A stretch of 64,000 nucleotides of DNA from contig NZ_JAFBBD010000011.1 of assembly GCF_016906995.1 (NCBI RefSeq), positions 52,843-116,842 of the forward strand. The letters are read 5' to 3'. Below, in pieces: positions 1 through 64,000 of the stretch. Under the pieces are notes generated by a model. The model had not been told where the DNA came from. It searched no databases and saw only the letters and a program-made list of their open reading frames with translations. Each line of letters starts with the position of its first letter. Position 1 is the first letter of the stretch. The stretch comes from Spongiibacter marinus. GTDB lineage: Bacteria > Pseudomonadota > Gammaproteobacteria > Pseudomonadales > Spongiibacteraceae. The translations under genes were made by a program, and so were the position numbers.

Positions 1-211
1 TGATGCGCGACAGCAGTTTTAAGCCATCGATACCCGGCATGCGGATGTCGCTGATAACCGCGTCGGGCACCCCCGACTCCAGCTGAGCAAGCAGGGCATC
101 GCCATTTTCGAAACTGCGGGTTTCAATGCCGGCCTGGTTGAGGGCTTTTTCGAGTACCCAGCGAATCGATTTGTCGTCGTCGGCAATCCATACGGTGTTG
201 CTATAGCTCAT
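1..211 (-). CDS. ntrC: NtrC nitrogen response regulator, N-terminal fragment (cut by window edge)
   Basis: Only the first 70 codons of the receiver domain lie in the window. The acidic pocket is visible (D11, D12) and the phosphoacceptor is D55 in SDIRMPG, as in NtrC of enteric bacteria and Pseudomonas. NtrC is the sigma-54 activator phosphorylated by NtrB when nitrogen is limiting. Its ATG overlaps the stop of the upstream ntrB by 4 bp (ATGA), so the two are translationally coupled. The AAA+ and Fis-type DNA-binding domains lie outside the window, so intactness cannot be judged. The assignment rests on the receiver sequence and on the adjacent ntrB and glnA. Confidence 0.93.
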   Translation of the reverse strand, partial: MSYSNTVWIADDDKSIRWVLEKALNQAGIETRSFENGDALLAQLESGVPDAVISDIRMPGIDGLKLLSRI

Positions 212-1311
212 CGGTTTTGCTCCACGGGTATAAACAGCGAAAACTCCGTGCGACCGGGTTCGCTGTGGCATTCAATAAGGCCTTGGTGATGGTTGAGAAT
301 GGACTGTGAGATCGACAGTCCAAGCCCAGAGCCGTCGGCGCGGCCGCTGATCATTGGCAGGAATATCGACGGTGCCAGGTCTTCGGGTATGCCCGGGCCG
401 TTATCGATAATGTCCACGCGGCACACCAGTCGGTGGCGGTGAGAGCCAATGGTAAATTGGCGCAGCGTTCTGCTGCGCAGGGTAATTTGTGCGCCGCCTT
501 CAGGAGGGGATTGTTTCAGTGCCTGAAGGGCGTTGCGGACGATGTTGAGTACCGCCTGAATTAATTGCTCGCGATCGCCAATGATGTCCGGGATGCTGGG
601 GTCGTAATCGCGGATGATGCTTAACTCCTCGCCTCCCTCAACTTCCACTAGCTGGCGCACGCGCTCCAGCACTTCATGGATATTGGTGGGCAGCTGGTTG
701 GGCATCTTATTGGGCCCCAGCATATTGTCGACCAGGTTTCGCAGGCGGTCGGCCTCTTCGATAATGATATTGGTGTAATCGTGCAGGCGCGGGTCGTCGA
801 GTTCGCGTGCCAGCAGCTGCGCCGCACCGCGCAAGCCGCCGAGCGGATTTTTCACTTCGTGGGCAATGCCGCGCAGCAGCGCTTTGCTGTTTTGCTGGGA
901 AGATAGCAGGCCTTCTTCGCGACTGATGCGAAGCAGTCGATCCAGCGGCTGCAGCTCGATGATAAGAGACGTTCGCGGGTGTTCCACGATCGGCGTTACC
1001 GCATAGTCCACCGTGATCTCGTCGCCGGAGCGCAGGGTTAATACTGTTTCCCGTTTAGTGAACGCCTCGCGGTTGTTGATGGCGTCCAGCAGTTTCACGA
1101 CGGTGTCTTCGTCTTCGTGAAAAAGGTGGGTGATGGCCTCGCCGTGGATGCGCTGGTCAGACACCGCCAGCAGCGACTCTGCCGCCGGGTTGATATAACT
1201 CACGGTGAGGTTGGGCTCGACCAGTAGGATCGCCGTTTTCAGGTTGTCGAGTATGTGGTGGTGCAAATTCGCTGGGGGCATGGGCTCGCCACTGTCTTCA
1301 TTATGGTTCAT
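208..1311 (-). CDS. glnL: NtrB nitrogen-regulation sensor histidine kinase/phosphatase
   Basis: This soluble two-component kinase controls phosphorylation of NtrC in response to PII. An N-terminal PAS domain (about residues 18-120) is followed by a dimerisation/phosphotransfer helix with H151 in the motif AHEVKNPLGG. The HATPase_c domain has an N box near N260, DNGPGIP at about 303-309 and GSGLGLSI at about 327-334. The length of 367 aa is typical. There are no membrane segments, as expected for NtrB. It is followed by ntrC with a 4-bp overlap. A perfect NtrC-type palindrome lies about 150 bp upstream, suggesting autoregulation. Confidence 0.96.
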   Translation of the reverse strand: MNHNEDSGEPMPPANLHHHILDNLKTAILLVEPNLTVSYINPAAESLLAVSDQRIHGEAITHLFHEDEDTVVKLLDAINNREAFTKRETVLTLRSGDEITVDYAVTPIVEHPRTSLIIELQPLDRLLRISREEGLLSSQQNSKALLRGIAHEVKNPLGGLRGAAQLLARELDDPRLHDYTNIIIEEADRLRNLVDNMLGPNKMPNQLPTNIHEVLERVRQLVEVEGGEELSIIRDYDPSIPDIIGDREQLIQAVLNIVRNALQALKQSPPEGGAQITLRSRTLRQFTIGSHRHRLVCRVDIIDNGPGIPEDLAPSIFLPMISGRADGSGLGLSISQSILNHHQGLIECHSEPGRTEFSLFIPVEQNR

Positions 1312-1459
1312 TGCAAAGCAATAATTAGGCCAGTGCCCCGGAATGGGGGCGTTGTTATTGAGTGGGCGCTAATTGGGCGTTGTATATGGCGTGGCGCGGT
1401 GCTGCGCCGCTGGGGCTGGCCCCGCGATGGCGCGCTCGACCGCCGCTATTGTCTTAGTG

Positions 1460-1476
1460 TGCACCAATTTGGTGCT
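1460..1476. promoter_or_regulatory. NtrC-binding palindrome upstream of ntrB-ntrC
   Basis: TGCACCAATTTGGTGCT reads as GCAC-N7-GTGC and is a fully symmetric core matching the known NtrC operator consensus. It lies between the 3' end of the DUF4124 gene and ntrB, as in enteric bacteria where NtrC represses the glnL promoter. Position and symmetry are seen; the regulatory effect is inferred. Confidence 0.75.
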
Positions 1477-1499
1477 TTGTGTATAGCTTGGCTGGAGGG

Positions 1500-2000
1500 T
1501 CAGTTGTTTGGCCAGTGGGCCACGACTGAAACAGTGTCTCGACTCAGCTTTTCCCCGTTTGGGCCGAGGACTTCTGCGCTGATTTGGTGCCGGCCGCGGT
1601 TCAGGCGCTCAATGCGTGCAGAGGTGGCGCTTCCCCGGCTAAGGGTTTTGCCATTGACGGCGATGCGCAGGCTCTCGTCGCCGCGCAGGGGGCGCTCGAG
1701 TTTTACATTAACGGTGGTGGGAATGCGGCCATTGGGGAATACCTGGCCGTCGCGCGGCTGGATGATTTGTACCTTGACTGAGGCCGGTACGGGGGTGGCA
1801 TGGCGGTCCAGCTTGGCCGGTGGTGGCGGCGACACAGCCGGCGTGGTGTTTACCGGGGGTAGATCGACCGGGCTGCCGCCGTCGCGGGGAGAGTCGCTGT
1901 AAACGGTGCGGCCCTGTTCGTCGGTATGACGATAGATTTCTGCATGCAGTGGGCTGCAGAGCACGCTCGCTACGCAAATAAGGCTCAGCAGACGATACAT
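1500..2000 (-). CDS. Secreted DUF4124-domain protein
   Basis: The 166-aa product begins with a cleavable signal peptide (about residues 1-20, ending near PLHA). It then has the DUF4124 signature IYRHTDEQGRTVYSDSP, a short beta-rich motif found in many gammaproteobacterial periplasmic proteins of unknown role. A proline-rich linker follows (about 45-65), then a beta-rich C-terminal half that may be an Ig-like or CalX-like fold. A DUF4124 gene between glnA and ntrB is a recurring arrangement in Pseudomonas relatives. No enzymatic motif is visible and the function is unknown. Confidence 0.85.
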   Translation of the reverse strand: MYRLLSLICVASVLCSPLHAEIYRHTDEQGRTVYSDSPRDGGSPVDLPPVNTTPAVSPPPPAKLDRHATPVPASVKVQIIQPRDGQVFPNGRIPTTVNVKLERPLRGDESLRIAVNGKTLSRGSATSARIERLNRGRHQISAEVLGPNGEKLSRDTVSVVAHWPNN

Positions 2001-2074
2001 AAAAAGCCCTCGCTATCACTTTTCTGTAGTGTGCGACGAGTTGATAGGCGCGGCAAGGTTTAAAAAATGACAGG

Positions 2075-2105
2075 CAAAAAAAAGCCCGCCGAAGCGGGCT
2101 TTTTC
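2075..2105 (-). terminator. Intrinsic terminator of glnA
   Basis: On the minus strand a GC-rich stem (AAGCCCGC-TTCG-GCGGGCTT) runs into a tract of eight T. It begins 13 bp after the glnA stop codon. The TTCG tetraloop and U-tract make this a strong rho-independent terminator separating glnA from the DUF4124 gene and ntrBC. Confidence 0.93.
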
Positions 2106-2117
2106 GCACAAGGCGTA

Positions 2118-3524
2118 TTAAACGCTGTAGTACATGTCGAACTCAACGGGGTGAGTTGTCATGTTCAGGCGCTCGATTTCCTCAGACTTCAGCTCGATGT
2201 AAGCATCGATCATGTCGTCGTCGAATACGCCGCCAGCGGTCAAGAAGGCGCGGTCTGCATCCAGTGCTTGCAGCGCTTGCTCCAGGCTAGACGCAACAGT
2301 CGGGATTTCAGCCGCTTCTTCTGCTGGCAGGTCGTACAGATCTTTGTCTGCCGCATCGCCAGGGTGGATCTTGTTCTGGATACCGTCAAGGCCAGCCATC
2401 AGCAGGGCCGCGAAGGCCAGGTAGGGGTTCGCAGAGGGATCTGGGAAGCGAACTTCTACGCGGCGTGCTTTCGGGTTAGTGATGAATGGAATGCGGATAG
2501 ACGCTGAGCGGTTACGTGCTGAGTAAGCCAGCATAACCGGTGCTTCAAAGCCGGGAACCAGGCGCTTGTACGAGTTAGTAGAAGCGTTGGCAAAGGCGTT
2601 GATCGCGCGAGCGTGCTTGATGATACCGCCAATGTAGTACAGTGCTGTTTCAGACAGGCCGCCGTAAGCGTCGCCAGTAAACAGGTTTTGGCCGTCTTTG
2701 CTCAGTGACATGTGCACGTGCATGCCGCTACCGTTGTCGCCGACAACGGGCTTGGGCATGAAAGTAGCGGTCTTGCCGTAGGCGTGAGCGACGTTGTGTA
2801 CGCAGTACTTAAGTACCTGTACTTCGTCAGCTTTTTTCACAGCAGAGTTAGGGCCAACACCGATTTCACACTGACCAGCAGTACCCACTTCGTGGTGGTG
2901 TACTTCAACTTCCAGACCCATGTCGGTCATTGCGTTACACATTGCTGCGCGCAGGTCGTGCAGGCTGTCGACGGGTGGTACGGGGAAGTAACCGCCTTTA
3001 ACGCCAGGGCGGTGACCAGTGTTGCCTTCTTCGAAGCTGTTGCCAGAAACCCAGGCGGCTTCGTCAGAAGAAATCGCGTAGCTCGCGCCTTCCATTGCCA
3101 CTTTCCACTTCACGTCGTCAAACACGAAGAACTCGGGCTCGGGACCAAACAGTGCGCTGTCGGCGATGCCGGCAGAGCGCATGTAGTCTTCGGCGCGCTG
3201 AGCGATAGAGCGTGGGTCACGGTTGTAGCCCTGCATAGTAGAAGGCTCAACGATGCCGCAGCGAATGATAATAGTGGGCTCGTCGGTGAAGGGGTCGAGA
3301 ACAGAGGCCTCGTCGTCCGGCATGAGGATCATGTCTGACTCGTTAATGCCTTTCCAGCCTGAGATCGATGAGCCATCGAACATTTTGCCTTCTTCGAAGA
3401 AGCCCGCGTCGATTTCGCTCACCGGCATGGTGACGTGTTGTTCTTTACCTTTAGTGTCGGTGAAGCGCAGGTCCGCCCACTTCACGTCATTATCGGCGAT
3501 TAACTTCAGAGTGTTCTCTGACAT
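2118..3524 (-). CDS. glnA: Glutamine synthetase type I (GSI-beta)
   Basis: It catalyses ATP-dependent condensation of ammonia and glutamate to glutamine in the cytoplasm. The 468-aa product has the beta-grasp N-terminus ([10 protein letters not shown]), the catalytic signatures ([23 protein letters not shown]) and the adenylylation site Tyr397 in LYDLPAEE, so activity is expected to be controlled by GlnE. I chose the ATG at 3524 because GGAGG lies about 8 nt before it. An in-frame ATG at 3533 would abut the Shine-Dalgarno sequence with no spacing. A sigma-54 promoter and NtrC sites lie upstream and a strong terminator downstream, so it is probably monocistronic. Confidence 0.98.
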
Positions 3525-3694
3525 TCTTAACATCCTCCAATATAGAGTCTTGTAGTCGATTCGGCGTGGCCGAAAGCAGTGGCGATTATAGGTTCATTGC
3601 CGCGTGCCGCATAGCGACATCTGCATAGAACCGAAAGTAAACACGCATATGCGCTGCGGGCCGTGGCGCCGCTGTTTCTGTTCGAAATTTATAG

Positions 3695-3710
3695 AGCAAT
3701 ATGCGTGCCA
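3695..3710 (-). promoter_or_regulatory. Sigma-54 promoter of glnA
   Basis: Read on the minus strand the sequence is TGGCAC-GCATA-TTGCT, with GG and GC separated by exactly 10 nt, an essentially perfect -24/-12 element. It lies about 170 bp upstream of the glnA start and downstream of NtrC-like sites, as expected for nitrogen-controlled glnA. The long leader is plausible but unproven. Confidence 0.88.
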
Positions 3711-3759
3711 TATTTTTGTGCTGGTTTTTTGTTCAAAATCCGAGCGAAAAACCCACTTT

Positions 3760-3774
3760 GCCTGAAAACTGTGC
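3760..3774. promoter_or_regulatory. Weaker NtrC-like half-site pair upstream of glnA
   Basis: GCCT-N7-GTGC matches the NtrC operator in one half only. It lies between the stronger site at 3792-3806 and the sigma-54 promoter. It may be a second, low-affinity site for cooperative NtrC binding; the evidence is modest. Confidence 0.4.
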
Positions 3775-3791
3775 GTTTTACCAAAAAGTGC

Positions 3792-3806
3792 GCACCAATA
3801 TAGTGC
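3792..3806. promoter_or_regulatory. NtrC-binding site (glnA enhancer)
   Basis: GCACCAATATAGTGC has the GCAC-N7-GTGC form of NtrC operators. It sits about 80-95 bp upstream of the -24 element of the glnA sigma-54 promoter, a normal enhancer distance. It also lies between glnA and divergent thiI, just upstream of the thiI core promoter, so an effect on thiI cannot be excluded. Confidence 0.75.
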
Positions 3807-3848
3807 TCTGGTGTTTCATTTTGGTGCGTTGTCGGGGTTTCTGCGGAG

Positions 3849-3877
3849 CTGAAGCGTTTTAAGTGAACCGCTATAAT
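3849..3877 (+). promoter_or_regulatory. Sigma-70 promoter of thiI
   Basis: A perfect -10 TATAAT at 3872-3877 is preceded, with a 17-bp spacer, by CTGAAG (3849-3854), a 4/6 match to the -35 consensus. It ends about 29 bp before the thiI ATG. The match and spacing are seen; the start site is not mapped. Confidence 0.65.
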
Positions 3878-3906
3878 GCCCGCCCAGCTATCTCCGTGGT
3901 GCCACA

Positions 3907-5361
3907 ATGAAGTTCATCGTAAAGCTCTTCCCTGAAATTATCATCAAGAGCAAGCCTGTTCGCAAAAAGTTCATCAAACAGTTGCGCGATAACCTGCGCA
4001 AGCTGCTGATCCCGATTGACCCTGAACTCCAGATCGTTCGTGAATGGGACCGTATCACTATTGAAACCCAGTGTCGTGCCGACGCCGATATTGCGGCGAT
4101 ATTGGCAGTGTTGGGCAATACCCCGGGCATTGCTCATGTCGTCGAGGTGGCAGAGTACCCCCTGGTAGATGTGCGCGATATCTATGAAAAGGTCCGGGAC
4201 GCCGTTGGCGATAGCTTGCGTGGTAAAACCTTTGCGGTGCGCTGCAAGCGCACGGGTGATCACGAGTTCAATTCCAATGAGGTTGAACGCTACGTCGGTG
4301 GTGGCTTAAATCAGTATTCAGAAACGGGTGGGGTGAAGCTGAAAAACCCCGATGAAGTGGTGCGCGTCGAAGTCCGTCACAATCAGTTCTTTGTTGTCAG
4401 GCGACGCCACGAAGGGCTGGGTGGCTACCCCATCGGCACCGTCGACTCCGTTGTTAGCCTGATTTCCGGTGGCTTTGATTCCACGGTGTCCAGTTACATG
4501 ACAATGAAACGGGGCATGCGCACGCATTTTTGCTTTTTCAATCTCGGTGGTCGTGAGCACGAGGTGGGGGTAAAAGAAGTCGCGCTGTACCTCTGGCAGA
4601 AGTTTGGTGCGTCGCATCGCGTGAAATTTATCAGCGTGCCATTTGAAGATGTTGTCGCCGAAATTTTGAAGAATGTTGAGAACTCACAGATGGGGGTGGT
4701 TCTCAAGCGCATGATGTTGCGCGCTGCCGAGCAGGTTGCGGCGGAGCTGGAGGCGCCAGCGCTGGTGACTGGTGAGGCGGTGTCTCAGGTGAGTAGTCAG
4801 ACGCTAACCAACCTCTCTGTGATCGATCAGGTGACTGATACCCTGGTGTTGCGCCCGCTGATCACCACCGACAAGTTGGATATTATCAATACCGCGTCCA
4901 GAATTGGCACCGAGCAATTTGCCGCGAATATGCCTGAATACTGCGGTGTGATTTCTGTGAAGCCCACCACGCGCGCGCGCCCGGAGCGGATTGCTGCGGA
5001 GGAAGAGAAGTTCGATTTTTCAGTGCTTGAGCGCGCGGTTGCCAGTGCCAAATATATCAACATCGACAAATTGGCAGATGAAGAGGTCAGCCATACCGAG
5101 GTCGAGGTGCTGCCGATTCCCTTGGCTGACGCCGTGGTGCTGGATGTGCGCCACCCCGATGAAGTTGACCGCAAGCCGCTCAAGTTGGAACGCAATCGCG
5201 TGGCGTGCATGCCCTTTTATGAATTGCATAAGCGCTGCGTTGAGCTCGATCGCGACACGGTCTACCAGCTGTATTGCGACAAGGGAGTGATGAGTCGTCT
5301 GCATGCTGCACACCTGCTTGAGCAGGGGTATGACAACATTAAGGTGTATCGCCCCTCATGA
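3907..5361 (+). CDS. thiI: tRNA 4-thiouridine sulfurtransferase ThiI
   Basis: It adenylates U8 of tRNA and transfers persulfide sulfur to form 4-thiouridine; the rhodanese domain also feeds thiamine thiazole synthesis. The 484-aa product has an N-terminal ferredoxin-like region, a THUMP domain (about 60-165), a PP-loop SGGFDS at 187-192 and a C-terminal rhodanese domain. The persulfide-carrying Cys457 lies in CDKGVMSR and the partner Cys345 in MPEYCGV, the pair used by the E. coli enzyme. This is the long, rhodanese-containing form. Its stop overlaps the start of the next gene (ATGA), implying an operon. Confidence 0.97.
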   Translation: MKFIVKLFPEIIIKSKPVRKKFIKQLRDNLRKLLIPIDPELQIVREWDRITIETQCRADADIAAILAVLGNTPGIAHVVEVAEYPLVDVRDIYEKVRDAVGDSLRGKTFAVRCKRTGDHEFNSNEVERYVGGGLNQYSETGGVKLKNPDEVVRVEVRHNQFFVVRRRHEGLGGYPIGTVDSVVSLISGGFDSTVSSYMTMKRGMRTHFCFFNLGGREHEVGVKEVALYLWQKFGASHRVKFISVPFEDVVAEILKNVENSQMGVVLKRMMLRAAEQVAAELEAPALVTGEAVSQVSSQTLTNLSVIDQVTDTLVLRPLITTDKLDIINTASRIGTEQFAANMPEYCGVISVKPTTRARPERIAAEEEKFDFSVLERAVASAKYINIDKLADEEVSHTEVEVLPIPLADAVVLDVRHPDEVDRKPLKLERNRVACMPFYELHKRCVELDRDTVYQLYCDKGVMSRLHAAHLLEQGYDNIKVYRPS

Positions 5362-5777
5362 CTATCTACACGCAACCGCCGTTATTTGATGTCGAGATAG
5401 CGCCTCGCTGGGCCGATCAAGACAGCCTGGGGCATATCAATCACGTGCAGTACTTCTCTTATCTTGAAGAGGCGCGAGTGCACTGGCTGCGCTCCGAGGA
5501 AATGCTAGCCCTGGGCGGCTTTCGGCTTGTGATTGCGGCCATCGCTTTGAATTACCGGCAGGAGTGGCGGCACGGCCGATCGCTGCGGGCGCGCGCCTGG
5601 GTTGCGCGCGTGGGGAACAGTAGCTTTAGTTTGCGGCAAGCGCTATTTAGTGACGATGGTGAGCAGCTGGTGGCAGAGGGCGATGCCACCCTGGTACATG
5701 TGAATGAGGATCACCGGCCGGAGGCTATTTCTGCTGCTGCCAGGGTCGTACTGGCGCGGTCGCTGATCGAAAGCTAG
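5358..5777 (+). CDS. Acyl-CoA thioesterase, 4-hydroxybenzoyl-CoA thioesterase-like hotdog fold
   Basis: The 139-aa single-hotdog protein has the family signature around residues 13-35 (RWADQDSLGHINHVQYFSYL), including the Asp of the catalytic DxxGHxN region seen in 4-HBT and YbgC-type thioesterases. It would hydrolyse an acyl-CoA, but the substrate cannot be read from sequence. It overlaps the thiI stop by 4 bp, so it is co-translated, although no biochemical link to tRNA thiolation is known. The length is normal. Confidence 0.85.
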   Translation: MTIYTQPPLFDVEIAPRWADQDSLGHINHVQYFSYLEEARVHWLRSEEMLALGGFRLVIAAIALNYRQEWRHGRSLRARAWVARVGNSSFSLRQALFSDDGEQLVAEGDATLVHVNEDHRPEAISAAARVVLARSLIES

Positions 5778-5790
5778 CGCTTTTGCCGCG

Positions 5791-6225
5791 TCAGGGCGTA
5801 GCCAAATTGAAGTTATACAGTTTGAAGCGTTGATCTTGCAGGGTCAGCGTTGCGGTCATGATCGCGCTGCCGTTTTCGAAATAAAGCTTGCTGCTGTAAC
5901 TGAGTCGCGGCGAGTCTGCAAAGAGAGATAGGGCGCCACTCAGGCGAGAAAAGCGCAACTCATCCATGCGCTGATATTGCCCTAAATGCTGGTATTGCGC
6001 GCTGAGTGCAGCCAGTTGCTTATCATTGACTTGCGCCAGTGTTTCGCGGCTGAGCTGGGCGCGCAGCGCTGCGGGCTGCCAGCTCGAAATGCTGCTCAGT
6101 GCCGTGTCTAAATAACTGCGCGCGGGCTCGCCGTACTGCTCTTCGACTTGGCTGCTGTAGTAATACAGGCCACCAAAGGCAATGAGACCAACCAAAATAA
6201 AGCTGCGGAGCAGGGTGCTGTTCAC
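5791..6225 (-). CDS. Membrane-anchored hypothetical protein
   Basis: I do not recognise this 144-aa protein. It has one N-terminal hydrophobic segment (about residues 7-24) that looks like an uncleaved anchor, so the rest would lie in the periplasm. The middle is helical and glutamine/leucine-rich (about 40-95), followed by beta-rich segments. The size and layout resemble small periplasmic proteins that adopt an NTF2- or DUF4440-like fold, but no motif supports that. It is convergent with the thioesterase gene and lies 29 bp downstream of the NSS transporter, so it may be co-transcribed with that transporter. Confidence 0.7.
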   Translation of the reverse strand: MNSTLLRSFILVGLIAFGGLYYYSSQVEEQYGEPARSYLDTALSSISSWQPAALRAQLSRETLAQVNDKQLAALSAQYQHLGQYQRMDELRFSRLSGALSLFADSPRLSYSSKLYFENGSAIMTATLTLQDQRFKLYNFNLATP

Positions 6226-6254
6226 AAGTGATCCTAAATGAGGTGCTAGCGGTA

Positions 6255-7601
6255 TCAGTGGCGCATAAGCCAGCCGAGTAGGCCCAGGCTGTGCAGGAAC
6301 ACCGCGATAATGCCCAGTGGCGCAATGTAGCGCAACAAAAAGCGCCAGGCTTTGAAGACCTTGGCGTGCAATATGCCGGTTTCGTCGAGCACCCGGTCGC
6401 TAGGCATCAGCCAGCCGACAAATACCGCGATTAACAGGCCGCCAAGCGGCAGCATAACGTTGGCCGTCAGGTAGTCCAGGGCGTTGAACACGGACTCGTA
6501 ATGAATGCTCGCGATGCCGCCCAGCCATGCGATACCGGCCAAGCCGAAGGTGGATACCGGCCGCTTGACGCCGTGCTTTTCCAGCCACGCGACGCCCGGC
6601 TCAATAAGGGAGATCGACGAACTGAGTGCGGCGATGCTCACCAGCGTGAAAAACAGGGTGCCGAAAAAGATGCCGCCGCTCATGTTGGAGAAGGCGATCG
6701 GCAGTGTGACAAACATCAGCCCCGGCCCTTGGCCCGGTGTTAAGTCGTTAGCGAAGACCAGCGGGAACATCGCCATGCCCGCCAATAGGGCAATAATGGT
6801 ATCCAGTGCGGCGATCGTCATGACAGTTTTGCCGATGGACGAATGCCCGGGAAAGTATGCGCCATAGGCCATGATGGCGCCCATGCCGAGGCTCAGGGTA
6901 AAGAAGGCGTGCCCCATCGCTACCAGTATTGCCTCGCCGTTTAGGCGGCTAAAATCCGTGTCGAACATAAAGTGCAGCCCGGCTTCGAAATCGCCGTTTA
7001 CTGCGCTGTAGCCCACCAGTAGTAACAGGAAGAAAAACAGCATGGGCATCAAAATGTCGACGGCCTTGCCGATGCCCTGTGTGACCCCCGCTGCCACAAC
7101 GCCGGCAGTGAGCACGCAGAACACGCTGTGCCAAAGCAGCTGTTGGCTGTTGCTGGCGAGTAAGCCGCTGAAATTGCTCTCGATTTGCGCCGGGTCTAAA
7201 TTGCTGTAAGTGCCGCCGATACTCTGTGATACGTATTCCAACGCCCAGCCAGCGACAACGCTGTAAAACATCATGATAAGCAGGCCGGCGAGCATGCCGA
7301 CACCCCCGATCACGCCCCAGTAGCGACTGCGTCCGCTTTCTTTTGCCAGTTTGGCCATTGAGTCGGCGGGGTCGCTGCGCCCGGCGCGGCCGAGCATAAC
7401 TTCAGCAATCATCACGGGAATGCCGATCATCAATATGCAGGCGAGATAAACCAGTACAAATGCACCGCCGCCATATTCACCGGTGATGTAGGGAAATTTC
7501 CAAATGTTGCCAAGGCCGACGGCTGAGCCTGTGGCGGCAAGTATAAATGTCCAGCGCGATTTCCATGTCACGCCCTCGGGGGCCGAAAGGGCTTTACTCA
7601 T
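6255..7601 (-). CDS. Sodium-dependent transporter, NSS (SNF) family
   Basis: This is an inner-membrane LeuT-fold symporter that imports an amino acid or related amine with Na+. The 448-aa product has about 11 membrane segments, the usual number for bacterial members. TM1 carries the family signature GSAVGLGNIWKFPY at about residues 25-38, whose unwound part binds Na+ and substrate. TM6 contains SLGMGAIMAYG. The substrate cannot be assigned. Sodium coupling fits a marine lifestyle. Confidence 0.92.
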   Translation of the reverse strand: MSKALSAPEGVTWKSRWTFILAATGSAVGLGNIWKFPYITGEYGGGAFVLVYLACILMIGIPVMIAEVMLGRAGRSDPADSMAKLAKESGRSRYWGVIGGVGMLAGLLIMMFYSVVAGWALEYVSQSIGGTYSNLDPAQIESNFSGLLASNSQQLLWHSVFCVLTAGVVAAGVTQGIGKAVDILMPMLFFFLLLLVGYSAVNGDFEAGLHFMFDTDFSRLNGEAILVAMGHAFFTLSLGMGAIMAYGAYFPGHSSIGKTVMTIAALDTIIALLAGMAMFPLVFANDLTPGQGPGLMFVTLPIAFSNMSGGIFFGTLFFTLVSIAALSSSISLIEPGVAWLEKHGVKRPVSTFGLAGIAWLGGIASIHYESVFNALDYLTANVMLPLGGLLIAVFVGWLMPSDRVLDETGILHAKVFKAWRFLLRYIAPLGIIAVFLHSLGLLGWLMRH

Positions 7602-7749
7602 ATTATTTTTCCGTCGCGGGAAGGCTTTTTTGGGAATTGTAGCGGTAAATGGTACTTCGGCCCAAGGTTTGGCCAGTGCGGTGGCCGAGGAAACACTGGC
7701 AATATGTCGTAGATGCTGATGAGTTGTGCGTATCTCGGCGCCGCTGGTG

Positions 7750-7755
7750 TATACT
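7750..7755 (+). promoter_or_regulatory. Possible -10 element of typA
   Basis: TATACT lies 34 bp upstream of the typA ATG in the gap after the divergent NSS transporter. A convincing -35 at 16-18 bp is not visible, so this is a weak call based on position and a 5/6 match. Confidence 0.35.
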
Positions 7756-7789
7756 GCGCGCCCAAATTTATCCGACGACGACCTCGCCC

Positions 7790-9598
7790 ATGATTGATAA
7801 GCTGCGCAATATTGCCATCATCGCCCACGTTGACCACGGTAAAACGACCCTGGTTGATAAACTGCTGAGTCAGTCGGGTACGCTCGACCGCCGCAACCAA
7901 GACACCGAGCGTGTTATGGACTCCAATGATCAGGAGAAAGAGCGCGGCATTACCATCCTTGCTAAGAACACCGCGATCCGCTGGAACGACTACCGCATTA
8001 ACATTGTGGACACCCCAGGGCACGCCGACTTTGGCGGTGAAGTTGAGCGGGTGTTGTCGATGGTTGATTGTGTACTGCTGCTGGTAGACGCCGTAGACGG
8101 CCCTATGCCGCAAACACGCTTCGTTACACAAAAAGCGTTCGAGCGCGGTCTCAAGCCCATTGTTGTCGTCAATAAAGTCGACCGCCCAGGCTCTCGCCCT
8201 GACTGGGTAATCGACCAAGTGTTTGACCTGTTCGACCGCCTGGGGGCGACCGACGAACAGCTTGATTTCCCCATCATTTACGCATCTGCCTTGAACGGTA
8301 TTGCCGGCCCAGAGGCCGACGAGCTGGCGGAGGATATGACGCCGCTGTTTGAGATGATCGTGGATAAAGTGCCTTCGCCAGATGTCGATGTTGACGGCCC
8401 GCTGCAAATGCAAATTTCAGCGCTGGACTACAACAGCTATGTCGGCGTTATCGGTGTTGGCCGCATCACGCGCGGTACCATGAAGCCCAATGAGCAGGTT
8501 GTGGTTGTTGGCGCCGATGGTAAGCAGCGCAAAGGGCGTGTGCTTACGGTGATGGGTTATCACGGTCTGGAGCGTGTTGAAGTCGAGCAAGCACAAGCCG
8601 GCGATATTGTATGTATCACCGGTATCGAAGGCTTAAATATTTCCGATACCATCTGTTCGCCCAGTCAGCCGGAAGCGTTGCCAGCGCTGACCGTTGACGA
8701 GCCCACCGTCAGTATGACCTTCCAGGTTAACGATTCACCGTTTGCCGGTTTGGAAGGCAAGTTTGTTACCTCGCGTAATATCAACGACCGTCTCCAGCAA
8801 GAGCTGATCCACAATGTGGCGCTGCGGGTTGAGCAGGGCGACAGCCCCGACAAATTCAAAGTGTCCGGTCGCGGTGAGCTGCACTTGTCGGTATTGATTG
8901 AAACCATGCGTCGCGAGGGTTTTGAGCTGGGTGTGTCACGCCCAGAAGTTGTTCAGCGAGAAATTGACGGCGTTCTGCAAGAGCCCTACGAGCAGGTTGT
9001 TATCGACGTTGAAGAGCAGCACCAAGGTGCCGTCATGGAAGAGTTGGGTCTGCGCAAGGCAGAGCTGACCAACATGGAGCCCGACGGCAAAGGTCGCGTT
9101 AAGCTTGAGTTTATTGCGCCTGCGCGTGGCCTGATCGGCTTCCGTGGTCAATTCCTGACGCTGACCTCGGGCAGCGGTATTATGACCACAGTCTTCGACC
9201 ACTACGGTGAAGTGAAAGGCGGTGAGATGGCCAAGCGCCAAAACGGAGTGTTGGTCTCAATGGTGAAGGGCAAAACCCTTGCCTACGGTTTGTTTAACCT
9301 GCAGGATCGCGGTCGCTTGTTCCTCGGCCACGCTGAGGAGATTTACGAAGGGCAGATTATCGGTTTGCACAGCCGTAGCAACGACCTGGTGGTGAATGCG
9401 ACCAAGGCCAAGCAGCTGACTAACGTTCGCGCTTCTGGCACCGATGATGCGCTGACGCTGACGCCGCCGGTACGTCATACCCTTGAGCAAGCGCTCGAGT
9501 TCATTGAAGACGACGAGTTGGTGGAAGTGACGCCGAAGAGCATTCGCCTGCGTAAAAAGCTGCTAACGGAAAACGAGCGCAAACGCGCGGCAAAATAA
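7790..9598 (+). CDS. typA: Ribosome-associated translational GTPase TypA/BipA
   Basis: This EF-G-like GTPase binds 70S ribosomes and supports 50S assembly and growth under stress. The G motifs are intact in order: AHVDHGKTT (G1), the RGITI switch I motif, [11 protein letters not shown] (G3) and NKVDRP (G4). These are followed by EF-Tu domain II, an EF-G-like domain V and the BipA-specific C-terminus. The 602-aa length matches family members (E. coli about 607). I start at the ATG of [11 protein letters not shown] because homologues begin there; the upstream in-frame stretch has no similarity. Confidence 0.97.
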
Positions 9599-9682
9599 TT
9601 TGCCTGGGGCGAGGGCGGGCAAGCCGTCCCTCGCTGCGCTACACTGAAGGTCTCCGCTGTTAATCGACCTCAGGTGCGCTGA

Positions 9683-10660
9683 ATGTTGGCACTTTATCCC
9701 GATATCAAACCTTATCAACGTCATCGTCTGGCTGTTCAAGCCCCCCACGTTCTCTATGTAGAAGAATCTGGTAACCCGGACGGTATCCCCGTGCTATTTG
9801 TGCACGGCGGTCCCGGTGCGGGTTGCAGCCCCAAGGCGCGCTGCTTTTTCGACCCAGAAGTCTACCGCATTATTTTGTTTGACCAGCGCGGCTGTGGCCA
9901 ATCCGAGCCCCATGCCTGTCTGGACAACAATACGACGCAAGCGTTGATCGAAGACATGGAAGCCATTCGAGAGTATTTGGGTGTACATCACTGGGTGCTG
10001 TTTGGTGGCTCCTGGGGATCCACGCTCAGTATTGCCTATGCACAACGTCACCCGAGCCGCGTGCTGGCGATGATATTGCGCGGTATATTTTTGTGCCGTC
10101 CTCAGGAGCTTCAGTGGTTTTACGAGGAGGGAGGTGCGAGCCGCGTCTTTCCCGATTACTGGCAGGAGTTTGACGAGGCTGCCCATCGCCAGCCCGGTGA
10201 GAGCTGGATCGAGGCTTATTATCGGCAGTTGCACGGCAGTAATGAACTGGCGCGGATGTCGGCGGCAAAGGCTTGGTGCCACTGGGAGGGGCGCTGCTCA
10301 ACGCTGCGTCCTAACCACGATGTTGAGTCGCATTTGCTGGACGCTCACACCGCTGTGGCGATGGCGCATATCGAGAATCACTTTTTCCGCAGTGACCCGT
10401 ACCTGTTGAATCAGGAAATCCTGGATAATATGTCGGCGCTGGCAGATATACCCGGGGTTATTGTCCACGGTCGTTACGATATGATCTGCCCGCTGGACAA
10501 TGCGATGAAACTATCGCAATACTGGCCAGCCGCCGAGTTGTTCGTGGTTCGCGATGCCGGGCACTCCGCTTTTGAGCCGAGCATGAGTGATGCCCTGGTT
10601 AAGGCGACAGATGAGATTGCCGAGGTGCTGGTACGGCAGTTTTCGGGCGAGGGCGCATAA
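9683..10660 (+). CDS. pip: Proline iminopeptidase (prolyl aminopeptidase, S33)
   Basis: This alpha/beta-hydrolase removes N-terminal proline from peptides in the cytoplasm. The nucleophile is Ser110 in GGSWGS, the acid Asp266 in HGRYDMICP and the base His294 in DAGHSAFEP. The oxyanion motif HGGPGAG lies at about 41-47. The length of 325 aa is usual for the family. It is followed by dtd 33 bp downstream, so the two are probably co-transcribed. Confidence 0.95.
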   Translation: MLALYPDIKPYQRHRLAVQAPHVLYVEESGNPDGIPVLFVHGGPGAGCSPKARCFFDPEVYRIILFDQRGCGQSEPHACLDNNTTQALIEDMEAIREYLGVHHWVLFGGSWGSTLSIAYAQRHPSRVLAMILRGIFLCRPQELQWFYEEGGASRVFPDYWQEFDEAAHRQPGESWIEAYYRQLHGSNELARMSAAKAWCHWEGRCSTLRPNHDVESHLLDAHTAVAMAHIENHFFRSDPYLLNQEILDNMSALADIPGVIVHGRYDMICPLDNAMKLSQYWPAAELFVVRDAGHSAFEPSMSDALVKATDEIAEVLVRQFSGEGA

Positions 10661-10693
10661 TACTGCGCCACGGATTTACGTATTGAGAATTGA

Positions 10694-11131
10694 ATGAAAG
10701 CACTACTTCAACGGGTTCGCCACGCGAAGGTCGAGGTTGATCGGCACTGCGTTGGTGAAATTAGTCAGGGAATATTGTTGTTTCTCGGGCTGGAAAAACA
10801 CGACAGTGAAACCGAGCTGGAAAAGTTATTGGAAAGGGTACTGAATTACCGCATTTTTTCCGATGAGCAGGGGCGTATGAATTTGTCGCTGCGCGATGTT
10901 GATGGCGGGCTGTTGGTGGTTTCCCAGTTTACTCTTGCGGCACAAACCAGTAAGGGGCGGCGCCCCGGATTTTCAACGGCCGCGGAACCCGAGCGCGCCC
11001 GCCAGCTTTACGATCATGCCCTGGCGTGGCTTTCTCCTCGCCAGGCAAAACTGGCAAGCGGAGAGTTTGGCGCGGATATGCAGATCTCTCTGCTCAATGA
11101 CGGGCCGGTGACTTTTCTACTGGAATCGTAA
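10694..11131 (+). CDS. dtd: D-aminoacyl-tRNA deacylase
   Basis: It hydrolyses D-amino acids (and glycine mischarged on tRNA-Ala) from tRNA as a chirality proofreader. The 145-aa product is full length and has both family motifs: SQFTLAA, and GPVTF near the C-terminus, which form the active site across the dimer. It lies directly after pip in the same direction. Confidence 0.96.
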   Translation: MKALLQRVRHAKVEVDRHCVGEISQGILLFLGLEKHDSETELEKLLERVLNYRIFSDEQGRMNLSLRDVDGGLLVVSQFTLAAQTSKGRRPGFSTAAEPERARQLYDHALAWLSPRQAKLASGEFGADMQISLLNDGPVTFLLES

Positions 11132-11287
11132 CGTTATCCCACTCCCGACAGATTTATGGCAACGCGGTTCCCGCGTTTTTGTCGTTTTTTGCGTCTGTGT
11201 CAACTTCTTCACAAAGCCGGTTTTTTCGGTGAACTCAGTAATATGAGCTCGTCTAAAAGGCATCTATTGGCAAAAAAAGGATGTCTT

Positions 11288-11872
11288 ATGAAGCGCATTA
11301 CATCGACTCTAATGGTTCCCGCTGGCTTTCTTGCACTTGCGGTCAGCTCACCACTGATGGCAAAGGAATTTAGCTACAGTTATGCGGAATTAGGGGTGGC
11401 TGATATTGAGGTGGATGATCGCGATGGCGACTACCTTTATGGTGGCGGCTCGCTGGCCTTGGATCGCAATGTATTTATTCGCGCGTCAGTGGGTAATCTG
11501 GATTTTGACCCCGGTGAGGCCGATGTGGTGAGCCTCGGTGTGGGCCATCCGATGCGGATATCTGAGCGCAGCGACTTAGTATTGGCGCTGGACTACAGCT
11601 ATACCGATCCCGACCGGGGTGACAACGACATCGATACCTTGGCAGCGAGTGTGCAATCACGCACCTGGCTGACCAATAATATAGAGGGTAATCTCAGTGC
11701 GGGTTATGCCCACGCAGATTACGATAACGGTGACGATAGCGGCGCTGTGCTTGGTGCTGGTGTGCGACTCTACGTGACGCCGCTGGTCTCTGTGGCAGCG
11801 GAGCTGAATCGCAGCTTTGTTGGCGACCTGGATACAGACAGCTTTGGCATTAGTGGCCGCGTGCAGTTTTAA
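11288..11872 (+). CDS. Small outer-membrane beta-barrel protein, putative
   Basis: The 194-aa product has a signal peptide (about residues 1-23, ending PLMAKEF) and then alternating amphipathic strands of the form FSYSYAELGVADIEVDD. It ends in phenylalanine (GRVQF), the usual C-terminal signal for BAM-mediated insertion. The size suggests an 8-stranded barrel of the OmpA/OmpX type. It is rich in Asp and Gly, as in many marine outer-membrane proteins. I chose the ATG at 11288 because AAGGA precedes it by about 6 nt and it opens the signal peptide. No specific function is assignable. Confidence 0.82.
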   Translation: MKRITSTLMVPAGFLALAVSSPLMAKEFSYSYAELGVADIEVDDRDGDYLYGGGSLALDRNVFIRASVGNLDFDPGEADVVSLGVGHPMRISERSDLVLALDYSYTDPDRGDNDIDTLAASVQSRTWLTNNIEGNLSAGYAHADYDNGDDSGAVLGAGVRLYVTPLVSVAAELNRSFVGDLDTDSFGISGRVQF

Positions 11873-11884
11873 CTGCGGCGGCGG

Positions 11885-11918
11885 CAAAAAAAACGGCGCA
11901 GGGAGCGCCGTTTTTTTT
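11885..11918. terminator. Bidirectional terminator between barrel gene and RND operon
   Basis: The stem AACGGCGC/GCGCCGTT with an AGGGA loop is flanked by eight A on one side and eight T on the other. It can terminate the barrel gene on the plus strand and the RND operon on the minus strand. It sits 13 bp after the barrel stop and 8 bp before the RND transporter stop. Confidence 0.93.
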
Positions 11919-11925
11919 GCACGCT

Positions 11926-14900
11926 TCAGAGGGTTTTTGGGCTCAGTCGTTTAGCAAAAAACTGGCTGATGTCATGGGCGATAAAAAACAGGATTGGCAC
12001 TAAAAATAATGTGACCGCCGTGGCAAACAATATACCGAAGCCAACGGAGGTGGCCATCGGTTTGATGAATTGCGCCTGTATCGAGGTTTCCAGCTGAATG
12101 GGCAGTAGCCCCAAAAAAGTGGTCAGTGAGGTCAGTATCACCGCGCGAAAGCGCATCTGTCCGGCTTCGACCACGGCTTTGAGTTTTTCCTCCCCCTCGG
12201 AAACCTTCTGGTTGATGAAGTCCACCAGAACCAGCGAGTCATTCACCACCACCCCGGCGAGCGCAACCACACCGATAATAGACAGCATGCTCAGATCATT
12301 GCCGGTGAGCCAGTGTCCAATAATGGCGCCTGCCACTGAAAAGGGAATTGCCGACATGATATACAGCGGCTGGATATAGGACTTCAGCGGAATGGCCAGT
12401 GCGGCAAAAATCAGCAGTAATACCAGCGACCCCATCACCTGCAGTTCGCGGGTGTCTTTTTGCTGCTCTTCCACCTGGCCGGTGTAGTAATAGCTAACCG
12501 TAGGGAATTGTTTCAGTAGTGTGGGCATCACGTCCCGGTCGAGCTTGGCGACCACCGCATCGGGTTCAATGGTGGCTTTGTCGATGCCCGTTTGGATATT
12601 GACCACGCGCTTTCTGTCGACCCGTTTGATGCTGGAAATGCCGGAGGAATATTGCGCTTCGGCCACTTCACTGAAGGGTACCCGCTCACCACTAGGCAGC
12701 TTGATCCACAATTGTTCCAGGGTTTCCAGCGTGTTGCGCTCGGCGAGCGGCAGTCTCGCGTAGACTCGCACTTCGTGACGGCCGCGTTGGAAACGCTGAA
12801 TTTCAGCACCAAAGAAGGCTTGGCGCACTTGGCGGGCAATTTCAGCCTGGCCGAGCCCCAGCAATTCGCCGGCGGGTTTAATGCGAATATCCACCTCCGG
12901 TGCGCCGGCGCCAAAGGTATCGCGGATATCGAATACACCGCTTATTTGCTGAAGCTCCGCTTTGAGCCACTGTGCGGCGCGCTGCAGCTCAGCGAGGTCG
13001 TCAGACTCTAGCGCAACGTCGAGGTCGACGCCTTCGCCCGGGCCCGCTTTCGCATCGAAGCTCAGCTGTTTAATGCCGGGGAGTGGGCCAATCGCTTCTC
13101 GCCACCACTGGGCGAGAATAACGGAATCGATTTGCCGTTGTTCCGAAGGGACGAGGGACGCCCAAATTCTTGCCTGGTCGTCGGAGCTGCTCAGGGTTTC
13201 AATATTGCTTATGGCGTCGACATCTTCACCAGTGCGTTCGCGGTAGCGCTCATTGACGGTCGTGGCCGCCGCCTCAATTTTCAGCGCGTAGTCATGAGTG
13301 AGTTGGTAGGGCGCGCTGGGCGGCAGCCGCAGGCTAATTACGATCTGGTCTGAGGGAACATCGGGGAAGAACACCATGCGGACAATGCCAGCGGGCACCA
13401 GGCTGAGAACGACAATAAAGCCGGCCACAAATACGGCGAGGCTGACATAGCGATACGCAAGCAAGGTTTGCAACGCGGGGCGATAAATATTGTACACAAA
13501 CGCTTTTAGCTGGCGGTCAAGGCCGTTTTGCAGGGCCGCGATGGGGCCGGTGGATTTTTTATCCAGCTTGATATGACGAAGGTGGGCGGGCAGGATCAGC
13601 TTGGTTTCTATCAGAGAAAAGATCAGGCAGAAGATCACGACCACCGCGATATTGGAGCCAAAGCGGCCGATGTGCGAGGTCATTGTCAGCATTGGGGTGA
13701 AGGCGATAATAGTCGTAAGCACGCCAAAAATTGTCGCTGTCGAGACGCGTTTTACCCCGTGAATAATGCTGTCTAAGCCTTGCTGTTCTCTCTCCAGGTA
13801 GCTGTAGGCACTCTCGCCGGTAACAATGGCATCGTCCACCACAATGCCCAGCACGAGCAAAAAGCCGAATAGCGACATCAGGTTTATCGAGTAGTCGAAA
13901 AAGCCAAGGTTCATTACCATCATGGCGCCAAGAAAGCTGAATGGCACGCCGATTAACACCCAAAAGGCCATGCTCAGGCGTAAAAATAGCGCCAGTGCCA
14001 ATAGAACTAAAATGCCCCCTTGCAGCGCATTTTTGAGTAGTAGGTCAATTCGGCCTTTGAGGATGCGCGAGTTATCGAACCAGACATTGAGGCTGACACC
14101 ATCGGGTAATTCCAGTTGCTTCTGGGCAGCGTAGTCTTTGACTAACTGGCTGACATCGAGGGTGCTCTGGCGGCCGACGGTGAAGATTGTGAGCCGCGCG
14201 CCGTTGGCGCCATTCAGTCGGCTGAGAATAGGCTGCTCGCTGAAACCATCGCGCACATTGGCAATATCGCCTAGCAGCAAGCGGGTGCCGTCCGGGCGGG
14301 TGAGTAGCGGAATGCGGCGATACTCATCGCCACTGTAGGCCTGACCTTGTGAGCGAAGAGTAATCGTACCGCTGTCGGTGCGAACATTGCCGCCGGGCAA
14401 GTTTTCGGATCGACTGCGAATGAGCGTTACCACTTGGTCGAAACTCAGGCCGTACTGGCGAAGTGTGCTGTCGGAGAGCTCGATGGCCACCTCGTAATCG
14501 CGTACACCGACGAGTTCAATCTGGGTAATCTCGCCGGTGGCCAGCAGGTCGTCGCGCACGTCGTCCGCAAGGGCTTTGAGTTGATGCTCGCTAAGCTTTT
14601 CGCCAGCGATACTCAGGTTGATGGTGTGATTCTTGGCCAGTATTTCTTCAATGATGGGTTTTTCGGCATTGGCGGGAAACGACGCGATGGCGTTAACGCG
14701 GGAGGTGACATCGTTGAGCACCGGCGCCATATCGGTCTTGGGCTGCATTTGCACTAGCACTGTGGCGACATTCTCATTGGCTTCAGCAATGATGTCGTCG
14801 ACGTCTTCCATATCCTGCAGGGCTTCTTCAATTTTGATCAGAATGCCTTCCTCTACCTCGCTGGGGGAGCTGCCAGGGTAGGGAACAGTGATACGGATCA

Positions 14901-15051
14901 TCTCCAGTGGGATTGTGGGGAAGACCTCTTTGCGCAAATCTAACAGGGAGACCAGCCCGGCGAGCATCACCACGGCCATTAACAGGTTGGCGGCGACAGG
15001 ATTGCGGGCCATCCAGCCAATGGCGCCACTGCGGCGATCATAGGAGGTCAT
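11926..15051 (-). CDS. RND efflux pump, inner-membrane transporter (HAE1/AcrB-like)
   Basis: This is a proton-driven trimeric exporter of drugs or other amphiphiles. The 1041-aa product has the duplicated RND layout: TM1 near residue 20, a large periplasmic loop, TM2-6, a second periplasmic loop and TM8-12. TM4 carries the acidic pair LGIVVDDAIV, equivalent to AcrB Asp407/Asp408. In TM10 the segment GVVVNDSLVLVDF places Val where AcrB has Lys940, with an Asp two positions later, so the proton relay differs from AcrB in a way seen in this subfamily. It overlaps the adaptor gene by 4 bp. No outer-membrane factor is adjacent; a TolC elsewhere is presumed. Confidence 0.93.
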   Translation of the reverse strand: MTSYDRRSGAIGWMARNPVAANLLMAVVMLAGLVSLLDLRKEVFPTIPLEMIRITVPYPGSSPSEVEEGILIKIEEALQDMEDVDDIIAEANENVATVLVQMQPKTDMAPVLNDVTSRVNAIASFPANAEKPIIEEILAKNHTINLSIAGEKLSEHQLKALADDVRDDLLATGEITQIELVGVRDYEVAIELSDSTLRQYGLSFDQVVTLIRSRSENLPGGNVRTDSGTITLRSQGQAYSGDEYRRIPLLTRPDGTRLLLGDIANVRDGFSEQPILSRLNGANGARLTIFTVGRQSTLDVSQLVKDYAAQKQLELPDGVSLNVWFDNSRILKGRIDLLLKNALQGGILVLLALALFLRLSMAFWVLIGVPFSFLGAMMVMNLGFFDYSINLMSLFGFLLVLGIVVDDAIVTGESAYSYLEREQQGLDSIIHGVKRVSTATIFGVLTTIIAFTPMLTMTSHIGRFGSNIAVVVIFCLIFSLIETKLILPAHLRHIKLDKKSTGPIAALQNGLDRQLKAFVYNIYRPALQTLLAYRYVSLAVFVAGFIVVLSLVPAGIVRMVFFPDVPSDQIVISLRLPPSAPYQLTHDYALKIEAAATTVNERYRERTGEDVDAISNIETLSSSDDQARIWASLVPSEQRQIDSVILAQWWREAIGPLPGIKQLSFDAKAGPGEGVDLDVALESDDLAELQRAAQWLKAELQQISGVFDIRDTFGAGAPEVDIRIKPAGELLGLGQAEIARQVRQAFFGAEIQRFQRGRHEVRVYARLPLAERNTLETLEQLWIKLPSGERVPFSEVAEAQYSSGISSIKRVDRKRVVNIQTGIDKATIEPDAVVAKLDRDVMPTLLKQFPTVSYYYTGQVEEQQKDTRELQVMGSLVLLLIFAALAIPLKSYIQPLYIMSAIPFSVAGAIIGHWLTGNDLSMLSIIGVVALAGVVVNDSLVLVDFINQKVSEGEEKLKAVVEAGQMRFRAVILTSLTTFLGLLPIQLETSIQAQFIKPMATSVGFGILFATAVTLFLVPILFFIAHDISQFFAKRLSPKTL

Positions 15052-16121
15052 AGCGACTCGACTCTAACTTTCATGCCCTCGGTCATAATGTCGAGGCGGC
15101 TGAGTACCAGCTGGTCGCCGACGTTTATGTCTCCTCTTACCACGGCGTATTGGGCATTCTTTTGCAGTAGGGTTACCGCCACGCTCTGCAATTGCTGCTG
15201 TGGGTCGAGGCGGTAAACGAAGCGGTTTTCAAAAACCGCGCTCTCGGGAATGCGAAAGGCGTCGTCAAATTCAACGCCGTGAATGTCGGCGCGAACAAAC
15301 TGACCGATGCGCAACGCCGGCTTGGTTGCGTAGGGGGCATCCAGCACTGCCACGGCATAGGCGACCCGAGTCGCGTCGTCCAATTGTTGATTGAGGCGAC
15401 CGAGGCGCGCTTGCCAGCGACCGGTTTGTTGGTCGATGGCATGGAGCGTAACGCTGGCGCCATCGACTGCCTCCAGCATCTCTAACTCGGCGTGGCTAAT
15501 CGGCAGGGGAATCTCTACTTGGTCGACCGCTTGAAAGCTGGCGAGGACACTGCCGGGAGCCACATACTGCCCGAGAGCCACTTGTTTGATACTGACCAGC
15601 GCTTCCATCGGCAGCGAGATTTCTGTCCGCGAAAGGTCGACATTGGCCTTGCGGATTTGCGCTTTGGCGGCGGCAATCTGGGCGCGCGCCCGTCGAATTT
15701 GCGGGTGGCGTGGGTTGCGGGTTTCAAAGCGGCTGCGGGTGTCTGCCAAGGCTAGCTCGGCATCGCGCAGGGCGAGTAGCGCCTGGGCTTCTGCCAGTTT
15801 GTATTGGCTGCGGTCTACTCTGGCGATGGGGGTATCGGCAGCGATAATGGCGCCGACCTCCAGCGCAGGGTTCACCCAGGTGACTCTGCCGGCGACGTCA
15901 CTGGTTAATTGCAAGGTGGTTTTTGCTCTCACCGTGCCGTGCGAGCCAAGGGTCATCGCGGCCCCTTGGCGCTCGATGGTGTGCACCTGCACAAGCGGTT
16001 GCTCGTCCACGCGGGGTTGGGATACAAGCTCTGGCCGGCTGCTGATGAGCACCTTGGCCAGCAGCAGTGCGCCGATAACGATTAACGGTGGTAGTACGAA
16101 CTTGAGGCGTTTTCTTAACAC
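15048..16121 (-). CDS. RND efflux periplasmic adaptor (membrane fusion protein)
   Basis: It bridges the RND transporter to an outer-membrane channel. The 357-aa product starts with an N-terminal membrane anchor (about residues 9-27), followed by the split barrel-sandwich/lipoyl domain, an alpha-helical hairpin (about 115-165, rich in Ala, Arg and Gln) and beta-barrel domains. The start is GTG. It is the first gene of a two-gene operon with the transporter (ATGA overlap). I see no adjacent regulator, so inducers cannot be guessed. Confidence 0.92.
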   Translation of the reverse strand: MLRKRLKFVLPPLIVIGALLLAKVLISSRPELVSQPRVDEQPLVQVHTIERQGAAMTLGSHGTVRAKTTLQLTSDVAGRVTWVNPALEVGAIIAADTPIARVDRSQYKLAEAQALLALRDAELALADTRSRFETRNPRHPQIRRARAQIAAAKAQIRKANVDLSRTEISLPMEALVSIKQVALGQYVAPGSVLASFQAVDQVEIPLPISHAELEMLEAVDGASVTLHAIDQQTGRWQARLGRLNQQLDDATRVAYAVAVLDAPYATKPALRIGQFVRADIHGVEFDDAFRIPESAVFENRFVYRLDPQQQLQSVAVTLLQKNAQYAVVRGDINVGDQLVLSRLDIMTEGMKVRVESL

Positions 16122-16175
16122 GGTAATCGCGATCCCTGAAATTGCTGCCTATATAGGTGTTATTCCCAGCCAGAG

Positions 16176-17933
16176 TTAATTTGAGGTGGCCGGGCTGTTG
16201 TTGCCGCCATCGCGCTGTTGAAAGCGCTGTTTCTTTCTATACGGGAATACGTCGGCGACATAACCGTTGCGAATCTTGTCCTGCAGCTCGCGCCAGTAAT
16301 CGGGGTCGTAGAGGTCGCTGTGCAATTCGTCAAATACCTTCTTGGCGCGCTGATTCCCTGAGAAGAACAGGCGAAACTCTTCCGGGAACACATCCTCGGG
16401 TTTGACCTCATACCAGGGGTGAGTGGCCATGGCCTGCTCCTCTGTTTTGGGCTCTGGCAGGCGGCGGAAGTTACAGTCGGTCAGTGGACAAATTTCGTCG
16501 TAGTCATAGAACACCACGCGTCCGTGGCGGGTAACGCCAAAGTTTTTAAGCAGCATATCGCCGGGGAAAATATTCCCCGCGGCGAGCTGTTTAATGGCGC
16601 TGCCGTATTCGTCCATCACGCTGTAAAGCTGCTCTTCGTTGCAGTCTTTCAGGTAGAGGTTGAGAGGAATCATTTTCCGCTCAATATAGACGTGCTTGAG
16701 TATCAACACATTGCCGTGCTCCTCGACCAGCGAGGGAGCCTCTTTGTAGAGCTCGGCCATGAGCTCGTCGGAGAAACGGCGGCGGTCAAAGGCCAGGTTG
16801 TTAAATTCCTGGGTGTCGGCCATGCGGCCGCCGCGGTCCCAGCGTTTTACCAGGCTGTAGCATTTTCTAACGTGTTCCCGGCTCATCTCTTTAGGAGGCG
16901 TGAACTTGTCTTTGATCACTTTGTACACGTACCCGAAGTCTGGCCGGGTGAATACCAGCATCACCATGCCCTTGATCCCGGGGGCGATCACGTAGGGATC
17001 TTCGCTGTTTAACGTATCGTTGACGGCAAAGCGGTAAAACTCCGTTTTACCGTGCTTTTGCATACCGATTGCGTTGTAGAGTTCAAACACCTCTTTGTGC
17101 GGCATGAGGCGTCGTAAAAATGCCACGTATTCCGAAGGAATCGAGGCGTCGACCATGAAGTAGCTGCGGCTGAAGCTGAAAAGAATTGAGAGGTCGTCAG
17201 GCTCGTGCAACAGGGTGTCGACGAAGAGCGAACCGTCATCGGAGTGCAGGATCGGCAGCACGAAGGGCTTGCTGAAATTGCCGCTGTAGGCGCGCCCAAC
17301 CAAATACGCCGCTTTGTTACGAAAGAATAGTGACTCCAGGGTCTCGACCCAGATCTCCCCAGTGCCTTCGGGGATGCGGGGAACCAGGTCTTGGTTGACG
17401 ACGTTCATGACAAATTGAATGTCGCGCTGCTGGTCTTCCCAGGGAATATTGAACTCACAGTCGTCCAACATTTGTTTGACGATGGCGGCGCCATTATCGC
17501 CGTTGAACTTGTAGCGCCGGAGAATAGAGTCGCTGTCGATTGGGCCTCGGTGTCCTGCCGGTGTGGTGGCAAAGGTGTGTTGATCCCGAATTTTTTCGTG
17601 CTCGAAGACGTAGCAGTAAATGGAGTTAAAGAAGGATTGTGCAATCTCGTAATTGTCGTGATTCTGAATTAGCTCGGCGTATTCTTGCTTGGCAACTTCC
17701 CAGTGCTCGCGGTCCTGCACGCTGCCGCCGGTAATGGTGTGGGCGGCTTCGGCGACAATGACCCGTTTTTGCTTCCAGAGGTTGAGGCGCGCGCGCATCG
17801 CCTCTTGAGAGCCGTGCCAATCGGCGGCTTCAAAACGGGCTTGGGCGCCGAGGGTGATATTTTTAAATTCGGCGAAAAACGCATCGAAGCCATTGAGAAT
17901 GGCCATCGCGAGTCGGCGGGTAACAGCGGTCAT
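16176..17933 (-). CDS. aceK: Isocitrate dehydrogenase kinase/phosphatase AceK
   Basis: This bifunctional enzyme phosphorylates and dephosphorylates isocitrate dehydrogenase, diverting isocitrate into the glyoxylate shunt on C2 carbon. The 585-aa length matches E. coli (578). Conserved blocks include the ATP-binding APGIKGMVMLVF, VFKVIKDKF-like VYKVIKDKF, GRMADTQEF and the invariant stretch PGDMLLKNFGVTRHGR followed by VVFYDYDEIC. In E. coli it is the third gene of aceBAK; here it stands apart from aceA and glcB by about 2.5 kb. No clear Shine-Dalgarno sequence precedes the ATG. Confidence 0.97.
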   Translation of the reverse strand: MTAVTRRLAMAILNGFDAFFAEFKNITLGAQARFEAADWHGSQEAMRARLNLWKQKRVIVAEAAHTITGGSVQDREHWEVAKQEYAELIQNHDNYEIAQSFFNSIYCYVFEHEKIRDQHTFATTPAGHRGPIDSDSILRRYKFNGDNGAAIVKQMLDDCEFNIPWEDQQRDIQFVMNVVNQDLVPRIPEGTGEIWVETLESLFFRNKAAYLVGRAYSGNFSKPFVLPILHSDDGSLFVDTLLHEPDDLSILFSFSRSYFMVDASIPSEYVAFLRRLMPHKEVFELYNAIGMQKHGKTEFYRFAVNDTLNSEDPYVIAPGIKGMVMLVFTRPDFGYVYKVIKDKFTPPKEMSREHVRKCYSLVKRWDRGGRMADTQEFNNLAFDRRRFSDELMAELYKEAPSLVEEHGNVLILKHVYIERKMIPLNLYLKDCNEEQLYSVMDEYGSAIKQLAAGNIFPGDMLLKNFGVTRHGRVVFYDYDEICPLTDCNFRRLPEPKTEEQAMATHPWYEVKPEDVFPEEFRLFFSGNQRAKKVFDELHSDLYDPDYWRELQDKIRNGYVADVFPYRKKQRFQQRDGGNNSPATSN

Positions 17934-17977
17934 TGCTGGTAGTGTCCTGTCACGTAGGAGGGTATGGCTAAGAGTCT

Positions 17978-18008
17978 GCCCGACTTTCGCAGAAAAGCGA
18001 AGTCGGGC
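17978..18008 (-). terminator. Hairpin downstream of the luciferase-like oxidoreductase gene
   Basis: A 12-bp stem with one unpaired base (GCCCGACTTTCGC pairing with GCGAAGTCGGGC) lies 25 bp after the stop of the minus-strand gene at 18033. No long T tract follows, so termination strength is uncertain. Confidence 0.45.
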
Positions 18009-18032
18009 AGTGGGGGGCTGTGATGTTTGCGC

Positions 18033-19067
18033 TTACAGGAAGCAGTCCGCCATTACTTCACGGGCTTCAGCCTGCTGGCAGTTGAGGATCATTGTGCCGA
18101 CTTCGCCGCGTTGATTCGCTGCTTTCCAATCCTGGGCGCGCTCGCGAATGCGGGCTTCTGGGCCAACCAGCGCGACCTCGTCGACAAGTTCGTTGGGCAC
18201 CGCTTCGCGGGCTTCATCCTTCTTGCCGGCCAGGTAGAGGTCCTGCACTTTTTCTGCCGCGTCGCCGTAGCCCATACGGGTGGCGTAGTCAGTGTAGAAG
18301 TTCTTGCCCTTGGCGCCCATGCCGCCAATATATAGCGCGAGGAAGTCTTTAATGAAGTGGCGACAGCCATCGAGGTTGTCGTCCATGATAACGCCGACAA
18401 AGGGGGCGACATCGAAGTCGGCCTTGCTGCGGCCACTCTTCTCCAGGCCCTTGTTGATCGCGGGCTCAAGCACCGAATATTTGTCTGGGCTCATCCACAC
18501 CGGGAATACGCCGTCGGCGACTTCGGCCGAGGCGGCTACCCCGGCGGGAGTGATGGACGCCGTGTAAATGGGGATGCTGGGGTCGCCGTGCAAAATTGAC
18601 TTAAGCGCTTTGCCCAGGCCGGTGGTGCCTTCGCCTTTGTTGGGAATCTGGTACATCTTGCCGTCAAACTCCAGCGGGCCTTTACGCTCGAAAATCTGCT
18701 TCATAATTTTGATGTACTCGCGGGTGCGGGTGACGGGCTTGCCGTAGGGCACGCCGTGCCAGCCTTCCACCACCTGCGGTCCCGATGCACCCAGGCCGAC
18801 GATAAAGCGGCCATCGGACAGGGAGTCCAGGCTCATTGCCGTCATCGCTGCCATGGCGGGGCTGCGAGCAGGCATCTGCATAATGGCAGTACCCACCTTA
18901 ATTTTTTCGGTTTGTGCAAGTATCCAGGCGGCCGGGCTAACGGCATCAGAACCATAGGCTTCAGCTGTCCACACTGAGTCGAAGCCCAGGGCTTCGGCGT
19001 GTTTAATGTCATCCATTGGCAGCGTTAATTTCGCACCTGAGTAGCCCAGTAGTAGTCCCAGTTTCAT
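18033..19067 (-). CDS. Luciferase-like monooxygenase family (F420/FMN-dependent) oxidoreductase
   Basis: The 344-aa TIM-barrel protein begins MKLGLLLGYSG and has the LLM-class landmarks: GFDSVWTAEAYGSD (about 28-41), the cofactor-binding KVGTAIMQMPARSP region, and SDGRFIVGLGASGPQV. This subgroup is annotated as F420-dependent in mycobacteria, but gammaproteobacterial members may use FMN; the sequence alone does not decide. The substrate is unknown. It lies between aceK and rraA on the same strand, with a 49-bp gap to rraA. A role in catabolism of an odd carbon substrate is possible but inferred only. Confidence 0.88.
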   Translation of the reverse strand: MKLGLLLGYSGAKLTLPMDDIKHAEALGFDSVWTAEAYGSDAVSPAAWILAQTEKIKVGTAIMQMPARSPAMAAMTAMSLDSLSDGRFIVGLGASGPQVVEGWHGVPYGKPVTRTREYIKIMKQIFERKGPLEFDGKMYQIPNKGEGTTGLGKALKSILHGDPSIPIYTASITPAGVAASAEVADGVFPVWMSPDKYSVLEPAINKGLEKSGRSKADFDVAPFVGVIMDDNLDGCRHFIKDFLALYIGGMGAKGKNFYTDYATRMGYGDAAEKVQDLYLAGKKDEAREAVPNELVDEVALVGPEARIRERAQDWKAANQRGEVGTMILNCQQAEAREVMADCFL

Positions 19068-19116
19068 TGCTGTTCCCCTTATTATTTTAGCGGGGCCCTG
19101 CGCCCCCTTGAATCGG

Positions 19117-19599
19117 TTAGCTTACCAGCGCTTTGCTGGAGAAGATAACGCCGGTTTCATCGGCATAGGCATAGTCGCCCGGTGCGATATCGATAGCACC
19201 AAAGTGTAGGGCAACATTGAGTTGCCCCTCGTTGCGCTTCTCGGTTTTACGCGGCACGCTGCCCAGTGCCAATATGCCTAGCTCCATCGGGGCGATCTCT
19301 TCCACATCGCGCAGGTAGCCGTAGATGATAATACCGCTCCAACCATTTTTAACCGCGGCGCCAGCAAGGTTGTCTCCAAGCAGTGAACGTCGCACTGAGC
19401 CGCCGCCATCAACGACTAATACGCGGCCTTCGCCAGGCTGTTTAACTTGCTCGGCAACCAGGGAGTTGTCTTCAAAGCACTTAATGGTGACAACTTGGCC
19501 GCCGAAATTGTGAGTCGCGCCGTAGTGGCGCAGCGGCAGTTCAAGAACGCGTACGTCGTCGCCGAATTCGTCGCAGAGATCGGGTGTAGAGATGGGCAT
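19117..19599 (-). CDS. rraA: RraA family protein (RNase E activity regulator / aldolase-like fold)
   Basis: The 160-aa product matches the length of E. coli RraA (161 aa). It carries the family motif GRVLVVDGGGSVRRSLLGDNLA and the CxxxR-like GWSGIIIYGYLRDV segment. RraA binds RNase E and DEAD-box helicases and inhibits RNA decay; related proteins are 4-hydroxy-4-methyl-2-oxoglutarate aldolases. The start MPISTPDLCDEFGDD was chosen because GGAGG lies 7 nt upstream and homologues begin there. The length and sequence favour the RraA subgroup over the longer aldolases. Confidence 0.92.
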   Translation of the reverse strand: MPISTPDLCDEFGDDVRVLELPLRHYGATHNFGGQVVTIKCFEDNSLVAEQVKQPGEGRVLVVDGGGSVRRSLLGDNLAGAAVKNGWSGIIIYGYLRDVEEIAPMELGILALGSVPRKTEKRNEGQLNVALHFGAIDIAPGDYAYADETGVIFSSKALVS

Positions 19600-19667
19600 G
19601 ATTTTCCTCCGGGGCTCAACGCGGCAGTGTTGGCGCTGAGCATAAAATAAATGATTCGGTTTGGGCC

Positions 19668-20231
19668 TTAGTCTGTGACTACAGCGAGGCACGATGCACT
19701 AATATCTGCATCGTAATAGGCCATGCCCAATTTATTTAGGTACTCCAAGCGGTCGGCTTTCATTAGGTCTATTTCGGGCGCGTCGAAATTGTTAGTTTGG
19801 TAAATACCTGCCAGATAAGCCATAAATTGCTCGCCCTCTTCGACTAATAATAAGCTGGCGGCGCCTACATCGGGTTTCACTTTGGCGTTCAGTTCTTCAG
19901 GAAGTGTTACCGCAAGTACAACTGGCTGCTCCTCGCCCTGAAACCTTACGAGGCGATTTCTCACGGTTTGCTCGGCCCAGTAAAAAGCCAATTCCTTGCT
20001 CTGGGTTAAGAAGACCGGCTCAATGGATTCGGAATAGCTATTGCCGATAGTGGCCATGGTTTCTTTGGCCGCTTGCTTCAGTGCCTTGTCGCCGGAGCGT
20101 TTTAAGCCCTGCTCCATGATGGCGTCAACCAGCGCCGAAGAGGTACCGTGATACCACGTGCTGCTGGTGGTAAAGCCCTGTTCGCTTAATAAAGCCCTGG
20201 CATCTTTAAGAAAATCTGGTGCGTCAGTCAT
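19668..20231 (-). CDS. Orphan protein with possible ADP-ribosyltransferase-like fold
   Basis: I do not recognise a named family for this 187-aa cytoplasmic protein. It has a WYHGTSSALVDAIMEQGL stretch (about 26-43) resembling the first conserved strand-helix of PARP/KptA-type ADP-ribosyltransferases (H-G-T/S followed by I-x3-GL). It then has PVFLTQSKELAFYWAE (about 72-87), resembling the second motif where a Tyr or His stacks on nicotinamide. H28 and Y84 would be the first two residues of an H-Y-E triad; a convincing third residue is not evident. It lies upstream of rraA and downstream of aceA's terminator, with a weak ribosome site. Confidence 0.6.
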   Translation of the reverse strand: MTDAPDFLKDARALLSEQGFTTSSTWYHGTSSALVDAIMEQGLKRSGDKALKQAAKETMATIGNSYSESIEPVFLTQSKELAFYWAEQTVRNRLVRFQGEEQPVVLAVTLPEELNAKVKPDVGAASLLLVEEGEQFMAYLAGIYQTNNFDAPEIDLMKADRLEYLNKLGMAYYDADISASCLAVVTD

Positions 20232-20357
20232 AGTAGAAGTTACACAGTCGGTTTGAGTTGGAAAGCATGTAGAAGTTTAGGGAAGCTTTGCACAGCTTAG
20301 CAATATCTCTGCGGGCCCTAAAAGGTCTGCGATTATCTTATTTAGCTAATTCTGCCC

Positions 20358-20393
20358 ACAAAAAAGGCGACGCCTTTTTAAGGTGTCGCCTTT
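20358..20393 (-). terminator. Intrinsic terminator of aceA
   Basis: On the minus strand AAAGGCGACACCTT pairs with AAGGCGTCGCCTTT around a short A-rich loop, then continues into a T tract. It lies about 70 bp after the aceA stop. Confidence 0.88.
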
Positions 20394-20462
20394 CGATTCG
20401 CAAGTGCGCTGTGCCCCGCGTGTTGCTAATTGCCGGGCACGTCGCCTAACGCGTGTTCAGAT

Positions 20463-22058
20463 TTAGCTGAACTGGTTAGAGGTGTTTTTCGCACCACCTG
20501 CTTTCAGTGCCATTTCACCTGCGTAGTACTCTTTGTGATCGTCGCCCAGGTCAGAACCGGCCATGTTTTGGTGCTTAACACAGGCGATACCCTGACGGAT
20601 CTCTTTACGCTGAACGCCTTCAACGTAACCCAGCATTGCTTTGTCACCGAAGTACTCTTTCGCCAGGTTGTCTACAGACAGTGCTGTAGTGTGGTAAGTC
20701 GGCAGAGTGATCAGGTGGTGGAATACGTTCGCTTCACGGGCAGTGTCTGCCTGGAAGGTGCGTACACGCGCATCAGCTGCAGCAGACAGTTCAGAGTCGT
20801 CGTACTCAGCAGACATCAGGTTGTCACGGTCGTAAGCAGAAACGTCTTTACCTTCAGCCGCCCATGCATCGTAAGTCTGCTGACGGAAGTTCAGTGTCCA
20901 GTTGAACGAAGGCGAGTTGTTGTAAACCAGTTTCGCATCGGGGTGAACCTTGCGAATCTCGTCCATCATGCCTTTGATTTCGTGAACAGTCGGTACTGCA
21001 GTTTCGATCCACAGCAGGTCAGCGCCAGCGTTGATCGCTTCGATGCAGTCAAATACGCAACGCTCGTGGCCAGTGCCCTGGCGGAACTGGTACAGACCTG
21101 AAGGCAGGCGCTTAGGACGAACCAGCTTGCCGTTGCGGCTGATCAGTACATCGCCTTCAGCAGTGTCTTCTGGGGCAACTTCTTCACAATCCAGGAAAGA
21201 GTTGTAAATGTCACCTTGGTCGCCTGGCTCGCGAACAACAGCGATCTCTTTGGTCAGGCCAGCACCTTCAGAGTCAGTACGTGCAACGATAACACCGTCA
21301 TCAACACCCAGCTCAAGGAATGCGTAACGCAGCGCGCGCAGCTTAGCGTGGAAGTCAGCGTGAGGTACGGTTACTTTTCCGTCCTGGTGACCACACTGCT
21401 TCTCATCGGCAACCTGGTTTTCGATCTGCAGGCAGCATGCACCGGCTTCGATCATTTGCTTGGCCATCAGGTAAGTCGCTTCAGCGTTACCAAAACCGGC
21501 ATCGATGTCTGCAACGATGGGTACAACGTGAGTTTCGTGGTTGTCGATCTTGCTTTGGATTTCAGCTTCTTTAGCGCTGTCGCCAGCTTCACGCGCTGCG
21601 TCCAGCTCGCGGAACAAGCCACCCAGCTCACGTGCGTCAGCTTGGCGCAGGAAGGTGTACAGCTCTCTTACCAGGTCGGCAACAACGGTTTTCTCGTGCA
21701 TAGACTGGTCAGGCAGAGGGCCAAAGCTAGAGCGCAGTGCAGCAACCATCCAGCCAGACAGGTAGAGGTAGCGGCGCTCAGTTGAGCCGAAGTGCTTTTT
21801 GATAGAGATCAGCTTTTGCTGACCAACAAAACCGTGCCAGCAGCCCAGAGACTGAGTGTACTTGGTTTTGTCTTTGTCGAACTCGGCCATGTCGCGACGC
21901 ATGATGCCAGCAGTGTACTTGGCAATGTCCAGGCCGGTTTTGAATTTGTTCTGAGCACGCATGCGCGCGGCAGATTCGGGGTTGATAGCATCCCATGGGC
22001 TACCGGCTTGTTCTTTAAGTCCGGCGATGGATTGGATGTCTGCTTCTAACGATGACAT
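20463..22058 (-). CDS. aceA: Isocitrate lyase, long form
   Basis: It cleaves isocitrate to succinate and glyoxylate, the first step of the glyoxylate shunt. The 531-aa product belongs to the long class found in Pseudomonas and Acinetobacter rather than the ~434-aa E. coli type. The signature is KQCGH (220-224) with catalytic Cys222, a variant of the canonical KKCGH loop that is normal for this class. Metal-binding and substrate motifs (DIDAGFGN, WIETAVP, NNSPSFNW) are intact. AGGGA precedes the ATG by about 8 nt. It is divergent from glcB across a 362-bp control region. Confidence 0.97.
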   Translation of the reverse strand: MSSLEADIQSIAGLKEQAGSPWDAINPESAARMRAQNKFKTGLDIAKYTAGIMRRDMAEFDKDKTKYTQSLGCWHGFVGQQKLISIKKHFGSTERRYLYLSGWMVAALRSSFGPLPDQSMHEKTVVADLVRELYTFLRQADARELGGLFRELDAAREAGDSAKEAEIQSKIDNHETHVVPIVADIDAGFGNAEATYLMAKQMIEAGACCLQIENQVADEKQCGHQDGKVTVPHADFHAKLRALRYAFLELGVDDGVIVARTDSEGAGLTKEIAVVREPGDQGDIYNSFLDCEEVAPEDTAEGDVLISRNGKLVRPKRLPSGLYQFRQGTGHERCVFDCIEAINAGADLLWIETAVPTVHEIKGMMDEIRKVHPDAKLVYNNSPSFNWTLNFRQQTYDAWAAEGKDVSAYDRDNLMSAEYDDSELSAAADARVRTFQADTAREANVFHHLITLPTYHTTALSVDNLAKEYFGDKAMLGYVEGVQRKEIRQGIACVKHQNMAGSDLGDDHKEYYAGEMALKAGGAKNTSNQFS

Positions 22059-22420
22059 ATGCGGTCCCTTTTCATTGCGGTGGGTGGTTTAACGCAGGCT
22101 AGTGTACTCGCGACCTATAAATTTTTCTAATTTATAGATTCTATATTCGGTATTTTCGGTGGGAATATTGCTGGGGGTTGTGCTGCTTCGCTTATGTTAA
22201 GCGATTTCTATTTTAATAAATTGCTGCGGGGCCTGCTGCCCGTCCACCATTTAATAAATGAATAACAAGCATAATGTGGATATATTTGTGAAATTATTGG
22301 CGGGTAGCTAGGATGTACTTCTAAGCCGTTATCTCTGATTTGCATGTGTTAGCTGTTAACATTCATGCTTCTTATATGAAGGGCGGTTTACAGACTCACC
22401 GACGCTAGAAGGAGTGGCAG
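22059..22420. promoter_or_regulatory. Divergent aceA-glcB control region
   Basis: This 362-bp gap separates the two glyoxylate-shunt genes and must hold both promoters. It is notably A+T-rich compared with its surroundings. It contains a perfect palindrome (22115-22137) near the aceA side. I could not settle on clear -35/-10 pairs, although several TATA-like hexamers are present. No coding sequence is convincing here. Confidence 0.7.
22115..22137. promoter_or_regulatory. Candidate operator palindrome upstream of aceA
   Basis: CTATAAATT-N5-AATTTATAG is a perfect 9+5+9 inverted repeat about 57-79 bp upstream of the aceA ATG, where a repressor or activator would act. It does not match operators I know for IclR, RccR or FadR. 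Confidence 0.5.
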
Positions 22421-24607
22421 ATGTCAGCGCAGCAAATCAACCGGGTAGAACACAGTGGTCTTCAGATTGCCGAGGTCTTGTACCGTCTGGTGAATGAGCA
22501 AGTTGCCCCGGGTACCGGCATCGAGCCCGACGCATTCTGGTCTGCACTGGCCGAGATTGTCGCTGATCTGGCGCCAAAGAACAAAGCTCTGTTGGCCAAG
22601 CGGGACGAGATTCAGGCCAAGATCGACGATTATCACCGCGCCAACCCGGGTAAGCCGGATATGGCGGCGTATAAAACTTTCCTGGAAGAGCTGGGTTATC
22701 TGCTGCCCGAGCCCGCTGATTTTACCATTACCACCGAAAACGTCGATCAAGAAATTGCCGAACTCGCTGGCCCTCAACTGGTAGTGCCGGTGATGAATGC
22801 CCGGTTTGGTCTGAATGCTGCCAACGCCCGTTGGGGTAGCCTGTACGACGCTCTGTACGGCACCGATGTGATTTCTGAAGAGGGTGGTGCCGAGCGCGCT
22901 GGCGCTTACAACCCGGTTCGCGGTGATAAGGTTGTCGCCTATGCCAAGGCCTTCCTCGACAAGCATGTTGCTCTGGCTGAAGGCAGTCACGCCGATGCCA
23001 CGGCATACAAAGTAGAAAATGGCAGTCTGGTAGTTAGCCTGGCGAATGGCGCCAATACCGGTCTGCAAGCGCCGGAGAAATTTGCCGGTTATATCGGCGA
23101 TGCCGCTGCGCCCAGCAATATCCTGTTGGTTAACAACGGCCTGCATATTGATATTCAGATTGACGGCAGCCACCCGATTGGCAAAACCGATGCCGCTCAG
23201 GTGAAAGATGTTTGCCTGGAATCTGCCCTGACCACCATTCAGGACTGTGAAGACTCAGTTGCTGCGGTAGACGCGGAAGACAAGTGTGTGGCCTACAGCA
23301 ACTGGCTCGGCCTGATGAAGGGCAACCTCAGCGAAACCTTTAGCAAAGGTGGCAAAGAGCAGACTCGTCGCATGGCTGAAGACCGCGTGTTCACCGCGCC
23401 CAATGGCGGAGAAAAAGTGCTGCACGGCCGCAGCCTGCTGCTGGTGCGTAACGTCGGTCACCTGATGACCAATAACGCGATTATCGATGCACAGGGCAAC
23501 GAAATCCCTGAAGGCATTATGGACGCCATGGTTACCGTACTGGCGGCGATGCACGATTTGAAAAAGACCGGCAGCCTGAGCAACTCGCGCACCGGCAGTG
23601 TTTATATCGTTAAGCCGAAAATGCACGGCCCCGAAGAAGTGGCATTTGCCGCCGAGCTGTTTGGCCGCGTTGAAGACGCTCTGGGTCTGGCTCGCAATAC
23701 CCTGAAAATAGGCATTATGGATGAGGAGCGCCGTACCACGGTTAACCTTAAAGCCTGTATTGCTGCCGCCAGTGAGCGCGTGATCTTTATCAATACCGGC
23801 TTTTTGGATCGCACCGGCGATGAAATTCACACCAGCATGGAAGCCGGCGCTTTTGTCCGCAAGGCTGACATGAAGCAACAGGCTTGGATCAACGCCTACG
23901 AAGACTGGAACGTCGATATCGGTCTGGCCTGCGGCCTCAGTGGCAAGGCGCAAATCGGTAAGGGCATGTGGGCCATGCCAGACGAAATGGCGCAGATGAT
24001 GGAAGCCAAAATCGGCCACCCCAAAGCTGGCGCCAACTGTGCCTGGGTACCGTCGCCCACGGCAGCCACCCTGCACGTAATGCACTACCATGAAGTGAAT
24101 GTGCGCAGCCAGCAAGAGCAGTTGGCGGACCGTCAGCGCGCCGCTTTGGAAGATATTTTGACCATCCCAGTCGCCGAAAACACCGACTGGAGCGCCGAAG
24201 AGATTCAGAACGAGCTGGATAACAATGCCCAGGGTATTCTCGGCTATGTTGTTCGCTGGATCGATCAGGGCGTGGGCTGCTCTAAAGTGCCAGACATCAA
24301 CGATGTGGGCCTGATGGAAGACCGCGCGACACTGCGTATTTCTAGTCAGCACATCGCCAACTGGTTGCGCCACGGCATCTGCAGCGAAGAGCAGGTAATG
24401 GAAACTATGCAGCGGATGGCGGCAGTTGTTGATCGCCAGAATGCCGGCGATGCAAGCTACCGCAATATGGCGCCGAACTTCGACGATAGTGTGGCTTTCC
24501 AGGCCGCTTGTGAGCTGGTTTTTGAAGGTGTCAAACAGCCCAGTGGCTACACAGAACCAGTATTGCACCGCCGCCGTATTGAATACAAAGCGAAGCACGG
24601 CGCTTAA
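22421..24607 (+). CDS. glcB: Malate synthase G
   Basis: It condenses glyoxylate with acetyl-CoA to malate, completing the glyoxylate shunt. The 728-aa monomeric G-type enzyme (E. coli GlcB 723 aa) shows the family blocks [53 protein letters not shown] and [15 protein letters not shown]. An AAGGAG ribosome site lies 8 nt before the ATG. It pairs with divergent aceA as in many obligately aerobic gammaproteobacteria, with LysR downstream. Confidence 0.97.
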
Positions 24608-24645
24608 GGACTCCGGTCCACAACGATTTCCTGTCAGTGAGGCTT

Positions 24646-24672
24646 GGCCCGGTTCTACCGGGCCTTTTTTTT
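24646..24672 (+). terminator. Intrinsic terminator of glcB
   Basis: GGCCCGG-TTCTA-CCGGGCC followed by eight T, 38 bp after the glcB stop. This is a textbook rho-independent terminator. Confidence 0.95.
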
Positions 24673-24761
24673 GCCTGCTTTCTATGTGCTTTGCTGGCGA
24701 AGTGGCGAAAAACTGCCCATAATCACCCCGTATTATATTGAGTAGCGGAGTCATCAGTCTC

Positions 24762-25709
24762 ATGAATTTATCGCGTATCGACCTGAACCTGCTGGTTTAC
24801 CTGGACGTGCTTCTGCGCGAGAAAAATGTCACGCGAGCGGCGGAGCAGTTGGGAATTACCCAGCCAGCCCTGAGTAACGGTTTGCGGCGCTTACGTGACC
24901 TGTTTAATGACCCGCTTTTAGTGCGCACCAGTGAGGGGATGACGCCGACAGAGCGCGCGCTGGAGCTGCAGCCGCAGGTAAGGAATATTCTGTCCTCAGT
25001 AGAACAGGCGGTGCTGCCCGTATCAGACTTTGAAGTGACAGAGAGCACGCGGGTGTTCCGGGTTATGGCCAGTGACTACGCCGAGTCGACCTTGTTGACG
25101 AGGCTCTTGTTCAAGCTCCGCGACGAGGCACCTAATATTACACTGGATATCCTGACGCCCTCCGATGTGACCTTCCAGGACCTTGAGCAAGGCAAGATCG
25201 ATATGGCGGTCAACCGTTTCGACCGTTTGCCGCAATCCTTCCATCAGGCTACCGTCTGGCGCGACAGTTTTTCCTGCCTGATGAGCAGCGAGAATAAGGC
25301 GCTGGAGAACTTTGATATGGATGCCTTTCTTGCTGCGCCGCATATCTGGGTAAGCAAGACCGGTATGGGGGTTGGCCGTGGCATGAGCCACAGAGACAGT
25401 CAGCGCTTGGGCTGGGTGGATGAGGCACTGGCCGAAGTGGGGCACGAACGTCAGATTCGCGTTTTCACGCGCCACTATCAAGTGGCTGCCTTGCTGGCGA
25501 GGCACCCCGACCTGATCGCTACCCTGCCTACCCAGGTCGCCAAGTTGTACGCCGAAGATCCACGGCTGGCAGTTCGCAAGCCGCCATTTATGATTATTCC
25601 CATCGAGCTGAAACTGGCTTGGAGTCCGCTCCTGCAGCACGACCCCGGTCACATTTGGTTGCGCCGCCGCATCGTTGATATGGGCCAGGAAATGATCGAG
25701 CACGGCTAG
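24762..25709 (+). CDS. LysR-family transcriptional regulator
   Basis: The 315-aa product has an N-terminal winged helix-turn-helix (IDLNLLVYLDVLLREKNVTR, then AAEQLGITQPALS) and a periplasmic-binding-protein-like effector domain (about 95-300). The RLRDLFNDPLLVRTSEGMTPTE region places it in the NodD/PcpR-like subgroup. I start at the ATG of MNLSRIDLNLL; a TTG nine codons upstream is less likely. It follows glcB after a terminator, so it has its own promoter. Control of the glyoxylate genes is an attractive guess from position only. Confidence 0.93.
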   Translation: MNLSRIDLNLLVYLDVLLREKNVTRAAEQLGITQPALSNGLRRLRDLFNDPLLVRTSEGMTPTERALELQPQVRNILSSVEQAVLPVSDFEVTESTRVFRVMASDYAESTLLTRLLFKLRDEAPNITLDILTPSDVTFQDLEQGKIDMAVNRFDRLPQSFHQATVWRDSFSCLMSSENKALENFDMDAFLAAPHIWVSKTGMGVGRGMSHRDSQRLGWVDEALAEVGHERQIRVFTRHYQVAALLARHPDLIATLPTQVAKLYAEDPRLAVRKPPFMIIPIELKLAWSPLLQHDPGHIWLRRRIVDMGQEMIEHG

Positions 25710-25778
25710 CGAGATTTACTTATATAGCCGCCCGCCGGCACTGCGTAAACTGCAGTTTTTATCTGTAGGGCATCCGGG

Positions 25779-26150
25779 GTGCACCAGTTGAGTTTTGGTC
25801 GCGTTCGACCAGTCGGCAATATTGTCGAACTCTGTATTGACGAGGGGCGTGAATTGACGCTCCAGTCCCTCACTGAATTTCGCACGTGGATAGGCGCGCA
25901 TATGCCCCCGCGGTTTGCGGTGTTGGTCACGGGCTCCTTAGATTTCTCGCTGGGCTTTGAAGCGCAGGCCGACTTGGGAAATGTTGCGGGCTTACAGGCT
26001 ATCGCCATCGTTCGGCAATTTCCGCGCAGTGACTTGGTTTTCGATGTTATTCGTCGTCTGCCACGCGATCACGTACTTAAACTAGAGTTATTTCCCTCGC
26101 GCGACAGCGCTTGCAAGTGGCTTAGAGAACACTTGGCCATGCCCCATTAA
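25779..26150 (+). CDS. STAS/SpoIIAA-like domain protein, hypothetical
   Basis: The 123-aa product alternates beta strands and helices (FRTWIGAHM, FAVLVTGSLDFSL) and ends with SRDSACKWLREHL. That ending resembles the final helix of SpoIIAA-like STAS domains, which often read A-x2-WL. No phosphorylatable serine motif is clear. The start is GTG preceded by GTAGGG; an alternative nearby start is possible. It is separated from the LysR gene by 69 bp. The role is unknown and the family assignment tentative. Confidence 0.62.
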   Translation: MHQLSFGRVRPVGNIVELCIDEGRELTLQSLTEFRTWIGAHMPPRFAVLVTGSLDFSLGFEAQADLGNVAGLQAIAIVRQFPRSDLVFDVIRRLPRDHVLKLELFPSRDSACKWLREHLAMPH

Positions 26151-26251
26151 TCGGACAAATATTCCCCAAACCCTGGCCTGAACCGCCGCTTCGCGTGACC
26201 TCGTCGGCTAAAGCTGTCATGCTTGCCGCCTCATTTTAACGGGAGGTTCCC

Positions 26252-26716
26252 ATGAATATTGCCAACGATTGCGTGGTGGCATTTCACTACACCCTCACCG
26301 ATGACAACGGTGTGGAACTCGATTCATCAAAAGGTCAGGATCCCCTGGCGTATCTGCATGGCCATGGCGGCATTATCCCCGGTCTTGAGCGCGAGCTGGA
26401 AGGCAAAGCCGCGGGTGATGAATTGAAAGTGACTGTTCAGCCAGGCGACGCCTATGGCGAGCTCAACCCCGAGCTGATTCAAGCTGTGCCCCGCGACGCT
26501 TTCCAAGGTGTAGAGCAGATCGAGGTGGGTATGCAGTTCCAGGCGCAGGGCGCTGGTGGTCAAGTGCAGATGGTCGTTGTAAAAGCGGTTGATGACGAGA
26601 ACGTCACGGTCGACGCCAACCATCCACTGGCAGGCCAAACACTTCACTTCGAAGTCAGCATTGCCGACGTGCGTCAGGCAAGCGAAGAGGAAATTGCTCA
26701 CGGTCACGTGCACTGA
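26252..26716 (+). CDS. slyD: FKBP-type peptidyl-prolyl isomerase, SlyD-like
   Basis: This cytoplasmic proline isomerase and chaperone has an FKBP domain (VAFHYTLTDDNGVELDSS, HGHGGIIPGLERELEG) interrupted by the insert-in-flap chaperone domain (about 70-125). The 154-aa length lacks the long His/Cys-rich metal-binding tail of E. coli SlyD; only a short HGHVH remains. It is therefore close to the Pseudomonas-type short SlyD. A strong GGGAGG ribosome site precedes the ATG. Confidence 0.92.
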   Translation: MNIANDCVVAFHYTLTDDNGVELDSSKGQDPLAYLHGHGGIIPGLERELEGKAAGDELKVTVQPGDAYGELNPELIQAVPRDAFQGVEQIEVGMQFQAQGAGGQVQMVVVKAVDDENVTVDANHPLAGQTLHFEVSIADVRQASEEEIAHGHVH

Positions 26717-26894
26717 TTGAGCGGTTTGACGGGCCGGTAGCCATCGGCCTGTCCCCCCTGGGTTCCCCACTTTCGTATTTTCCCCCCGTGTTTCACCCTG
26801 TCGCCGTTGCTGGCAAGAAACCTGCTTGTTTACCTTGAGCGGCCGCTTTTATTGGTGGCTATTATGCTTATAAGAATTCAAGGAGAAGCATTGA

Positions 26895-27785
26895 GTGTCT
26901 CAATTAGAACTTGGTATCGCAGCGTTTTTGCAGCGTGAGTCGTTGCCGGCCAGGTATTCCCAGCAAATCCATGAGTATTTTCTGCCCTTTATTCAGGGGT
27001 ATCTGGCAGCCCCGGCCGAGGGTGTTCGCGTGCTGGGTATTCACGGCGCGCAAGGCAGTGGTAAATCCACGTTAACGGCCTTTTATCAATGGTATTTGAG
27101 TGAGTGTTGTGGCCTTCGCGTGGCGGCTATCTCTTTGGATGATTTCTACCTCTCCCCTGAACAGCGCGAACAATTGGCGCAGCAGGTTCACCCCTTACTC
27201 GCTACCCGAGGCGTGCCTGGCACGCACGATGTTGCCTTGGCTCGTCGCACCTTGTCCGCGCTCAGGGCAGGCGAGGCGTGCTCGTTACCGCGATTTGATA
27301 AAGCGCGGGATCGCGCCTTTCCCTCAGTCGAATGGCCTCAGGTGAGCGGTGTCGATGTGGTGATTTTCGAGGGCTGGTGCCTGGGGGTGCCCCCTCAGCG
27401 GGATGCCGAATTACGTGACCCAATTAACGCCCTGGAGCATGGCGAAGATGCCTCGGGAAACTGGCGCCGCTGGGTGAATGAGCAGTTGCAAGCGGTGTAT
27501 CAACCGCTGTTTGCCGAGCTCGATTATTTACTGATGCTGCAGGCGCCGAGCTTTGACTGTGTGGCACACTGGCGCAGTGAACAGGAAAAAAAGCTAATGG
27601 CTCGGCGAGCGAATGACCCCAACGCACAGTTTATGAGCGCCGCCCAGATACATCGGTTTATCAGCCATTACGAGCGCTTAACGCGGCATGCCATTACGGT
27701 GTTGCCGGCGCAGGCCGATGCCTGCATGGTGCTTGACGCTCAGCGCCGAGTGCGAGCATTACAGTACCGGGAGGCAGACTCGTGA
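26895..27785 (+). CDS. D-glycerate 3-kinase (GLYK-type P-loop kinase)
   Basis: The 296-aa product is a P-loop kinase with Walker A GAQGSGKST (51-59), SLDDFYL (80-86), the TRGVPGTHD segment, RFDKARDRAF and EGWCLG. These motifs match the plant/yeast D-glycerate 3-kinase family and its bacterial relatives rather than GarK/GlxK. It would make 3-phosphoglycerate from D-glycerate. The start is GTG with AGGAG 9 nt upstream. It opens a four-gene cluster with glucosyl-phosphoglycerate phosphatase and synthase and glucosylglycerate phosphorylase, and so would recapture the glycerate the phosphorylase releases. Confidence 0.85.
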   Translation: MSQLELGIAAFLQRESLPARYSQQIHEYFLPFIQGYLAAPAEGVRVLGIHGAQGSGKSTLTAFYQWYLSECCGLRVAAISLDDFYLSPEQREQLAQQVHPLLATRGVPGTHDVALARRTLSALRAGEACSLPRFDKARDRAFPSVEWPQVSGVDVVIFEGWCLGVPPQRDAELRDPINALEHGEDASGNWRRWVNEQLQAVYQPLFAELDYLLMLQAPSFDCVAHWRSEQEKKLMARRANDPNAQFMSAAQIHRFISHYERLTRHAITVLPAQADACMVLDAQRRVRALQYREADS

Positions 27786-28609
27786 AGCCCTGTGTTGTGT
27801 TTACCGACTTAGATGGCAGCTTACTCGACCACGACAGCTACTCGTTTGCGGCGGCCGCGCAAGCGCTGGCGTTGCTGGCGTTGCGCAACATCCCCTGGAT
27901 ATTGAACAGCAGCAAAACGGCCGCCGAGATGTCAGTACTCCGCCAACAGCTGAACAATCGTTATCCCTACATTGTCGAGAATGGCGCGGCGGTGATTTAC
28001 CCGGAGAATGCGCCGGACGGCTTGCGCGAGTGTCGCTGGGGGCGGGTAAAGCAATTGGCCCGCTGTCGAGAGGACTTCCTTCCACGCTTGCACCAGTGGC
28101 GAGCGGAGGAGGGGGTTCGCTTTCGCGGCTTTGCGGATATGAGTGCACCAGAGTTGTGCGACGAAACCGGGTTGACCCAAAATGAAGCGGAGGCGGCTTT
28201 GCAGCGGGAATATTCCGAGCCGATTGTCTGGCAGGGCGACGATGCGAGCTGGCAGCGCTTTGAGCGACGGTTAACGGCGGAGGGGCTCCGAGCTCAGCGT
28301 GGCGGACGATTTATTCATATCAGCGACCACTGCGACAAGGGGCAGGCCATGCTCTGGCTGGCGCCTCGTCTGGTCGAGGGCTGCCAGGCCCCTCGCACCA
28401 TTGCCTTGGGTGACGGCGGGAATGATGTGCCCATGCTCGCGCTGGCGGATGAGGCGGTGTTGATTCGCTCCCATGCCAATGCGCCACCGCCGGTTCCTGC
28501 GCCGAGAGGGCGCCTACAATTAACCGATGCTGTTGGCCCTGAGGGGTGGAATAGCGCTGTATTAGCGCTGTTGGACGACAACGCTAGAAACGGCACGGAA
28601 AATGCCTAG
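27782..28609 (+). CDS. Glucosyl-3-phosphoglycerate / mannosyl-3-phosphoglycerate phosphatase (HAD-IIB)
   Basis: It removes phosphate from glucosyl-3-phosphoglycerate to give glucosylglycerate. The 275-aa HAD-family protein has D9 and D11 in FTDLDGSLLD, ENGAA at about 66-70, Lys186 (motif III) and the motif IV GDGGNDVPM at 210-218. The overall shape matches MpgP/GpgP phosphatases. The GTG start overlaps the stop of the kinase gene (GTGA). The sugar moiety is assigned from the neighbouring synthase, not from this sequence; related enzymes accept both mannosyl and glucosyl substrates. Confidence 0.87.
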   Translation: MKPCVVFTDLDGSLLDHDSYSFAAAAQALALLALRNIPWILNSSKTAAEMSVLRQQLNNRYPYIVENGAAVIYPENAPDGLRECRWGRVKQLARCREDFLPRLHQWRAEEGVRFRGFADMSAPELCDETGLTQNEAEAALQREYSEPIVWQGDDASWQRFERRLTAEGLRAQRGGRFIHISDHCDKGQAMLWLAPRLVEGCQAPRTIALGDGGNDVPMLALADEAVLIRSHANAPPPVPAPRGRLQLTDAVGPEGWNSAVLALLDDNARNGTENA

Positions 28610-28704
28610 TAATGTATAGGTAATCGGGCGTCTGATTGCCACCTCGACAATGCTAGGGCAGCGAGGCGGCACGCACAGACGGACAATAACGACAGGGAAA
28701 CCCC

Positions 28705-29928
28705 ATGGCAGATTTTTATCAAAACGGCATCATCACCACATTGCATAATCTGGTTGATCGCCCCATTGAAGCCCTTGAGGCAGAGCTCAGCCAATTCGCG
28801 CAACATCGGCCGATGGCGCTGGTGTTGCCATCGCTGTTCTCCGAGCTTGAGGGACCGGCACTGGCGAATATCATTGATGAAATCGCCAAAGTCCCCTACA
28901 TCAACGAGGTGGTGATCGGCTTAGACCAAGCGGATGAGGCGCAGTACCGCCACGCCTTGGCCTTTTTCAACCGCCTTCCTCAGCGTCACAGAGTGTTATG
29001 GAATGATGGTCCGCGCCTGCGCGCCCTGGATGCCAAACTGCAAGGGCGCGGGCTGGCGCCGCTCGAGGCGGGCAAGGGGCGAAACGTTTGGTATTGCCTC
29101 GGCTACATATTGGCGTCTGGCGACAGTGAGGCGATCGCGCTGCATGACTGCGATATATTGACCTATGATCGACGCCTGCTTGCACAGCTGTTTTATCCGG
29201 TTGCCAACCCCGCTTTCAACTACGAGTTTTGCAAGGGTTTCTATGCGCGGGTTGCCGACGGCAGGATGAATGGCCGGGTTAGTCGCTTGTTGGTGACCCC
29301 CTTGATTCGCTCACTCAAAAAGATTTTTGGTGATCTCGATTACTTGGAGTATTTGGATAGCTATCGCTACCCCTTGTCCGGAGAATTCTCCATGCGACGA
29401 GACGTGCTCAATGACCTGCGTATCCCCAGCGACTGGGGGCTGGAGATCGGCGTACTGTCGGAGATGTACCGCAATTACTCGACGAACCGTCTCTGTCAGG
29501 CAGACATCGCGGATGCCTACGATCACAAGCATCAATCACTGTCTGCCGATAACGACGCCGGTGGCTTGTCGAAAATGTCTATCGACATATCCAAGGCGAT
29601 TTTTCGCAAGTTGGCGACTACCGGCGTGGTGTTTAACAGCGAGACCTTCCGCTCCATCAAAGCAACGTATTTTCGCGTGGCCTTGGACTTTGTTGAGAGC
29701 TATCGCAATGACGCCGTGATGAATGGTCTGGACCTGGATCTTCACCGAGAGGAAGAGGCGGTGGAGTTGTTTGCCGGCAATATTGTTAAAGCGGGCAATG
29801 ATTTTCTCGACAACCCGATGGAGACGCCCTTCATTCCCAGCTGGAACCGCGTGTGTAGCGCTGAGCCCCGACTTCCCGGCGAATTGCTGGCGGCGGTGGA
29901 CGCTGATATGGCCGAGTACAGCCAATGA
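28705..29928 (+). CDS. gpgS: Glucosyl-3-phosphoglycerate synthase (GT81)
   Basis: It transfers glucose from an NDP-glucose to 3-phosphoglycerate. The 407-aa GT-A glycosyltransferase has an early donor-site motif ALVLPSLFSELEGPAL (about 38-53). The metal-binding DCD lies at 148-150 in ALHDCDILTYD, and EFCKGFYARV together with GEFSMRRDV form the acceptor region. This is the GpgS signature. An AGGGA ribosome site precedes the ATG. A 95-bp gap separates it from the phosphatase gene. Its end overlaps the phosphorylase gene by 4 bp. Confidence 0.93.
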   Translation: MADFYQNGIITTLHNLVDRPIEALEAELSQFAQHRPMALVLPSLFSELEGPALANIIDEIAKVPYINEVVIGLDQADEAQYRHALAFFNRLPQRHRVLWNDGPRLRALDAKLQGRGLAPLEAGKGRNVWYCLGYILASGDSEAIALHDCDILTYDRRLLAQLFYPVANPAFNYEFCKGFYARVADGRMNGRVSRLLVTPLIRSLKKIFGDLDYLEYLDSYRYPLSGEFSMRRDVLNDLRIPSDWGLEIGVLSEMYRNYSTNRLCQADIADAYDHKHQSLSADNDAGGLSKMSIDISKAIFRKLATTGVVFNSETFRSIKATYFRVALDFVESYRNDAVMNGLDLDLHREEEAVELFAGNIVKAGNDFLDNPMETPFIPSWNRVCSAEPRLPGELLAAVDADMAEYSQ

Positions 29929-31676
29929 CAGGTAGCGACGCCCAGCAGCACTTGAAAGACAAGCTCTATGCGCATGTTGAGCATATCTACCCCGCTGAAA
30001 ATGCTGACAAGCTCGTAGAAAAAATGATTGCGCTGATGGACCTCAATCAGCGCTGTTTTATGCCTGAGCCACACAAGAACCTGTGGGACGAGCGCGACTG
30101 TTTAATGATTGCCTACGGCGATTCATTGCTCAAAGAGGGGGAGTGGCCGCTGCATACCTTGCACGACTTCTTGCGCAGCGAATGCCGTGGGGTGATCAGT
30201 GGTGTGCATATCTTGCCGTTCTATCCTTGGAGTTCTGATGACGGCTTTTCGGTTATCAACTACGTTGAGGTGAATCCGGCGCTGGGTGAGTGGCAGGACG
30301 TGAGCGCCATTGCTCGCGACTTCGATCTAATGGCTGACTTGGTCGTCAATCATTGCTCCAGCCGCAGTCAGTGGTTTGAAAATTACAAGCAGCGCCGCCA
30401 CCCGGGAAAGGACTACTTCGTAGAGGGTGACCCGCAATGGGACCTGTCTGCGGTGGTCAGGCCGCGAACCAGCGATTTGCTGGCGGAGGTGCAAACGCTA
30501 GACGGTAAGCGCCATGTCTGGTGCACCTTCAGCCACGACCAGGTTGACCTCAATTTTCGCAACCCCGAGGTGCTGCTGGAGTTTGTGCGCATTATTCGGC
30601 ACTACCTGGATCAGGGGGTAAAAATTTTTCGTCTCGATGCGGTTGCCTTTCTGTGGAAGGAGGTCGGTGGCAGCTGCCTAAATTTGAGTCAGACCCACGA
30701 AATTGTCAGGCTGTTTCGCAGCTTGGTTGAGCACGCCGCGCCAGATGCCATTCTGATTACAGAGACGAATATCCCGCTGCGAGAAAATTTGGCCTACTTC
30801 GGCAACGCCAATGAAGCGCATCTGGTGTACAACTTCTCATTGCCGCCACTGCTGCTCAATGCGCTGGTCAGCGGTGACAGCGCCGCGTTGACTAACTGGA
30901 TGATGGGAATGCCAGCGGCGCAGGACGGTACCAGTTACTTCAACTTTATTGCCTCTCACGACGGCATTGGTTTGCGCCCGGCCGAGGGCTTGTTGAGCGA
31001 TGCCGAAATTGATGACCTGGTGGCGCTGATGCAGCGCAGCGGTGGCCGGGTGTCGTGGCGCGCCTTGGGTAGTGGTGCCAGTCGCCCCTACGAGATTAAC
31101 ATTAGCTTGTTCGATGCGATGCGCCAGCGCCAGGGCGCGGGCGAGGATGGCTTCCAGGAGGCGCGTTTTCTCTGCGCTCACGCTTTGATGCTGGCCCTGC
31201 AGGGCATACCCGCGTTTTATATTCACAGCCTATTGGCGACGCCTAACGATGAGCAGCGCGTAGCGCATAGCAACCACAACCGCGCGATTAATCGTCACCA
31301 GTGGCAGGCTGACGAGCTCGCCAGCGCGCTGGCGGAGGGCGGTCATCACCGGCGGATATTCGATACCCTTAAAGCGATGATTCGTCGGCGCGCTCAGCAG
31401 CCGGCGTTTCACCCCAATGCCGCCCAGTACCCGCTTCACTTGGGCAGCGCCCTGTTTGGCCTGCGCCGAGAGAGCGTTGTTGAAGGCGCAGAGCAAACCC
31501 TGCTGGCAATCTACAACCTCAGTGCGGACACGCAGCGACTGCCCCTTGCCGAGCTGAATCTCGATGCTGGCTTGCGCTGGCGGGAATTGCTCAGCGGCGC
31601 GGAGATTGGCGCCGAGCGCGGCGATCTAATGCTGCCGCCCTATGCCTACTGCTGGCTGGCGGCTGACGCCGAGTAA
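29925..31676 (+). CDS. Glucosylglycerate phosphorylase (GH13_18, sucrose-phosphorylase-like)
   Basis: It cleaves a glucoside with phosphate to glucose-1-phosphate; glucosylglycerate is the likely substrate. The 583-aa GH13 barrel has the nucleophile Asp238 (FRLDAVAFLWKE), acid/base Glu280 (LITETN) and transition-state Asp346 (FIASHDGIGLRP). The HDGIGLRPAEG loop is of the type seen in E. coli YcjM-like glucosylglycerate phosphorylases rather than true sucrose phosphorylase. The ATG overlaps the gpgS stop (ATGA). Synthesis and phosphorolysis are thus co-encoded, and the released glycerate can be phosphorylated by the first gene of the operon. Confidence 0.88.
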   Translation: MTGSDAQQHLKDKLYAHVEHIYPAENADKLVEKMIALMDLNQRCFMPEPHKNLWDERDCLMIAYGDSLLKEGEWPLHTLHDFLRSECRGVISGVHILPFYPWSSDDGFSVINYVEVNPALGEWQDVSAIARDFDLMADLVVNHCSSRSQWFENYKQRRHPGKDYFVEGDPQWDLSAVVRPRTSDLLAEVQTLDGKRHVWCTFSHDQVDLNFRNPEVLLEFVRIIRHYLDQGVKIFRLDAVAFLWKEVGGSCLNLSQTHEIVRLFRSLVEHAAPDAILITETNIPLRENLAYFGNANEAHLVYNFSLPPLLLNALVSGDSAALTNWMMGMPAAQDGTSYFNFIASHDGIGLRPAEGLLSDAEIDDLVALMQRSGGRVSWRALGSGASRPYEINISLFDAMRQRQGAGEDGFQEARFLCAHALMLALQGIPAFYIHSLLATPNDEQRVAHSNHNRAINRHQWQADELASALAEGGHHRRIFDTLKAMIRRRAQQPAFHPNAAQYPLHLGSALFGLRRESVVEGAEQTLLAIYNLSADTQRLPLAELNLDAGLRWRELLSGAEIGAERGDLMLPPYAYCWLAADAE

Positions 31677-31802
31677 GGGCGGCCGGCCGCTAGGCGCACG
31701 AACTGTTCTTGTATTGACCCCCAATGTTACTCAACCGTTTCGGCGTATCTGCTATGCTTCGGCCTCGTTTTGTCCAATAGATTATGCACCACGAGGTTCG
31801 TG

Positions 31803-33596
31803 ATGGCCGATTATAAAGCTCCCCTGCGTGATATCGATTTTGTCTTGAATGACTTCCTTAATAGTGAACAACACTATGCTGGTCTGCAGGGCTGTGAGCA
31901 GCTTAGCAGTGACCTGATGGATGCGATCATTAGCGAAGGGGCCAAGTTCGCAGAGAACGTCGTTAACCCCATTGCCGCTACTGGTGATGAGCAGGGCTGT
32001 AAATTCGTTGATGGTAAGGTCTCTACGCCAGATGGTTTCAAGGAAGCCTTTCGCCAGTGGGGCGAAGGCGGCTGGCAGGCCTTGGGTGTACCTGCTGAAG
32101 ACGGTGGCCAGGGCTTGCCTTCGTCGCTTGGCACGGTGATTGGTGAAATGGTCGGCGCCCCGAGCTGGGCATTCAGTATGTACGGCGGCCTCGCATTGGC
32201 TCCCGTTACCTGCCTGCTTAACGGCGGCACTGAGGAGCAAAAACAGCGCTATCTCCCCAAACTGCTAAGCGGCGAGTGGGCAGGCACAATGTGTCTGACC
32301 GAGGCGCACTGTGGCTCCGACGTCGGCCTGCTGCGCACAAAAGCCACCAAGAATGACGATGGTACCTACACCCTGCAGGGCACCAAGATCTTTATCTCGG
32401 GTGGCGAGCAGGATATGACCGACAACATCATTCACGCCATTTTGGCGCGTGTTGACGGGGCGCCTGAGGGCACCAAGGGCGTGTCACTGTTTATCGCGCC
32501 GAAATACTGGGTGAATGAAGACGGCTCAACGGGCGACTTCAACAACATCAACTGCGGCTCCATTGAAAAGAAAATGGGTTTGAAAGCCTCGGCGACCTGC
32601 GTAATGAACTACGACGGCGCGCGGGCGGTGTTGTTGGGCGAAGAGAATCGCGGCTTGGAAATTATGTTTAAGCTGATGAACTCCGCCCGTTTGGGGACCG
32701 CCTTGCAAGGGCTGGCCATGGGTGAGATCGCCTATCAGGGTGCGATGGATTATGCCCGCGAGCGTTTGCAGATGCGCTCATTGACAGGGCCGAAGAACCC
32801 AGATGGCCCCGCCGACCCGATTATTGTTCACCCCGATGTGCGCCGAATGCTGCTTACTCAGAAGGCCTTTGTGGAAGGCCAGCGCGCGTTCATCTACTGG
32901 TTGGCTCAACAGGTGGATTTAACCAAGCACGGCGATGAAGAACAGCAGGCACACGCGGGCAAGTTGTTGGAGTTACTGACACCCATTGCCAAGGCATTCT
33001 GTACGGAAACGGCCCAAGAAGTTACCTACCTTGGCATGCAGGTATTTGGTGGTCACGGCTACATCAGTGAGCACGGCATGGAGCGCATCGCGCGTGATAA
33101 CCGCATCTCAACAGTGTACGAAGGAACCACTGGTATTCAGTCGCTGGACTTGATTGGCCGCAAGGTAATGGGCAGCGGTGGCGAAGTGCTGCGTCACTTT
33201 ACCAAAATCATTCACAAGTACTGCGAGTCTCACAAAGACAACAGTGCGATGACTGAATTTGTTGAACCGCTGGCGGCGCTGAACAAAGAGTGGGGCGAGC
33301 TCACCATGGCGGTGGGTGAAAAAGCGATGAACAATGCTGACGAAGTCGGCGCGGCGTCGGTGGATTACCTGATGTACTCCGGTTATGTCGCATTTGCCTA
33401 CATTTGGGCGCAAATGGCCGAGGTGGCCCAGCAGAAATTGGATGCCGGTGAAGACAACGGTCTGTACCGAGGTAAGGTTAAAACGGCGCGCTTCTACTTC
33501 CAGCGCCTGCTGCCGCGCACTGCAACCCACAAGGCGGCTATGCTAGCGGGGGCTGACGCGTTGATGGATGTTAGCGAAGACGAGTTTGTCTACTGA
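31803..33596 (+). CDS. Acyl-CoA dehydrogenase, long FadE/DmdC-like form
   Basis: This FAD enzyme oxidises an acyl-CoA at the alpha-beta position. The 597-aa product contains the ACAD core (CLTEAHCGSDVGLLRT; GTKIFISGGEQD; GMQVFGGHGYISEHGMERI) plus the extra C-terminal helical domain (about 470-595) typical of the ~600-aa class that includes DmdC and Pseudomonas FadE1/FadE2. Chain-length preference cannot be predicted. I start at ATG 31803 with GAGG 6 nt upstream. It has no partner beta-oxidation genes nearby. Confidence 0.93.
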   Translation: MADYKAPLRDIDFVLNDFLNSEQHYAGLQGCEQLSSDLMDAIISEGAKFAENVVNPIAATGDEQGCKFVDGKVSTPDGFKEAFRQWGEGGWQALGVPAEDGGQGLPSSLGTVIGEMVGAPSWAFSMYGGLALAPVTCLLNGGTEEQKQRYLPKLLSGEWAGTMCLTEAHCGSDVGLLRTKATKNDDGTYTLQGTKIFISGGEQDMTDNIIHAILARVDGAPEGTKGVSLFIAPKYWVNEDGSTGDFNNINCGSIEKKMGLKASATCVMNYDGARAVLLGEENRGLEIMFKLMNSARLGTALQGLAMGEIAYQGAMDYARERLQMRSLTGPKNPDGPADPIIVHPDVRRMLLTQKAFVEGQRAFIYWLAQQVDLTKHGDEEQQAHAGKLLELLTPIAKAFCTETAQEVTYLGMQVFGGHGYISEHGMERIARDNRISTVYEGTTGIQSLDLIGRKVMGSGGEVLRHFTKIIHKYCESHKDNSAMTEFVEPLAALNKEWGELTMAVGEKAMNNADEVGAASVDYLMYSGYVAFAYIWAQMAEVAQQKLDAGEDNGLYRGKVKTARFYFQRLLPRTATHKAAMLAGADALMDVSEDEFVY

Positions 33597-33615
33597 GACA
33601 ACGTTGTCTGCTAGC

Positions 33616-33646
33616 AAAAAAAACGGAGCCTTATGGCTCCGTTTTC
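33616..33646. terminator. Bidirectional terminator between acyl-CoA dehydrogenase gene and acs
   Basis: AAAACGGAGCC-TTAT-GGCTCCGTTTT is flanked by an A tract on the left and a broken T tract on the right. It lies between two convergent genes and can serve both. Confidence 0.9.
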
Positions 33647-33662
33647 GTTTCAGCTTATGGGG

Positions 33663-35600
33663 TTAGCGGTTGAGCCGCTGGTCGATCAGCTGGTCGACAA
33701 CCGAGGGGTCGGCCAGTGTTGAGGTGTCGCCGAGGTTCTCCAGCTCATTGGCGGCAACCTTGCGCAGGATGCGCCGCATAATTTTGCCGGAGCGGGTCTT
33801 GGGTAGCCCCGGTGCCCACTGAACCAGGTCCGGTTTTGCGATGGGGCCGATTTCCTGCACGCAGAGCGCGGTGAGTTCTTTAACCAGTTCCTCGCTGCCT
33901 TCTACGTCATGCATTAGCGTGACGTAGGCATAGATACCCTGGCCCTTCACATCGTGGGGGTAGCCGACCACTGCCGCTTCGGCGACCTTGTCGTGCAGTA
34001 CCAGAGCGCTTTCAACCTCGGCGGTACCCATGCGGTGGCCGGAGATATTCAGTACATCATCGACGCGGCCGGTAATCCAGTAGTCGCCGTCTTCATCGCG
34101 GCGCGCGCCGTCACCGGTGAAATAGTAGCCGGGGTAAGCGCTAAAGTAGGTGTCGATCATCCGTTGATGGTCGCCGTAGACGCTGCGAATTTGGCTAGGC
34201 CAGGAGCGTTTGATTACCAGCAGGCCTTCACCGGGGCCTTCAATTTCGTTGCCTTCGGTGTCCAGCAGGGCGGGCTCAACGCCAAAGAAGGGCTTGGTGG
34301 CTGCTCCCGGCTTCATGTCGGTGGCGCCGGGCAGGGGGGTGAGCATATGCGCGCCGGTTTCTGTTTGCCACCATGTGTCTACGATCGGGCAACGTTTGTC
34401 GCCAACAACGCGGTAGTACCACTCCCAGGCTTCTGGGTTGATCGGCTCACCGACGGTGCCCAGCAGTCGCAGACTACTGCGCGAGCTGCGCTCCACAAAT
34501 TCATCGCCTGCCCCCATGAGTGCGCGAATTGCCGTGGGTGCTGTGTAGAAAATACTGACATTGTGCTTGTCGATGACCTGCCAAAAGCGCGAGGCATCGG
34601 GGTAAGTGGGTACGCCCTCAAAGAGTAGCGTGGTCGCGCCATTAGCCAGTGGGCCGTATACGATATAGCTATGTCCGGTTACCCAGCCGACGTCGGCGGT
34701 ACACCAGTAGACCTCGCCGTCTTTGTAGTCAAAGACGTATTTGTGGCTCATGGCTGACTGCAACAGATAGCCAGCGCTGGTGTGCAGCACGCCTTTAGGT
34801 TTGCCGGTTGAGCCGGAGGTGTAGAGGATAAATAGAGGCGCCTCGCTCTCGACGGCCTCAGGGGCGCATTCGGCGCTTGCCGCCTGGGTGGCTTCTTCGT
34901 AGCAAACGTCGCGGCCTTCCTGCCAGCTGACATCGGCGCCGGTGCGGCGCACCACAATACAGCTGTCGACGGTGGGGCAGTCGGCGAGTGCTTTGTCGGC
35001 ATTCTCTTTCAAGGGAATTGCCTTGCCGCCGCGAACACCCTCATCAGCGGTGATCAGCATTTTGCATTCGGCGTTCTGAATGCGGTCTTTCAGTGCCTCG
35101 GGGGAGAACCCGCCGAATACCACTGAGTGCACGGCGCCGATGCGGGCGCAGGCCATCATGGCGTAAGCCGCCTCGGGAATCATCGGCATGTAAATGCATA
35201 CTCGATCGCCCTTCGTCACGCCGCGTGCTTTCAGCACGTTGGCGAGTTTGCACACCGCGGTGTGCAGTTCGCGGTAGCTGATATGAGCGCTGTCGCTGGG
35301 GTCGTCGCCCTCCCAGATAATCGCCGTTTGATCGCCGCGGCTTTCCAGGTGCCGGTCGATGCAGTTATAACTTACATTCAGCTTGCCACCGTCAAACCAG
35401 CTGGCTTCTCCCTTGGGGAAATCGTACTCACAGATATTGTTCCAAGGCGTGTCCCAGCTCAGCATTTCACTGGCTTGTTGCGCCCAGAAGGTGTCTGGGT
35501 CGTCGATGGATTGCCGATACATTTCTTCGTAGCGATCGCGATCAATATGCGCATCACGGGCAAAGGCTTCGGGTACGGAGTGGGGAGTAAAAGTCGTCAT
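33663..35600 (-). CDS. acs: Acetyl-CoA synthetase
   Basis: It activates acetate to acetyl-CoA through acetyl-AMP and supplies the glyoxylate shunt encoded nearby. The 645-aa product carries the AMP-binding signature [11 protein letters not shown], the [10 protein letters not shown] region and the C-terminal catalytic lysine K606 in [11 protein letters not shown], the site acetylated by Pat-type enzymes and reactivated by CobB. The length is standard. It is monocistronic and ends at a shared terminator. Confidence 0.97.
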
Positions 35601-35763
35601 GGCGCATCCTGTTTATTGCATTTATTGTGGCTGCCGGAATCCATTAGGCAGCGACCGATGCATTGAGCATACCTGCTGATAACACGCCGTTGAAGCCCAA
35701 ATAGACTAAAGTCGAAGGGGATTTTTTAGCGATATTTCCGCTCGAATGGGCGGATGGTGGGGC

Positions 35764-35782
35764 AAAAGGGCCCGAAGGCCCT
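35764..35782 (-). terminator. Terminator of the secreted flavoprotein gene
   Basis: On the minus strand the stem AGGGCC-TTCG-GGCCCT runs into TTTT, 10 bp after the stop codon. The TTCG tetraloop supports it; the T tract is short. Confidence 0.78.
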
Positions 35783-35791
35783 GTGCGCGAG

Positions 35792-37951
35792 CTACCAGTG
35801 TTCGGGGTAGTCGAAGTTGGGGTATTCAAGCCCGATGCGCTTGGCGTACTCATTGGCGAAAACCCCATTGGGGTCCAATTTTGCCAGCACTTTATTAAAG
35901 CGGCTGAGGCGTTTGCCGTAGTCGTAAACGCCGAGTTCACGTTGCAGGTCGAAGGCCCATTCACGATTCTTTGCCCAGTGGGCTCGAGCGCCGAAGTCTT
36001 CAATCAATACCGTGACATACTCCACAAAGGGTGCCATATACGCTTCCAGCTCTGCGTCGCTGAAACCGGCCGGCACGTAGATCGGCATCTCAATGTGGAC
36101 GACATGGCTGTTGTCTTCAAATGGGCCGCCGGTGCCTGTGTAGGCCATGAGAGTGTGGTCCTCACTTTTTGCGTAGCGGGTGAAGACGCCGACAAGAGGA
36201 AGCCGAACGTCAAGGTTCTTGCGGTTCTGGCCGTGCAGGAAGCGGTTGATATATTCCATGGCGGCGGCAGCATTGGCGCGAGGAACCGCGACTTCCCAGT
36301 CCATTTGGAAGAAGCCGTCTTGGCCGTCGACCAGGGGGCTGGTAATCATTCGGTGTTGGGGGCCAATAACATCGGCGCTGAATACCGTTTTTCCGTCTTG
36401 CTCTTTGGTAAAGGGCGGTTGATTCACAAACTGCAGATAGCGGAATCGCTCCATTACCCCGTCGAGATACCCGCCAGGGTTACACGCGGCGGTGTGCATG
36501 GCCTGTTTGAAGAAGGGGAAAATCTGCGCGGGCACGGAGGGGTTCAATAGGCGATTCTGGGCGCCGGGCTCGGCGGCGGCGGTTGTTTCTTTGCCGCAGG
36601 TTCGCACGACCTTGCCAACACCGGGATACCAGTTGTACTGGCCGAAATCACACTGCTTAATGTTCTCCCAGGCTGAATCGGGGCCGTTGTTAAACAGGTA
36701 GTCGTCATCGTGGTAGGTGACTTTGACGTGAAGGTTTTTAGTGTCTTGCACCTCGATTCTCAGACGGGTGACAACGCCGAGATAACCGAGGTTGGCGGTC
36801 AGGGCTTTCCACTCGTCTTTATTCGTTGTGCCGCGAGAGAAGTGTCGCAACTGCCCGTCCGCGGTCACGACGTCCATGCTGACCACGCTGTGGGAAAGCA
36901 CGGTGCGATGCTTGGGAGAGCTGCCGTGTGAGCTGGTTGCAATATGCCCTGCTACGGTGGGAAATGCGTAACCCAGGTGGGTGTAGCCAATGGACTTGCC
37001 GCGAGGATGCAGCCATTCCGAGAGATCCCACATCAGTGTGCCCGCGGGCACGTTGACAACGTCGACGCCTTCAAAGGTCTCCAGTTGTATGCCCATATTG
37101 GGGTTGTGCATCGTGAGCTGTGCGGTGCTGATTAATACGCCATCGGTGCACATTACATCGGTCGCGGAATGGGCTTTGCCTGTGACCTTCACGCGTTTCC
37201 CAGCCGCGGCAGCTGCACTCACCAGTTGTTTTACCTCGTCAACGCTACTGGGGGTATGCAGTGTTTCAATGTCGTCGCACAGGGTTTGGTAGTTGTAAGA
37301 GGCGAGTTGCCAATCGCCGCAGTCGGCGGGGCAATTGTCGGCGGTCTCGAGGGCGTCGCACATCTGGTTGCCGCAGCTGGCGGCGATCTCCAGACTAGGG
37401 CATGTGGCAAGCCCGCCGATATCGCCAACTAAAAGAGGGAGCTCGGTCAGTAGGCCAGGCAGATCGCTATCTCTGAAACGATAGACGACCTTGTCCTCAG
37501 CGCTGCCGCCACAGTATTCCCCATTTGCTCCCACCGAGCAGGCGAGTACCGAGAAAGCTTGAATGGGCACAATGGTGTCTTCGTCAAACCGATAGTTGAG
37601 TTCGCCGCTCTCGGCGGGGAGTTCGGTAATCAGGGCGGGTGTGCCGAGCAGCGGTAGGCTGAGGATTTTGTTGCCTTGCGTATCTGCCCAGTACAGCCGG
37701 TAGTGCGTAAGGGCCTCCCCGTTGACGGCGGGGGTCAACTCAATCCCCTCCGCGGTGAGTTTGTCGGGAATAAGCTGCTCACCGGCGGTATAGGTAAAGC
37801 TAACCGCTTGGGGGAGCGGTAGTGTTTCGCTGCCGCCGCCGAATAGGGCGCCTAAGTTCAGTGCTTGTGCTGACATGCTGGCAGTAACCATGGCGCAGGC
37901 TGCCGCGCAGCGGCGCAGAACAGGCAAGCGACTGCTAAGAAAGTGCTTCAT
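35792..37951 (-). CDS. Secreted FAD-linked oxidase with Cys-rich insert (D-arabinono-1,4-lactone oxidase-like)
   Basis: The 719-aa product begins with a signal peptide (about 1-30, ending SAQA). A fibronectin-like beta-rich region (about 45-165) is followed by a Cys-rich motif (about 184-212, with CGNQMCD...NCPADCGD). A PCMH FAD-binding domain (about 230-410) contains GKAHS, whose His is the usual site of covalent FAD attachment, and a C-terminal ALO-type domain contains RAHWAKNREW. It likely oxidises a sugar lactone or alditol outside the cytoplasm; the substrate is unknown. I start at ATG 37951 because AAGGA lies 5 nt upstream and the signal peptide begins there. It stands alone, with its own terminator. 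Confidence 0.85.
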   Translation of the reverse strand: MKHFLSSRLPVLRRCAAACAMVTASMSAQALNLGALFGGGSETLPLPQAVSFTYTAGEQLIPDKLTAEGIELTPAVNGEALTHYRLYWADTQGNKILSLPLLGTPALITELPAESGELNYRFDEDTIVPIQAFSVLACSVGANGEYCGGSAEDKVVYRFRDSDLPGLLTELPLLVGDIGGLATCPSLEIAASCGNQMCDALETADNCPADCGDWQLASYNYQTLCDDIETLHTPSSVDEVKQLVSAAAAAGKRVKVTGKAHSATDVMCTDGVLISTAQLTMHNPNMGIQLETFEGVDVVNVPAGTLMWDLSEWLHPRGKSIGYTHLGYAFPTVAGHIATSSHGSSPKHRTVLSHSVVSMDVVTADGQLRHFSRGTTNKDEWKALTANLGYLGVVTRLRIEVQDTKNLHVKVTYHDDDYLFNNGPDSAWENIKQCDFGQYNWYPGVGKVVRTCGKETTAAAEPGAQNRLLNPSVPAQIFPFFKQAMHTAACNPGGYLDGVMERFRYLQFVNQPPFTKEQDGKTVFSADVIGPQHRMITSPLVDGQDGFFQMDWEVAVPRANAAAAMEYINRFLHGQNRKNLDVRLPLVGVFTRYAKSEDHTLMAYTGTGGPFEDNSHVVHIEMPIYVPAGFSDAELEAYMAPFVEYVTVLIEDFGARAHWAKNREWAFDLQRELGVYDYGKRLSRFNKVLAKLDPNGVFANEYAKRIGLEYPNFDYPEHW

Positions 37952-38155
37952 AGATTTCCTTATTTTTGTATTGGAGGCAAGGCGCAGCCGCATACAGCGA
38001 ATGGATCACTGCGATGGCGCGCGGTGCTGCCGTTGTTATTGTTGTTATGCTGCCGCAGGCGCTGGGCCCCGGCAGGTGCTGGCAAATAGTAACGAGGTAG
38101 GGGGGCAAGGCAATGTCTCAGCCTCGCGAAATGTGAGCAAGTCTATAAATTGGCA

Positions 38156-38183
38156 ATAAAAAAGGCCCCATAAGGGGCCTTTA
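38156..38183 (-). terminator. Intrinsic terminator of panD
   Basis: On the minus strand AAAGGCCCC-TTAT-GGGGCCTTT is followed by TTTATTG. It begins 20 bp after the panD stop. Confidence 0.93.
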
Positions 38184-38202
38184 AGGAAGTCTGTGAGCGA
38201 GT

Positions 38203-38583
38203 TTACGCAACCTGTACAGGGATGGCGTTGCTCGAGTGACTCACGGTATTGTCTTCGTTCATATAAATCAGGCGCGGCTTGAAGTTAAGCAGTTCCGCTT
38301 CGGTATAGCTCGCGTACGCGCAGATAATAATAGTGTCACCGACGCCGGCCTTGTGGGCGGCTGCACCGTTAATGGAGATGATGCCACTGTTATCTTCACC
38401 GCGAATGGCGTAGGTCGTGAAGCGTTCACCATTGGTGACGTTGTAGATTTGAATCTGTTCAAACTCACGAATGCCAGACATGTCCAGCAGTTTGCCATCT
38501 ATGGCGCACGAGCCCTCGTAGTTTAATACCGCATGGGTCACGCGAGCTTTATGGAGTTTGGCTTTCAGCATAACGGACTGCAT
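38203..38583 (-). CDS. panD: Aspartate 1-decarboxylase
   Basis: This pyruvoyl enzyme makes beta-alanine for pantothenate. The 126-aa proenzyme has the self-cleavage site Gly24-Ser25 in YEGSCAID, where Ser25 becomes the pyruvoyl group. The [11 protein letters not shown] and [12 protein letters not shown] motifs are intact. It follows panC by 35 bp in the same direction and ends at a strong terminator, closing the pan gene run. A PanZ (PanM) maturation factor is not in the window. Confidence 0.97.
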
Positions 38584-38618
38584 AACGCTGTTCCTTTCTC
38601 TTCGGTCTCGGCCGGGGC

Positions 38619-39503
38619 TTAGTTAGCCGCCAGCATGCCCCAGTCGGCACTGGGATTCAGGGTCAGGGTGACGTTGTCGATAAGCCGCGTCGAGCCGAGC
38701 TTAGCGGCGGCTAGTATAACAACTTCTTCTGTGTCCGGGCGAACCTGCTCTAGGCTGCGGGCATCACAAATATTTACATAATCGGGTTCAAAGCCGCCGT
38801 CCTTGAGCGCCAGTTTGGCGTAGAGCTCAAGGTCGCTGTAGCTGTCGTAGCCGCAGGCGATGGCTTCGCGCATTTCTTGCAGCACCCGGTGCAGCAGGGG
38901 CGCGGTATTGCGCTGGCTATCGTCTAGGTAGCCGTTGCGCGAACTCAGAGCCAGGCCGTCTTCAGCTCGGGCAGTTGCCACACCAATAATGTTGATGGGC
39001 ATGCAGAGATCCTTAACCATCTTGCGGATCACGCTCAACTGCTGAAAGTCTTTTTCACCAAACACCGCAGTGTCTGGCTGAACCATATTGAACAGTTTGT
39101 TCACAATAGTCGCCACACCGGTGAAGTGGCCTGGGCGACTGGCTCCGCAGTGCTGTTCCGACACGGCGGGAACGGAAACTTTGGTGTGCTGCTCCATGCC
39201 TTCTGGGTAGATTTCTTCCACCTGAGGTTGGAACAGGAACTGGACGCCTTCAGCGAACAGTTTCTCTTTGTCAGCCGCCAGGGTGCGCGGGTAATTGCCT
39301 AGATCCTCGCTAGCGGAAAACTGCAGCGGGTTGACAAAAATACTCACGACAACGACATCGGCCTCGCGAGCCGCGCGTCTCACCAGCGATAAGTGGCCTT
39401 CGTGCAGATTACCCATAGTGGGAACGAAGGCAACAGTTTTACCTGCGCGGCGAGCGGCGGAAAGTGCTGCCCTGAGCGCTGCGGTTGTGCTGTATGTTTT
39501 CAT
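38619..39503 (-). CDS. panC: Pantothenate synthetase
   Basis: It ligates pantoate and beta-alanine with ATP. The 294-aa product has the cytidylyltransferase-fold HIGH-like motif in [12 protein letters not shown] (about 32-43), [22 protein letters not shown] and a KMSKS-like segment at LSSRNGYL. The length is standard. It is downstream of panB across an unusually wide 268-bp gap that holds several inverted repeats, so it may have its own promoter, and it is followed by panD. Confidence 0.97.
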
Positions 39504-39528
39504 ACCACCTAACTTCCCAATCTCGATC

Positions 39529-39547
39529 TTTACGCGCTTTGCGTAAA
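39529..39547. repeat. Perfect inverted repeat upstream of panC
   Basis: TTTACGC-GCTTT-GCGTAAA, 26 bp upstream of the panC ATG. It could be an operator or a leader hairpin; no U tract follows, so it is not an obvious terminator. Confidence 0.5.
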
Positions 39548-39696
39548 GGCAGTTTGCTGTGAAGTCAGTCCGCTGATTCTGCGGGCTGGCGACCTTTCCA
39601 CCGCGGTGCGTTTACACTGCTTACATTGGTCACAAACTGACCAGTTCTACGGTGGCGGGCAAGTATGCCCCAAGAGCAATGGCCGTTCAATGCCTT

Positions 39697-39751
39697 GGTA
39701 ACAAAAAATTCATGGCATTGTTACCGCTCAAAAGTGTTTCGCTGGGTAACA
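39697..39751. promoter_or_regulatory. Three GTAACA/TGTTAC motifs between panB and panC
   Basis: GGTAACA (39697), TGTTACC (39719) and GGTAACA (39745) lie in the panB-panC gap. The same hexamer recurs upstream of the sigma-54 promoter after cbrB. The first two form an inverted repeat. Function is unknown and no sigma-54 promoter with correct spacing is visible here. Confidence 0.4.
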
Positions 39752-39771
39752 GTTTCAGGGATTTCAGCCGC

Positions 39772-40563
39772 TTAGTCAAAACCGTGTTCGGCGGCGGGAA
39801 AGCTGCCATCAAGCACTGCGCTGCGATAGCGCTGCAGGGCGTGTTCGATGCTGGAGCTGTCCTGGGCAAAGTTGCGGACAAAACGGGCGGTTTTCTCGGT
39901 GATGCCAAGCAGGTCATGCAGCACCAGTACTTGCGCGTCGGTTTCAGCGCCGGCGCCAATGCCGATAACGGGGATGGCAAGGGTTTGGCTGATTTGTTTG
40001 GCCAGTTGGCGGGGTACGCATTCCAGCACCAGCATTGCGGCGCCGGCAGCTTCTAGTGCTTTTGCATCGTTGATGATGCGCTGGGCCTGGTCATCGTCGC
40101 GCCCCTGTACGCGGTATCCACCGAGCACATTCACCGACTGAGGCGTAAGCCCAAGGTGTCCGCAAACCGGAATGCCTGCACGACTTAGCAGGCGGATGTC
40201 GTCGCAGAGCCAGTCTCCGCCCTCTAATTTGACCATCTGTGCGCCGGCGCGCATCAGTTGCGTTGCATTGTCGAGGCATTGCTGAGTGCTGTGGTAGCTG
40301 GCGAACGGCAGGTCGGCGATGATGAGTGGTGCTGAGCAGCCGCGGGCCACGCAGGCGGTATGGTAGGCCATGTCATCGACGGTCACGGGGATGGTGGAGT
40401 CGTGGCCTTGCAGGACCATTCCTAAGGAGTCGCCAACAAGAATGACTTCAATCTCGGCTTTCTCCACCAGGCGGGCAAAACTGGCGTCGTAGCAGGTGAC
40501 AACGGCAAATTTCTCGCCACGCTGTTTTTTCTGCATCAGGCTGGGGATGCTGATTTTGCTCAT
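39772..40563 (-). CDS. panB: 3-methyl-2-oxobutanoate hydroxymethyltransferase
   Basis: It transfers a hydroxymethyl group from methylene-THF to alpha-ketoisovalerate to form ketopantoate. The 263-aa TIM-barrel protein has the Mg-binding [22 protein letters not shown] and KLEGGDWL motifs, and the catalytic Glu in [10 protein letters not shown]. It lies 18 bp downstream of the deoxynucleoside kinase gene within the pcnB-folK run. Confidence 0.97.
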
Positions 40564-40581
40564 AGTGGGCCTCGCGGAGAC

Positions 40582-41247
40582 TCAGAAGAAGGTGGGGTTA
40601 AAGTAATGGCGGCCGCTGGGAATTTCCAGCAAATAGTCGAGTAGTTGCTGATAATCGCGGTCGTTGTGGGCGAAGTCTATATCTTCTGCGTTCACGATCA
40701 AGAGTGGCGAGGCGCTGTAATGAAGAAAATATTCGCTGTACGCCTCGTTTACCTGCTCCAGGTAATGGCTGTCGATATTGCGCTCAAAGCGAACGCCGCG
40801 CTGCTGGATGCGATCCTTGAGTACCTTGCTCGGCGCTTGTAGGTAAATCACAAGATCGGCCGGTGGCAGGTCGACGGCAAGTTGTTGGTAAACCTTTTGG
40901 TATAGCTCAAGTTCGTTGGCGTCTAAGGTGAGTTGTGCAAATAGCGGATCTTTTTGAAAGAGGAAGTCGGCGACGTAGCCCTGAGCAAAGAGGTCGCTTT
41001 GTTGCAGATCGCTGAGCTGCTGGGCGCGCTGAAACAGAAAAAACAGCTGTGTGGCGAGAGCGGCGTGCTGGCGATTGCTGTAAAAGCGCTCCAGAAAGGG
41101 GTTCTCGTCCGCCTTCTCTTCGAGGGTTGCGTAGCCTAATGATTCAGCAAGGCGCCGCATCAGTGTGCTTTTACCCACACCAATCGGGCCTTCTATAGCG
41201 ATATGGCGTGGTGGTGCGTCGGACTTGAACAGCGGTCTATTCTGCAT
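40582..41247 (-). CDS. Deoxynucleoside kinase
   Basis: The 221-aa P-loop kinase has GPIGVGKST (about 20-28), the DRY/ERF-like FLERFYSNRQHAAL (about 52-65) and an RxR-like VRFERNI lid. These features are shared with dGK/dAK-type deoxynucleoside kinases, which salvage deoxynucleosides. Specificity (dA, dG, dC or T) is not readable. Its 5' end overlaps the folK 3' end by 11 bp. A dNK gene between folK and panB is common in some gammaproteobacteria but absent from E. coli. Confidence 0.88.
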   Translation of the reverse strand: MQNRPLFKSDAPPRHIAIEGPIGVGKSTLMRRLAESLGYATLEEKADENPFLERFYSNRQHAALATQLFFLFQRAQQLSDLQQSDLFAQGYVADFLFQKDPLFAQLTLDANELELYQKVYQQLAVDLPPADLVIYLQAPSKVLKDRIQQRGVRFERNIDSHYLEQVNEAYSEYFLHYSASPLLIVNAEDIDFAHNDRDYQQLLDYLLEIPSGRHYFNPTFF

Positions 41248-41743
41248 ATTGCGACAGTTCTTCAGTGCCTATAAGCCAGAGTTCTTCGCTGCCTACCCAC
41301 TGGTCGGCCGGGGCACTGAGCTGGCTGTGTTGCCGGGCAAGTTCCTCAGACAGGTCTGCCAGTGGGGCGAGTACGAAGGGGCGCATGGGCATGCGCGGAT
41401 GCGGGATCTGCAGCGTGTTATTGTCTATGTGTTGTTCGCCGTACAACAGGATGTCCAGGTCTAGTGTGCGCGCGCCCCAGCGTACATCACGTTTGCGACC
41501 ATGCTGATGCTCAATGCGTTGCAGGGCGGCGAGCAGGTCTTCAGGGGAGAGCGCGGTGTCTAGCGCGGCGACGGCATTGATGTAGTCGGGCTGTTCGCCA
41601 GGGCCGATAGCGCGACTGCCATAGAACCGTGAACTCTCCACTAAGCGGCTGCCCGGCAGCCGCCGCAGTGCGTTCAGGGCGCCGTAAATTTGTGCGAGCG
41701 GAGAGGCCTGGTTGCTGCCCAGGCCGATATAACAGCGAATCAT
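41237..41743 (-). CDS. folK: HPPK, 6-hydroxymethyl-7,8-dihydropterin pyrophosphokinase
   Basis: It transfers pyrophosphate from ATP to the pterin precursor of folate. The 168-aa product has the hallmark GLGSNQASP near the N-terminus and the catalytic RKRDVRWGARTLDLDILLYG segment whose two Asp residues bind Mg. It overlaps pcnB by 4 bp (ATGA) and the dNK gene by 11 bp, so all three are translationally coupled. Confidence 0.96.
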   Translation of the reverse strand: MIRCYIGLGSNQASPLAQIYGALNALRRLPGSRLVESSRFYGSRAIGPGEQPDYINAVAALDTALSPEDLLAALQRIEHQHGRKRDVRWGARTLDLDILLYGEQHIDNNTLQIPHPRMPMRPFVLAPLADLSEELARQHSQLSAPADQWVGSEELWLIGTEELSQYAE

Positions 41744-43128
41744 GATGGCTTGCGCGGACCTCTGCGTCGACGTCTGGGGCGGCGGTTGCGCTCCCGCTCG
41801 GCGGCGTCGTTGGTGTGCTTCTGCATATCGCTGCGAGTTGTTGGCTGCGCCTCATAGAATGCTTGCCACCACTGGCTGAGCTGCTCGCTGACTTCGCCGG
41901 ATTGCTCACGCAATAGCAGGAAATCGTAACCGGCGCGGAAATAGCGATGCTCGACTAATTGCGAGGCGCGTTTGCCGGACTGGCGCTCAAAGCGCAGCTG
42001 TAGCTCCCAAATGTCGCGCATAGGTAGCGAGAAGCGCTTGGGAATAGCAATGCGTTGCTGCTGCTTGTGGAGGCAGCGCTCGGCGGCTTGATGGAGGGCC
42101 GGAATCGGCGGGACGCCATCCTCCAGCACCTCTTTATGCAGCTTCTTCACGACTGGCCATAACAGTACCGCGTAAAGGAAGGCCGGGGTGACTGGCTTGC
42201 CTGCGGCAATGCGCGCGTCGGTATTTGCCAGGCCCTGATGGATGAGTTCTTGTGTTTCCGGGCACTCTTCATCAAGCAAGCGCTGAGTGGCAGGGAATAG
42301 TGGGGCGAATAGCCCGTAGCGCTGCATCAGGGCATACGTTTGCAGAGCGCGGCCACCCATGAATAGTTTTAGCACCTCGTCAAACATACGGGCGGCGGCG
42401 ATATCGCCAAGCAGTGGCGCGAGTTCCCGCAAGGGCGCCTCTGTTGCAGCTTCAATGTCGAAGTCTAGCTTGGCGGCAAAGCGCACAACGCGCAGCATGC
42501 GCACAGGGTCTTCTCGATAGCGTGTTTCGGGGTCGCCGATTACGCGTATCAGTCTGCGTTCCAAATCTTCGATGCCGCCGACGAAGTCGTAGATGGCGAA
42601 GTCCCGGCTGGAGTAGTACAGCGCGTTAATGCTGAGGTCGCGGCGCATGGCATCTTCATCGATGCTGCCATAGACATTATCCCGCAGCAGCATGCCGGCT
42701 TCATTGCGTGCAGAGTGTTTGCCTTTCGGGCTGCTCTGCGAAGTCGGAGCATCGTGGCTGCCACGAAAGGTGGTCACCTCGATAACTTCGCGCCCAAAGC
42801 GGACGTGGACTATGCGAAAGCGCCGGCCAATGATGCGACTGTTGCGGAATAAGCCCCGTACTTGCTCGGGGGTGGCGTCGGTGGCGACGTCAAAGTCTTT
42901 GGGATCGCCGCCCAGCAGAATGTCGCGGACGCCGCCGCCTACAAGATAGGCCTCGTGGCCCGATTGGTTGAGGCGGTGAATGACCTTTAGGGCGCTGTCG
43001 CTGATCATGCTGCGCGACACGCCGTGGTCGTCGCGGGGGATAATAGTCGGGCTATGCGAACCTTTGTTGGAACGGCTTAGTTTGCCAGCGAGTTTTTTCC
43101 AAAGTCCTGAAACGGTGTTTGCGCTCAT
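41740..43128 (-). CDS. pcnB: Poly(A) polymerase I
   Basis: It adds poly(A) tails that mark RNA for decay. The class II nucleotidyltransferase core has LVGGGVRDILLGGDPKDFDVATDA, with the catalytic GG/DxD-type motif, followed by FRNSRIIGRRFRIVHV. The RNA-binding helices and an arginine-rich C-terminal tail follow. The ATG at 43128 (MSANTVSG) gives 462 aa, similar to E. coli; in-frame codons further upstream overlap the A-rich RNA locus and show no similarity. It follows cbrB as in Pseudomonas, with a putative regulatory RNA between. Confidence 0.95.
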   Translation of the reverse strand: MSANTVSGLWKKLAGKLSRSNKGSHSPTIIPRDDHGVSRSMISDSALKVIHRLNQSGHEAYLVGGGVRDILLGGDPKDFDVATDATPEQVRGLFRNSRIIGRRFRIVHVRFGREVIEVTTFRGSHDAPTSQSSPKGKHSARNEAGMLLRDNVYGSIDEDAMRRDLSINALYYSSRDFAIYDFVGGIEDLERRLIRVIGDPETRYREDPVRMLRVVRFAAKLDFDIEAATEAPLRELAPLLGDIAAARMFDEVLKLFMGGRALQTYALMQRYGLFAPLFPATQRLLDEECPETQELIHQGLANTDARIAAGKPVTPAFLYAVLLWPVVKKLHKEVLEDGVPPIPALHQAAERCLHKQQQRIAIPKRFSLPMRDIWELQLRFERQSGKRASQLVEHRYFRAGYDFLLLREQSGEVSEQLSQWWQAFYEAQPTTRSDMQKHTNDAAERERNRRPRRRRRGPRKPS

Positions 43129-43227
43129 TGCTCTCGATGTCAGCCTGGAAGGGCAAAGCGAGTATTCTAGCACAAGCAGAACTGAAGGCGCTTTTTGGAA
43201 GGGGAAAGGTTTTCGAGGGGCCAGAAA

Positions 43228-43255
43228 TGAAGAAGGGGAAAACAATGTCTTCCCC
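43228..43255 (-). terminator. Putative terminator of the CrcZ-like RNA
   Basis: On the minus strand GGGGAA-N9-TTCCCC is followed by TTCTTCATTT. The stem is short and the U tract interrupted, so efficiency is uncertain and some read-through into pcnB is likely. Confidence 0.55.
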
Positions 43256-43336
43256 ACCCAGGTCTTTTTACTACGTCTATTATTTTTATTTTTCCGCGTT
43301 CTTATTATTTTTATTGTATTTGTTATTCTTCTTTGT
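43228..43336 (-). ncRNA. Putative CrcZ-like Hfq/Crc-titrating small RNA
   Basis: Transcribed from the sigma-54 promoter at 43347-43362, an RNA starting near 43336 would contain three A-rich tracts (43320-43334, 43299-43315, 43278-43293). These hold at least six overlapping AANAANAA matches, such as AAGAAGAATAACAA and AATAATAAGAA. AANAANAA is the Crc/Hfq catabolite-activity motif carried by Pseudomonas CrcZ. A hairpin (GGGGAA/TTCCCC) and a U-rich stretch close it at about 110 nt. Its position between cbrB and pcnB is that of crcZ. It is much shorter than Pseudomonas CrcZ (about 400 nt), so it is a functional analogue by inference, not by sequence identity. Confidence 0.72.
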
Positions 43337-43346
43337 TGCTTATAAA

Positions 43347-43362
43347 TGCACTGCCTGTGCCA
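43347..43362 (-). promoter_or_regulatory. Sigma-54 promoter downstream of cbrB
   Basis: Minus strand TGGCAC-AGGCA-GTGCA keeps the invariant GG and GC with exactly 10 nt between; only the first base of the -12 box departs from TTGCA. It lies 128 bp after the cbrB stop and points toward pcnB, at the same place as the CbrB-activated crcZ promoter of Pseudomonas. Confidence 0.82.
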
Positions 43363-43437
43363 ACTTTTTATTTTGTATATAAATCAATGGGTTGTGTTTT
43401 TTTGGGTGTTGGCGGTGACGTGATTTTTATGGCCGGT

Positions 43438-43485
43438 TGTTACCTTAGTAAACGGTGTTTGTTACGCGCAGCTGGTTTGGGTAAC
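43438..43485. promoter_or_regulatory. Candidate CbrB enhancer: three TGTTAC-type half-sites
   Basis: TGTTAC at 43438-43443 and 43460-43465 and GGTAAC at 43480-43485 are spaced 22 and 20 bp start to start, about two helical turns, and lie 76-124 bp upstream of the -24 box. That geometry suits a sigma-54 activator. I recall TGTTAC half-sites for CbrB in Pseudomonas putida, but this has not been checked. Confidence 0.6.
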
Positions 43486-43489
43486 GGTG

Positions 43490-44923
43490 TCAGTTGCTAC
43501 TGGAGCGCGAGCTCTTCTTGCGCGGAATGCCCAAGCGTTGTCTTCTTTCCCACAGGCACTTTCGGCTAACACCGAGTTTCTGTGCGAGCTCTGTTTCGCT
43601 CATGCTGTCCTGATGTTCCAGTACGAAGCGTTGGAAGTAGTCTTCGAGTGACAGGTCTTCCGCGGGATCCGAGCTTCGCACTCTGCTGGGGCGGCTGTCT
43701 TTGCGATCGCTTCCCAGATTATTGCTGCTGCGATTGCGGTCGGGTTTGCGGCCGCGAATTTGGCTGATGTCTACCAGCTCCAGATCGATATCCAATAGCT
43801 CGTTGTCGATCTCATCGCCTTCGCAGAGAATCACCGCGCGCTCCACAGCGTTTTCCAGCTCGCGAATATTGCCGGGCCAAACGTAGGTGGTAATTGCTTG
43901 GATGGCTTTGGGACTGAATTTGAGTGGCCCCCGCCCCAGTGCCTCGCAGCGCCGGCTAAGCAGTGTTTCCGCGATTTCCAGGATATCCTTGCCGCGCTCG
44001 CGAAGAGGGGGGAGTTCCAGCTTCATCACATTGATGCGGTAATATAAATCCTCGCGGAAGCGGCCATTGTGGGCCATGTCTTTGAGGTCGCGGTGCGTGG
44101 CACAAATCAGCCGTACATCGACTTTGTTTGACTCCACTGAACCGATGCGGCGGATTTCGTCTTCCTGAATGAAGCGCAGCAGGCGCGCTTGCGCTTCCAG
44201 TGGCAGCTCGCCAATTTCGTCGAGGAAGAGCGTGCCGCCATCCGCGGCTTCGATAAGGCCGATGCGATTGGCGTTCGCCCCGGTAAAGGCACCTTTCTCG
44301 TATCCGAAAAGTTCTGACTCAATTAAAGTCTCAGGTATTGCCGCGCAGTTCACGCAAACGATGGGTTTGCTTGCGCGGGTGCTCTGGCTGTGAATGGCTC
44401 TGGCCACCAGCTCTTTACCGGTACCGGTTTCACCATGTACCAGTACGGTTGTGTCGGTGGGGGCTACGCGGTTGATGTATTCATATAATCGCTGCATGGG
44501 TTTGCAGCTACCGATCATGCCGCTGGTGTCTGCCTGCAGGGCTTTTTGCTGGCCAGGCATCGGCGGCGGATTGCTGGCGTTATCGGCAATGATGCGCGCG
44601 ACGGTTTCCAGCATTTCATCGTGGTCAAAGGGTTTGGCAATATAGTCAATTGCCCCCTGTTTCATCGAGTCGACCGCGGACTTCAAGCTGGCGTAGCTGG
44701 TCATGATAAGAACCGGGCGCTCGGTTTTGCTAATCAGCTCCGTGCCCGGTGCGCCGGGCAGCCGCAGGTCGCTGATCAGTAGCTGGTAACTATTGAGGTC
44801 GAAGCGCTCCAGGGCCTCTTGAACCGAACCGGCCTCGTCTACCTGATAGTCGTTGCGTTCGAGCAGGCGCCGCAGCGCAAGGCGAATGACATCTTCGTCT
44901 TCAACGATCAAAATACGAGGCAT
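43490..44923 (-). CDS. cbrB: CbrB sigma-54-dependent response regulator
   Basis: It activates sigma-54 promoters in response to CbrA and controls carbon/nitrogen balance and catabolite repression. The 477-aa product (Pseudomonas CbrB 478) has a receiver domain with D52, Walker A GETGTGKE (164-171), the sigma-54-contacting GAFTGA (211-216), Walker B LFLDEIGEL and a C-terminal Fis-type helix-turn-helix (SETELAQKLGVSRKCLWERR). Flanking by cbrA upstream and pcnB downstream supports CbrB over NtrC or PilR. A linker rich in Arg and Ser (about 385-425) is less conserved. Confidence 0.94.
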   Translation of the reverse strand: MPRILIVEDEDVIRLALRRLLERNDYQVDEAGSVQEALERFDLNSYQLLISDLRLPGAPGTELISKTERPVLIMTSYASLKSAVDSMKQGAIDYIAKPFDHDEMLETVARIIADNASNPPPMPGQQKALQADTSGMIGSCKPMQRLYEYINRVAPTDTTVLVHGETGTGKELVARAIHSQSTRASKPIVCVNCAAIPETLIESELFGYEKGAFTGANANRIGLIEAADGGTLFLDEIGELPLEAQARLLRFIQEDEIRRIGSVESNKVDVRLICATHRDLKDMAHNGRFREDLYYRINVMKLELPPLRERGKDILEIAETLLSRRCEALGRGPLKFSPKAIQAITTYVWPGNIRELENAVERAVILCEGDEIDNELLDIDLELVDISQIRGRKPDRNRSSNNLGSDRKDSRPSRVRSSDPAEDLSLEDYFQRFVLEHQDSMSETELAQKLGVSRKCLWERRQRLGIPRKKSSRSSSN

Positions 44924-44995
44924 ATTGAGGACTCCATCGCTACATTTGCTTGCCTGAGTTCAGCCGAACAACATAACGCGTCCGGCTCTATATTT

Positions 44996-47986
44996 CTACT
45001 TTTCAGAGGGTGTTGGGGGAGCGCAGTCGCCGCTGAGGTGACAGGCCAGAGGCAGCCGGATATGGAAGCGGGTGCCGCGCTCAGCGCCGTCGTTATAGGG
45101 GCTTTCTACGCTGATTTCGCCGCCGAGGTCATCGATGATTCGATAGACCAGAGCAAGGCCTAGTCCGGTGCCTTTGCCAGGTTCTTTTGTGGTAAAGAAT
45201 GGCTCGAATATCTGCTCGATCAAATCTGCATCGATGCCGCCGCCCTGGTCGCTGATTCGAATATGTGCCCAGGGACGGTGGTCGTCTGCATTGGCATCGA
45301 TAGTCACCTGGCCGCCGCCGGGGCTGGCATCCCGGGCGTTGGTGAGCAAATTAATAAATACCTGCATTAGCCGTTGCTGGTCGCCGGCGACGTCGAGGTC
45401 AGTGGGGCATTGATTCACGAAGCGGACCTGCTCGGCGGCGCGATCGAGCTCGAGTAGCTGAATGGCCTCGGCGATGCAGCTGCGTATCGCAACCGCCTCT
45501 TTCGCTCGCGTTGGGTGTTCGCGGCCATTGTGCGCGAAGTTGACCAGGCTTTGCACAATGCTGCTAATGCGCTGGGTCTGCTTGACGATTTGTTCGGCGC
45601 TTTCCAGTAGTAGGGGGTCGTCGGTTTCATAGCGCAGGTTCTGGGCCAGGCTGGCGATACCGGTGACCGGGTTGCCGATTTCATGAGCAACGCCAGCGGC
45701 CAGTCGGCCGATAGAGGCTAGTCGCTCCTGGTGTCCGAGTTCTTTTTCCAGCAGCTGGGTGTCAGTGATGTCTTCAACGACGATAATCAGCTCGTCGCGC
45801 CCGGGCAGCTCGGAATCCGTTTTGTGGAGATTTAGCCAGCGGGGCGCGCCGTCGACAACAATGCCTGCCTTGCTCCAGTGTTGGTCTTTGCTCGCGCTGA
45901 AATCTCGCAGCAAGGTTTGCCACTCGGCGGGGAGCCCGCTGAGGCTGGACCCGGTGATATCGCCGCTGGCCACGCCGGTGATGGTCGCCATGCTTTTATT
46001 CCACAGCAGGATTTCCTGATCGGCGGCCAAGGCGCAGACGCCTGTGGGTAAATCTTCGAGGGTTTGGCGGTGGTACCGCCGCAGGGCGTCGAGGTCGGCG
46101 GCCAGCCCCGTGAGGTGGGCCTGATAATGCTCTAAGCGATCTTCGATGTAATTGATGTCTTCGCCCTCGCCCATCAAATTGCTGGCATAAGGCAGGCTGC
46201 GGTCGATGACCCTGCGGGCGATCGTCGGGCCGAGTAACGCAGAGAGGTTGACCTCTATGCGGTCGCGAATACGTCGCAGGGCGTAAGGGCGGGTCTCATT
46301 GTCGTCGAGTTGGAGTTCCTCCAGAGCCCGATCCAGCTCTTCCTTTGCGACGGCGCTGCCGAGCGACTCGGCAAGGCGGTGGCGCATCTCGTGAGCGCTT
46401 TTGAGCGTAAGTGCCTGGCGGCCAGGGCGGTTTAAGTCGTCAATGGCGCAGGCTTCTGCGGCGCTTTGTTCTTCTTTGGAGGTTTCACTTAATAGTGAGA
46501 CGAGGATCATTACAAAGGCATTTAGCCCGAGTGAGAGTGTGGCGATCTCCATCCACTGCGGGCCTCGGCTGGGGTCGATGCCTGGCAGGGCAAGGATTAG
46601 CGCAGGTGTTTCCAGGCCAAATGCTGGTATCAGCAGGCCGAGTAGCCAGACAGAAAAGCCGGTAAGCAGTCCGGCGATAAAGCCGTTTCTGTTTGCAGAG
46701 GGCCAGTACATGACCGCCAGCAAACCGGGTAGAAACTGCGCGCAACCGGCGATGGAAATGACGGCCAGTGAGCTGAGCACTTGCCGCTCAGGGATAAGGA
46801 CGTATAGCAAGTAGCCCAGCATGATGGTGGTGAATATCAGCAGCTGTCGCGACCAGAGCAATTGGCGATAAATATCGCCTGGGCGGCGCTGGGGGCTGTG
46901 TAGCGGCAGGACAATGTGGTTGAGGTTCATGGAGGCGGTTGCCAGGGTGGCGACAATAATTGCGCCGCTGGCCGCGGAGATCCCGCCAATGAATACGAGC
47001 AATGTGAGTAAAGGGCTATCAAGCGCGCTCAGCACGTGCAGCGCGGCATAGTCGCCGCTACTTTCCCCGCCGCCAATTGCCGTGCTTGCCCACAAAAGTG
47101 GCAGTACGGGCAGGCTGATAAGCAATAAATAAAGGGGGAGGCCCCAGCCTGCGCCGTAGAGTTTTTTGCCACTGGGGTTTTCCGCGAAGAGCATGTGGAA
47201 GACATGTGGCATGCACAGCGATGCCGAGAAGAACAGCACCAGCATCATGCGGGCATTTTCTCGCTGGCTGGCATCTCGTAATTTTTCAATTAACTCAGGC
47301 TGAGTTTGCAACCAATTCTGCATGTCGCTGAAACCGCCGAATATGCCAAATATCGCCGCGGCGCCCAGGCAAATAAAAGCGACAAGTTTAACCAGCGACT
47401 CGAATGCCAGTGCGACGACTAACCCCTGGTGGCTATCGCGCGAGGATAAATTGCGAGAGCCAAAGAGGATGGTAAACAGGCTAATGATCAGGCAGAACAT
47501 AAATGCAGACAGGTGCCTGAACGTGCTGCTGTCAGTCTCAGATGCTGAGGGCGTAAGTAGTAGCGTGGCATCGGAGACTGTTTGAATTTGCATCGCCAGC
47601 AGCGGCCACATGGCGATGCTGCAGAAAACAGTCGTTAAAGAGCCTACCCACTGGCTGCGATAGCGGAAGCTCAACAAGTCGGCCAGTGAATGCAGCTGGT
47701 AGTTTTTGCAGATGTGATACAGCGGGGTAATAACGATCGGTAACAAAAACAGTGCAGCTGAAATGCCAAGGTAATAATTAAGGTAACCCAGGCCATAGGC
47801 CTTGGCCATGCCCGTTACGCCGTAAAAAGCGAAAGCGCTGGCGTAGACACCGAGCGACAAAACATAGACCGCCGGGTGATCAATTAACTTGCTCGGCAGC
47901 CAGCGATGCTCACTGGCATAAGCGATGGCAAACAAGGTGAGCAGATAGGCGAGCGCGCAGAGCAGCAGAACATTGGCTTCAAACAT
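44996..47986 (-). CDS. cbrA: CbrA sensor: sodium/solute symporter-like domain fused to histidine kinase
   Basis: This 996-aa hybrid has an N-terminal SSF (SLC5-like) region of about 13 membrane segments (residues 1-490), a linker, a PAS domain (about 635-745), HisKA with the phosphorylated His near 768 (VAHEIGNP) and HATPase_c ([20 protein letters not shown]). In Pseudomonas CbrA the transporter domain moves histidine and the kinase drives CbrB. I start at the ATG that overlaps the stop of the small upstream gene by 8 bp. There is no good Shine-Dalgarno sequence, which fits translational coupling. cbrB follows after 72 bp. Confidence 0.95.
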
Positions 47987-48152
47987 CGCGCTTGCGCCGA
48001 TAGTTGGCCAGGAAAACAAAAACAATAACGGCCAGCCACAGTAAATGCAGTCGGTACCAGGCCTGCCCGCCGCTGTATATCCAGTGGTTCAGCGTGGGGG
48101 TGAACACCACCATGAAACAGAGCAGCAATAGTAGTGGGGCTTGTAAGCGCAT
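47979..48152 (-). CDS. cbrX: Small two-helix membrane protein overlapping cbrA (CbrX-like)
   Basis: This 57-aa protein has two hydrophobic segments (about residues 4-19 and 33-50) and a positively charged end (ANYRRKRDV). Its stop lies inside the cbrA start (ATGTTTGA). A small protein coupled to cbrA and named CbrX is known in Pseudomonas; size, topology and overlap agree. The first ATG of the hydrophobic protein was chosen; its ribosome site is weak. A role in modulating cbrA translation or the sensor is inferred. Confidence 0.78.
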   Translation of the reverse strand: MRLQAPLLLLLCFMVVFTPTLNHWIYSGGQAWYRLHLLWLAVIVFVFLANYRRKRDV

Positions 48153-48220
48153 GAGTGAGCCGTGTGCAGAGGTAATGGTGCGAATTATTACTGCCGCATC
48201 GGCAAACTGCAAAGCCTGTG

Positions 48221-49090
48221 TTAGCGCACGACGATATCGCTGTGGGGAATCGCACTGGCAGACCAATGCTGAGCCGCCCACGTTAGCACTGCATCAAGGC
48301 TCCCTAGTGGTGGTGGCGATGGCTGACCCAAGTAGCGCAACGCAGCGCGAATATTGTCCTCAGCGCAGCTGTTGTCTAGCGCCGGGGCGTGGCTGCGTTT
48401 GCTGAGTTTGTCCCCTTTGTCGTCGGTGAGCAGGGGGAGGTGGAGGTACCTTGGGTGCGCGTAGTTCAAGCGCTCTTGCAGCAACCATTGCCAGGCCGTG
48501 GAGCTGAGCAGGTCGCTGCCGCGAACGACATCGGTAATGCCGCTGTAGGCATCGTCGACGACGACGGCAAGTTGGTAGGCGAACAGACCATCCCGGCGCT
48601 TTAGCACGACATCGCCGCCGTCCTCGACGCGGTGTTGCTGTGGGCCTAGCAGTCGGTCCTCAATGGTATAGGTTTGGTGGTTTGTGCGCAGCCTGACGGC
48701 CGCGTCGTTGCGGTCCAGGGGGGCAATGCAGCTACCGAGATGAATGCCATTACGACTTGCCAGCTGCGCGCGCGAGCAACTGCAAAGGAAGGCGTGTTCG
48801 GCTGTCAGGAGTTGGTCCAGTGCATCTTGGTAGGCTCTCAGGCGATCGCTTTGCCAGAGTACTTCGCCATCCCAGAGCAACCGATGGGCTTTTAACGACT
48901 CGATAATGGCGTGGTCGGCGCCGACTTGTTCGCGAGGAGGGTCTAGGTTCTCTATACGTAGCAGCCAGTGGCCGTTGTGAGCGCGGGCATCTAAATAGCT
49001 AGCCAGCGCACTACACAGTGAACCGAAATGCAGGGGGCCGGTGGGCGAGGGTGCAAAGCGGCCGACATAGCCAGCGTGGGAGTGGGCCAT
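48221..49090 (-). CDS. gluQ: Glutamyl-Q tRNA(Asp) synthetase
   Basis: It charges glutamate onto queuosine of tRNA-Asp. The 289-aa protein is a truncated GluRS: a catalytic core with the HIGH variant in PSPTGPLHFGSL, Zn-site cysteines (FLCSCSRAQL ... GSC) and the KMSKS variant KLSKR, but no anticodon-binding domain, as expected. It lies between dksA and cbrX/cbrA, the same order as in Pseudomonas. Confidence 0.95.
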   Translation of the reverse strand: MAHSHAGYVGRFAPSPTGPLHFGSLCSALASYLDARAHNGHWLLRIENLDPPREQVGADHAIIESLKAHRLLWDGEVLWQSDRLRAYQDALDQLLTAEHAFLCSCSRAQLASRNGIHLGSCIAPLDRNDAAVRLRTNHQTYTIEDRLLGPQQHRVEDGGDVVLKRRDGLFAYQLAVVVDDAYSGITDVVRGSDLLSSTAWQWLLQERLNYAHPRYLHLPLLTDDKGDKLSKRSHAPALDNSCAEDNIRAALRYLGQPSPPPLGSLDAVLTWAAQHWSASAIPHSDIVVR

Positions 49091-49103
49091 ACACAGAGAC
49101 TTA

Positions 49104-49121
49104 TGGGGCGGCGGTGGCCGC
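49104..49121 (-). terminator. Hairpin between dksA and gluQ
   Basis: GGGCGGC-N4-GCCGCCC lies in the 39-bp gap downstream of dksA. There is no T tract, so it probably slows rather than stops transcription or protects the dksA 3' end. Confidence 0.4.
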
Positions 49122-49129
49122 CCTGTCGT

Positions 49130-49567
49130 TTAACCGCGCTCCTGGCGCTCTTTAATTTCGTCCAGGGTTTTGCAATCAATGCACAGTGTCGCCGTTGGGC
49201 GTGCCTCTAGGCGTTTAATGCCGATTTCAATACCGCAGGTGTCACAGAAGCCGTAGTCGTCTTCATCAATAAGGTCGAGCGTGGCGTCGATCTTTTTGAT
49301 CAGCTTGCGCTCGCGATCACGGGTGCGAAGTTCCAGGCTGAACTCTTCTTCTTGGGTGGCGCGGTCGGCGGGATCGGGGAAGTTCGCCGCCTCGTCTTTC
49401 ATGTGAGTTACCGTGCGATCAACTTCCTCCATCAGTTCGGCCTTCCAGCTGAACAGGATTTTACGGAAATGATCTTTTTGCGCCTCGTTCATGTATTCCT
49501 CGCCCTTTTTGGGAACGTAGGGAACAAATGACTTAAGGCTTTCTTGTGCTGTGTCCTTTGCAGGCAT
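49130..49567 (-). CDS. dksA: RNA polymerase-binding transcription factor DksA
   Basis: DksA works with ppGpp to retune rRNA and amino-acid promoters. The 145-aa product has the coiled-coil with tip residues in [14 protein letters not shown] (the DxxDxA tip) and a C4 zinc finger (CDTC ... CIDC), so it is the zinc-binding form rather than the Cys-poor paralogue. The C-terminal helix is intact. It stands upstream of gluQ in the dksA-gluQ-cbrAB block. Confidence 0.97.
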
Positions 49568-49767
49568 GCTTGGCCCTCTTTATTAACAAGCCGTTAACCG
49601 CAGACCGCGGATGTGCGCGCGACGCTGTGCCGCCAAACCGGCAAAACTACCAGATAAGTGTAGTTGGTGCTACAGAAAAACGCGCAGAAAGCGATGTAGC
49701 GCTGCCGGTGGGTGAGGGGCGCTGTTACACTAGGGGGCTGAAAAACGGACTGGAGGTCGTTGTGGTA

Positions 49768-50922
49768 ATGCGTTTCGCGGATCGTCTCGCTGATATTGAA
49801 CCGTTTCGTGTTGTAGAGGTTCTCACTCGCGCCAAGGCCCTGCAGCAGGCCGGTGAGGATATTGTTCACATGGCGGCCGGTGAGCCTGACTTCACAACGG
49901 CAGAGCCCATCGTTGTCGCTGCGCAGCAGGCGTTGGCGCGGGGCGAGACTCAGTACAGTCCCGCTGCGGGAATTCCTCAGCTGCGCCAGGCGCTGTCAGA
50001 CTATTACCGCAGTGACTACGGATTGGACATCGATCCGCAGCGCATCATGATCACGCCGGGCGCGAGTGGAGCGCTGATGTTGCTGGCGGGCCTGCTGGTC
50101 AACCCTGGTGAGGGAATGTTGATGACCGACCCAGGCTACCCCTGTAATCGTCACTTCCTGCGCTTGGTCGAGGGTGAGGGTCAATTGGTGCCGGTTGGTC
50201 CCGAGCAGCGTTATCAGCTCGATGCGCAACTTGCCGAGCAGCACTGGCGCCCCAATACCTGCGGGGTGATGGTGGCCTCGCCCGCCAACCCGAGTGGCGA
50301 GATACTGAGCGCCAGCCAATTGCGCGATCTGCACACGCTCTGCAAACAGCGCAACGGCCACCTCGTTGTTGATGAAATTTATCATGGCCTGAGTTTTGGC
50401 GAGGCGGCACCGAGTGTCCTGTCGATTACCGACGAGGCCTTTGTGATCAACAGTTTCTCAAAATACTTTGGTATGACCGGCTGGCGGCTGGGCTGGCTGG
50501 TGGCGCCGGAGTGGGCGGTGCCTCATTTAGAGAAGCTCGCGCAGAATTTATTTATTTCCATGTCGACGATGGGGCAGTACGGCGCTTTGGCAGCGTTTGC
50601 CCCTGAAAGCAGAGTGATTCTGGATGCGCGTCGAGACGAGTTTGCCCGTCGCCGCGACTTCTTGTACCCAGCGCTGCGCGACCTCGGTTTTTCGATTCCA
50701 CATTGTCCGGCTGGGGCGTTCTACCTTTACGCGGGCATTGACCGGTTTGCCAAGGACAGCCAGCAATTTTGCCTGGAATTACTCGAGGAGCACGGCATTG
50801 CAATAACACCGGGGGCAGACTTCGGCCGTTACGGTGCAGAGAAGCATGTTAGGTTTGCCTATACCACCAGTATGGCGCAACTGGAAAAAGCGGTAGATCG
50901 CTTGCAACGCCTTTATGGCTAA
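49768..50922 (+). CDS. PLP-dependent class I/II aminotransferase
   Basis: The 384-aa fold-type I enzyme has the substrate-site AAGEPDF near residue 38, PANPSG (about 170) and the PLP Schiff-base Lys in SFSKYFGMTGWRLGWL. It is related to aspartate and alanine/LL-DAP-type aminotransferases, but the substrate is not readable. ATG 49768 agrees with homologue starts; an in-frame GTG at 49762 lies 5 nt after GGAGG and is an alternative. It is divergent from dksA and followed by a Nudix gene 27 bp later. Confidence 0.92.
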   Translation: MRFADRLADIEPFRVVEVLTRAKALQQAGEDIVHMAAGEPDFTTAEPIVVAAQQALARGETQYSPAAGIPQLRQALSDYYRSDYGLDIDPQRIMITPGASGALMLLAGLLVNPGEGMLMTDPGYPCNRHFLRLVEGEGQLVPVGPEQRYQLDAQLAEQHWRPNTCGVMVASPANPSGEILSASQLRDLHTLCKQRNGHLVVDEIYHGLSFGEAAPSVLSITDEAFVINSFSKYFGMTGWRLGWLVAPEWAVPHLEKLAQNLFISMSTMGQYGALAAFAPESRVILDARRDEFARRRDFLYPALRDLGFSIPHCPAGAFYLYAGIDRFAKDSQQFCLELLEEHGIAITPGADFGRYGAEKHVRFAYTTSMAQLEKAVDRLQRLYG

Positions 50923-50949
50923 GTTCTGGGAAACGCGAGGCTGAAAACG

Positions 50950-51558
50950 GTGAAAGGCAGCAAATTAACCCTGAAACATCTCATGTCGGCACTTAGCGCA
51001 TCGCGCCCGCGCCGCCGCTGGTGGCGTCGTTGGGTTAAGCGCTCGGCGGTGGCGCTTGTGCTTCGCGAGCATGCTGATGAGTTAGAGGTTTTGATGATAA
51101 AGCGGGCCGAAAGGGAGGGCGACCCCTGGTCCGGTCACATGGGTTTTCCCGGTGGGCGCATGGATCCAGATGACATAACGGGCATTCGCACTGCAGAGCG
51201 CGAAACCTTGGAAGAGCTGGGTGTCGATTTGGAAAAGGCCGGTCATTGCATTGGCCGACTATCGGACTTGGTCAGCAGGCCTCATTCCGGGCGCCGGCCA
51301 ATGGTGGTTTCGCCCTACGTTTACCGCTTGCATACGCCGGTGGGCATTACCCCCAATCACGAAGTGGCCGAAGCGGTATGGGTGCCACTGGCATTCTTAA
51401 TGGACCACAGTAACCGCGAGCGAATGGAGTGGCGCAGGGGAAAGCTGGCGTTGAATTTACCCTGCTACTTTTATGGTGGTCGGCGGATATGGGGAATGTC
51501 CCTGGCGATGCTGGACGAGTTACTCGGTCTCGCGCCGCTCCCGCTCAAGCTGCCATAG
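50950..51558 (+). CDS. Nudix hydrolase, CoA-pyrophosphatase-like
   Basis: The 202-aa product has a Nudix box in GFPGGRMDPDD followed by RETLEELGV; the glutamate ladder (RExxEExG) is intact. HMGFPGGR and LVSRPHSGRRPMVVSPYVY resemble CoA/ADP-ribose-type Nudix enzymes, but the substrate is not certain. The basic N-terminus (RPRRRWWRRW) is unusual and could aid binding to RNA or membrane. The start is GTG with GCGAGG 9 nt upstream. Its 3' end overlaps the convergent gene by 39 bp. Confidence 0.87.
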   Translation: MKGSKLTLKHLMSALSASRPRRRWWRRWVKRSAVALVLREHADELEVLMIKRAEREGDPWSGHMGFPGGRMDPDDITGIRTAERETLEELGVDLEKAGHCIGRLSDLVSRPHSGRRPMVVSPYVYRLHTPVGITPNHEVAEAVWVPLAFLMDHSNRERMEWRRGKLALNLPCYFYGGRRIWGMSLAMLDELLGLAPLPLKLP

Positions 51559-52146
51559 GAATATTTTTGTATCGTTAAGCAGTTGGCGAGAGCCTGGCTG
51601 CGGACGAACGGCTTCGTTTAGCGTGGCGTCGCTGACTTCGCCGTTTAGCCACTGGTAAAACAAGGGCATGATGACAGGCGTTTTTTTGGGGTCGAGGTAC
51701 TGCCAGCGGGTTGCCGTTAATATGTTACCGCTGACGCGTCCGCCTTTGACCGGGAGCCAATATACGCCGCAGCTGGACAAAAAGTAATCGCCTCGGCGGC
51801 CAAAACTGATGTTGGGCTTGAAGGGGTTAAAGCTATCTTCGGGCGGGGTGTCGATGCGCTGCGCCGCAATTACCCACTCGCTGCCCTCGCTGAACTGGTC
51901 GATTTCCGGGCGGCAGAGTTCACCAGTGTCTGCCCACAAGCGAATGTTCTCACGATACTCTTTTCCGGATAGGGTCTCTAATAACCTGAGGTCGGCGCTA
52001 TTGCCTTTGGTGGCCTCAACACGCACATGCGCGAGCAGGTCTGCGTTGTCGTATACGGCTTTGAAGGGGCCCTGCCACAGGCAGTCGCAGGCGAGGACTG
52101 ATGGGCTTAGCAATGAGAGTAGCAGTGGGCCGAATAATCGGAGCAT
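51520..52146 (-). CDS. Secreted NTR/TIMP-like protein, hypothetical
   Basis: The 208-aa product has a signal peptide (about 1-19) ending just before CDC. A mature N-terminus starting Cys-x-Cys, followed by an FKAVYDNADLLAHVRVE strand, recalls the OB-fold of TIMP/netrin-like bacterial proteins. Further cysteines (LCRPE, SSCGV) could pair with the first two. The lipobox is poor (VLAC), so a soluble periplasmic protein is slightly more likely than a lipoprotein. Function is unknown. It overlaps the 3' end of the convergent Nudix gene by 39 bp. Confidence 0.75.
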   Translation of the reverse strand: MLRLFGPLLLSLLSPSVLACDCLWQGPFKAVYDNADLLAHVRVEATKGNSADLRLLETLSGKEYRENIRLWADTGELCRPEIDQFSEGSEWVIAAQRIDTPPEDSFNPFKPNISFGRRGDYFLSSCGVYWLPVKGGRVSGNILTATRWQYLDPKKTPVIMPLFYQWLNGEVSDATLNEAVRPQPGSRQLLNDTKIFLWQLERERRETE

Positions 52147-52189
52147 GTTGTCGTACTCGGGTTATCGCGGGGCTATGTGATCATCAGAC

Positions 52190-52228
52190 AAATAAAAACG
52201 CGCAGCGGTTCCCCGTACTGCGCGTTTG
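52190..52228 (-). terminator. Intrinsic terminator of the TIGR04219 barrel gene
   Basis: On the minus strand AAACGCGCAG-N12-CTGCGCGTTT is followed by TTATTTG. The 10-bp stem begins 26 bp after the stop. Confidence 0.88.
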
Positions 52229-52252
52229 TGAAGCCTCTATTTACCGCGGGGC

Positions 52253-52990
52253 TTAGATGTCGATGTTAACGCCAAAGTAAATGCCATCGACAGTCACACT
52301 GGCTTCTTCGTCGTCATCTTCCAGCGAGACGTCAAAGTTGCGGTAGCCGACTTCCAGAGACACGATAGCCACTTCGTAGCCCAGTCCTACTGCCATGTCG
52401 GTCACGCTGTTGTCGCCAAAGCTAATCACATTGCCCACTGCCTGTGCATACAAACCGGTTAAGGGCAGGTTGAAACGTGCGTTACCGTAGAGCATCGGTA
52501 CCGGCGCATCCAGCTCGATCGAACCTTCGCGGCCGGTGGTGGCCAGGCGAACCTCACCGTCGAACATACGAACCGTCAGGCCGACATCCAGGTTTACCCA
52601 GTTGTCCAACACTTCGTAGTAGAACGTGGCATCGGTATGCGTGAGGTCGGTCGTTGAATCGACGGTATCAGCCGCGGTGTAGACGTCTCCTTCGAACGTG
52701 AAAGTACGAGACAGGTTGTTGCGCTCAGAAATATCCAGGTCGGTGCGCTGCAGGCGGATATTAGGGAGTACCGGAATGGGGTGTTCCAGGGCGACGTAAA
52801 TACTGGTGCCCGTCTCGTCGTCGTAGCCCAGGTCGTCGTTCATGTCGATGGCGTCTGGGCCTGATTGAACGTCACCTTCCCAGCTTTGCTTCCACTGATA
52901 GGCACCTGCTGTGGCACCGAGAATGTCGGCCTGTGTGCCGGCCGCGAATGTCGCTAGCATTGCTGCGGTCATCAATTTTTTGTTGATCAT
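52253..52990 (-). CDS. Outer-membrane beta-barrel protein, TIGR04219-like
   Basis: The 245-aa product has a signal peptide (about 1-21), the LGATAGAYQWKQSWEGDV opening strand and many alternating strands rich in Asp, Thr and Tyr. It closes with VDGIYFGVNIDI. These features match the TIGR04219 family of small marine gammaproteobacterial barrels. The end residue is Ile rather than Phe. No transport role is known. It has its own terminator. Confidence 0.82.
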   Translation of the reverse strand: MINKKLMTAAMLATFAAGTQADILGATAGAYQWKQSWEGDVQSGPDAIDMNDDLGYDDETGTSIYVALEHPIPVLPNIRLQRTDLDISERNNLSRTFTFEGDVYTAADTVDSTTDLTHTDATFYYEVLDNWVNLDVGLTVRMFDGEVRLATTGREGSIELDAPVPMLYGNARFNLPLTGLYAQAVGNVISFGDNSVTDMAVGLGYEVAIVSLEVGYRNFDVSLEDDDEEASVTVDGIYFGVNIDI

Positions 52991-53075
52991 GCTCTTCCCC
53001 TGTTGTGGTCGTTATTTCTTGTTGTGCGTAACTATTGTTTTAGAACCATAAGTCCTCCCTGTTACAGGGTAAAGA

Positions 53076-54110
<1,035 letters not shown>

Positions 54111-55394
54111 TCAGCGAAGGTTGGCGAACACGCGCTCAGCAACATCCAGCGTTTCCTGAATATCGGCCTCAGTGTGGGCCGCCGACATAAAGCCTGCTTC
54201 ATAGGACGCTGGGGCGAGGTATACGCCGCCCTCCAGCATGCCGTGGAAGAAGCGGTTAAAGCGGTCGGTGTCACAGGCCATGACCTGCTGGTAGTTGCTG
54301 ATGCGTTTCTCTTCGGTGAAGAACACACCGAACATGGTGCCAACATGGTTGCTGCTCAGGGGAATGCCAGCCGCTTCAGCGCGTGCATGTAAGCCATTAA
54401 TAAGCATGTCAGTGCGAGCGAAGGGTATGTTGTAGAAGTCCGGCTGAGAAATGGCGTCAATCATCGCCAGACCGGCGGCCATGGCCGCGGGGTTGCCGGA
54501 CAGGGTTCCCGCTTGATAGACGGGGCCGCTGGGTGCCAGCTGTTCCATAATGTCGCGTCGACCCCCGAAGGCAGCCACCGGCATGCCGCCGCCGATCACT
54601 TTGCCCAGGCAGGTGATGTCTGCTGTTACGCCGTAATAGCCTTGAGCGCCTTGCAGGCCAAGACGGAAGCCGGTCATTACTTCATCGATAATCAGCAGGC
54701 TTTGGTGAGCGTCGCAACACTCGCGCAGGCACTCCAAGAACCCGGGCAGCGGGGGAACGCAGTTCATGTTGCCAGCGACGGGCTCAACGATCACACAGGC
54801 AACTTGGTCGCCAAACTCAGCAAACGCCTTTTGTACGCCCTCAATATCGTTGTAACTGAGGGTGACGGTATGCTCGGCGAGTGCGGCCGGTACCCCTGGT
54901 GAGCTGGGTACGCCAAAGGTCAGTGCTCCAGAGCCGGCTTTGATTAGCAGGGAGTCGGAGTGACCGTGGTAGCAGCCTTCGAATTTGATAATTTTATCTC
55001 GCCCCGTGGCACCTCGCGCCAGGCGTATCGCGCTCATCGTCGCCTCGGTGCCAGAGTTCACCATGCGCACCATGTCCATGCCGGGAACGATATCGCAAAG
55101 ACGATCTGCCAGTCGTGTTTCTATTTCGGTGGGTGCGCCGAAGCTGAGGCCCTTTTGAATTTGTTCTGTTACCGCAGTAATCACTGAGGGGTTGGCGTGA
55201 CCGAGCAGCATAGGCCCCCACGAGAGAACGTAGTCAATATAGCGTTTGCCATCGACATCAAAGACATAGGCCCCTTCTGCGCGTTCAATAAAACGCGGGG
55301 TGCCGCCAACGGCTTTGAAGGCTCTGACGGGGCTGTTTACACCGCCGGGGATGTGTTGGCGGGCTTGCTGGAATAGCTGCTCTGAACGACTCAT
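54111..55394 (-). CDS. hemL: Glutamate-1-semialdehyde 2,1-aminomutase
   Basis: It makes ALA from glutamate-1-semialdehyde in the C5 route. The 427-aa PLP enzyme has the catalytic lysine in [12 protein letters not shown] and PLP-site motifs [15 protein letters not shown] and [12 protein letters not shown]. It is upstream of hemB and near hemJ, so three haem-synthesis genes are grouped. The length is standard. Confidence 0.97.
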
Positions 55395-55511
55395 GGTGGA
55401 TGCGAGAACCTCAATATTGGGCAGATAAGCGCCGGGTATTATCCCGACTTGGGGCGATTTTTCCTAGGGAAGCGCGACATCTTGTCGTCGGCTTCACTGG
55501 GTATACGGGTT

Positions 55512-55931
55512 TTAAAAGGGTTTGAGTACAACAAGAAATACAATAGCGAACAGCGCAATAACGGGCGCTTCGTTGAACCAGCGGTAAAACACATGGCCAC
55601 GTTGGTTCTCGTTATTCGCAAAGCGTTTTACGAGTTTGCCGCAGTATAGGTGGTACACGATTAAAAAGGCGACAAAGGCCAGCTTAAGCCACAGCCAGCC
55701 AGCGTGCAGGTAGTAATTGGGGTTGTACGCCATCATGGCGATGCCAAAGATGACGGTCAATATCGCAAACGGGCTAACGAAGCGGTAGAGCTTTTGCTCC
55801 ATGGTAGAGAGATGACGCTGGGTGGCGGCGTCTTCAGCCATGGCGTGATAAACAAACAGGCGGGGGAGGTAAAATATGCCGGCAAACCAGCAAACAACGG
55901 CAATAATATGCAGGGCTTTAAACCAGAGCAT
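55512..55931 (-). CDS. hemJ: Protoporphyrinogen oxidase HemJ
   Basis: HemJ oxidises protoporphyrinogen IX in the inner membrane. The 139-aa product has four membrane segments. It has the conserved His in LHIIAVVCWFAG, a second conserved His in RLFVYH, and WLWLKLAF. These match the HemJ family, which replaces HemG or HemY in many proteobacteria. I use the ATG at 55931, where homologues begin. It lies just upstream of hemL-hemB on the same strand. Confidence 0.9.
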   Translation of the reverse strand: MLWFKALHIIAVVCWFAGIFYLPRLFVYHAMAEDAATQRHLSTMEQKLYRFVSPFAILTVIFGIAMMAYNPNYYLHAGWLWLKLAFVAFLIVYHLYCGKLVKRFANNENQRGHVFYRWFNEAPVIALFAIVFLVVLKPF

Positions 55932-56063
55932 GGGGTGGGGCTCGCTTATGTTACTCAGCAGTTGGGCGGTAGGTGGCTTTAGCATACAATAGTTGCGCGC
56001 TTATTGGGCAGTCTGGCTAGGCTGCTATCTCACTTCTCGCAATTACCCGCAGGCTTTATTGGC

Positions 56064-57464
56064 ATGGAATACAGCATCATTGCTCGCGCTCGTCGTCGCT
56101 TGCGTTTGTGGTGGATATTGAACCGTCGTCACACTCGGCGTCAGCTCGGTACGCTGGAAGATTGGAAAATGCGTGCAGTGTTTTGGCTTGGCGCCTTAAC
56201 TGTGGGGTTGGTGATACAGGGGTTCGCCTGGCTCTCTGAGGAGAGTTTTTCTCTTTTTGAGCACGCGCACTCGCAGTATCCGTATGCGTTTCTGGTGATA
56301 ACGCCACTCGGCCTGATGGCGATTGTGTGGTTGATGAACCGTTTGGCCAAGGCGTCGCGAGGCAGTGGGATACCGCAGGTGCTGTTGGTGCACAAACAGA
56401 GTTATCACTGGCTTCGAGGCCCCTTCCTATCGCTGCCGGTCGCGATATTAAAAGTACTGCTAACCTGTGCCGCGTTGCTGTTGGGGGCAACAGTGGGGCG
56501 TGAGGGTCCCAGCGTACATGTTGGCGCCGCGCTAATGTATCAATTTGGTCATTGGGCAAAGTTGAAGCAAAAACAAATTGAAAGCAGCCTGATTGTGGCC
56601 GGGGGTGCCGCTGGAGTGTCTGCTGCGTTCAATGCACCGTTGGCCGGTATCGTTTTTGCCATCGAAGAACTGCAGCAGTCGATGGAGGCGCGCACAACGG
56701 GGACGTTGATTATGGCAATCATCCTCTCGGGTGTTGTCGTGCTCATGTTTGCTGGTCACTACAGTTACTTCGGCGTGCCAGATGTCGCCGCCATGCCGTT
56801 TGAAGACTATCCCTTCATTATTGCTGCCAGTGTCGTCTGCGGATTACTCGGTGGTTTGTTCAGTTTCTTTTTGGTCGAAGGAAGTCGTGCGGTGGCGCCT
56901 TTGGTGCGAGCGCGACCAATGCGAGTGGCAATGGTGATTGGCGTGGTGTTGGCGCTGATGGGGTTGGTATCCGGCGGCGCGACCATGGGTAGTGGCTACG
57001 TGGAGGCAAAAGCGCTGCTGGCTCAGCAAGCGGAGGGCAGTTGGTGGACGGCGTTTGGCCGGATTCTGGCGACGATGCTTACCTATTTCAGTGGTATTCC
57101 CGGCGGGATCTTTTCGCCCAGCTTGGCGGCGGGGGCGGAGTTGGGTGCATCGATGACGAGCCTCTTCCCCAATGTGCAGGCGACAGCATTGATACTCGTC
57201 GGCATGGCGAGCTATTTCGCTGGTGTGGTGCAGCGGCCAATCACCGCCTTCGTGATTGTTTTAGAGTTAACAGGGAATAATCACGATATACTACCGGCCT
57301 TAATGGTGAGTGCATTAGCGGCAACGGTCGTTTCAAAGCTGGTAATGCCGCAGCCGGTATACCACGTGCTCGCACAGGATTTAGTTCGCAGTTGGGAGCA
57401 TTTGCTCAAAAGCAAGCAAGATGATGAGGTCGCTAGCAATACTTCATCGACGACAGATAAGTGA
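56064..57464 (+). CDS. clcA: ClC-family H+/Cl- antiporter
   Basis: This inner-membrane ClC protein has about 18 helices. The ion-pathway motifs are GSGIP, GREGPSVHVGAA with the gating glutamate, and GIPGGIFSPSLAAGA. The gating glutamate, and a second acidic residue in AIEELQQ where E. coli ClcA has Glu203, point to an antiporter rather than a channel. The ATG at 56064 gives 466 aa; an in-frame TTG 60 bp upstream is less likely. It is divergent from hemJ and followed by argC after 15 bp. There is no C-terminal CBS domain. Confidence 0.92.
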   Translation: MEYSIIARARRRLRLWWILNRRHTRRQLGTLEDWKMRAVFWLGALTVGLVIQGFAWLSEESFSLFEHAHSQYPYAFLVITPLGLMAIVWLMNRLAKASRGSGIPQVLLVHKQSYHWLRGPFLSLPVAILKVLLTCAALLLGATVGREGPSVHVGAALMYQFGHWAKLKQKQIESSLIVAGGAAGVSAAFNAPLAGIVFAIEELQQSMEARTTGTLIMAIILSGVVVLMFAGHYSYFGVPDVAAMPFEDYPFIIAASVVCGLLGGLFSFFLVEGSRAVAPLVRARPMRVAMVIGVVLALMGLVSGGATMGSGYVEAKALLAQQAEGSWWTAFGRILATMLTYFSGIPGGIFSPSLAAGAELGASMTSLFPNVQATALILVGMASYFAGVVQRPITAFVIVLELTGNNHDILPALMVSALAATVVSKLVMPQPVYHVLAQDLVRSWEHLLKSKQDDEVASNTSSTTDK

Positions 57465-57479
57465 ATAGGAGATAGGCCC

Positions 57480-58520
57480 GTGTTAAAGGTTGGGATTGTT
57501 GGTGGAACGGGGTATACCGGTGCGGAGCTGCTGCGCCTTATTGCCGCCCACCCCAATGCTGAAGTGGCAATGATTACCTCAAGGGCCGAAGACGGCGTGC
57601 CGGTTGATCAGCTCTTTCCAAGTTTGCGCGGTGTCTGTGATCTCGCCTTCTCAGTGCCTGATGTGGCAGCACTGTCTTCCTGTGACGTTGTGTTCTTCGC
57701 GACTCCGCACAACGTCGCAATGCAGCTGGTGCCCGAACTGCTTGCTGGCGGCACGCGGGTGATTGATTTGTCGGCCGACTTCCGTATCCGCGATGCCGCG
57801 TTGTGGTCACAATGGTACAACGAAGAGCACGCCTGCCCCGAGTTGCTCACCGAAGCGGTGTACGGGTTGCCAGAGCGCAACAGCGACGCGATAAAAGGCG
57901 CGCGCTTGATCGCCTGCCCGGGTTGTTACCCAACGGCGGTGGAGTTAGGGTTTTTGCCACTACTTGAGCAGCAGCTAATTGACGATCAGCGGCTTATTGC
58001 CAGTGCGGCGTCTGGGGTGAGTGGCGCTGGCCGGCAGGCGAAGGTGGATACCTTGTTTGCCGAGTTAGATGGTAGCTTTAAAGCCTATGGCGTGGCGGGC
58101 CACCGCCATTTACCTGAGATTGAGCAGGAGTTGTCGTCGGCATCTGGCAAGCCCGTGCAGTTGACCTTCACACCGCATTTGTTGCCACAAGTGCGCGGTA
58201 TCCACGCCACTTTGTACTCAGAGCTGTTGGACCCCGCCGTGGGTTTGGACGAGCTGCAGTTTATGTACGAAAAGCGCTATGCCGATGCACCCTTTGTCGA
58301 CGTAATGCCGCTGGGAAGTCTGCCGCAAACAAGGACAGTGCGCGGTGTAAATACCTGCCGCATTGCGCTGCATCGCCCGCAAAACCGCAACACGCTGGTG
58401 GTGCTGTCGGTGATCGACAACCTCGTAAAAGGTGCTTCGGGCCAGGCCATTCAAAATATGAATCTGATGTTCGGCTTGGATGAGTCTGCGGGCCTGGATG
58501 GTGCCGCGCTGTTGCCCTAG
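57480..58520 (+). CDS. argC: N-acetyl-gamma-glutamyl-phosphate reductase
   Basis: It reduces N-acetylglutamyl phosphate in arginine synthesis. The 346-aa product has the NADP-binding [15 protein letters not shown] at the N-terminus and the catalytic Cys in [14 protein letters not shown]. The length is standard. The start is GTG with GGAG 8 nt upstream. It lies 15 bp after clcA and 80 bp before erpA, as in Pseudomonas where argC precedes erpA. Confidence 0.97.
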
Positions 58521-58600
58521 TGTCTGGCATTCTTGACTGTTTTACTCGGATAAGAGGATAATTGTGTCCTGCCCTTTGGGTAAAAGCAGTGAGGTAAGGT

Positions 58601-58954
58601 ATGTCAGTAGTAGAAGAGTATACGCCGTCAGTATTGCAGTTAACGGAGCGTGCTGTGGCGAAGGTTAAACACCTGATGGAAGAAGAGGCGAATGATGACC
58701 TCAAGCTTCGGGTGTTTGTCACCGGTGGTGGATGCTCTGGTTTTCAATACGGTTTTACCTTTGACGAGTTGGCAGAGGAAGACGATACGCTGGTTGAGAA
58801 AGAGGGCGTCGTTGTATTGGTCGATCCGCTTAGCTATCAGTATATTGAAGGTGCTGAGCTCGACTATACCGAAGGCTTGGAAGGCTCGCGTTTTGTTGTT
58901 AGCAACCCAAATGCCAGTACTACCTGTGGTTGTGGTTCGTCCTTTTCTATTTAA
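58601..58954 (+). CDS. erpA: Iron-sulfur cluster insertion protein ErpA
   Basis: This A-type carrier delivers Fe-S clusters to apo-proteins. The 117-aa product has the three conserved cysteines in [12 protein letters not shown] and [21 protein letters not shown] precedes the ATG. Its strong terminator closes the argC-erpA unit. Confidence 0.97.
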
Positions 58955-58992
58955 CTCTCGTCTGAGTAAATCTGCGCTGACGCGCATTTAAG

Positions 58993-59018
58993 ATACTGGC
59001 GCCAGCCAGTATTTTTTT
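58993..59018 (+). terminator. Intrinsic terminator of erpA
   Basis: ATACTGGC-GCCA-GCCAGTAT, then seven T. An 8-bp perfect stem with a U tract, 38 bp after the erpA stop. Confidence 0.95.
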
Positions 59019-59135
59019 ATGCAATCGCTAAATTCCCTTATTTTTAGTAAGGCTTAATCTAGATCAAGAGTCGCCCTCAGAAAATTCGTTCTAATGGAAC
59101 CCAGAACGAAGATAACTCCTCATGAGGATGACGAT

Positions 59136-59804
59136 ATGAAACAGATGAAAGCATGGGTTCCCCTTCTTCTTGGTAGCTTGGTAGCGCCAATTGCCGCACA
59201 CAGTTTCGAAGCTGGTGATTGGGTGGTGCGTGGTGGTGTTACCACGACTGACCCGCGGGAAAGTAGCGATAATATCGTTGCGAATGGAAGCCCGATGGCC
59301 GCGAAAGTGGGCCTGGACAGCGACACGCAGTTGGGTATTACCGCCGAGTATATGCTGGATGCGAACTGGGGGGTCGAGTTGTTAGCGGCAACACCGTTCG
59401 AACATACGGCGACAGGTCGCGGTGCGTTAGCCGGTGTTGATATCGCTACCTTCAAACATTTGCCACCCACCTTGAGCATGGTTTATCACTTTGCATCGGT
59501 GAACGGCTTTCAACCCTACGCTGGTGTGGGTTTGAACTATACAGTGCTGTTTGACGAGGACCTGACGTCTGAATTCGAAAGCGCGGTAGACAAGGGCAGT
59601 ATCGACCTTGAAGACTCATTCGGTATCGCCTTGCAAGTGGGCGCTGACTACCACGTGAACGAGCGTTGGTTAGTGAATGTGTCGGCGCGTTGGCTCGACC
59701 TGGAAACTGAGGCCGAAATTCGCACTGACGGTGGTAGTAAGTTCACCGCAGATATTGATGTGGATCCGATGGTTTACACCATTAGCGTGGGTTACAAGTT
59801 TTAA
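59136..59804 (+). CDS. ompW: OmpW-family outer-membrane protein
   Basis: The 222-aa product is an 8-stranded barrel with a signal peptide (about 1-23). The conserved OmpW blocks are VVRGGVTTTDP, DTQLGITAEYMLDANWGVELLAATPF, KHLPPTLSMVYHF, VNGFQPYAGVGLNYT and a C-terminal ISVGYKF. OmpW proteins pass small hydrophobic molecules. GAGG precedes the ATG by about 8 nt. It is convergent with anmK. Confidence 0.93.
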   Translation: MKQMKAWVPLLLGSLVAPIAAHSFEAGDWVVRGGVTTTDPRESSDNIVANGSPMAAKVGLDSDTQLGITAEYMLDANWGVELLAATPFEHTATGRGALAGVDIATFKHLPPTLSMVYHFASVNGFQPYAGVGLNYTVLFDEDLTSEFESAVDKGSIDLEDSFGIALQVGADYHVNERWLVNVSARWLDLETEAEIRTDGGSKFTADIDVDPMVYTISVGYKF

Positions 59805-59812
59805 GCGCTAAC

Positions 59813-60934
59813 TTAGCCGGGGTAGATAGCCCCTAGTATGCGGGCGCCTTTGGCGCCCGTTACGCTTGGCACATTGCCGGGCTTGCCGTTGAGCGCGGCA
59901 TAGGCCAGCCACGCAAATGCGGCGGACTCTACTGCGTTGGCCGGAATGCCGAGAGCATCTGTCTTTTCAACGATCATCTCTGATAGTTTTTCTTCAAGCC
60001 GCTGCCGCAATGCGCCGTTATATGCTCCTCCGCCACAAAGAAATAGCGATACCTCGCCCTCCAAGCTTTCAGCTTTAATCGCATCGCTCAATGTTACCGC
60101 TGTTGCTTCAAGCAGTGTTGCCTGAACGTCGTTGTCGGGTATTGGCGGGAGTGTATTTAACAGTGCCGTCAGGGTGGCAAGGTTGTAGTGCTCTCGGCCG
60201 GTGCTTTTGGGGCCGGTTTGCCGATAATAGGGGTTGTCGAGCAGCTTCTCGAGTAAGCCGGTGTCTACGGTTCCGCTGCGGGCCCAATCGCCATCGCGGT
60301 CGTACTCGCTATTCCTGCGATGTTGAATCCAGCTGTCCATAAGGACATTGCCAGGGCCGGTATCATAGCCGTTAACGCTGCCGTTCTTGTGCAATACAGT
60401 GATGTTGGCCATACCACCGATATTTGCGATCACCCGATTGCTGTCCGCGCGGGAGAAGACGGCCGCATGGAAGGCGGGGACGAGCGGTGCACCTTGGCCG
60501 CCAGCGGCGATATCGCGGCGACGGAAGTCGGCAATGGTGGTTATGCCGGTCTCTTCGGCAAGTGTGTTTGGGTCGCCAATCTGCAGTGTATATGCCTGCT
60601 CAACAGGCCTTTGCGGGCTTGTGGGGCGGTGGCGTATTGTTTGGCCGTGAGAGCCGATGGCGGCGATCTGTTGAGCGTTTAAGCTTTGGGAGCGCAGAAA
60701 CTGATTCACCGCTTGCGCAAGGGCGAGGGCAAGCTCGCGATCGGCCTGGCCCATTCGCTCAATTTCGTTGTCGCCAGCACTGCACAGTGCGAGCAGAGCG
60801 TTGCGAAGCGCACTGGGCAGTGGCACCTCGGCGGCGGCAAGTAGTTTGCACTGGTTCGCGGTGTCAATCAGGGCAATGTCTATTGCATCGAGGCTGGTGC
60901 CACACATCAGCCCAATATATAGCGAGCTGCTCAC
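59813..60934 (-). CDS. anmK: Anhydro-N-acetylmuramic acid kinase
   Basis: It phosphorylates and opens anhydro-MurNAc from recycled peptidoglycan. The 373-aa product has the ASKHA-type ATP-binding GLMCGTSLDAIDIAL and the conserved GSHGQTIRHRP and GPGNVLMDSW. The length is usual. It overlaps the M23 peptidase gene by 4 bp, so wall cleavage and recycling are co-expressed. Confidence 0.97.
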   Translation of the reverse strand: MSSSLYIGLMCGTSLDAIDIALIDTANQCKLLAAAEVPLPSALRNALLALCSAGDNEIERMGQADRELALALAQAVNQFLRSQSLNAQQIAAIGSHGQTIRHRPTSPQRPVEQAYTLQIGDPNTLAEETGITTIADFRRRDIAAGGQGAPLVPAFHAAVFSRADSNRVIANIGGMANITVLHKNGSVNGYDTGPGNVLMDSWIQHRRNSEYDRDGDWARSGTVDTGLLEKLLDNPYYRQTGPKSTGREHYNLATLTALLNTLPPIPDNDVQATLLEATAVTLSDAIKAESLEGEVSLFLCGGGAYNGALRQRLEEKLSEMIVEKTDALGIPANAVESAAFAWLAYAALNGKPGNVPSVTGAKGARILGAIYPG

Positions 60935-62274
60935 CCTTCGGAGCCGGGGCTGTTGTAGTTGCGCTGTGCGGCATAGGTGCGCAGCTGTAACTGCAGACCG
61001 CTGATCTGTTGTAAAAAGTCCGGCATGTCGTTACGCCCGACGCGAGTAGGCGGCGGCAATTTGTCGACGATCGTGGCGGGGTTGCGGTGCACGCCATTCA
61101 TCAGGAATTCGTAGTGCAAGTGTGGCCCCGTGGCATAGCCTGTTGAGCCTACCCAGCCAATAGTCTCCCGCTGCCGAACTCGTTCTCCGCGAGATACGGC
61201 GCGTTTGTGCAGGTGGAGGTATTTGGTCACGTACGCTTCGCCATGTTTGATAAAAACGTAGTTGCCGTTTGCTCTTGAGTAGCCGGCCTCCAGCACTCTG
61301 CCATCGCCTGCCGCATATACCGGTGTGCCGCGGGGGGCTGCGTAGTCAACGCCTCGGTGCGGGCGCACCGTTTTAAAGACGGGGTGAAGGCGTTTGGGGT
61401 CAAAGCGGGAGCTGATGCGGGTAAAATCGAGTGGGGCTCGCAAAAACGCCTTGCGCATGCTCTCGCCGCTTTCCGAGAAGTAGTCGATCTCACCCTGTTT
61501 GTTCACATAGCGGTACGCTTGGAAGGAGTCGCCGCGGTTAAAGTACTGGGCCGCGAGGATTTGGCCGCTGCCAAGGTGTTCTCCATTGAGGTAGAGTTCC
61601 TCATAGATGACGATGAAATAATCGTTCTTCCGCACATCGTAGACGAAGTCCAGAACCCCGCCAAAAATATTGGCAAGCTCCATGATGATGCTCTGGCTGA
61701 CCCCGGCTTCTTGCGCTGCTTTATATAGAGAACTGGTAATGGTCGCACTCGCGACGCGTTGTCGAACCTCTGGGGTTTCGCTGACTTCTGTCGTAGAAAA
61801 GCCGGTTACGCCGCGCTCATATATCAGGCTGTTGAGCTTATCAACTTGCAGGCTCATCGCGTCCAGCTTGCCTTGGTCGCTAATCTGAAAGCCGAGTTTC
61901 TGGCCGGGGCGAATGCGATTCAATGCCTTGGTTTTCTTAGCGGTGCTTATCAGCTCGTGTAGGTCTTGCGGGCTCAGCTTGGCGCGATTGAAAATGCTTG
62001 AGAGCGAGTCGCCTGGCCGAACCTCGATCTCCAGCCACTCGCGCTGCGGTTCTATGGGTGAGAGGGGCTCCGGTTCCTGTTCGCTCGGACTGATCGGCGT
62101 GAGTTCCAGGTTAAGAGGAATCGCTGTGCGTTTGGCCTCGGCATTTTCTCCGGGCAGCATCAGCAGGGAGATCCCCAAGGCGATCAGCGTTGACGCGGCA
62201 ATAGCTAAATGCCGCCGTGGGAAGCGAGGGCCTTCCCGGAAGGCTGCGTGTCGTTTTTTTTGGCGGTCAAGCAT
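60931..62274 (-). CDS. M23 peptidoglycan endopeptidase with LysM-like domain (MepM-like)
   Basis: The 447-aa protein has a cytoplasmic basic start, one membrane anchor (about 23-42), a LysM/OapA-like domain (about 72-115, EVRPGDSLSSIFNRAKLS) and a C-terminal LytM domain. The Zn ligands and catalytic His are visible in HRGVDYAAPRGTPVYA and GPHLHYEF. It would cut peptide crosslinks in murein to allow growth. It shares an operon with anmK through a 4-bp overlap and is divergent from tyrS, as in Pseudomonas. Confidence 0.94.
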   Translation of the reverse strand: MLDRQKKRHAAFREGPRFPRRHLAIAASTLIALGISLLMLPGENAEAKRTAIPLNLELTPISPSEQEPEPLSPIEPQREWLEIEVRPGDSLSSIFNRAKLSPQDLHELISTAKKTKALNRIRPGQKLGFQISDQGKLDAMSLQVDKLNSLIYERGVTGFSTTEVSETPEVRQRVASATITSSLYKAAQEAGVSQSIIMELANIFGGVLDFVYDVRKNDYFIVIYEELYLNGEHLGSGQILAAQYFNRGDSFQAYRYVNKQGEIDYFSESGESMRKAFLRAPLDFTRISSRFDPKRLHPVFKTVRPHRGVDYAAPRGTPVYAAGDGRVLEAGYSRANGNYVFIKHGEAYVTKYLHLHKRAVSRGERVRQRETIGWVGSTGYATGPHLHYEFLMNGVHRNPATIVDKLPPPTRVGRNDMPDFLQQISGLQLQLRTYAAQRNYNSPGSEG

Positions 62275-62313
62275 CGTGGTTCCGGGTAAATGTCATTTGG
62301 CGTTTTTTTGACC

Positions 62314-62319
62314 ATTATA
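62314..62319 (-). promoter_or_regulatory. Possible -10 element of the M23 peptidase-anmK operon
   Basis: A perfect TATAAT on the minus strand, 40 bp upstream of the M23 peptidase ATG. No good -35 is found at standard spacing, so the promoter is tentative. Confidence 0.4.
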
Positions 62320-62522
62320 ACAAAGACTTGTGGTGCTATAAGGCGTATTTACCGAATGTTAACGTAATTTCTAGCTTTTGTGGCGCCTGCGGTCTCGGGG
62401 CTGCGTTCCATTTTTACAGGGCATGTTGTATCGTGCTCGGCCCTAGGCAGTCCCTGCCTTTCGCGTCGACGCAGTACCCTGCGTTTGGTATGACAGAAAT
62501 AGTGAATTAAGGTTCTTTAAAC

Positions 62523-63827
62523 ATGACAAGGCTCGATACTCGGTTACTGGCCGATTTGGAGGCGCGTGGGCTCATCGCGCAAATGACCGGCGAAAACGGT
62601 CTTTCGGAGTACCTCTCTGAAGCTCCTCGGACCTTGTATTGTGGCTTTGACCCCACTGCAGACAGTTTGCATATTGGCCATTTAGTGCCGCTGTTGGCGC
62701 TAAAGCGTTTTCAGGATGCCGGTCATAAACCCATAGCGTTGGTGGGTGGTGCGACCGGTTTGATTGGGGACCCCAGCTTTAAAGCGCAGGAAAGGCAGTT
62801 GAATACGCCTGATGTGGTGGCGGGGTGGGTTGAGCGTTTGCGCTCCCAAATATCGCGCTTCGTGAGTTTTGACTGCGGTGATAATTCCGCGGAGATGGCG
62901 AATAACCTGGACTGGTTTGGGCCCATGACAGCGCTTGAGTTCTTGCGTGATGTCGGCAAGCACTTCTCGGTGAATAGCATGATTGCCAAGGAGTCTGTGA
63001 AGCAGCGAATCGACCGCGAGGGCGCTGGGATTTCATTTACAGAGTTTAGCTACTCGCTGCTTCAGGCTCTGGATTTTGCAGAATTGCATAAGCGGCATGG
63101 GTGCAGCTTGCAGTTGGGTGGTTCAGATCAGTGGGGGAATATCACGGCGGGTATCGACCTGACTCGCCGAATGCATGGCGGGGCGGTACACGGTTTGACA
63201 ATGCCGCTCGTCACCAAAGCTGATGGTACGAAGTTCGGTAAAACGGAGTCCGGCACGATTTGGCTGGACCCGGAAAAGACATCGCCTTACGCCTTCTATC
63301 AATTCTGGTTGGGTACCGCCGATGCCGATGTATACAAATTCCTGCGCTACTTCACGTTCCTGAGTGTTGAGCGGATCGCTGAAATAGAAGCTGAAGACGC
63401 GCAGGCGGGAGGTCGCCCTCAAGCGCAGCGCGTATTGGCAGAGCAGATGACGGCGCTGATTCACGGCGATGACGGGCTCGCGGCGGCGCAGCGTATTACT
63501 GAGGCGTTGTTCTCCGGTGAACTGGCAGACCTTTCGGTGGCCGATCTGGAGCAACTGCGGTTGGATGGCTTGCCCTCGGCTGAGTTGTCGCGAGGTGACT
63601 TGCTGGAGCGACCGCTCACGCAGCTGCTTGCCGATGTCGGAATGGCGGCGGGCAAGCAGGTAAAGGATGCGCTGGGGCGAAATGCAGTGTGGGTGAACGC
63701 TGTCGCTGCGGGTATGGATGACAATATGAAGGCTGCAGAGGTCTTTGCGGCGGAAAAGGCGCTGGGCGATGGCTACTATGTAGTGCGTCTTGGGAAGAAG
63801 AAGTACCAGCTGCTGGTAATTCGCTGA
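62523..63827 (+). CDS. tyrS: Tyrosyl-tRNA synthetase, TyrZ-like
   Basis: It charges tRNA-Tyr. The 434-aa class I enzyme has the HIGH motif in [39 protein letters not shown] and the KMSKS variant [10 protein letters not shown]-terminal S4-like domain (about 360-434) is present. The KFGKT signature is common in bacterial TyrRS. It is followed by a strong stable-RNA-type promoter, as in Pseudomonas where tyrS precedes an rRNA operon. Confidence 0.97.
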
Positions 63828-63908
63828 TCAACTTGCTGCTGTTTTGATCGTAAATTGCTGTTGTTTTGATCGATTGTCATTTTTTTGTAATTAGTTTGTT
63901 GTGGCGTG

Positions 63909-63936
63909 TTGACTCTGGGGTTTGGGTCTCTATAAT
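63909..63936 (+). promoter_or_regulatory. Strong sigma-70 promoter, probably rRNA operon P1
   Basis: TTGACT (63909-63914) and TATAAT (63931-63936) are 16 bp apart. An AT-rich stretch upstream (about 63868-63905) can serve as an UP element, and GCGCCACC follows as a GC-rich discriminator of the kind seen in ppGpp/DksA-controlled promoters. A leader of about 55 nt runs to the window edge. The neighbour tyrS and the Pseudomonas gene order suggest the 16S rRNA gene follows. The RNA gene itself is not in the window. Confidence 0.68.
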
Positions 63937-64000
63937 GCGCCACCTCGCTTACGGAGACGGGCCTTTCGGGAAGTTTGGAAGGTGGTGTTGCTGAGGTTTG

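What the first reader, a model, noticed from the sequence alone, without database searches (positions are those of the whole stretch)
43228..43362. CrcZ-like Hfq/Crc decoy RNA between cbrB and pcnB
Seen: a sigma-54 promoter (TGGCAC-N5-GTGCA) 128 bp after cbrB, then about 110 nt on the minus strand with three A-rich tracts carrying many overlapping AANAANAA motifs, then a hairpin. Known: Pseudomonas CrcZ lies at this spot, is driven by CbrB with sigma-54, and binds Hfq/Crc through AANAANAA motifs to relieve catabolite repression. Inferred: this locus encodes a short functional counterpart, perhaps the minimal form of the CrcZ family and one that sequence-based covariance models would miss because little besides the motif and position is conserved.
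Basis: partly seen in the sequence, partly recalled or inferred. Interest (0 to 1): 0.9.

Follow-up and report, generated by a model that had tools for sequence, protein, structure and literature searches.

The report
Short CrcZ-like Hfq decoy RNA
A marine bacterium outside the Pseudomonas family carries, between the genes cbrB and pcnB, a CbrB-type promoter sequence followed by a predicted RNA of about 110 bases that would likely soak up the regulator Hfq and so switch on the use of poorer foods, and the same kind of control region recurs after cbrB in many related families although a 2022 review describes the system as unique to the Pseudomonas family.

Summary
Between cbrB and pcnB (minus strand) lie a sigma-54 box, a predicted ~110-nt RNA with three ARN runs (5, 6, 6 triplets) and a hairpin. 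Motif density is the highest in the window and in 400 kb more of the genome. Rfam CrcZ picks this locus as the genome's only hit (E<=0.001) but far below its cut-off (22.8 vs 95 bits), and the long CrcZ core is absent: it works like CrcZ and sits in its place, but is not a member of RF01675. Promoter plus A-rich cluster follow cbrB in at least one locus of 26 of 30 families read (not a random choice), whereas a 2022 review calls CbrAB/CrcZ exclusive to Pseudomonadaceae. Transcription and Hfq/Crc binding are untested; Crc dimer-contact residues are not conserved, so Hfq may be the main partner.

The parts
47979..48152 (-). cbrX-like ORF, 57 aa, overlapping the start of cbrA by 8 nt
   Evidence: sequence. 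P. putida cbrX: 58 aa, overlaps cbrA by 17 nt (PMC6591292, passages). No Pfam match; sequence similarity to CbrX not tested.
44996..47986 (-). cbrA: SSF (SLC5-type) transporter domain + PAS + HisKA + HATPase sensor kinase
   Evidence: Pfam (scanned from the upstream TTG at 48025); ATG at 47986.
43490..44923 (-). cbrB: response regulator + sigma-54 activator domain
   Evidence: 62-65% identity, over the part held, to the gene upstream of full-length CrcZ in ten f21 (Pseudomonas-family) loci.
43481..43486 (-). CbrB subsite F1 (CGTTAC; consensus TGTTAC)
   Evidence: consensus from PMC6296734 (passages).
43460..43465 (-). CbrB subsite R1 (GTAACA), 21 bp from F1
43438..43443 (-). CbrB subsite R2 (GTAACA), 22 bp from R1
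43382..43394 (-). IHF-like site CAACCCATTGATT (fits YAANNNNTTGATW, consensus recalled)
43347..43362 (-). sigma-54 promoter TGGCACAGGCAGTGCA
43225..43336 (-). predicted decoy RNA, ~110 nt (both ends inferred)
   Evidence: Start from the -12 box, end from hairpin and tail; transcript not shown.
43319..43333 (-). ARN run 1 (5 triplets)
43298..43315 (-). ARN run 2 (6 triplets)
43276..43293 (-). ARN run 3 (6 triplets)
43249..43264 (-). conserved 3' element GACCUGGGUGGGGAAG
43235..43255 (-). 3' hairpin GGGGAAGAC-AUU-GUUUUCCCC followed by UUCUUCAUUU (terminator-like)
43164..43174 (-). TGTGCTAGAAT, extended -10-like box before pcnB, downstream of the hairpin
   Evidence: Exact in 11 of 13 own-family loci, variants in the other 2; role inferred. 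The sigma-70 scan, which needs both hexamers, found no promoter here.
41740..43128 (-). pcnB (poly(A) polymerase)

Best explanation
The gap between cbrB and pcnB holds a CbrB-type sigma-54 promoter sequence followed by a predicted RNA of about 110 nt that likely acts as a decoy for Hfq, with or without Crc. When good carbon runs short, CbrA would activate CbrB, which would bind F1/R1/R2 and, with IHF bending the DNA, fire the sigma-54 promoter. Each of the RNA's three ARN runs would occupy the distal face of one Hfq hexamer, drawing Hfq (and Crc where it joins) off A-rich ribosome-binding sites of uptake and catabolic mRNAs, which would then be translated. The hairpin would end the RNA before pcnB, which has its own -10-like box. 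Shown by sequence: gene order, promoter, subsite geometry, ARN runs, conserved 3' element, and hfq, rpoN and crc genes. Inferred: transcription, its control, Hfq/Crc binding, and the effect on targets. IHF genes were not looked for.
For: Gene order cbrX-like/cbrA/cbrB/RNA/pcnB as in Pseudomonas. F1-R1-R2 spacing 21 and 22 bp, F1 starting 124 nt before the -24 box; ten f21 (Pseudomonas-family) loci have 20-23 bp and 122-125 nt; 90 of 114 promoter-bearing loci have <=3 of 18 mismatches. IHF-like site (<=1 mismatch) in 81 of 114 loci against 15 of 114 after one shuffle each (own family 10 of 13). Motif cluster beyond chance; 106 of 114 loci have p<=0.01 for the motif count. Rfam CrcZ: only hit in the genome, E 6.1e-4. 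rpoN present. Hfq residues Y25, L26, I30, L32, Q33, Q52, T61 all kept (roles from passages of PMC6422490). crc lies between rph and pyrE as in the f21, f34 and f20 genomes G290, G128 and G270; its best PDB hit is Crc (E 4.9e-57) and the RNA-contact residues R140, R141 are kept. A 151-nt piece of P. aeruginosa CrcZ with 3 A-rich stretches gives three shifted bands with Hfq (PMC4063720, passages), close to the size and site number here. Lead: of 18 of 381 genes with AANAANAA near the start codon, 14 have Pfam hits, among them a Na/alanine symporter, an SNF-type symporter, a TonB receptor and two AMP-binding ligases.
Against: No transcript evidence. RF01675 score 22.8, gathering 95. No long CrcZ core. 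The fold of the whole RNA is not better than shuffles (z -1.06). Crc dimer-contact residues differ (R229I, R230P, F231R, E193L, R233E, N184E, E142D), so Hfq/Crc assembly as in P. aeruginosa is not assured. By sequence alone the Pseudomonas-family Crc (L277) scores slightly higher with the paralogue L034 (218 bits) than with this Crc (184 bits), and NCBIfam names both exodeoxyribonuclease III, so orthology rests on synteny. The tail after the hairpin is only moderately U-rich and shuffles give 0.9 terminator-like sites by chance. The target lead is small, classified after the fact, and its 18 genes also include unrelated ones (AAA ATPase, CsiV, a RiPP-modification enzyme).
Confidence: 0.86

Rival explanations
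1. The RNA titrates Hfq alone; Crc is not a partner in this lineage.
For: Crc dimer contacts R229, R230, F231, E193 are not kept here. In f28, G066 and G098 have promoter and A-rich cluster but no Crc-like match at 1e-20 with the own Crc as query; of f28 only G028 is among the matched rows. In P. aeruginosa Hfq is described as the principal regulator and RNA binder (PMC4063720, abstract and passages).
Against: A close Crc is found in all 13 own-family genomes; the RNA-contact arginines R140/R141 are kept in the own genome.
Confidence: 0.35
2. The sigma-54 promoter makes a leader of pcnB mRNA, and the A-rich tract is a 5' UTR or an N-terminal PcnB extension.
For: Same strand; in this genome the nearest in-frame stop lies 258 nt before the pcnB ATG, beyond the A-rich tracts; the hairpin tail is not a perfect U run.
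Against: The frame is closed between 3' element and pcnB start in 10 of 13 own-family loci (in L040 and L049, both among the 10, the start codon was extrapolated from the alignment); a -10-like box is conserved after the hairpin; the hairpin keeps pairing while its sequence varies.
Confidence: 0.08
3. The 3' element (ACCUGGAUGGGG) is a CsrA/RsmA site, making the RNA a decoy for that protein too.
For: GGA in a short conserved stretch before a hairpin in most families that have the element; RsmA is reported to bind the 3' region of CrcZ (PMC8871633, passages). That CsrA prefers GGA is recalled.
Against: All 12 genus-g1 loci read GGGUG, without GGA (11 by the script, L046 by eye).
Confidence: 0.08
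4. AT-rich spacer; motifs by chance.
For: A content of 48% in the transcript.
Against: Shuffles, uniqueness in 464 kb, recurrence in 26 of 30 families.
Confidence: 0.01

Closest known systems
CrcZ (Rfam RF01675) of Pseudomonas and Azotobacter; paralogues CrcY, CrcX
   Same: Place between cbrB and pcnB, CbrB subsites and sigma-54 promoter geometry, repeated A-rich Hfq sites, 3' hairpin.
   Different: About 110 nt and 3 ARN runs instead of ~400 nt (407 in P. aeruginosa, PMC4063720) and six; no TTTTGGAGAGG / TCCGTTTG core; own 3' element GACCUGGRUGGGGAAG, not found in the f21 loci; below the Rfam cut-off.
CrcZ151, 5' fragment of P. aeruginosa CrcZ used in binding tests (PMC4063720, passages)
   Same: Similar size, three A-rich stretches, likely three Hfq hexamers.
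   Different: A laboratory fragment; here the whole predicted gene is of that size.
CsrB/RsmZ-type decoy RNAs (recalled)
   Same: Small RNA with repeated binding sites that titrates a global RNA-binding regulator, under two-component control.
   Different: Other protein (CsrA/RsmA), other motif (GGA).

Membership tests
CrcZ (Rfam RF01675) | Covariance score at or above gathering score (95 bits) | tested here: not met
   22.8 bits; 14 of 293 order genomes pass.
CrcZ (Rfam RF01675) | ~400 nt body with conserved core | tested here: not met
   Core patterns in 0 of 13 own-family loci; found only in f21, f2, f34, f20 of the 28 families with a promoter of 8/12 or better.
CrcZ-like decoy (functional class) | Located between cbrB and pcnB, same strand | tested here: met
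CrcZ-like decoy (functional class) | Sigma-54 promoter with CbrB subsites F1-R1-R2 20-25 bp apart | tested here: met
   (sequence only).
CrcZ-like decoy (functional class) | Several ARN/AANAANAA Hfq distal-face sites | tested here: met
   Runs of 5, 6, 6 triplets.
CrcZ-like decoy (functional class) | hfq with distal-face residues, rpoN and crc in the genome | tested here: met
CrcZ-like decoy (functional class) | CbrB/RpoN-dependent transcript induced on poor carbon | not testable with these tools
   No expression data.
CrcZ-like decoy (functional class) | Binds Hfq/Crc and relieves repression | not testable with these tools
   Needs binding and reporter tests.
Hfq/Crc assembly as in P. aeruginosa | Crc dimer-contact residues R229, R230, F231, E193 | tested here: not met
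   I, P, R, L at these places.

The most novel reading that the evidence does not exclude
The CbrAB-decoy RNA circuit is an ancient device of the whole order Pseudomonadales, not a Pseudomonas specialty: the promoter (F1-R1-R2, IHF-like site, sigma-54 box) is frozen in geometry while the RNA body has been freely rebuilt, giving a short coreless class with its own 3' element (Spongiibacteraceae, Halieaceae, Oceanicoccus clade and others), often doubled in tandem, beside the long CrcZ class found in only four of the sampled families; in some lineages it works on Hfq without Crc.
Probability: 0.65. Interest if true: 0.75.

Novelty: new variant of a known kind. Interest (0 to 1): 0.62.

Why it matters
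A 2022 review describes CbrAB and CrcZ as exclusive to Pseudomonadaceae (PMC8871633, passages). If this RNA works as predicted, Hfq-based carbon catabolite control is common across a large group of marine and soil bacteria, and the short form shows what a CrcZ needs: a CbrB promoter and about three Hfq-sized ARN runs. The many natural variants (one or two units, with and without a Crc-like protein) make site number and the role of Crc directly testable.

Tried and rejected
Rfam at gathering score: no hit in the window. Whole-RNA fold: not better than shuffles, so the decoy body is taken as mostly unpaired. MAFFT alignment of 41 short units (A2; chosen from the longer list) misplaced the 3' arm of the hairpin because loops differ; model R1 was therefore built from the 15 of 41 with equal hairpin length, dropping 26. 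In the stem table, at least 5 of 66 distinct hairpins (L056-1, L063-1, L117, L167-1, L174-1) were given a wrong long-loop pairing by the longest-stem rule, so the pair counts are approximate and the U-A cases at pair 8 should be ignored; no formal covariation test was run. N-terminal PcnB extension: rejected. CsrA site as general function: weakened. Orthology of crc by sequence alone: not decisive, so settled by synteny. Two wider claims failed: the five f43 loci have A-rich motifs but no TGGCAC-type box, and f9 loci with a box have only 2 motifs. R1 matched 1 of 369 genomes at class level, the own one, so the short class is not claimed beyond the order; at the cut-off used R1 also misses G010 (f11), whose element is exact.

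Paper searches for CrcZ or CbrAB beyond Pseudomonas: (0 papers); one search was badly framed (2,380 papers, none of the 30 listed holds CrcZ) and searches listed 8 of 75 and 8 of 16. In the rows and passages I saw there was no description of CrcZ outside Pseudomonadaceae; one paper (PMC5073097, passages) reports cbrA/cbrB transcripts in a marine metatranscriptome without, in those passages, naming the organisms. This is a statement about these searches of open-access PMC papers only.

Full report
WHAT IS THERE. On the minus strand the window reads cbrX-like ORF, cbrA (SSF transporter domain, PAS, HisKA, HATPase), cbrB (receiver and sigma-54 activator domain), a 361-nt gap, and pcnB. In the gap: CbrB subsites F1 CGTTAC, R1 GTAACA, R2 GTAACA, 21 and 22 bp apart; an IHF-like site at 43394-43382 (consensus recalled); the sigma-54 box TGGCACAGGCAGTGCA at 43362-43347; three ARN runs of 5, 6 and 6 triplets; the element GACCUGGGUGGGGAAG; a 9-bp hairpin at 43255-43235 with tail UUCUUCAUUU; and a -10-like box TGTGCTAGAAT before pcnB. 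The start at 43336 and the end near 43225 are inferred.

IS IT MORE THAN CHANCE. The 110-nt transcript has 10 AANAANAA motifs against a mean of 1.97 in 5000 dinucleotide shuffles (4 reach 10); the best 100-nt window has 11 and the next best in 64 kb has 4. Among 171 sigma-54-like sites in 464 kb of this genome, only this one is followed by more than 3 motifs. All 13 own-family genomes of the sample keep promoter, cluster and 3' element; for one (L046) the strict script pattern missed the element by one base, as one search shows.

WHERE ELSE. The window's genome is a sister of Neomelitea salexigens: 95.1% over 800 nt, while sample genome G123 is identical there to N. salexigens. Loci of the own family f1 are identical over 800 nt to Spongiibacter pelagi and Zhongshania antarctica, so f1 is Spongiibacteraceae; f40 holds Chromatocurvus and Pseudohalioglobus (Halieaceae, placement recalled), f47 an Oceanicoccus MAG, f21 is nearest to Pseudomonas; other family codes are unnamed. 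A CbrB C-terminal query matched 261 of 293 genomes of the order. I read the stretch after cbrB in 125 loci from 30 families (131 loci held, 6 dropped because cbrB was not found in the stretch: L002, L013, L025, L030, L031, L135). The choice was not random: loci came from CrcZ hits and from the better CbrB matches, so the weaker-matching families of the 47 in the sample were not read. 114 of 125 have a promoter of at least 8/12; of these 110 have at least 3 motifs and 106 have p<=0.01 against shuffles. Promoter plus at least 3 motifs occurs in at least one locus of 26 of 30 families; not in f9, f10, f43, f46. CbrB subsites with <=3 of 18 mismatches: 90 of 114, with f36 (0 of 4), f44 (2 of 6) and f13 (2 of 5) among the poor ones; in f21 F1 starts 122-125 nt before the box, here 124.

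TWO BODIES. The long CrcZ core patterns occur in f21, f2, f34 and f20 only, of 28 families tested. Best RF01675 scores grade from 305-368 bits (f21) through 101-111 (f2), 66-73 (f34) and 33-55 (f20) to 20-24 in the own family, where 5 of 13 genomes (G000, G063, G171, G192, G252) match at E<=0.01 under the stricter filters and 8 do not. The short body has the element GACCUGGRUGGGGAAG and a hairpin, seen by pattern in f1, f11, f29, f40, f45 and f47. The hairpin varies with pairing kept (pair 5: A-U 51, G-C 10, G-U 5; pair 7: A-U 30, G-C 26, G-U 10, of 66 distinct hairpins, at least 5 of them mispaired by the script). A model built from 15 short units (R1) gives one hit in the own genome at E<=1 (a training sequence, so by construction) and hits in 51 of 293 order genomes at E<=1e-4 (at least 9 of the 51 supplied training rows), adding f4, f13, f27, f30 and f31. 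Of 70 listed places, 65 lie within 1.3 kb downstream of cbrB on its strand, 2 do not (both in the fragmented assembly G045), and for 3 the cbrB place was not listed. At class level R1 matched 1 of 369 genomes, the own one. Five of ten Halieaceae-family (f40) sample loci show two units by the strict pattern, the second without a recognised promoter; eight of nine f47 loci show two, each with its own sigma-54 box.

PARTNERS. Hfq keeps the distal-face residues; rpoN is present. Five PF03372 proteins occur in the genome. The one between rph and pyrE is taken as Crc: the same order rph-crc-pyrE is found in G290 (f21), G128 (f34) and G270 (f20), its best PDB hit is Crc with 40% identity over 254 residues. 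Against this, by sequence alone the f21 Crc (L277) scores 218 bits with the paralogue L034 and 184 with this protein, and L034, whose own best PDB hit is an exodeoxyribonuclease, also scores higher with Crc (235 against 196 bits); so orthology rests on synteny, with this Crc having diverged. R137, K139, R140 and R141 are kept; R229, R230, F231, E193 and R233 are not (roles from passages of PMC6422490). A Crc-like protein at 1e-20 was found in 233 of 293 genomes, a count that includes exonuclease paralogues; G066 and G098 (f28) have promoter and cluster but no such match, and no f43 genome is among the matched rows, where the read loci also lack the box.

TARGET LEAD. In 400 kb plus the window, 381 simply called genes: AANAANAA starts in the bins from -40 to +20 number 27 against 6 for the TTNTTNTT control, which a general purine bias before start codons would also give in part. 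18 of 381 have a motif in -45..+18; 14 of the 18 have a Pfam match, among them Na/alanine symporter, SNF-type symporter, TonB receptor, two AMP-binding ligases and several oxidoreductase or hydrolase families, but also an AAA ATPase, CsiV and a RiPP-modification enzyme. Of 20 random others 17 have a match, mostly housekeeping, with malate synthase, a short-chain dehydrogenase and a chloride channel among them. This is a lead, not a test.

READING. The locus is a positional and promoter-level counterpart of crcZ with a different, shorter body. It works like CrcZ on the features that sequence can show, but it fails the Rfam membership score and lacks the long core, so I do not file it under RF01675. 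A review states that the cbrA-cbrB-crcZ arrangement has been described only in Pseudomonas and Azotobacter and is unique to Pseudomonadaceae (PMC8871633, passages); a second paper calls the system exclusive to the Pseudomonads (PMC6296734, start of abstract in the listing). The comparative data here speak against that. What remains open is expression, Hfq binding, and whether Crc takes part.

Noticed in passing
L051, L053, L055, L060, L065, L066, L129, L131 (f47, Oceanicoccus clade): Two short decoy units in tandem between cbrB and pcnB, each with its own sigma-54 box; the second has a GGGGGAAA-type hairpin.
   Followed up: partly
L056, L057, L059, L061, L063 (f40, Halieaceae): A second unit with the same 3' element but no recognised own promoter, so perhaps one longer transcript.
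   Followed up: partly
L104, L105 (G098, G066; f28): Promoter and A-rich cluster present, but no Crc-like protein at 1e-20 in these genomes: possible Hfq-only system.
   Followed up: no
L119-L123 (f43): A-rich motifs after cbrB but no TGGCAC-type sigma-54 box; no f43 genome is among the Crc matches.
   Followed up: no
window 47979-48152 (-): 57-aa hydrophobic ORF overlapping cbrA, like CbrX of P. putida (58 aa).
   Followed up: partly
L034 1465-2238 (-), own genome: A paralogue that is closer in sequence to Pseudomonas Crc than the syntenic crc is, yet closest to an exodeoxyribonuclease; the syntenic Crc has diverged.
   Followed up: partly
L266 18623 (+), own genome: Sigma-54-like box TGGCACGGTCTATGCT followed by 3 AANAANAA motifs, the runner-up in 464 kb.
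   Followed up: no
L256 16173-17531 (-), own genome: Na/alanine symporter gene with AATAACAACGATAAGG before its start: a candidate Hfq/Crc target.
   Followed up: partly
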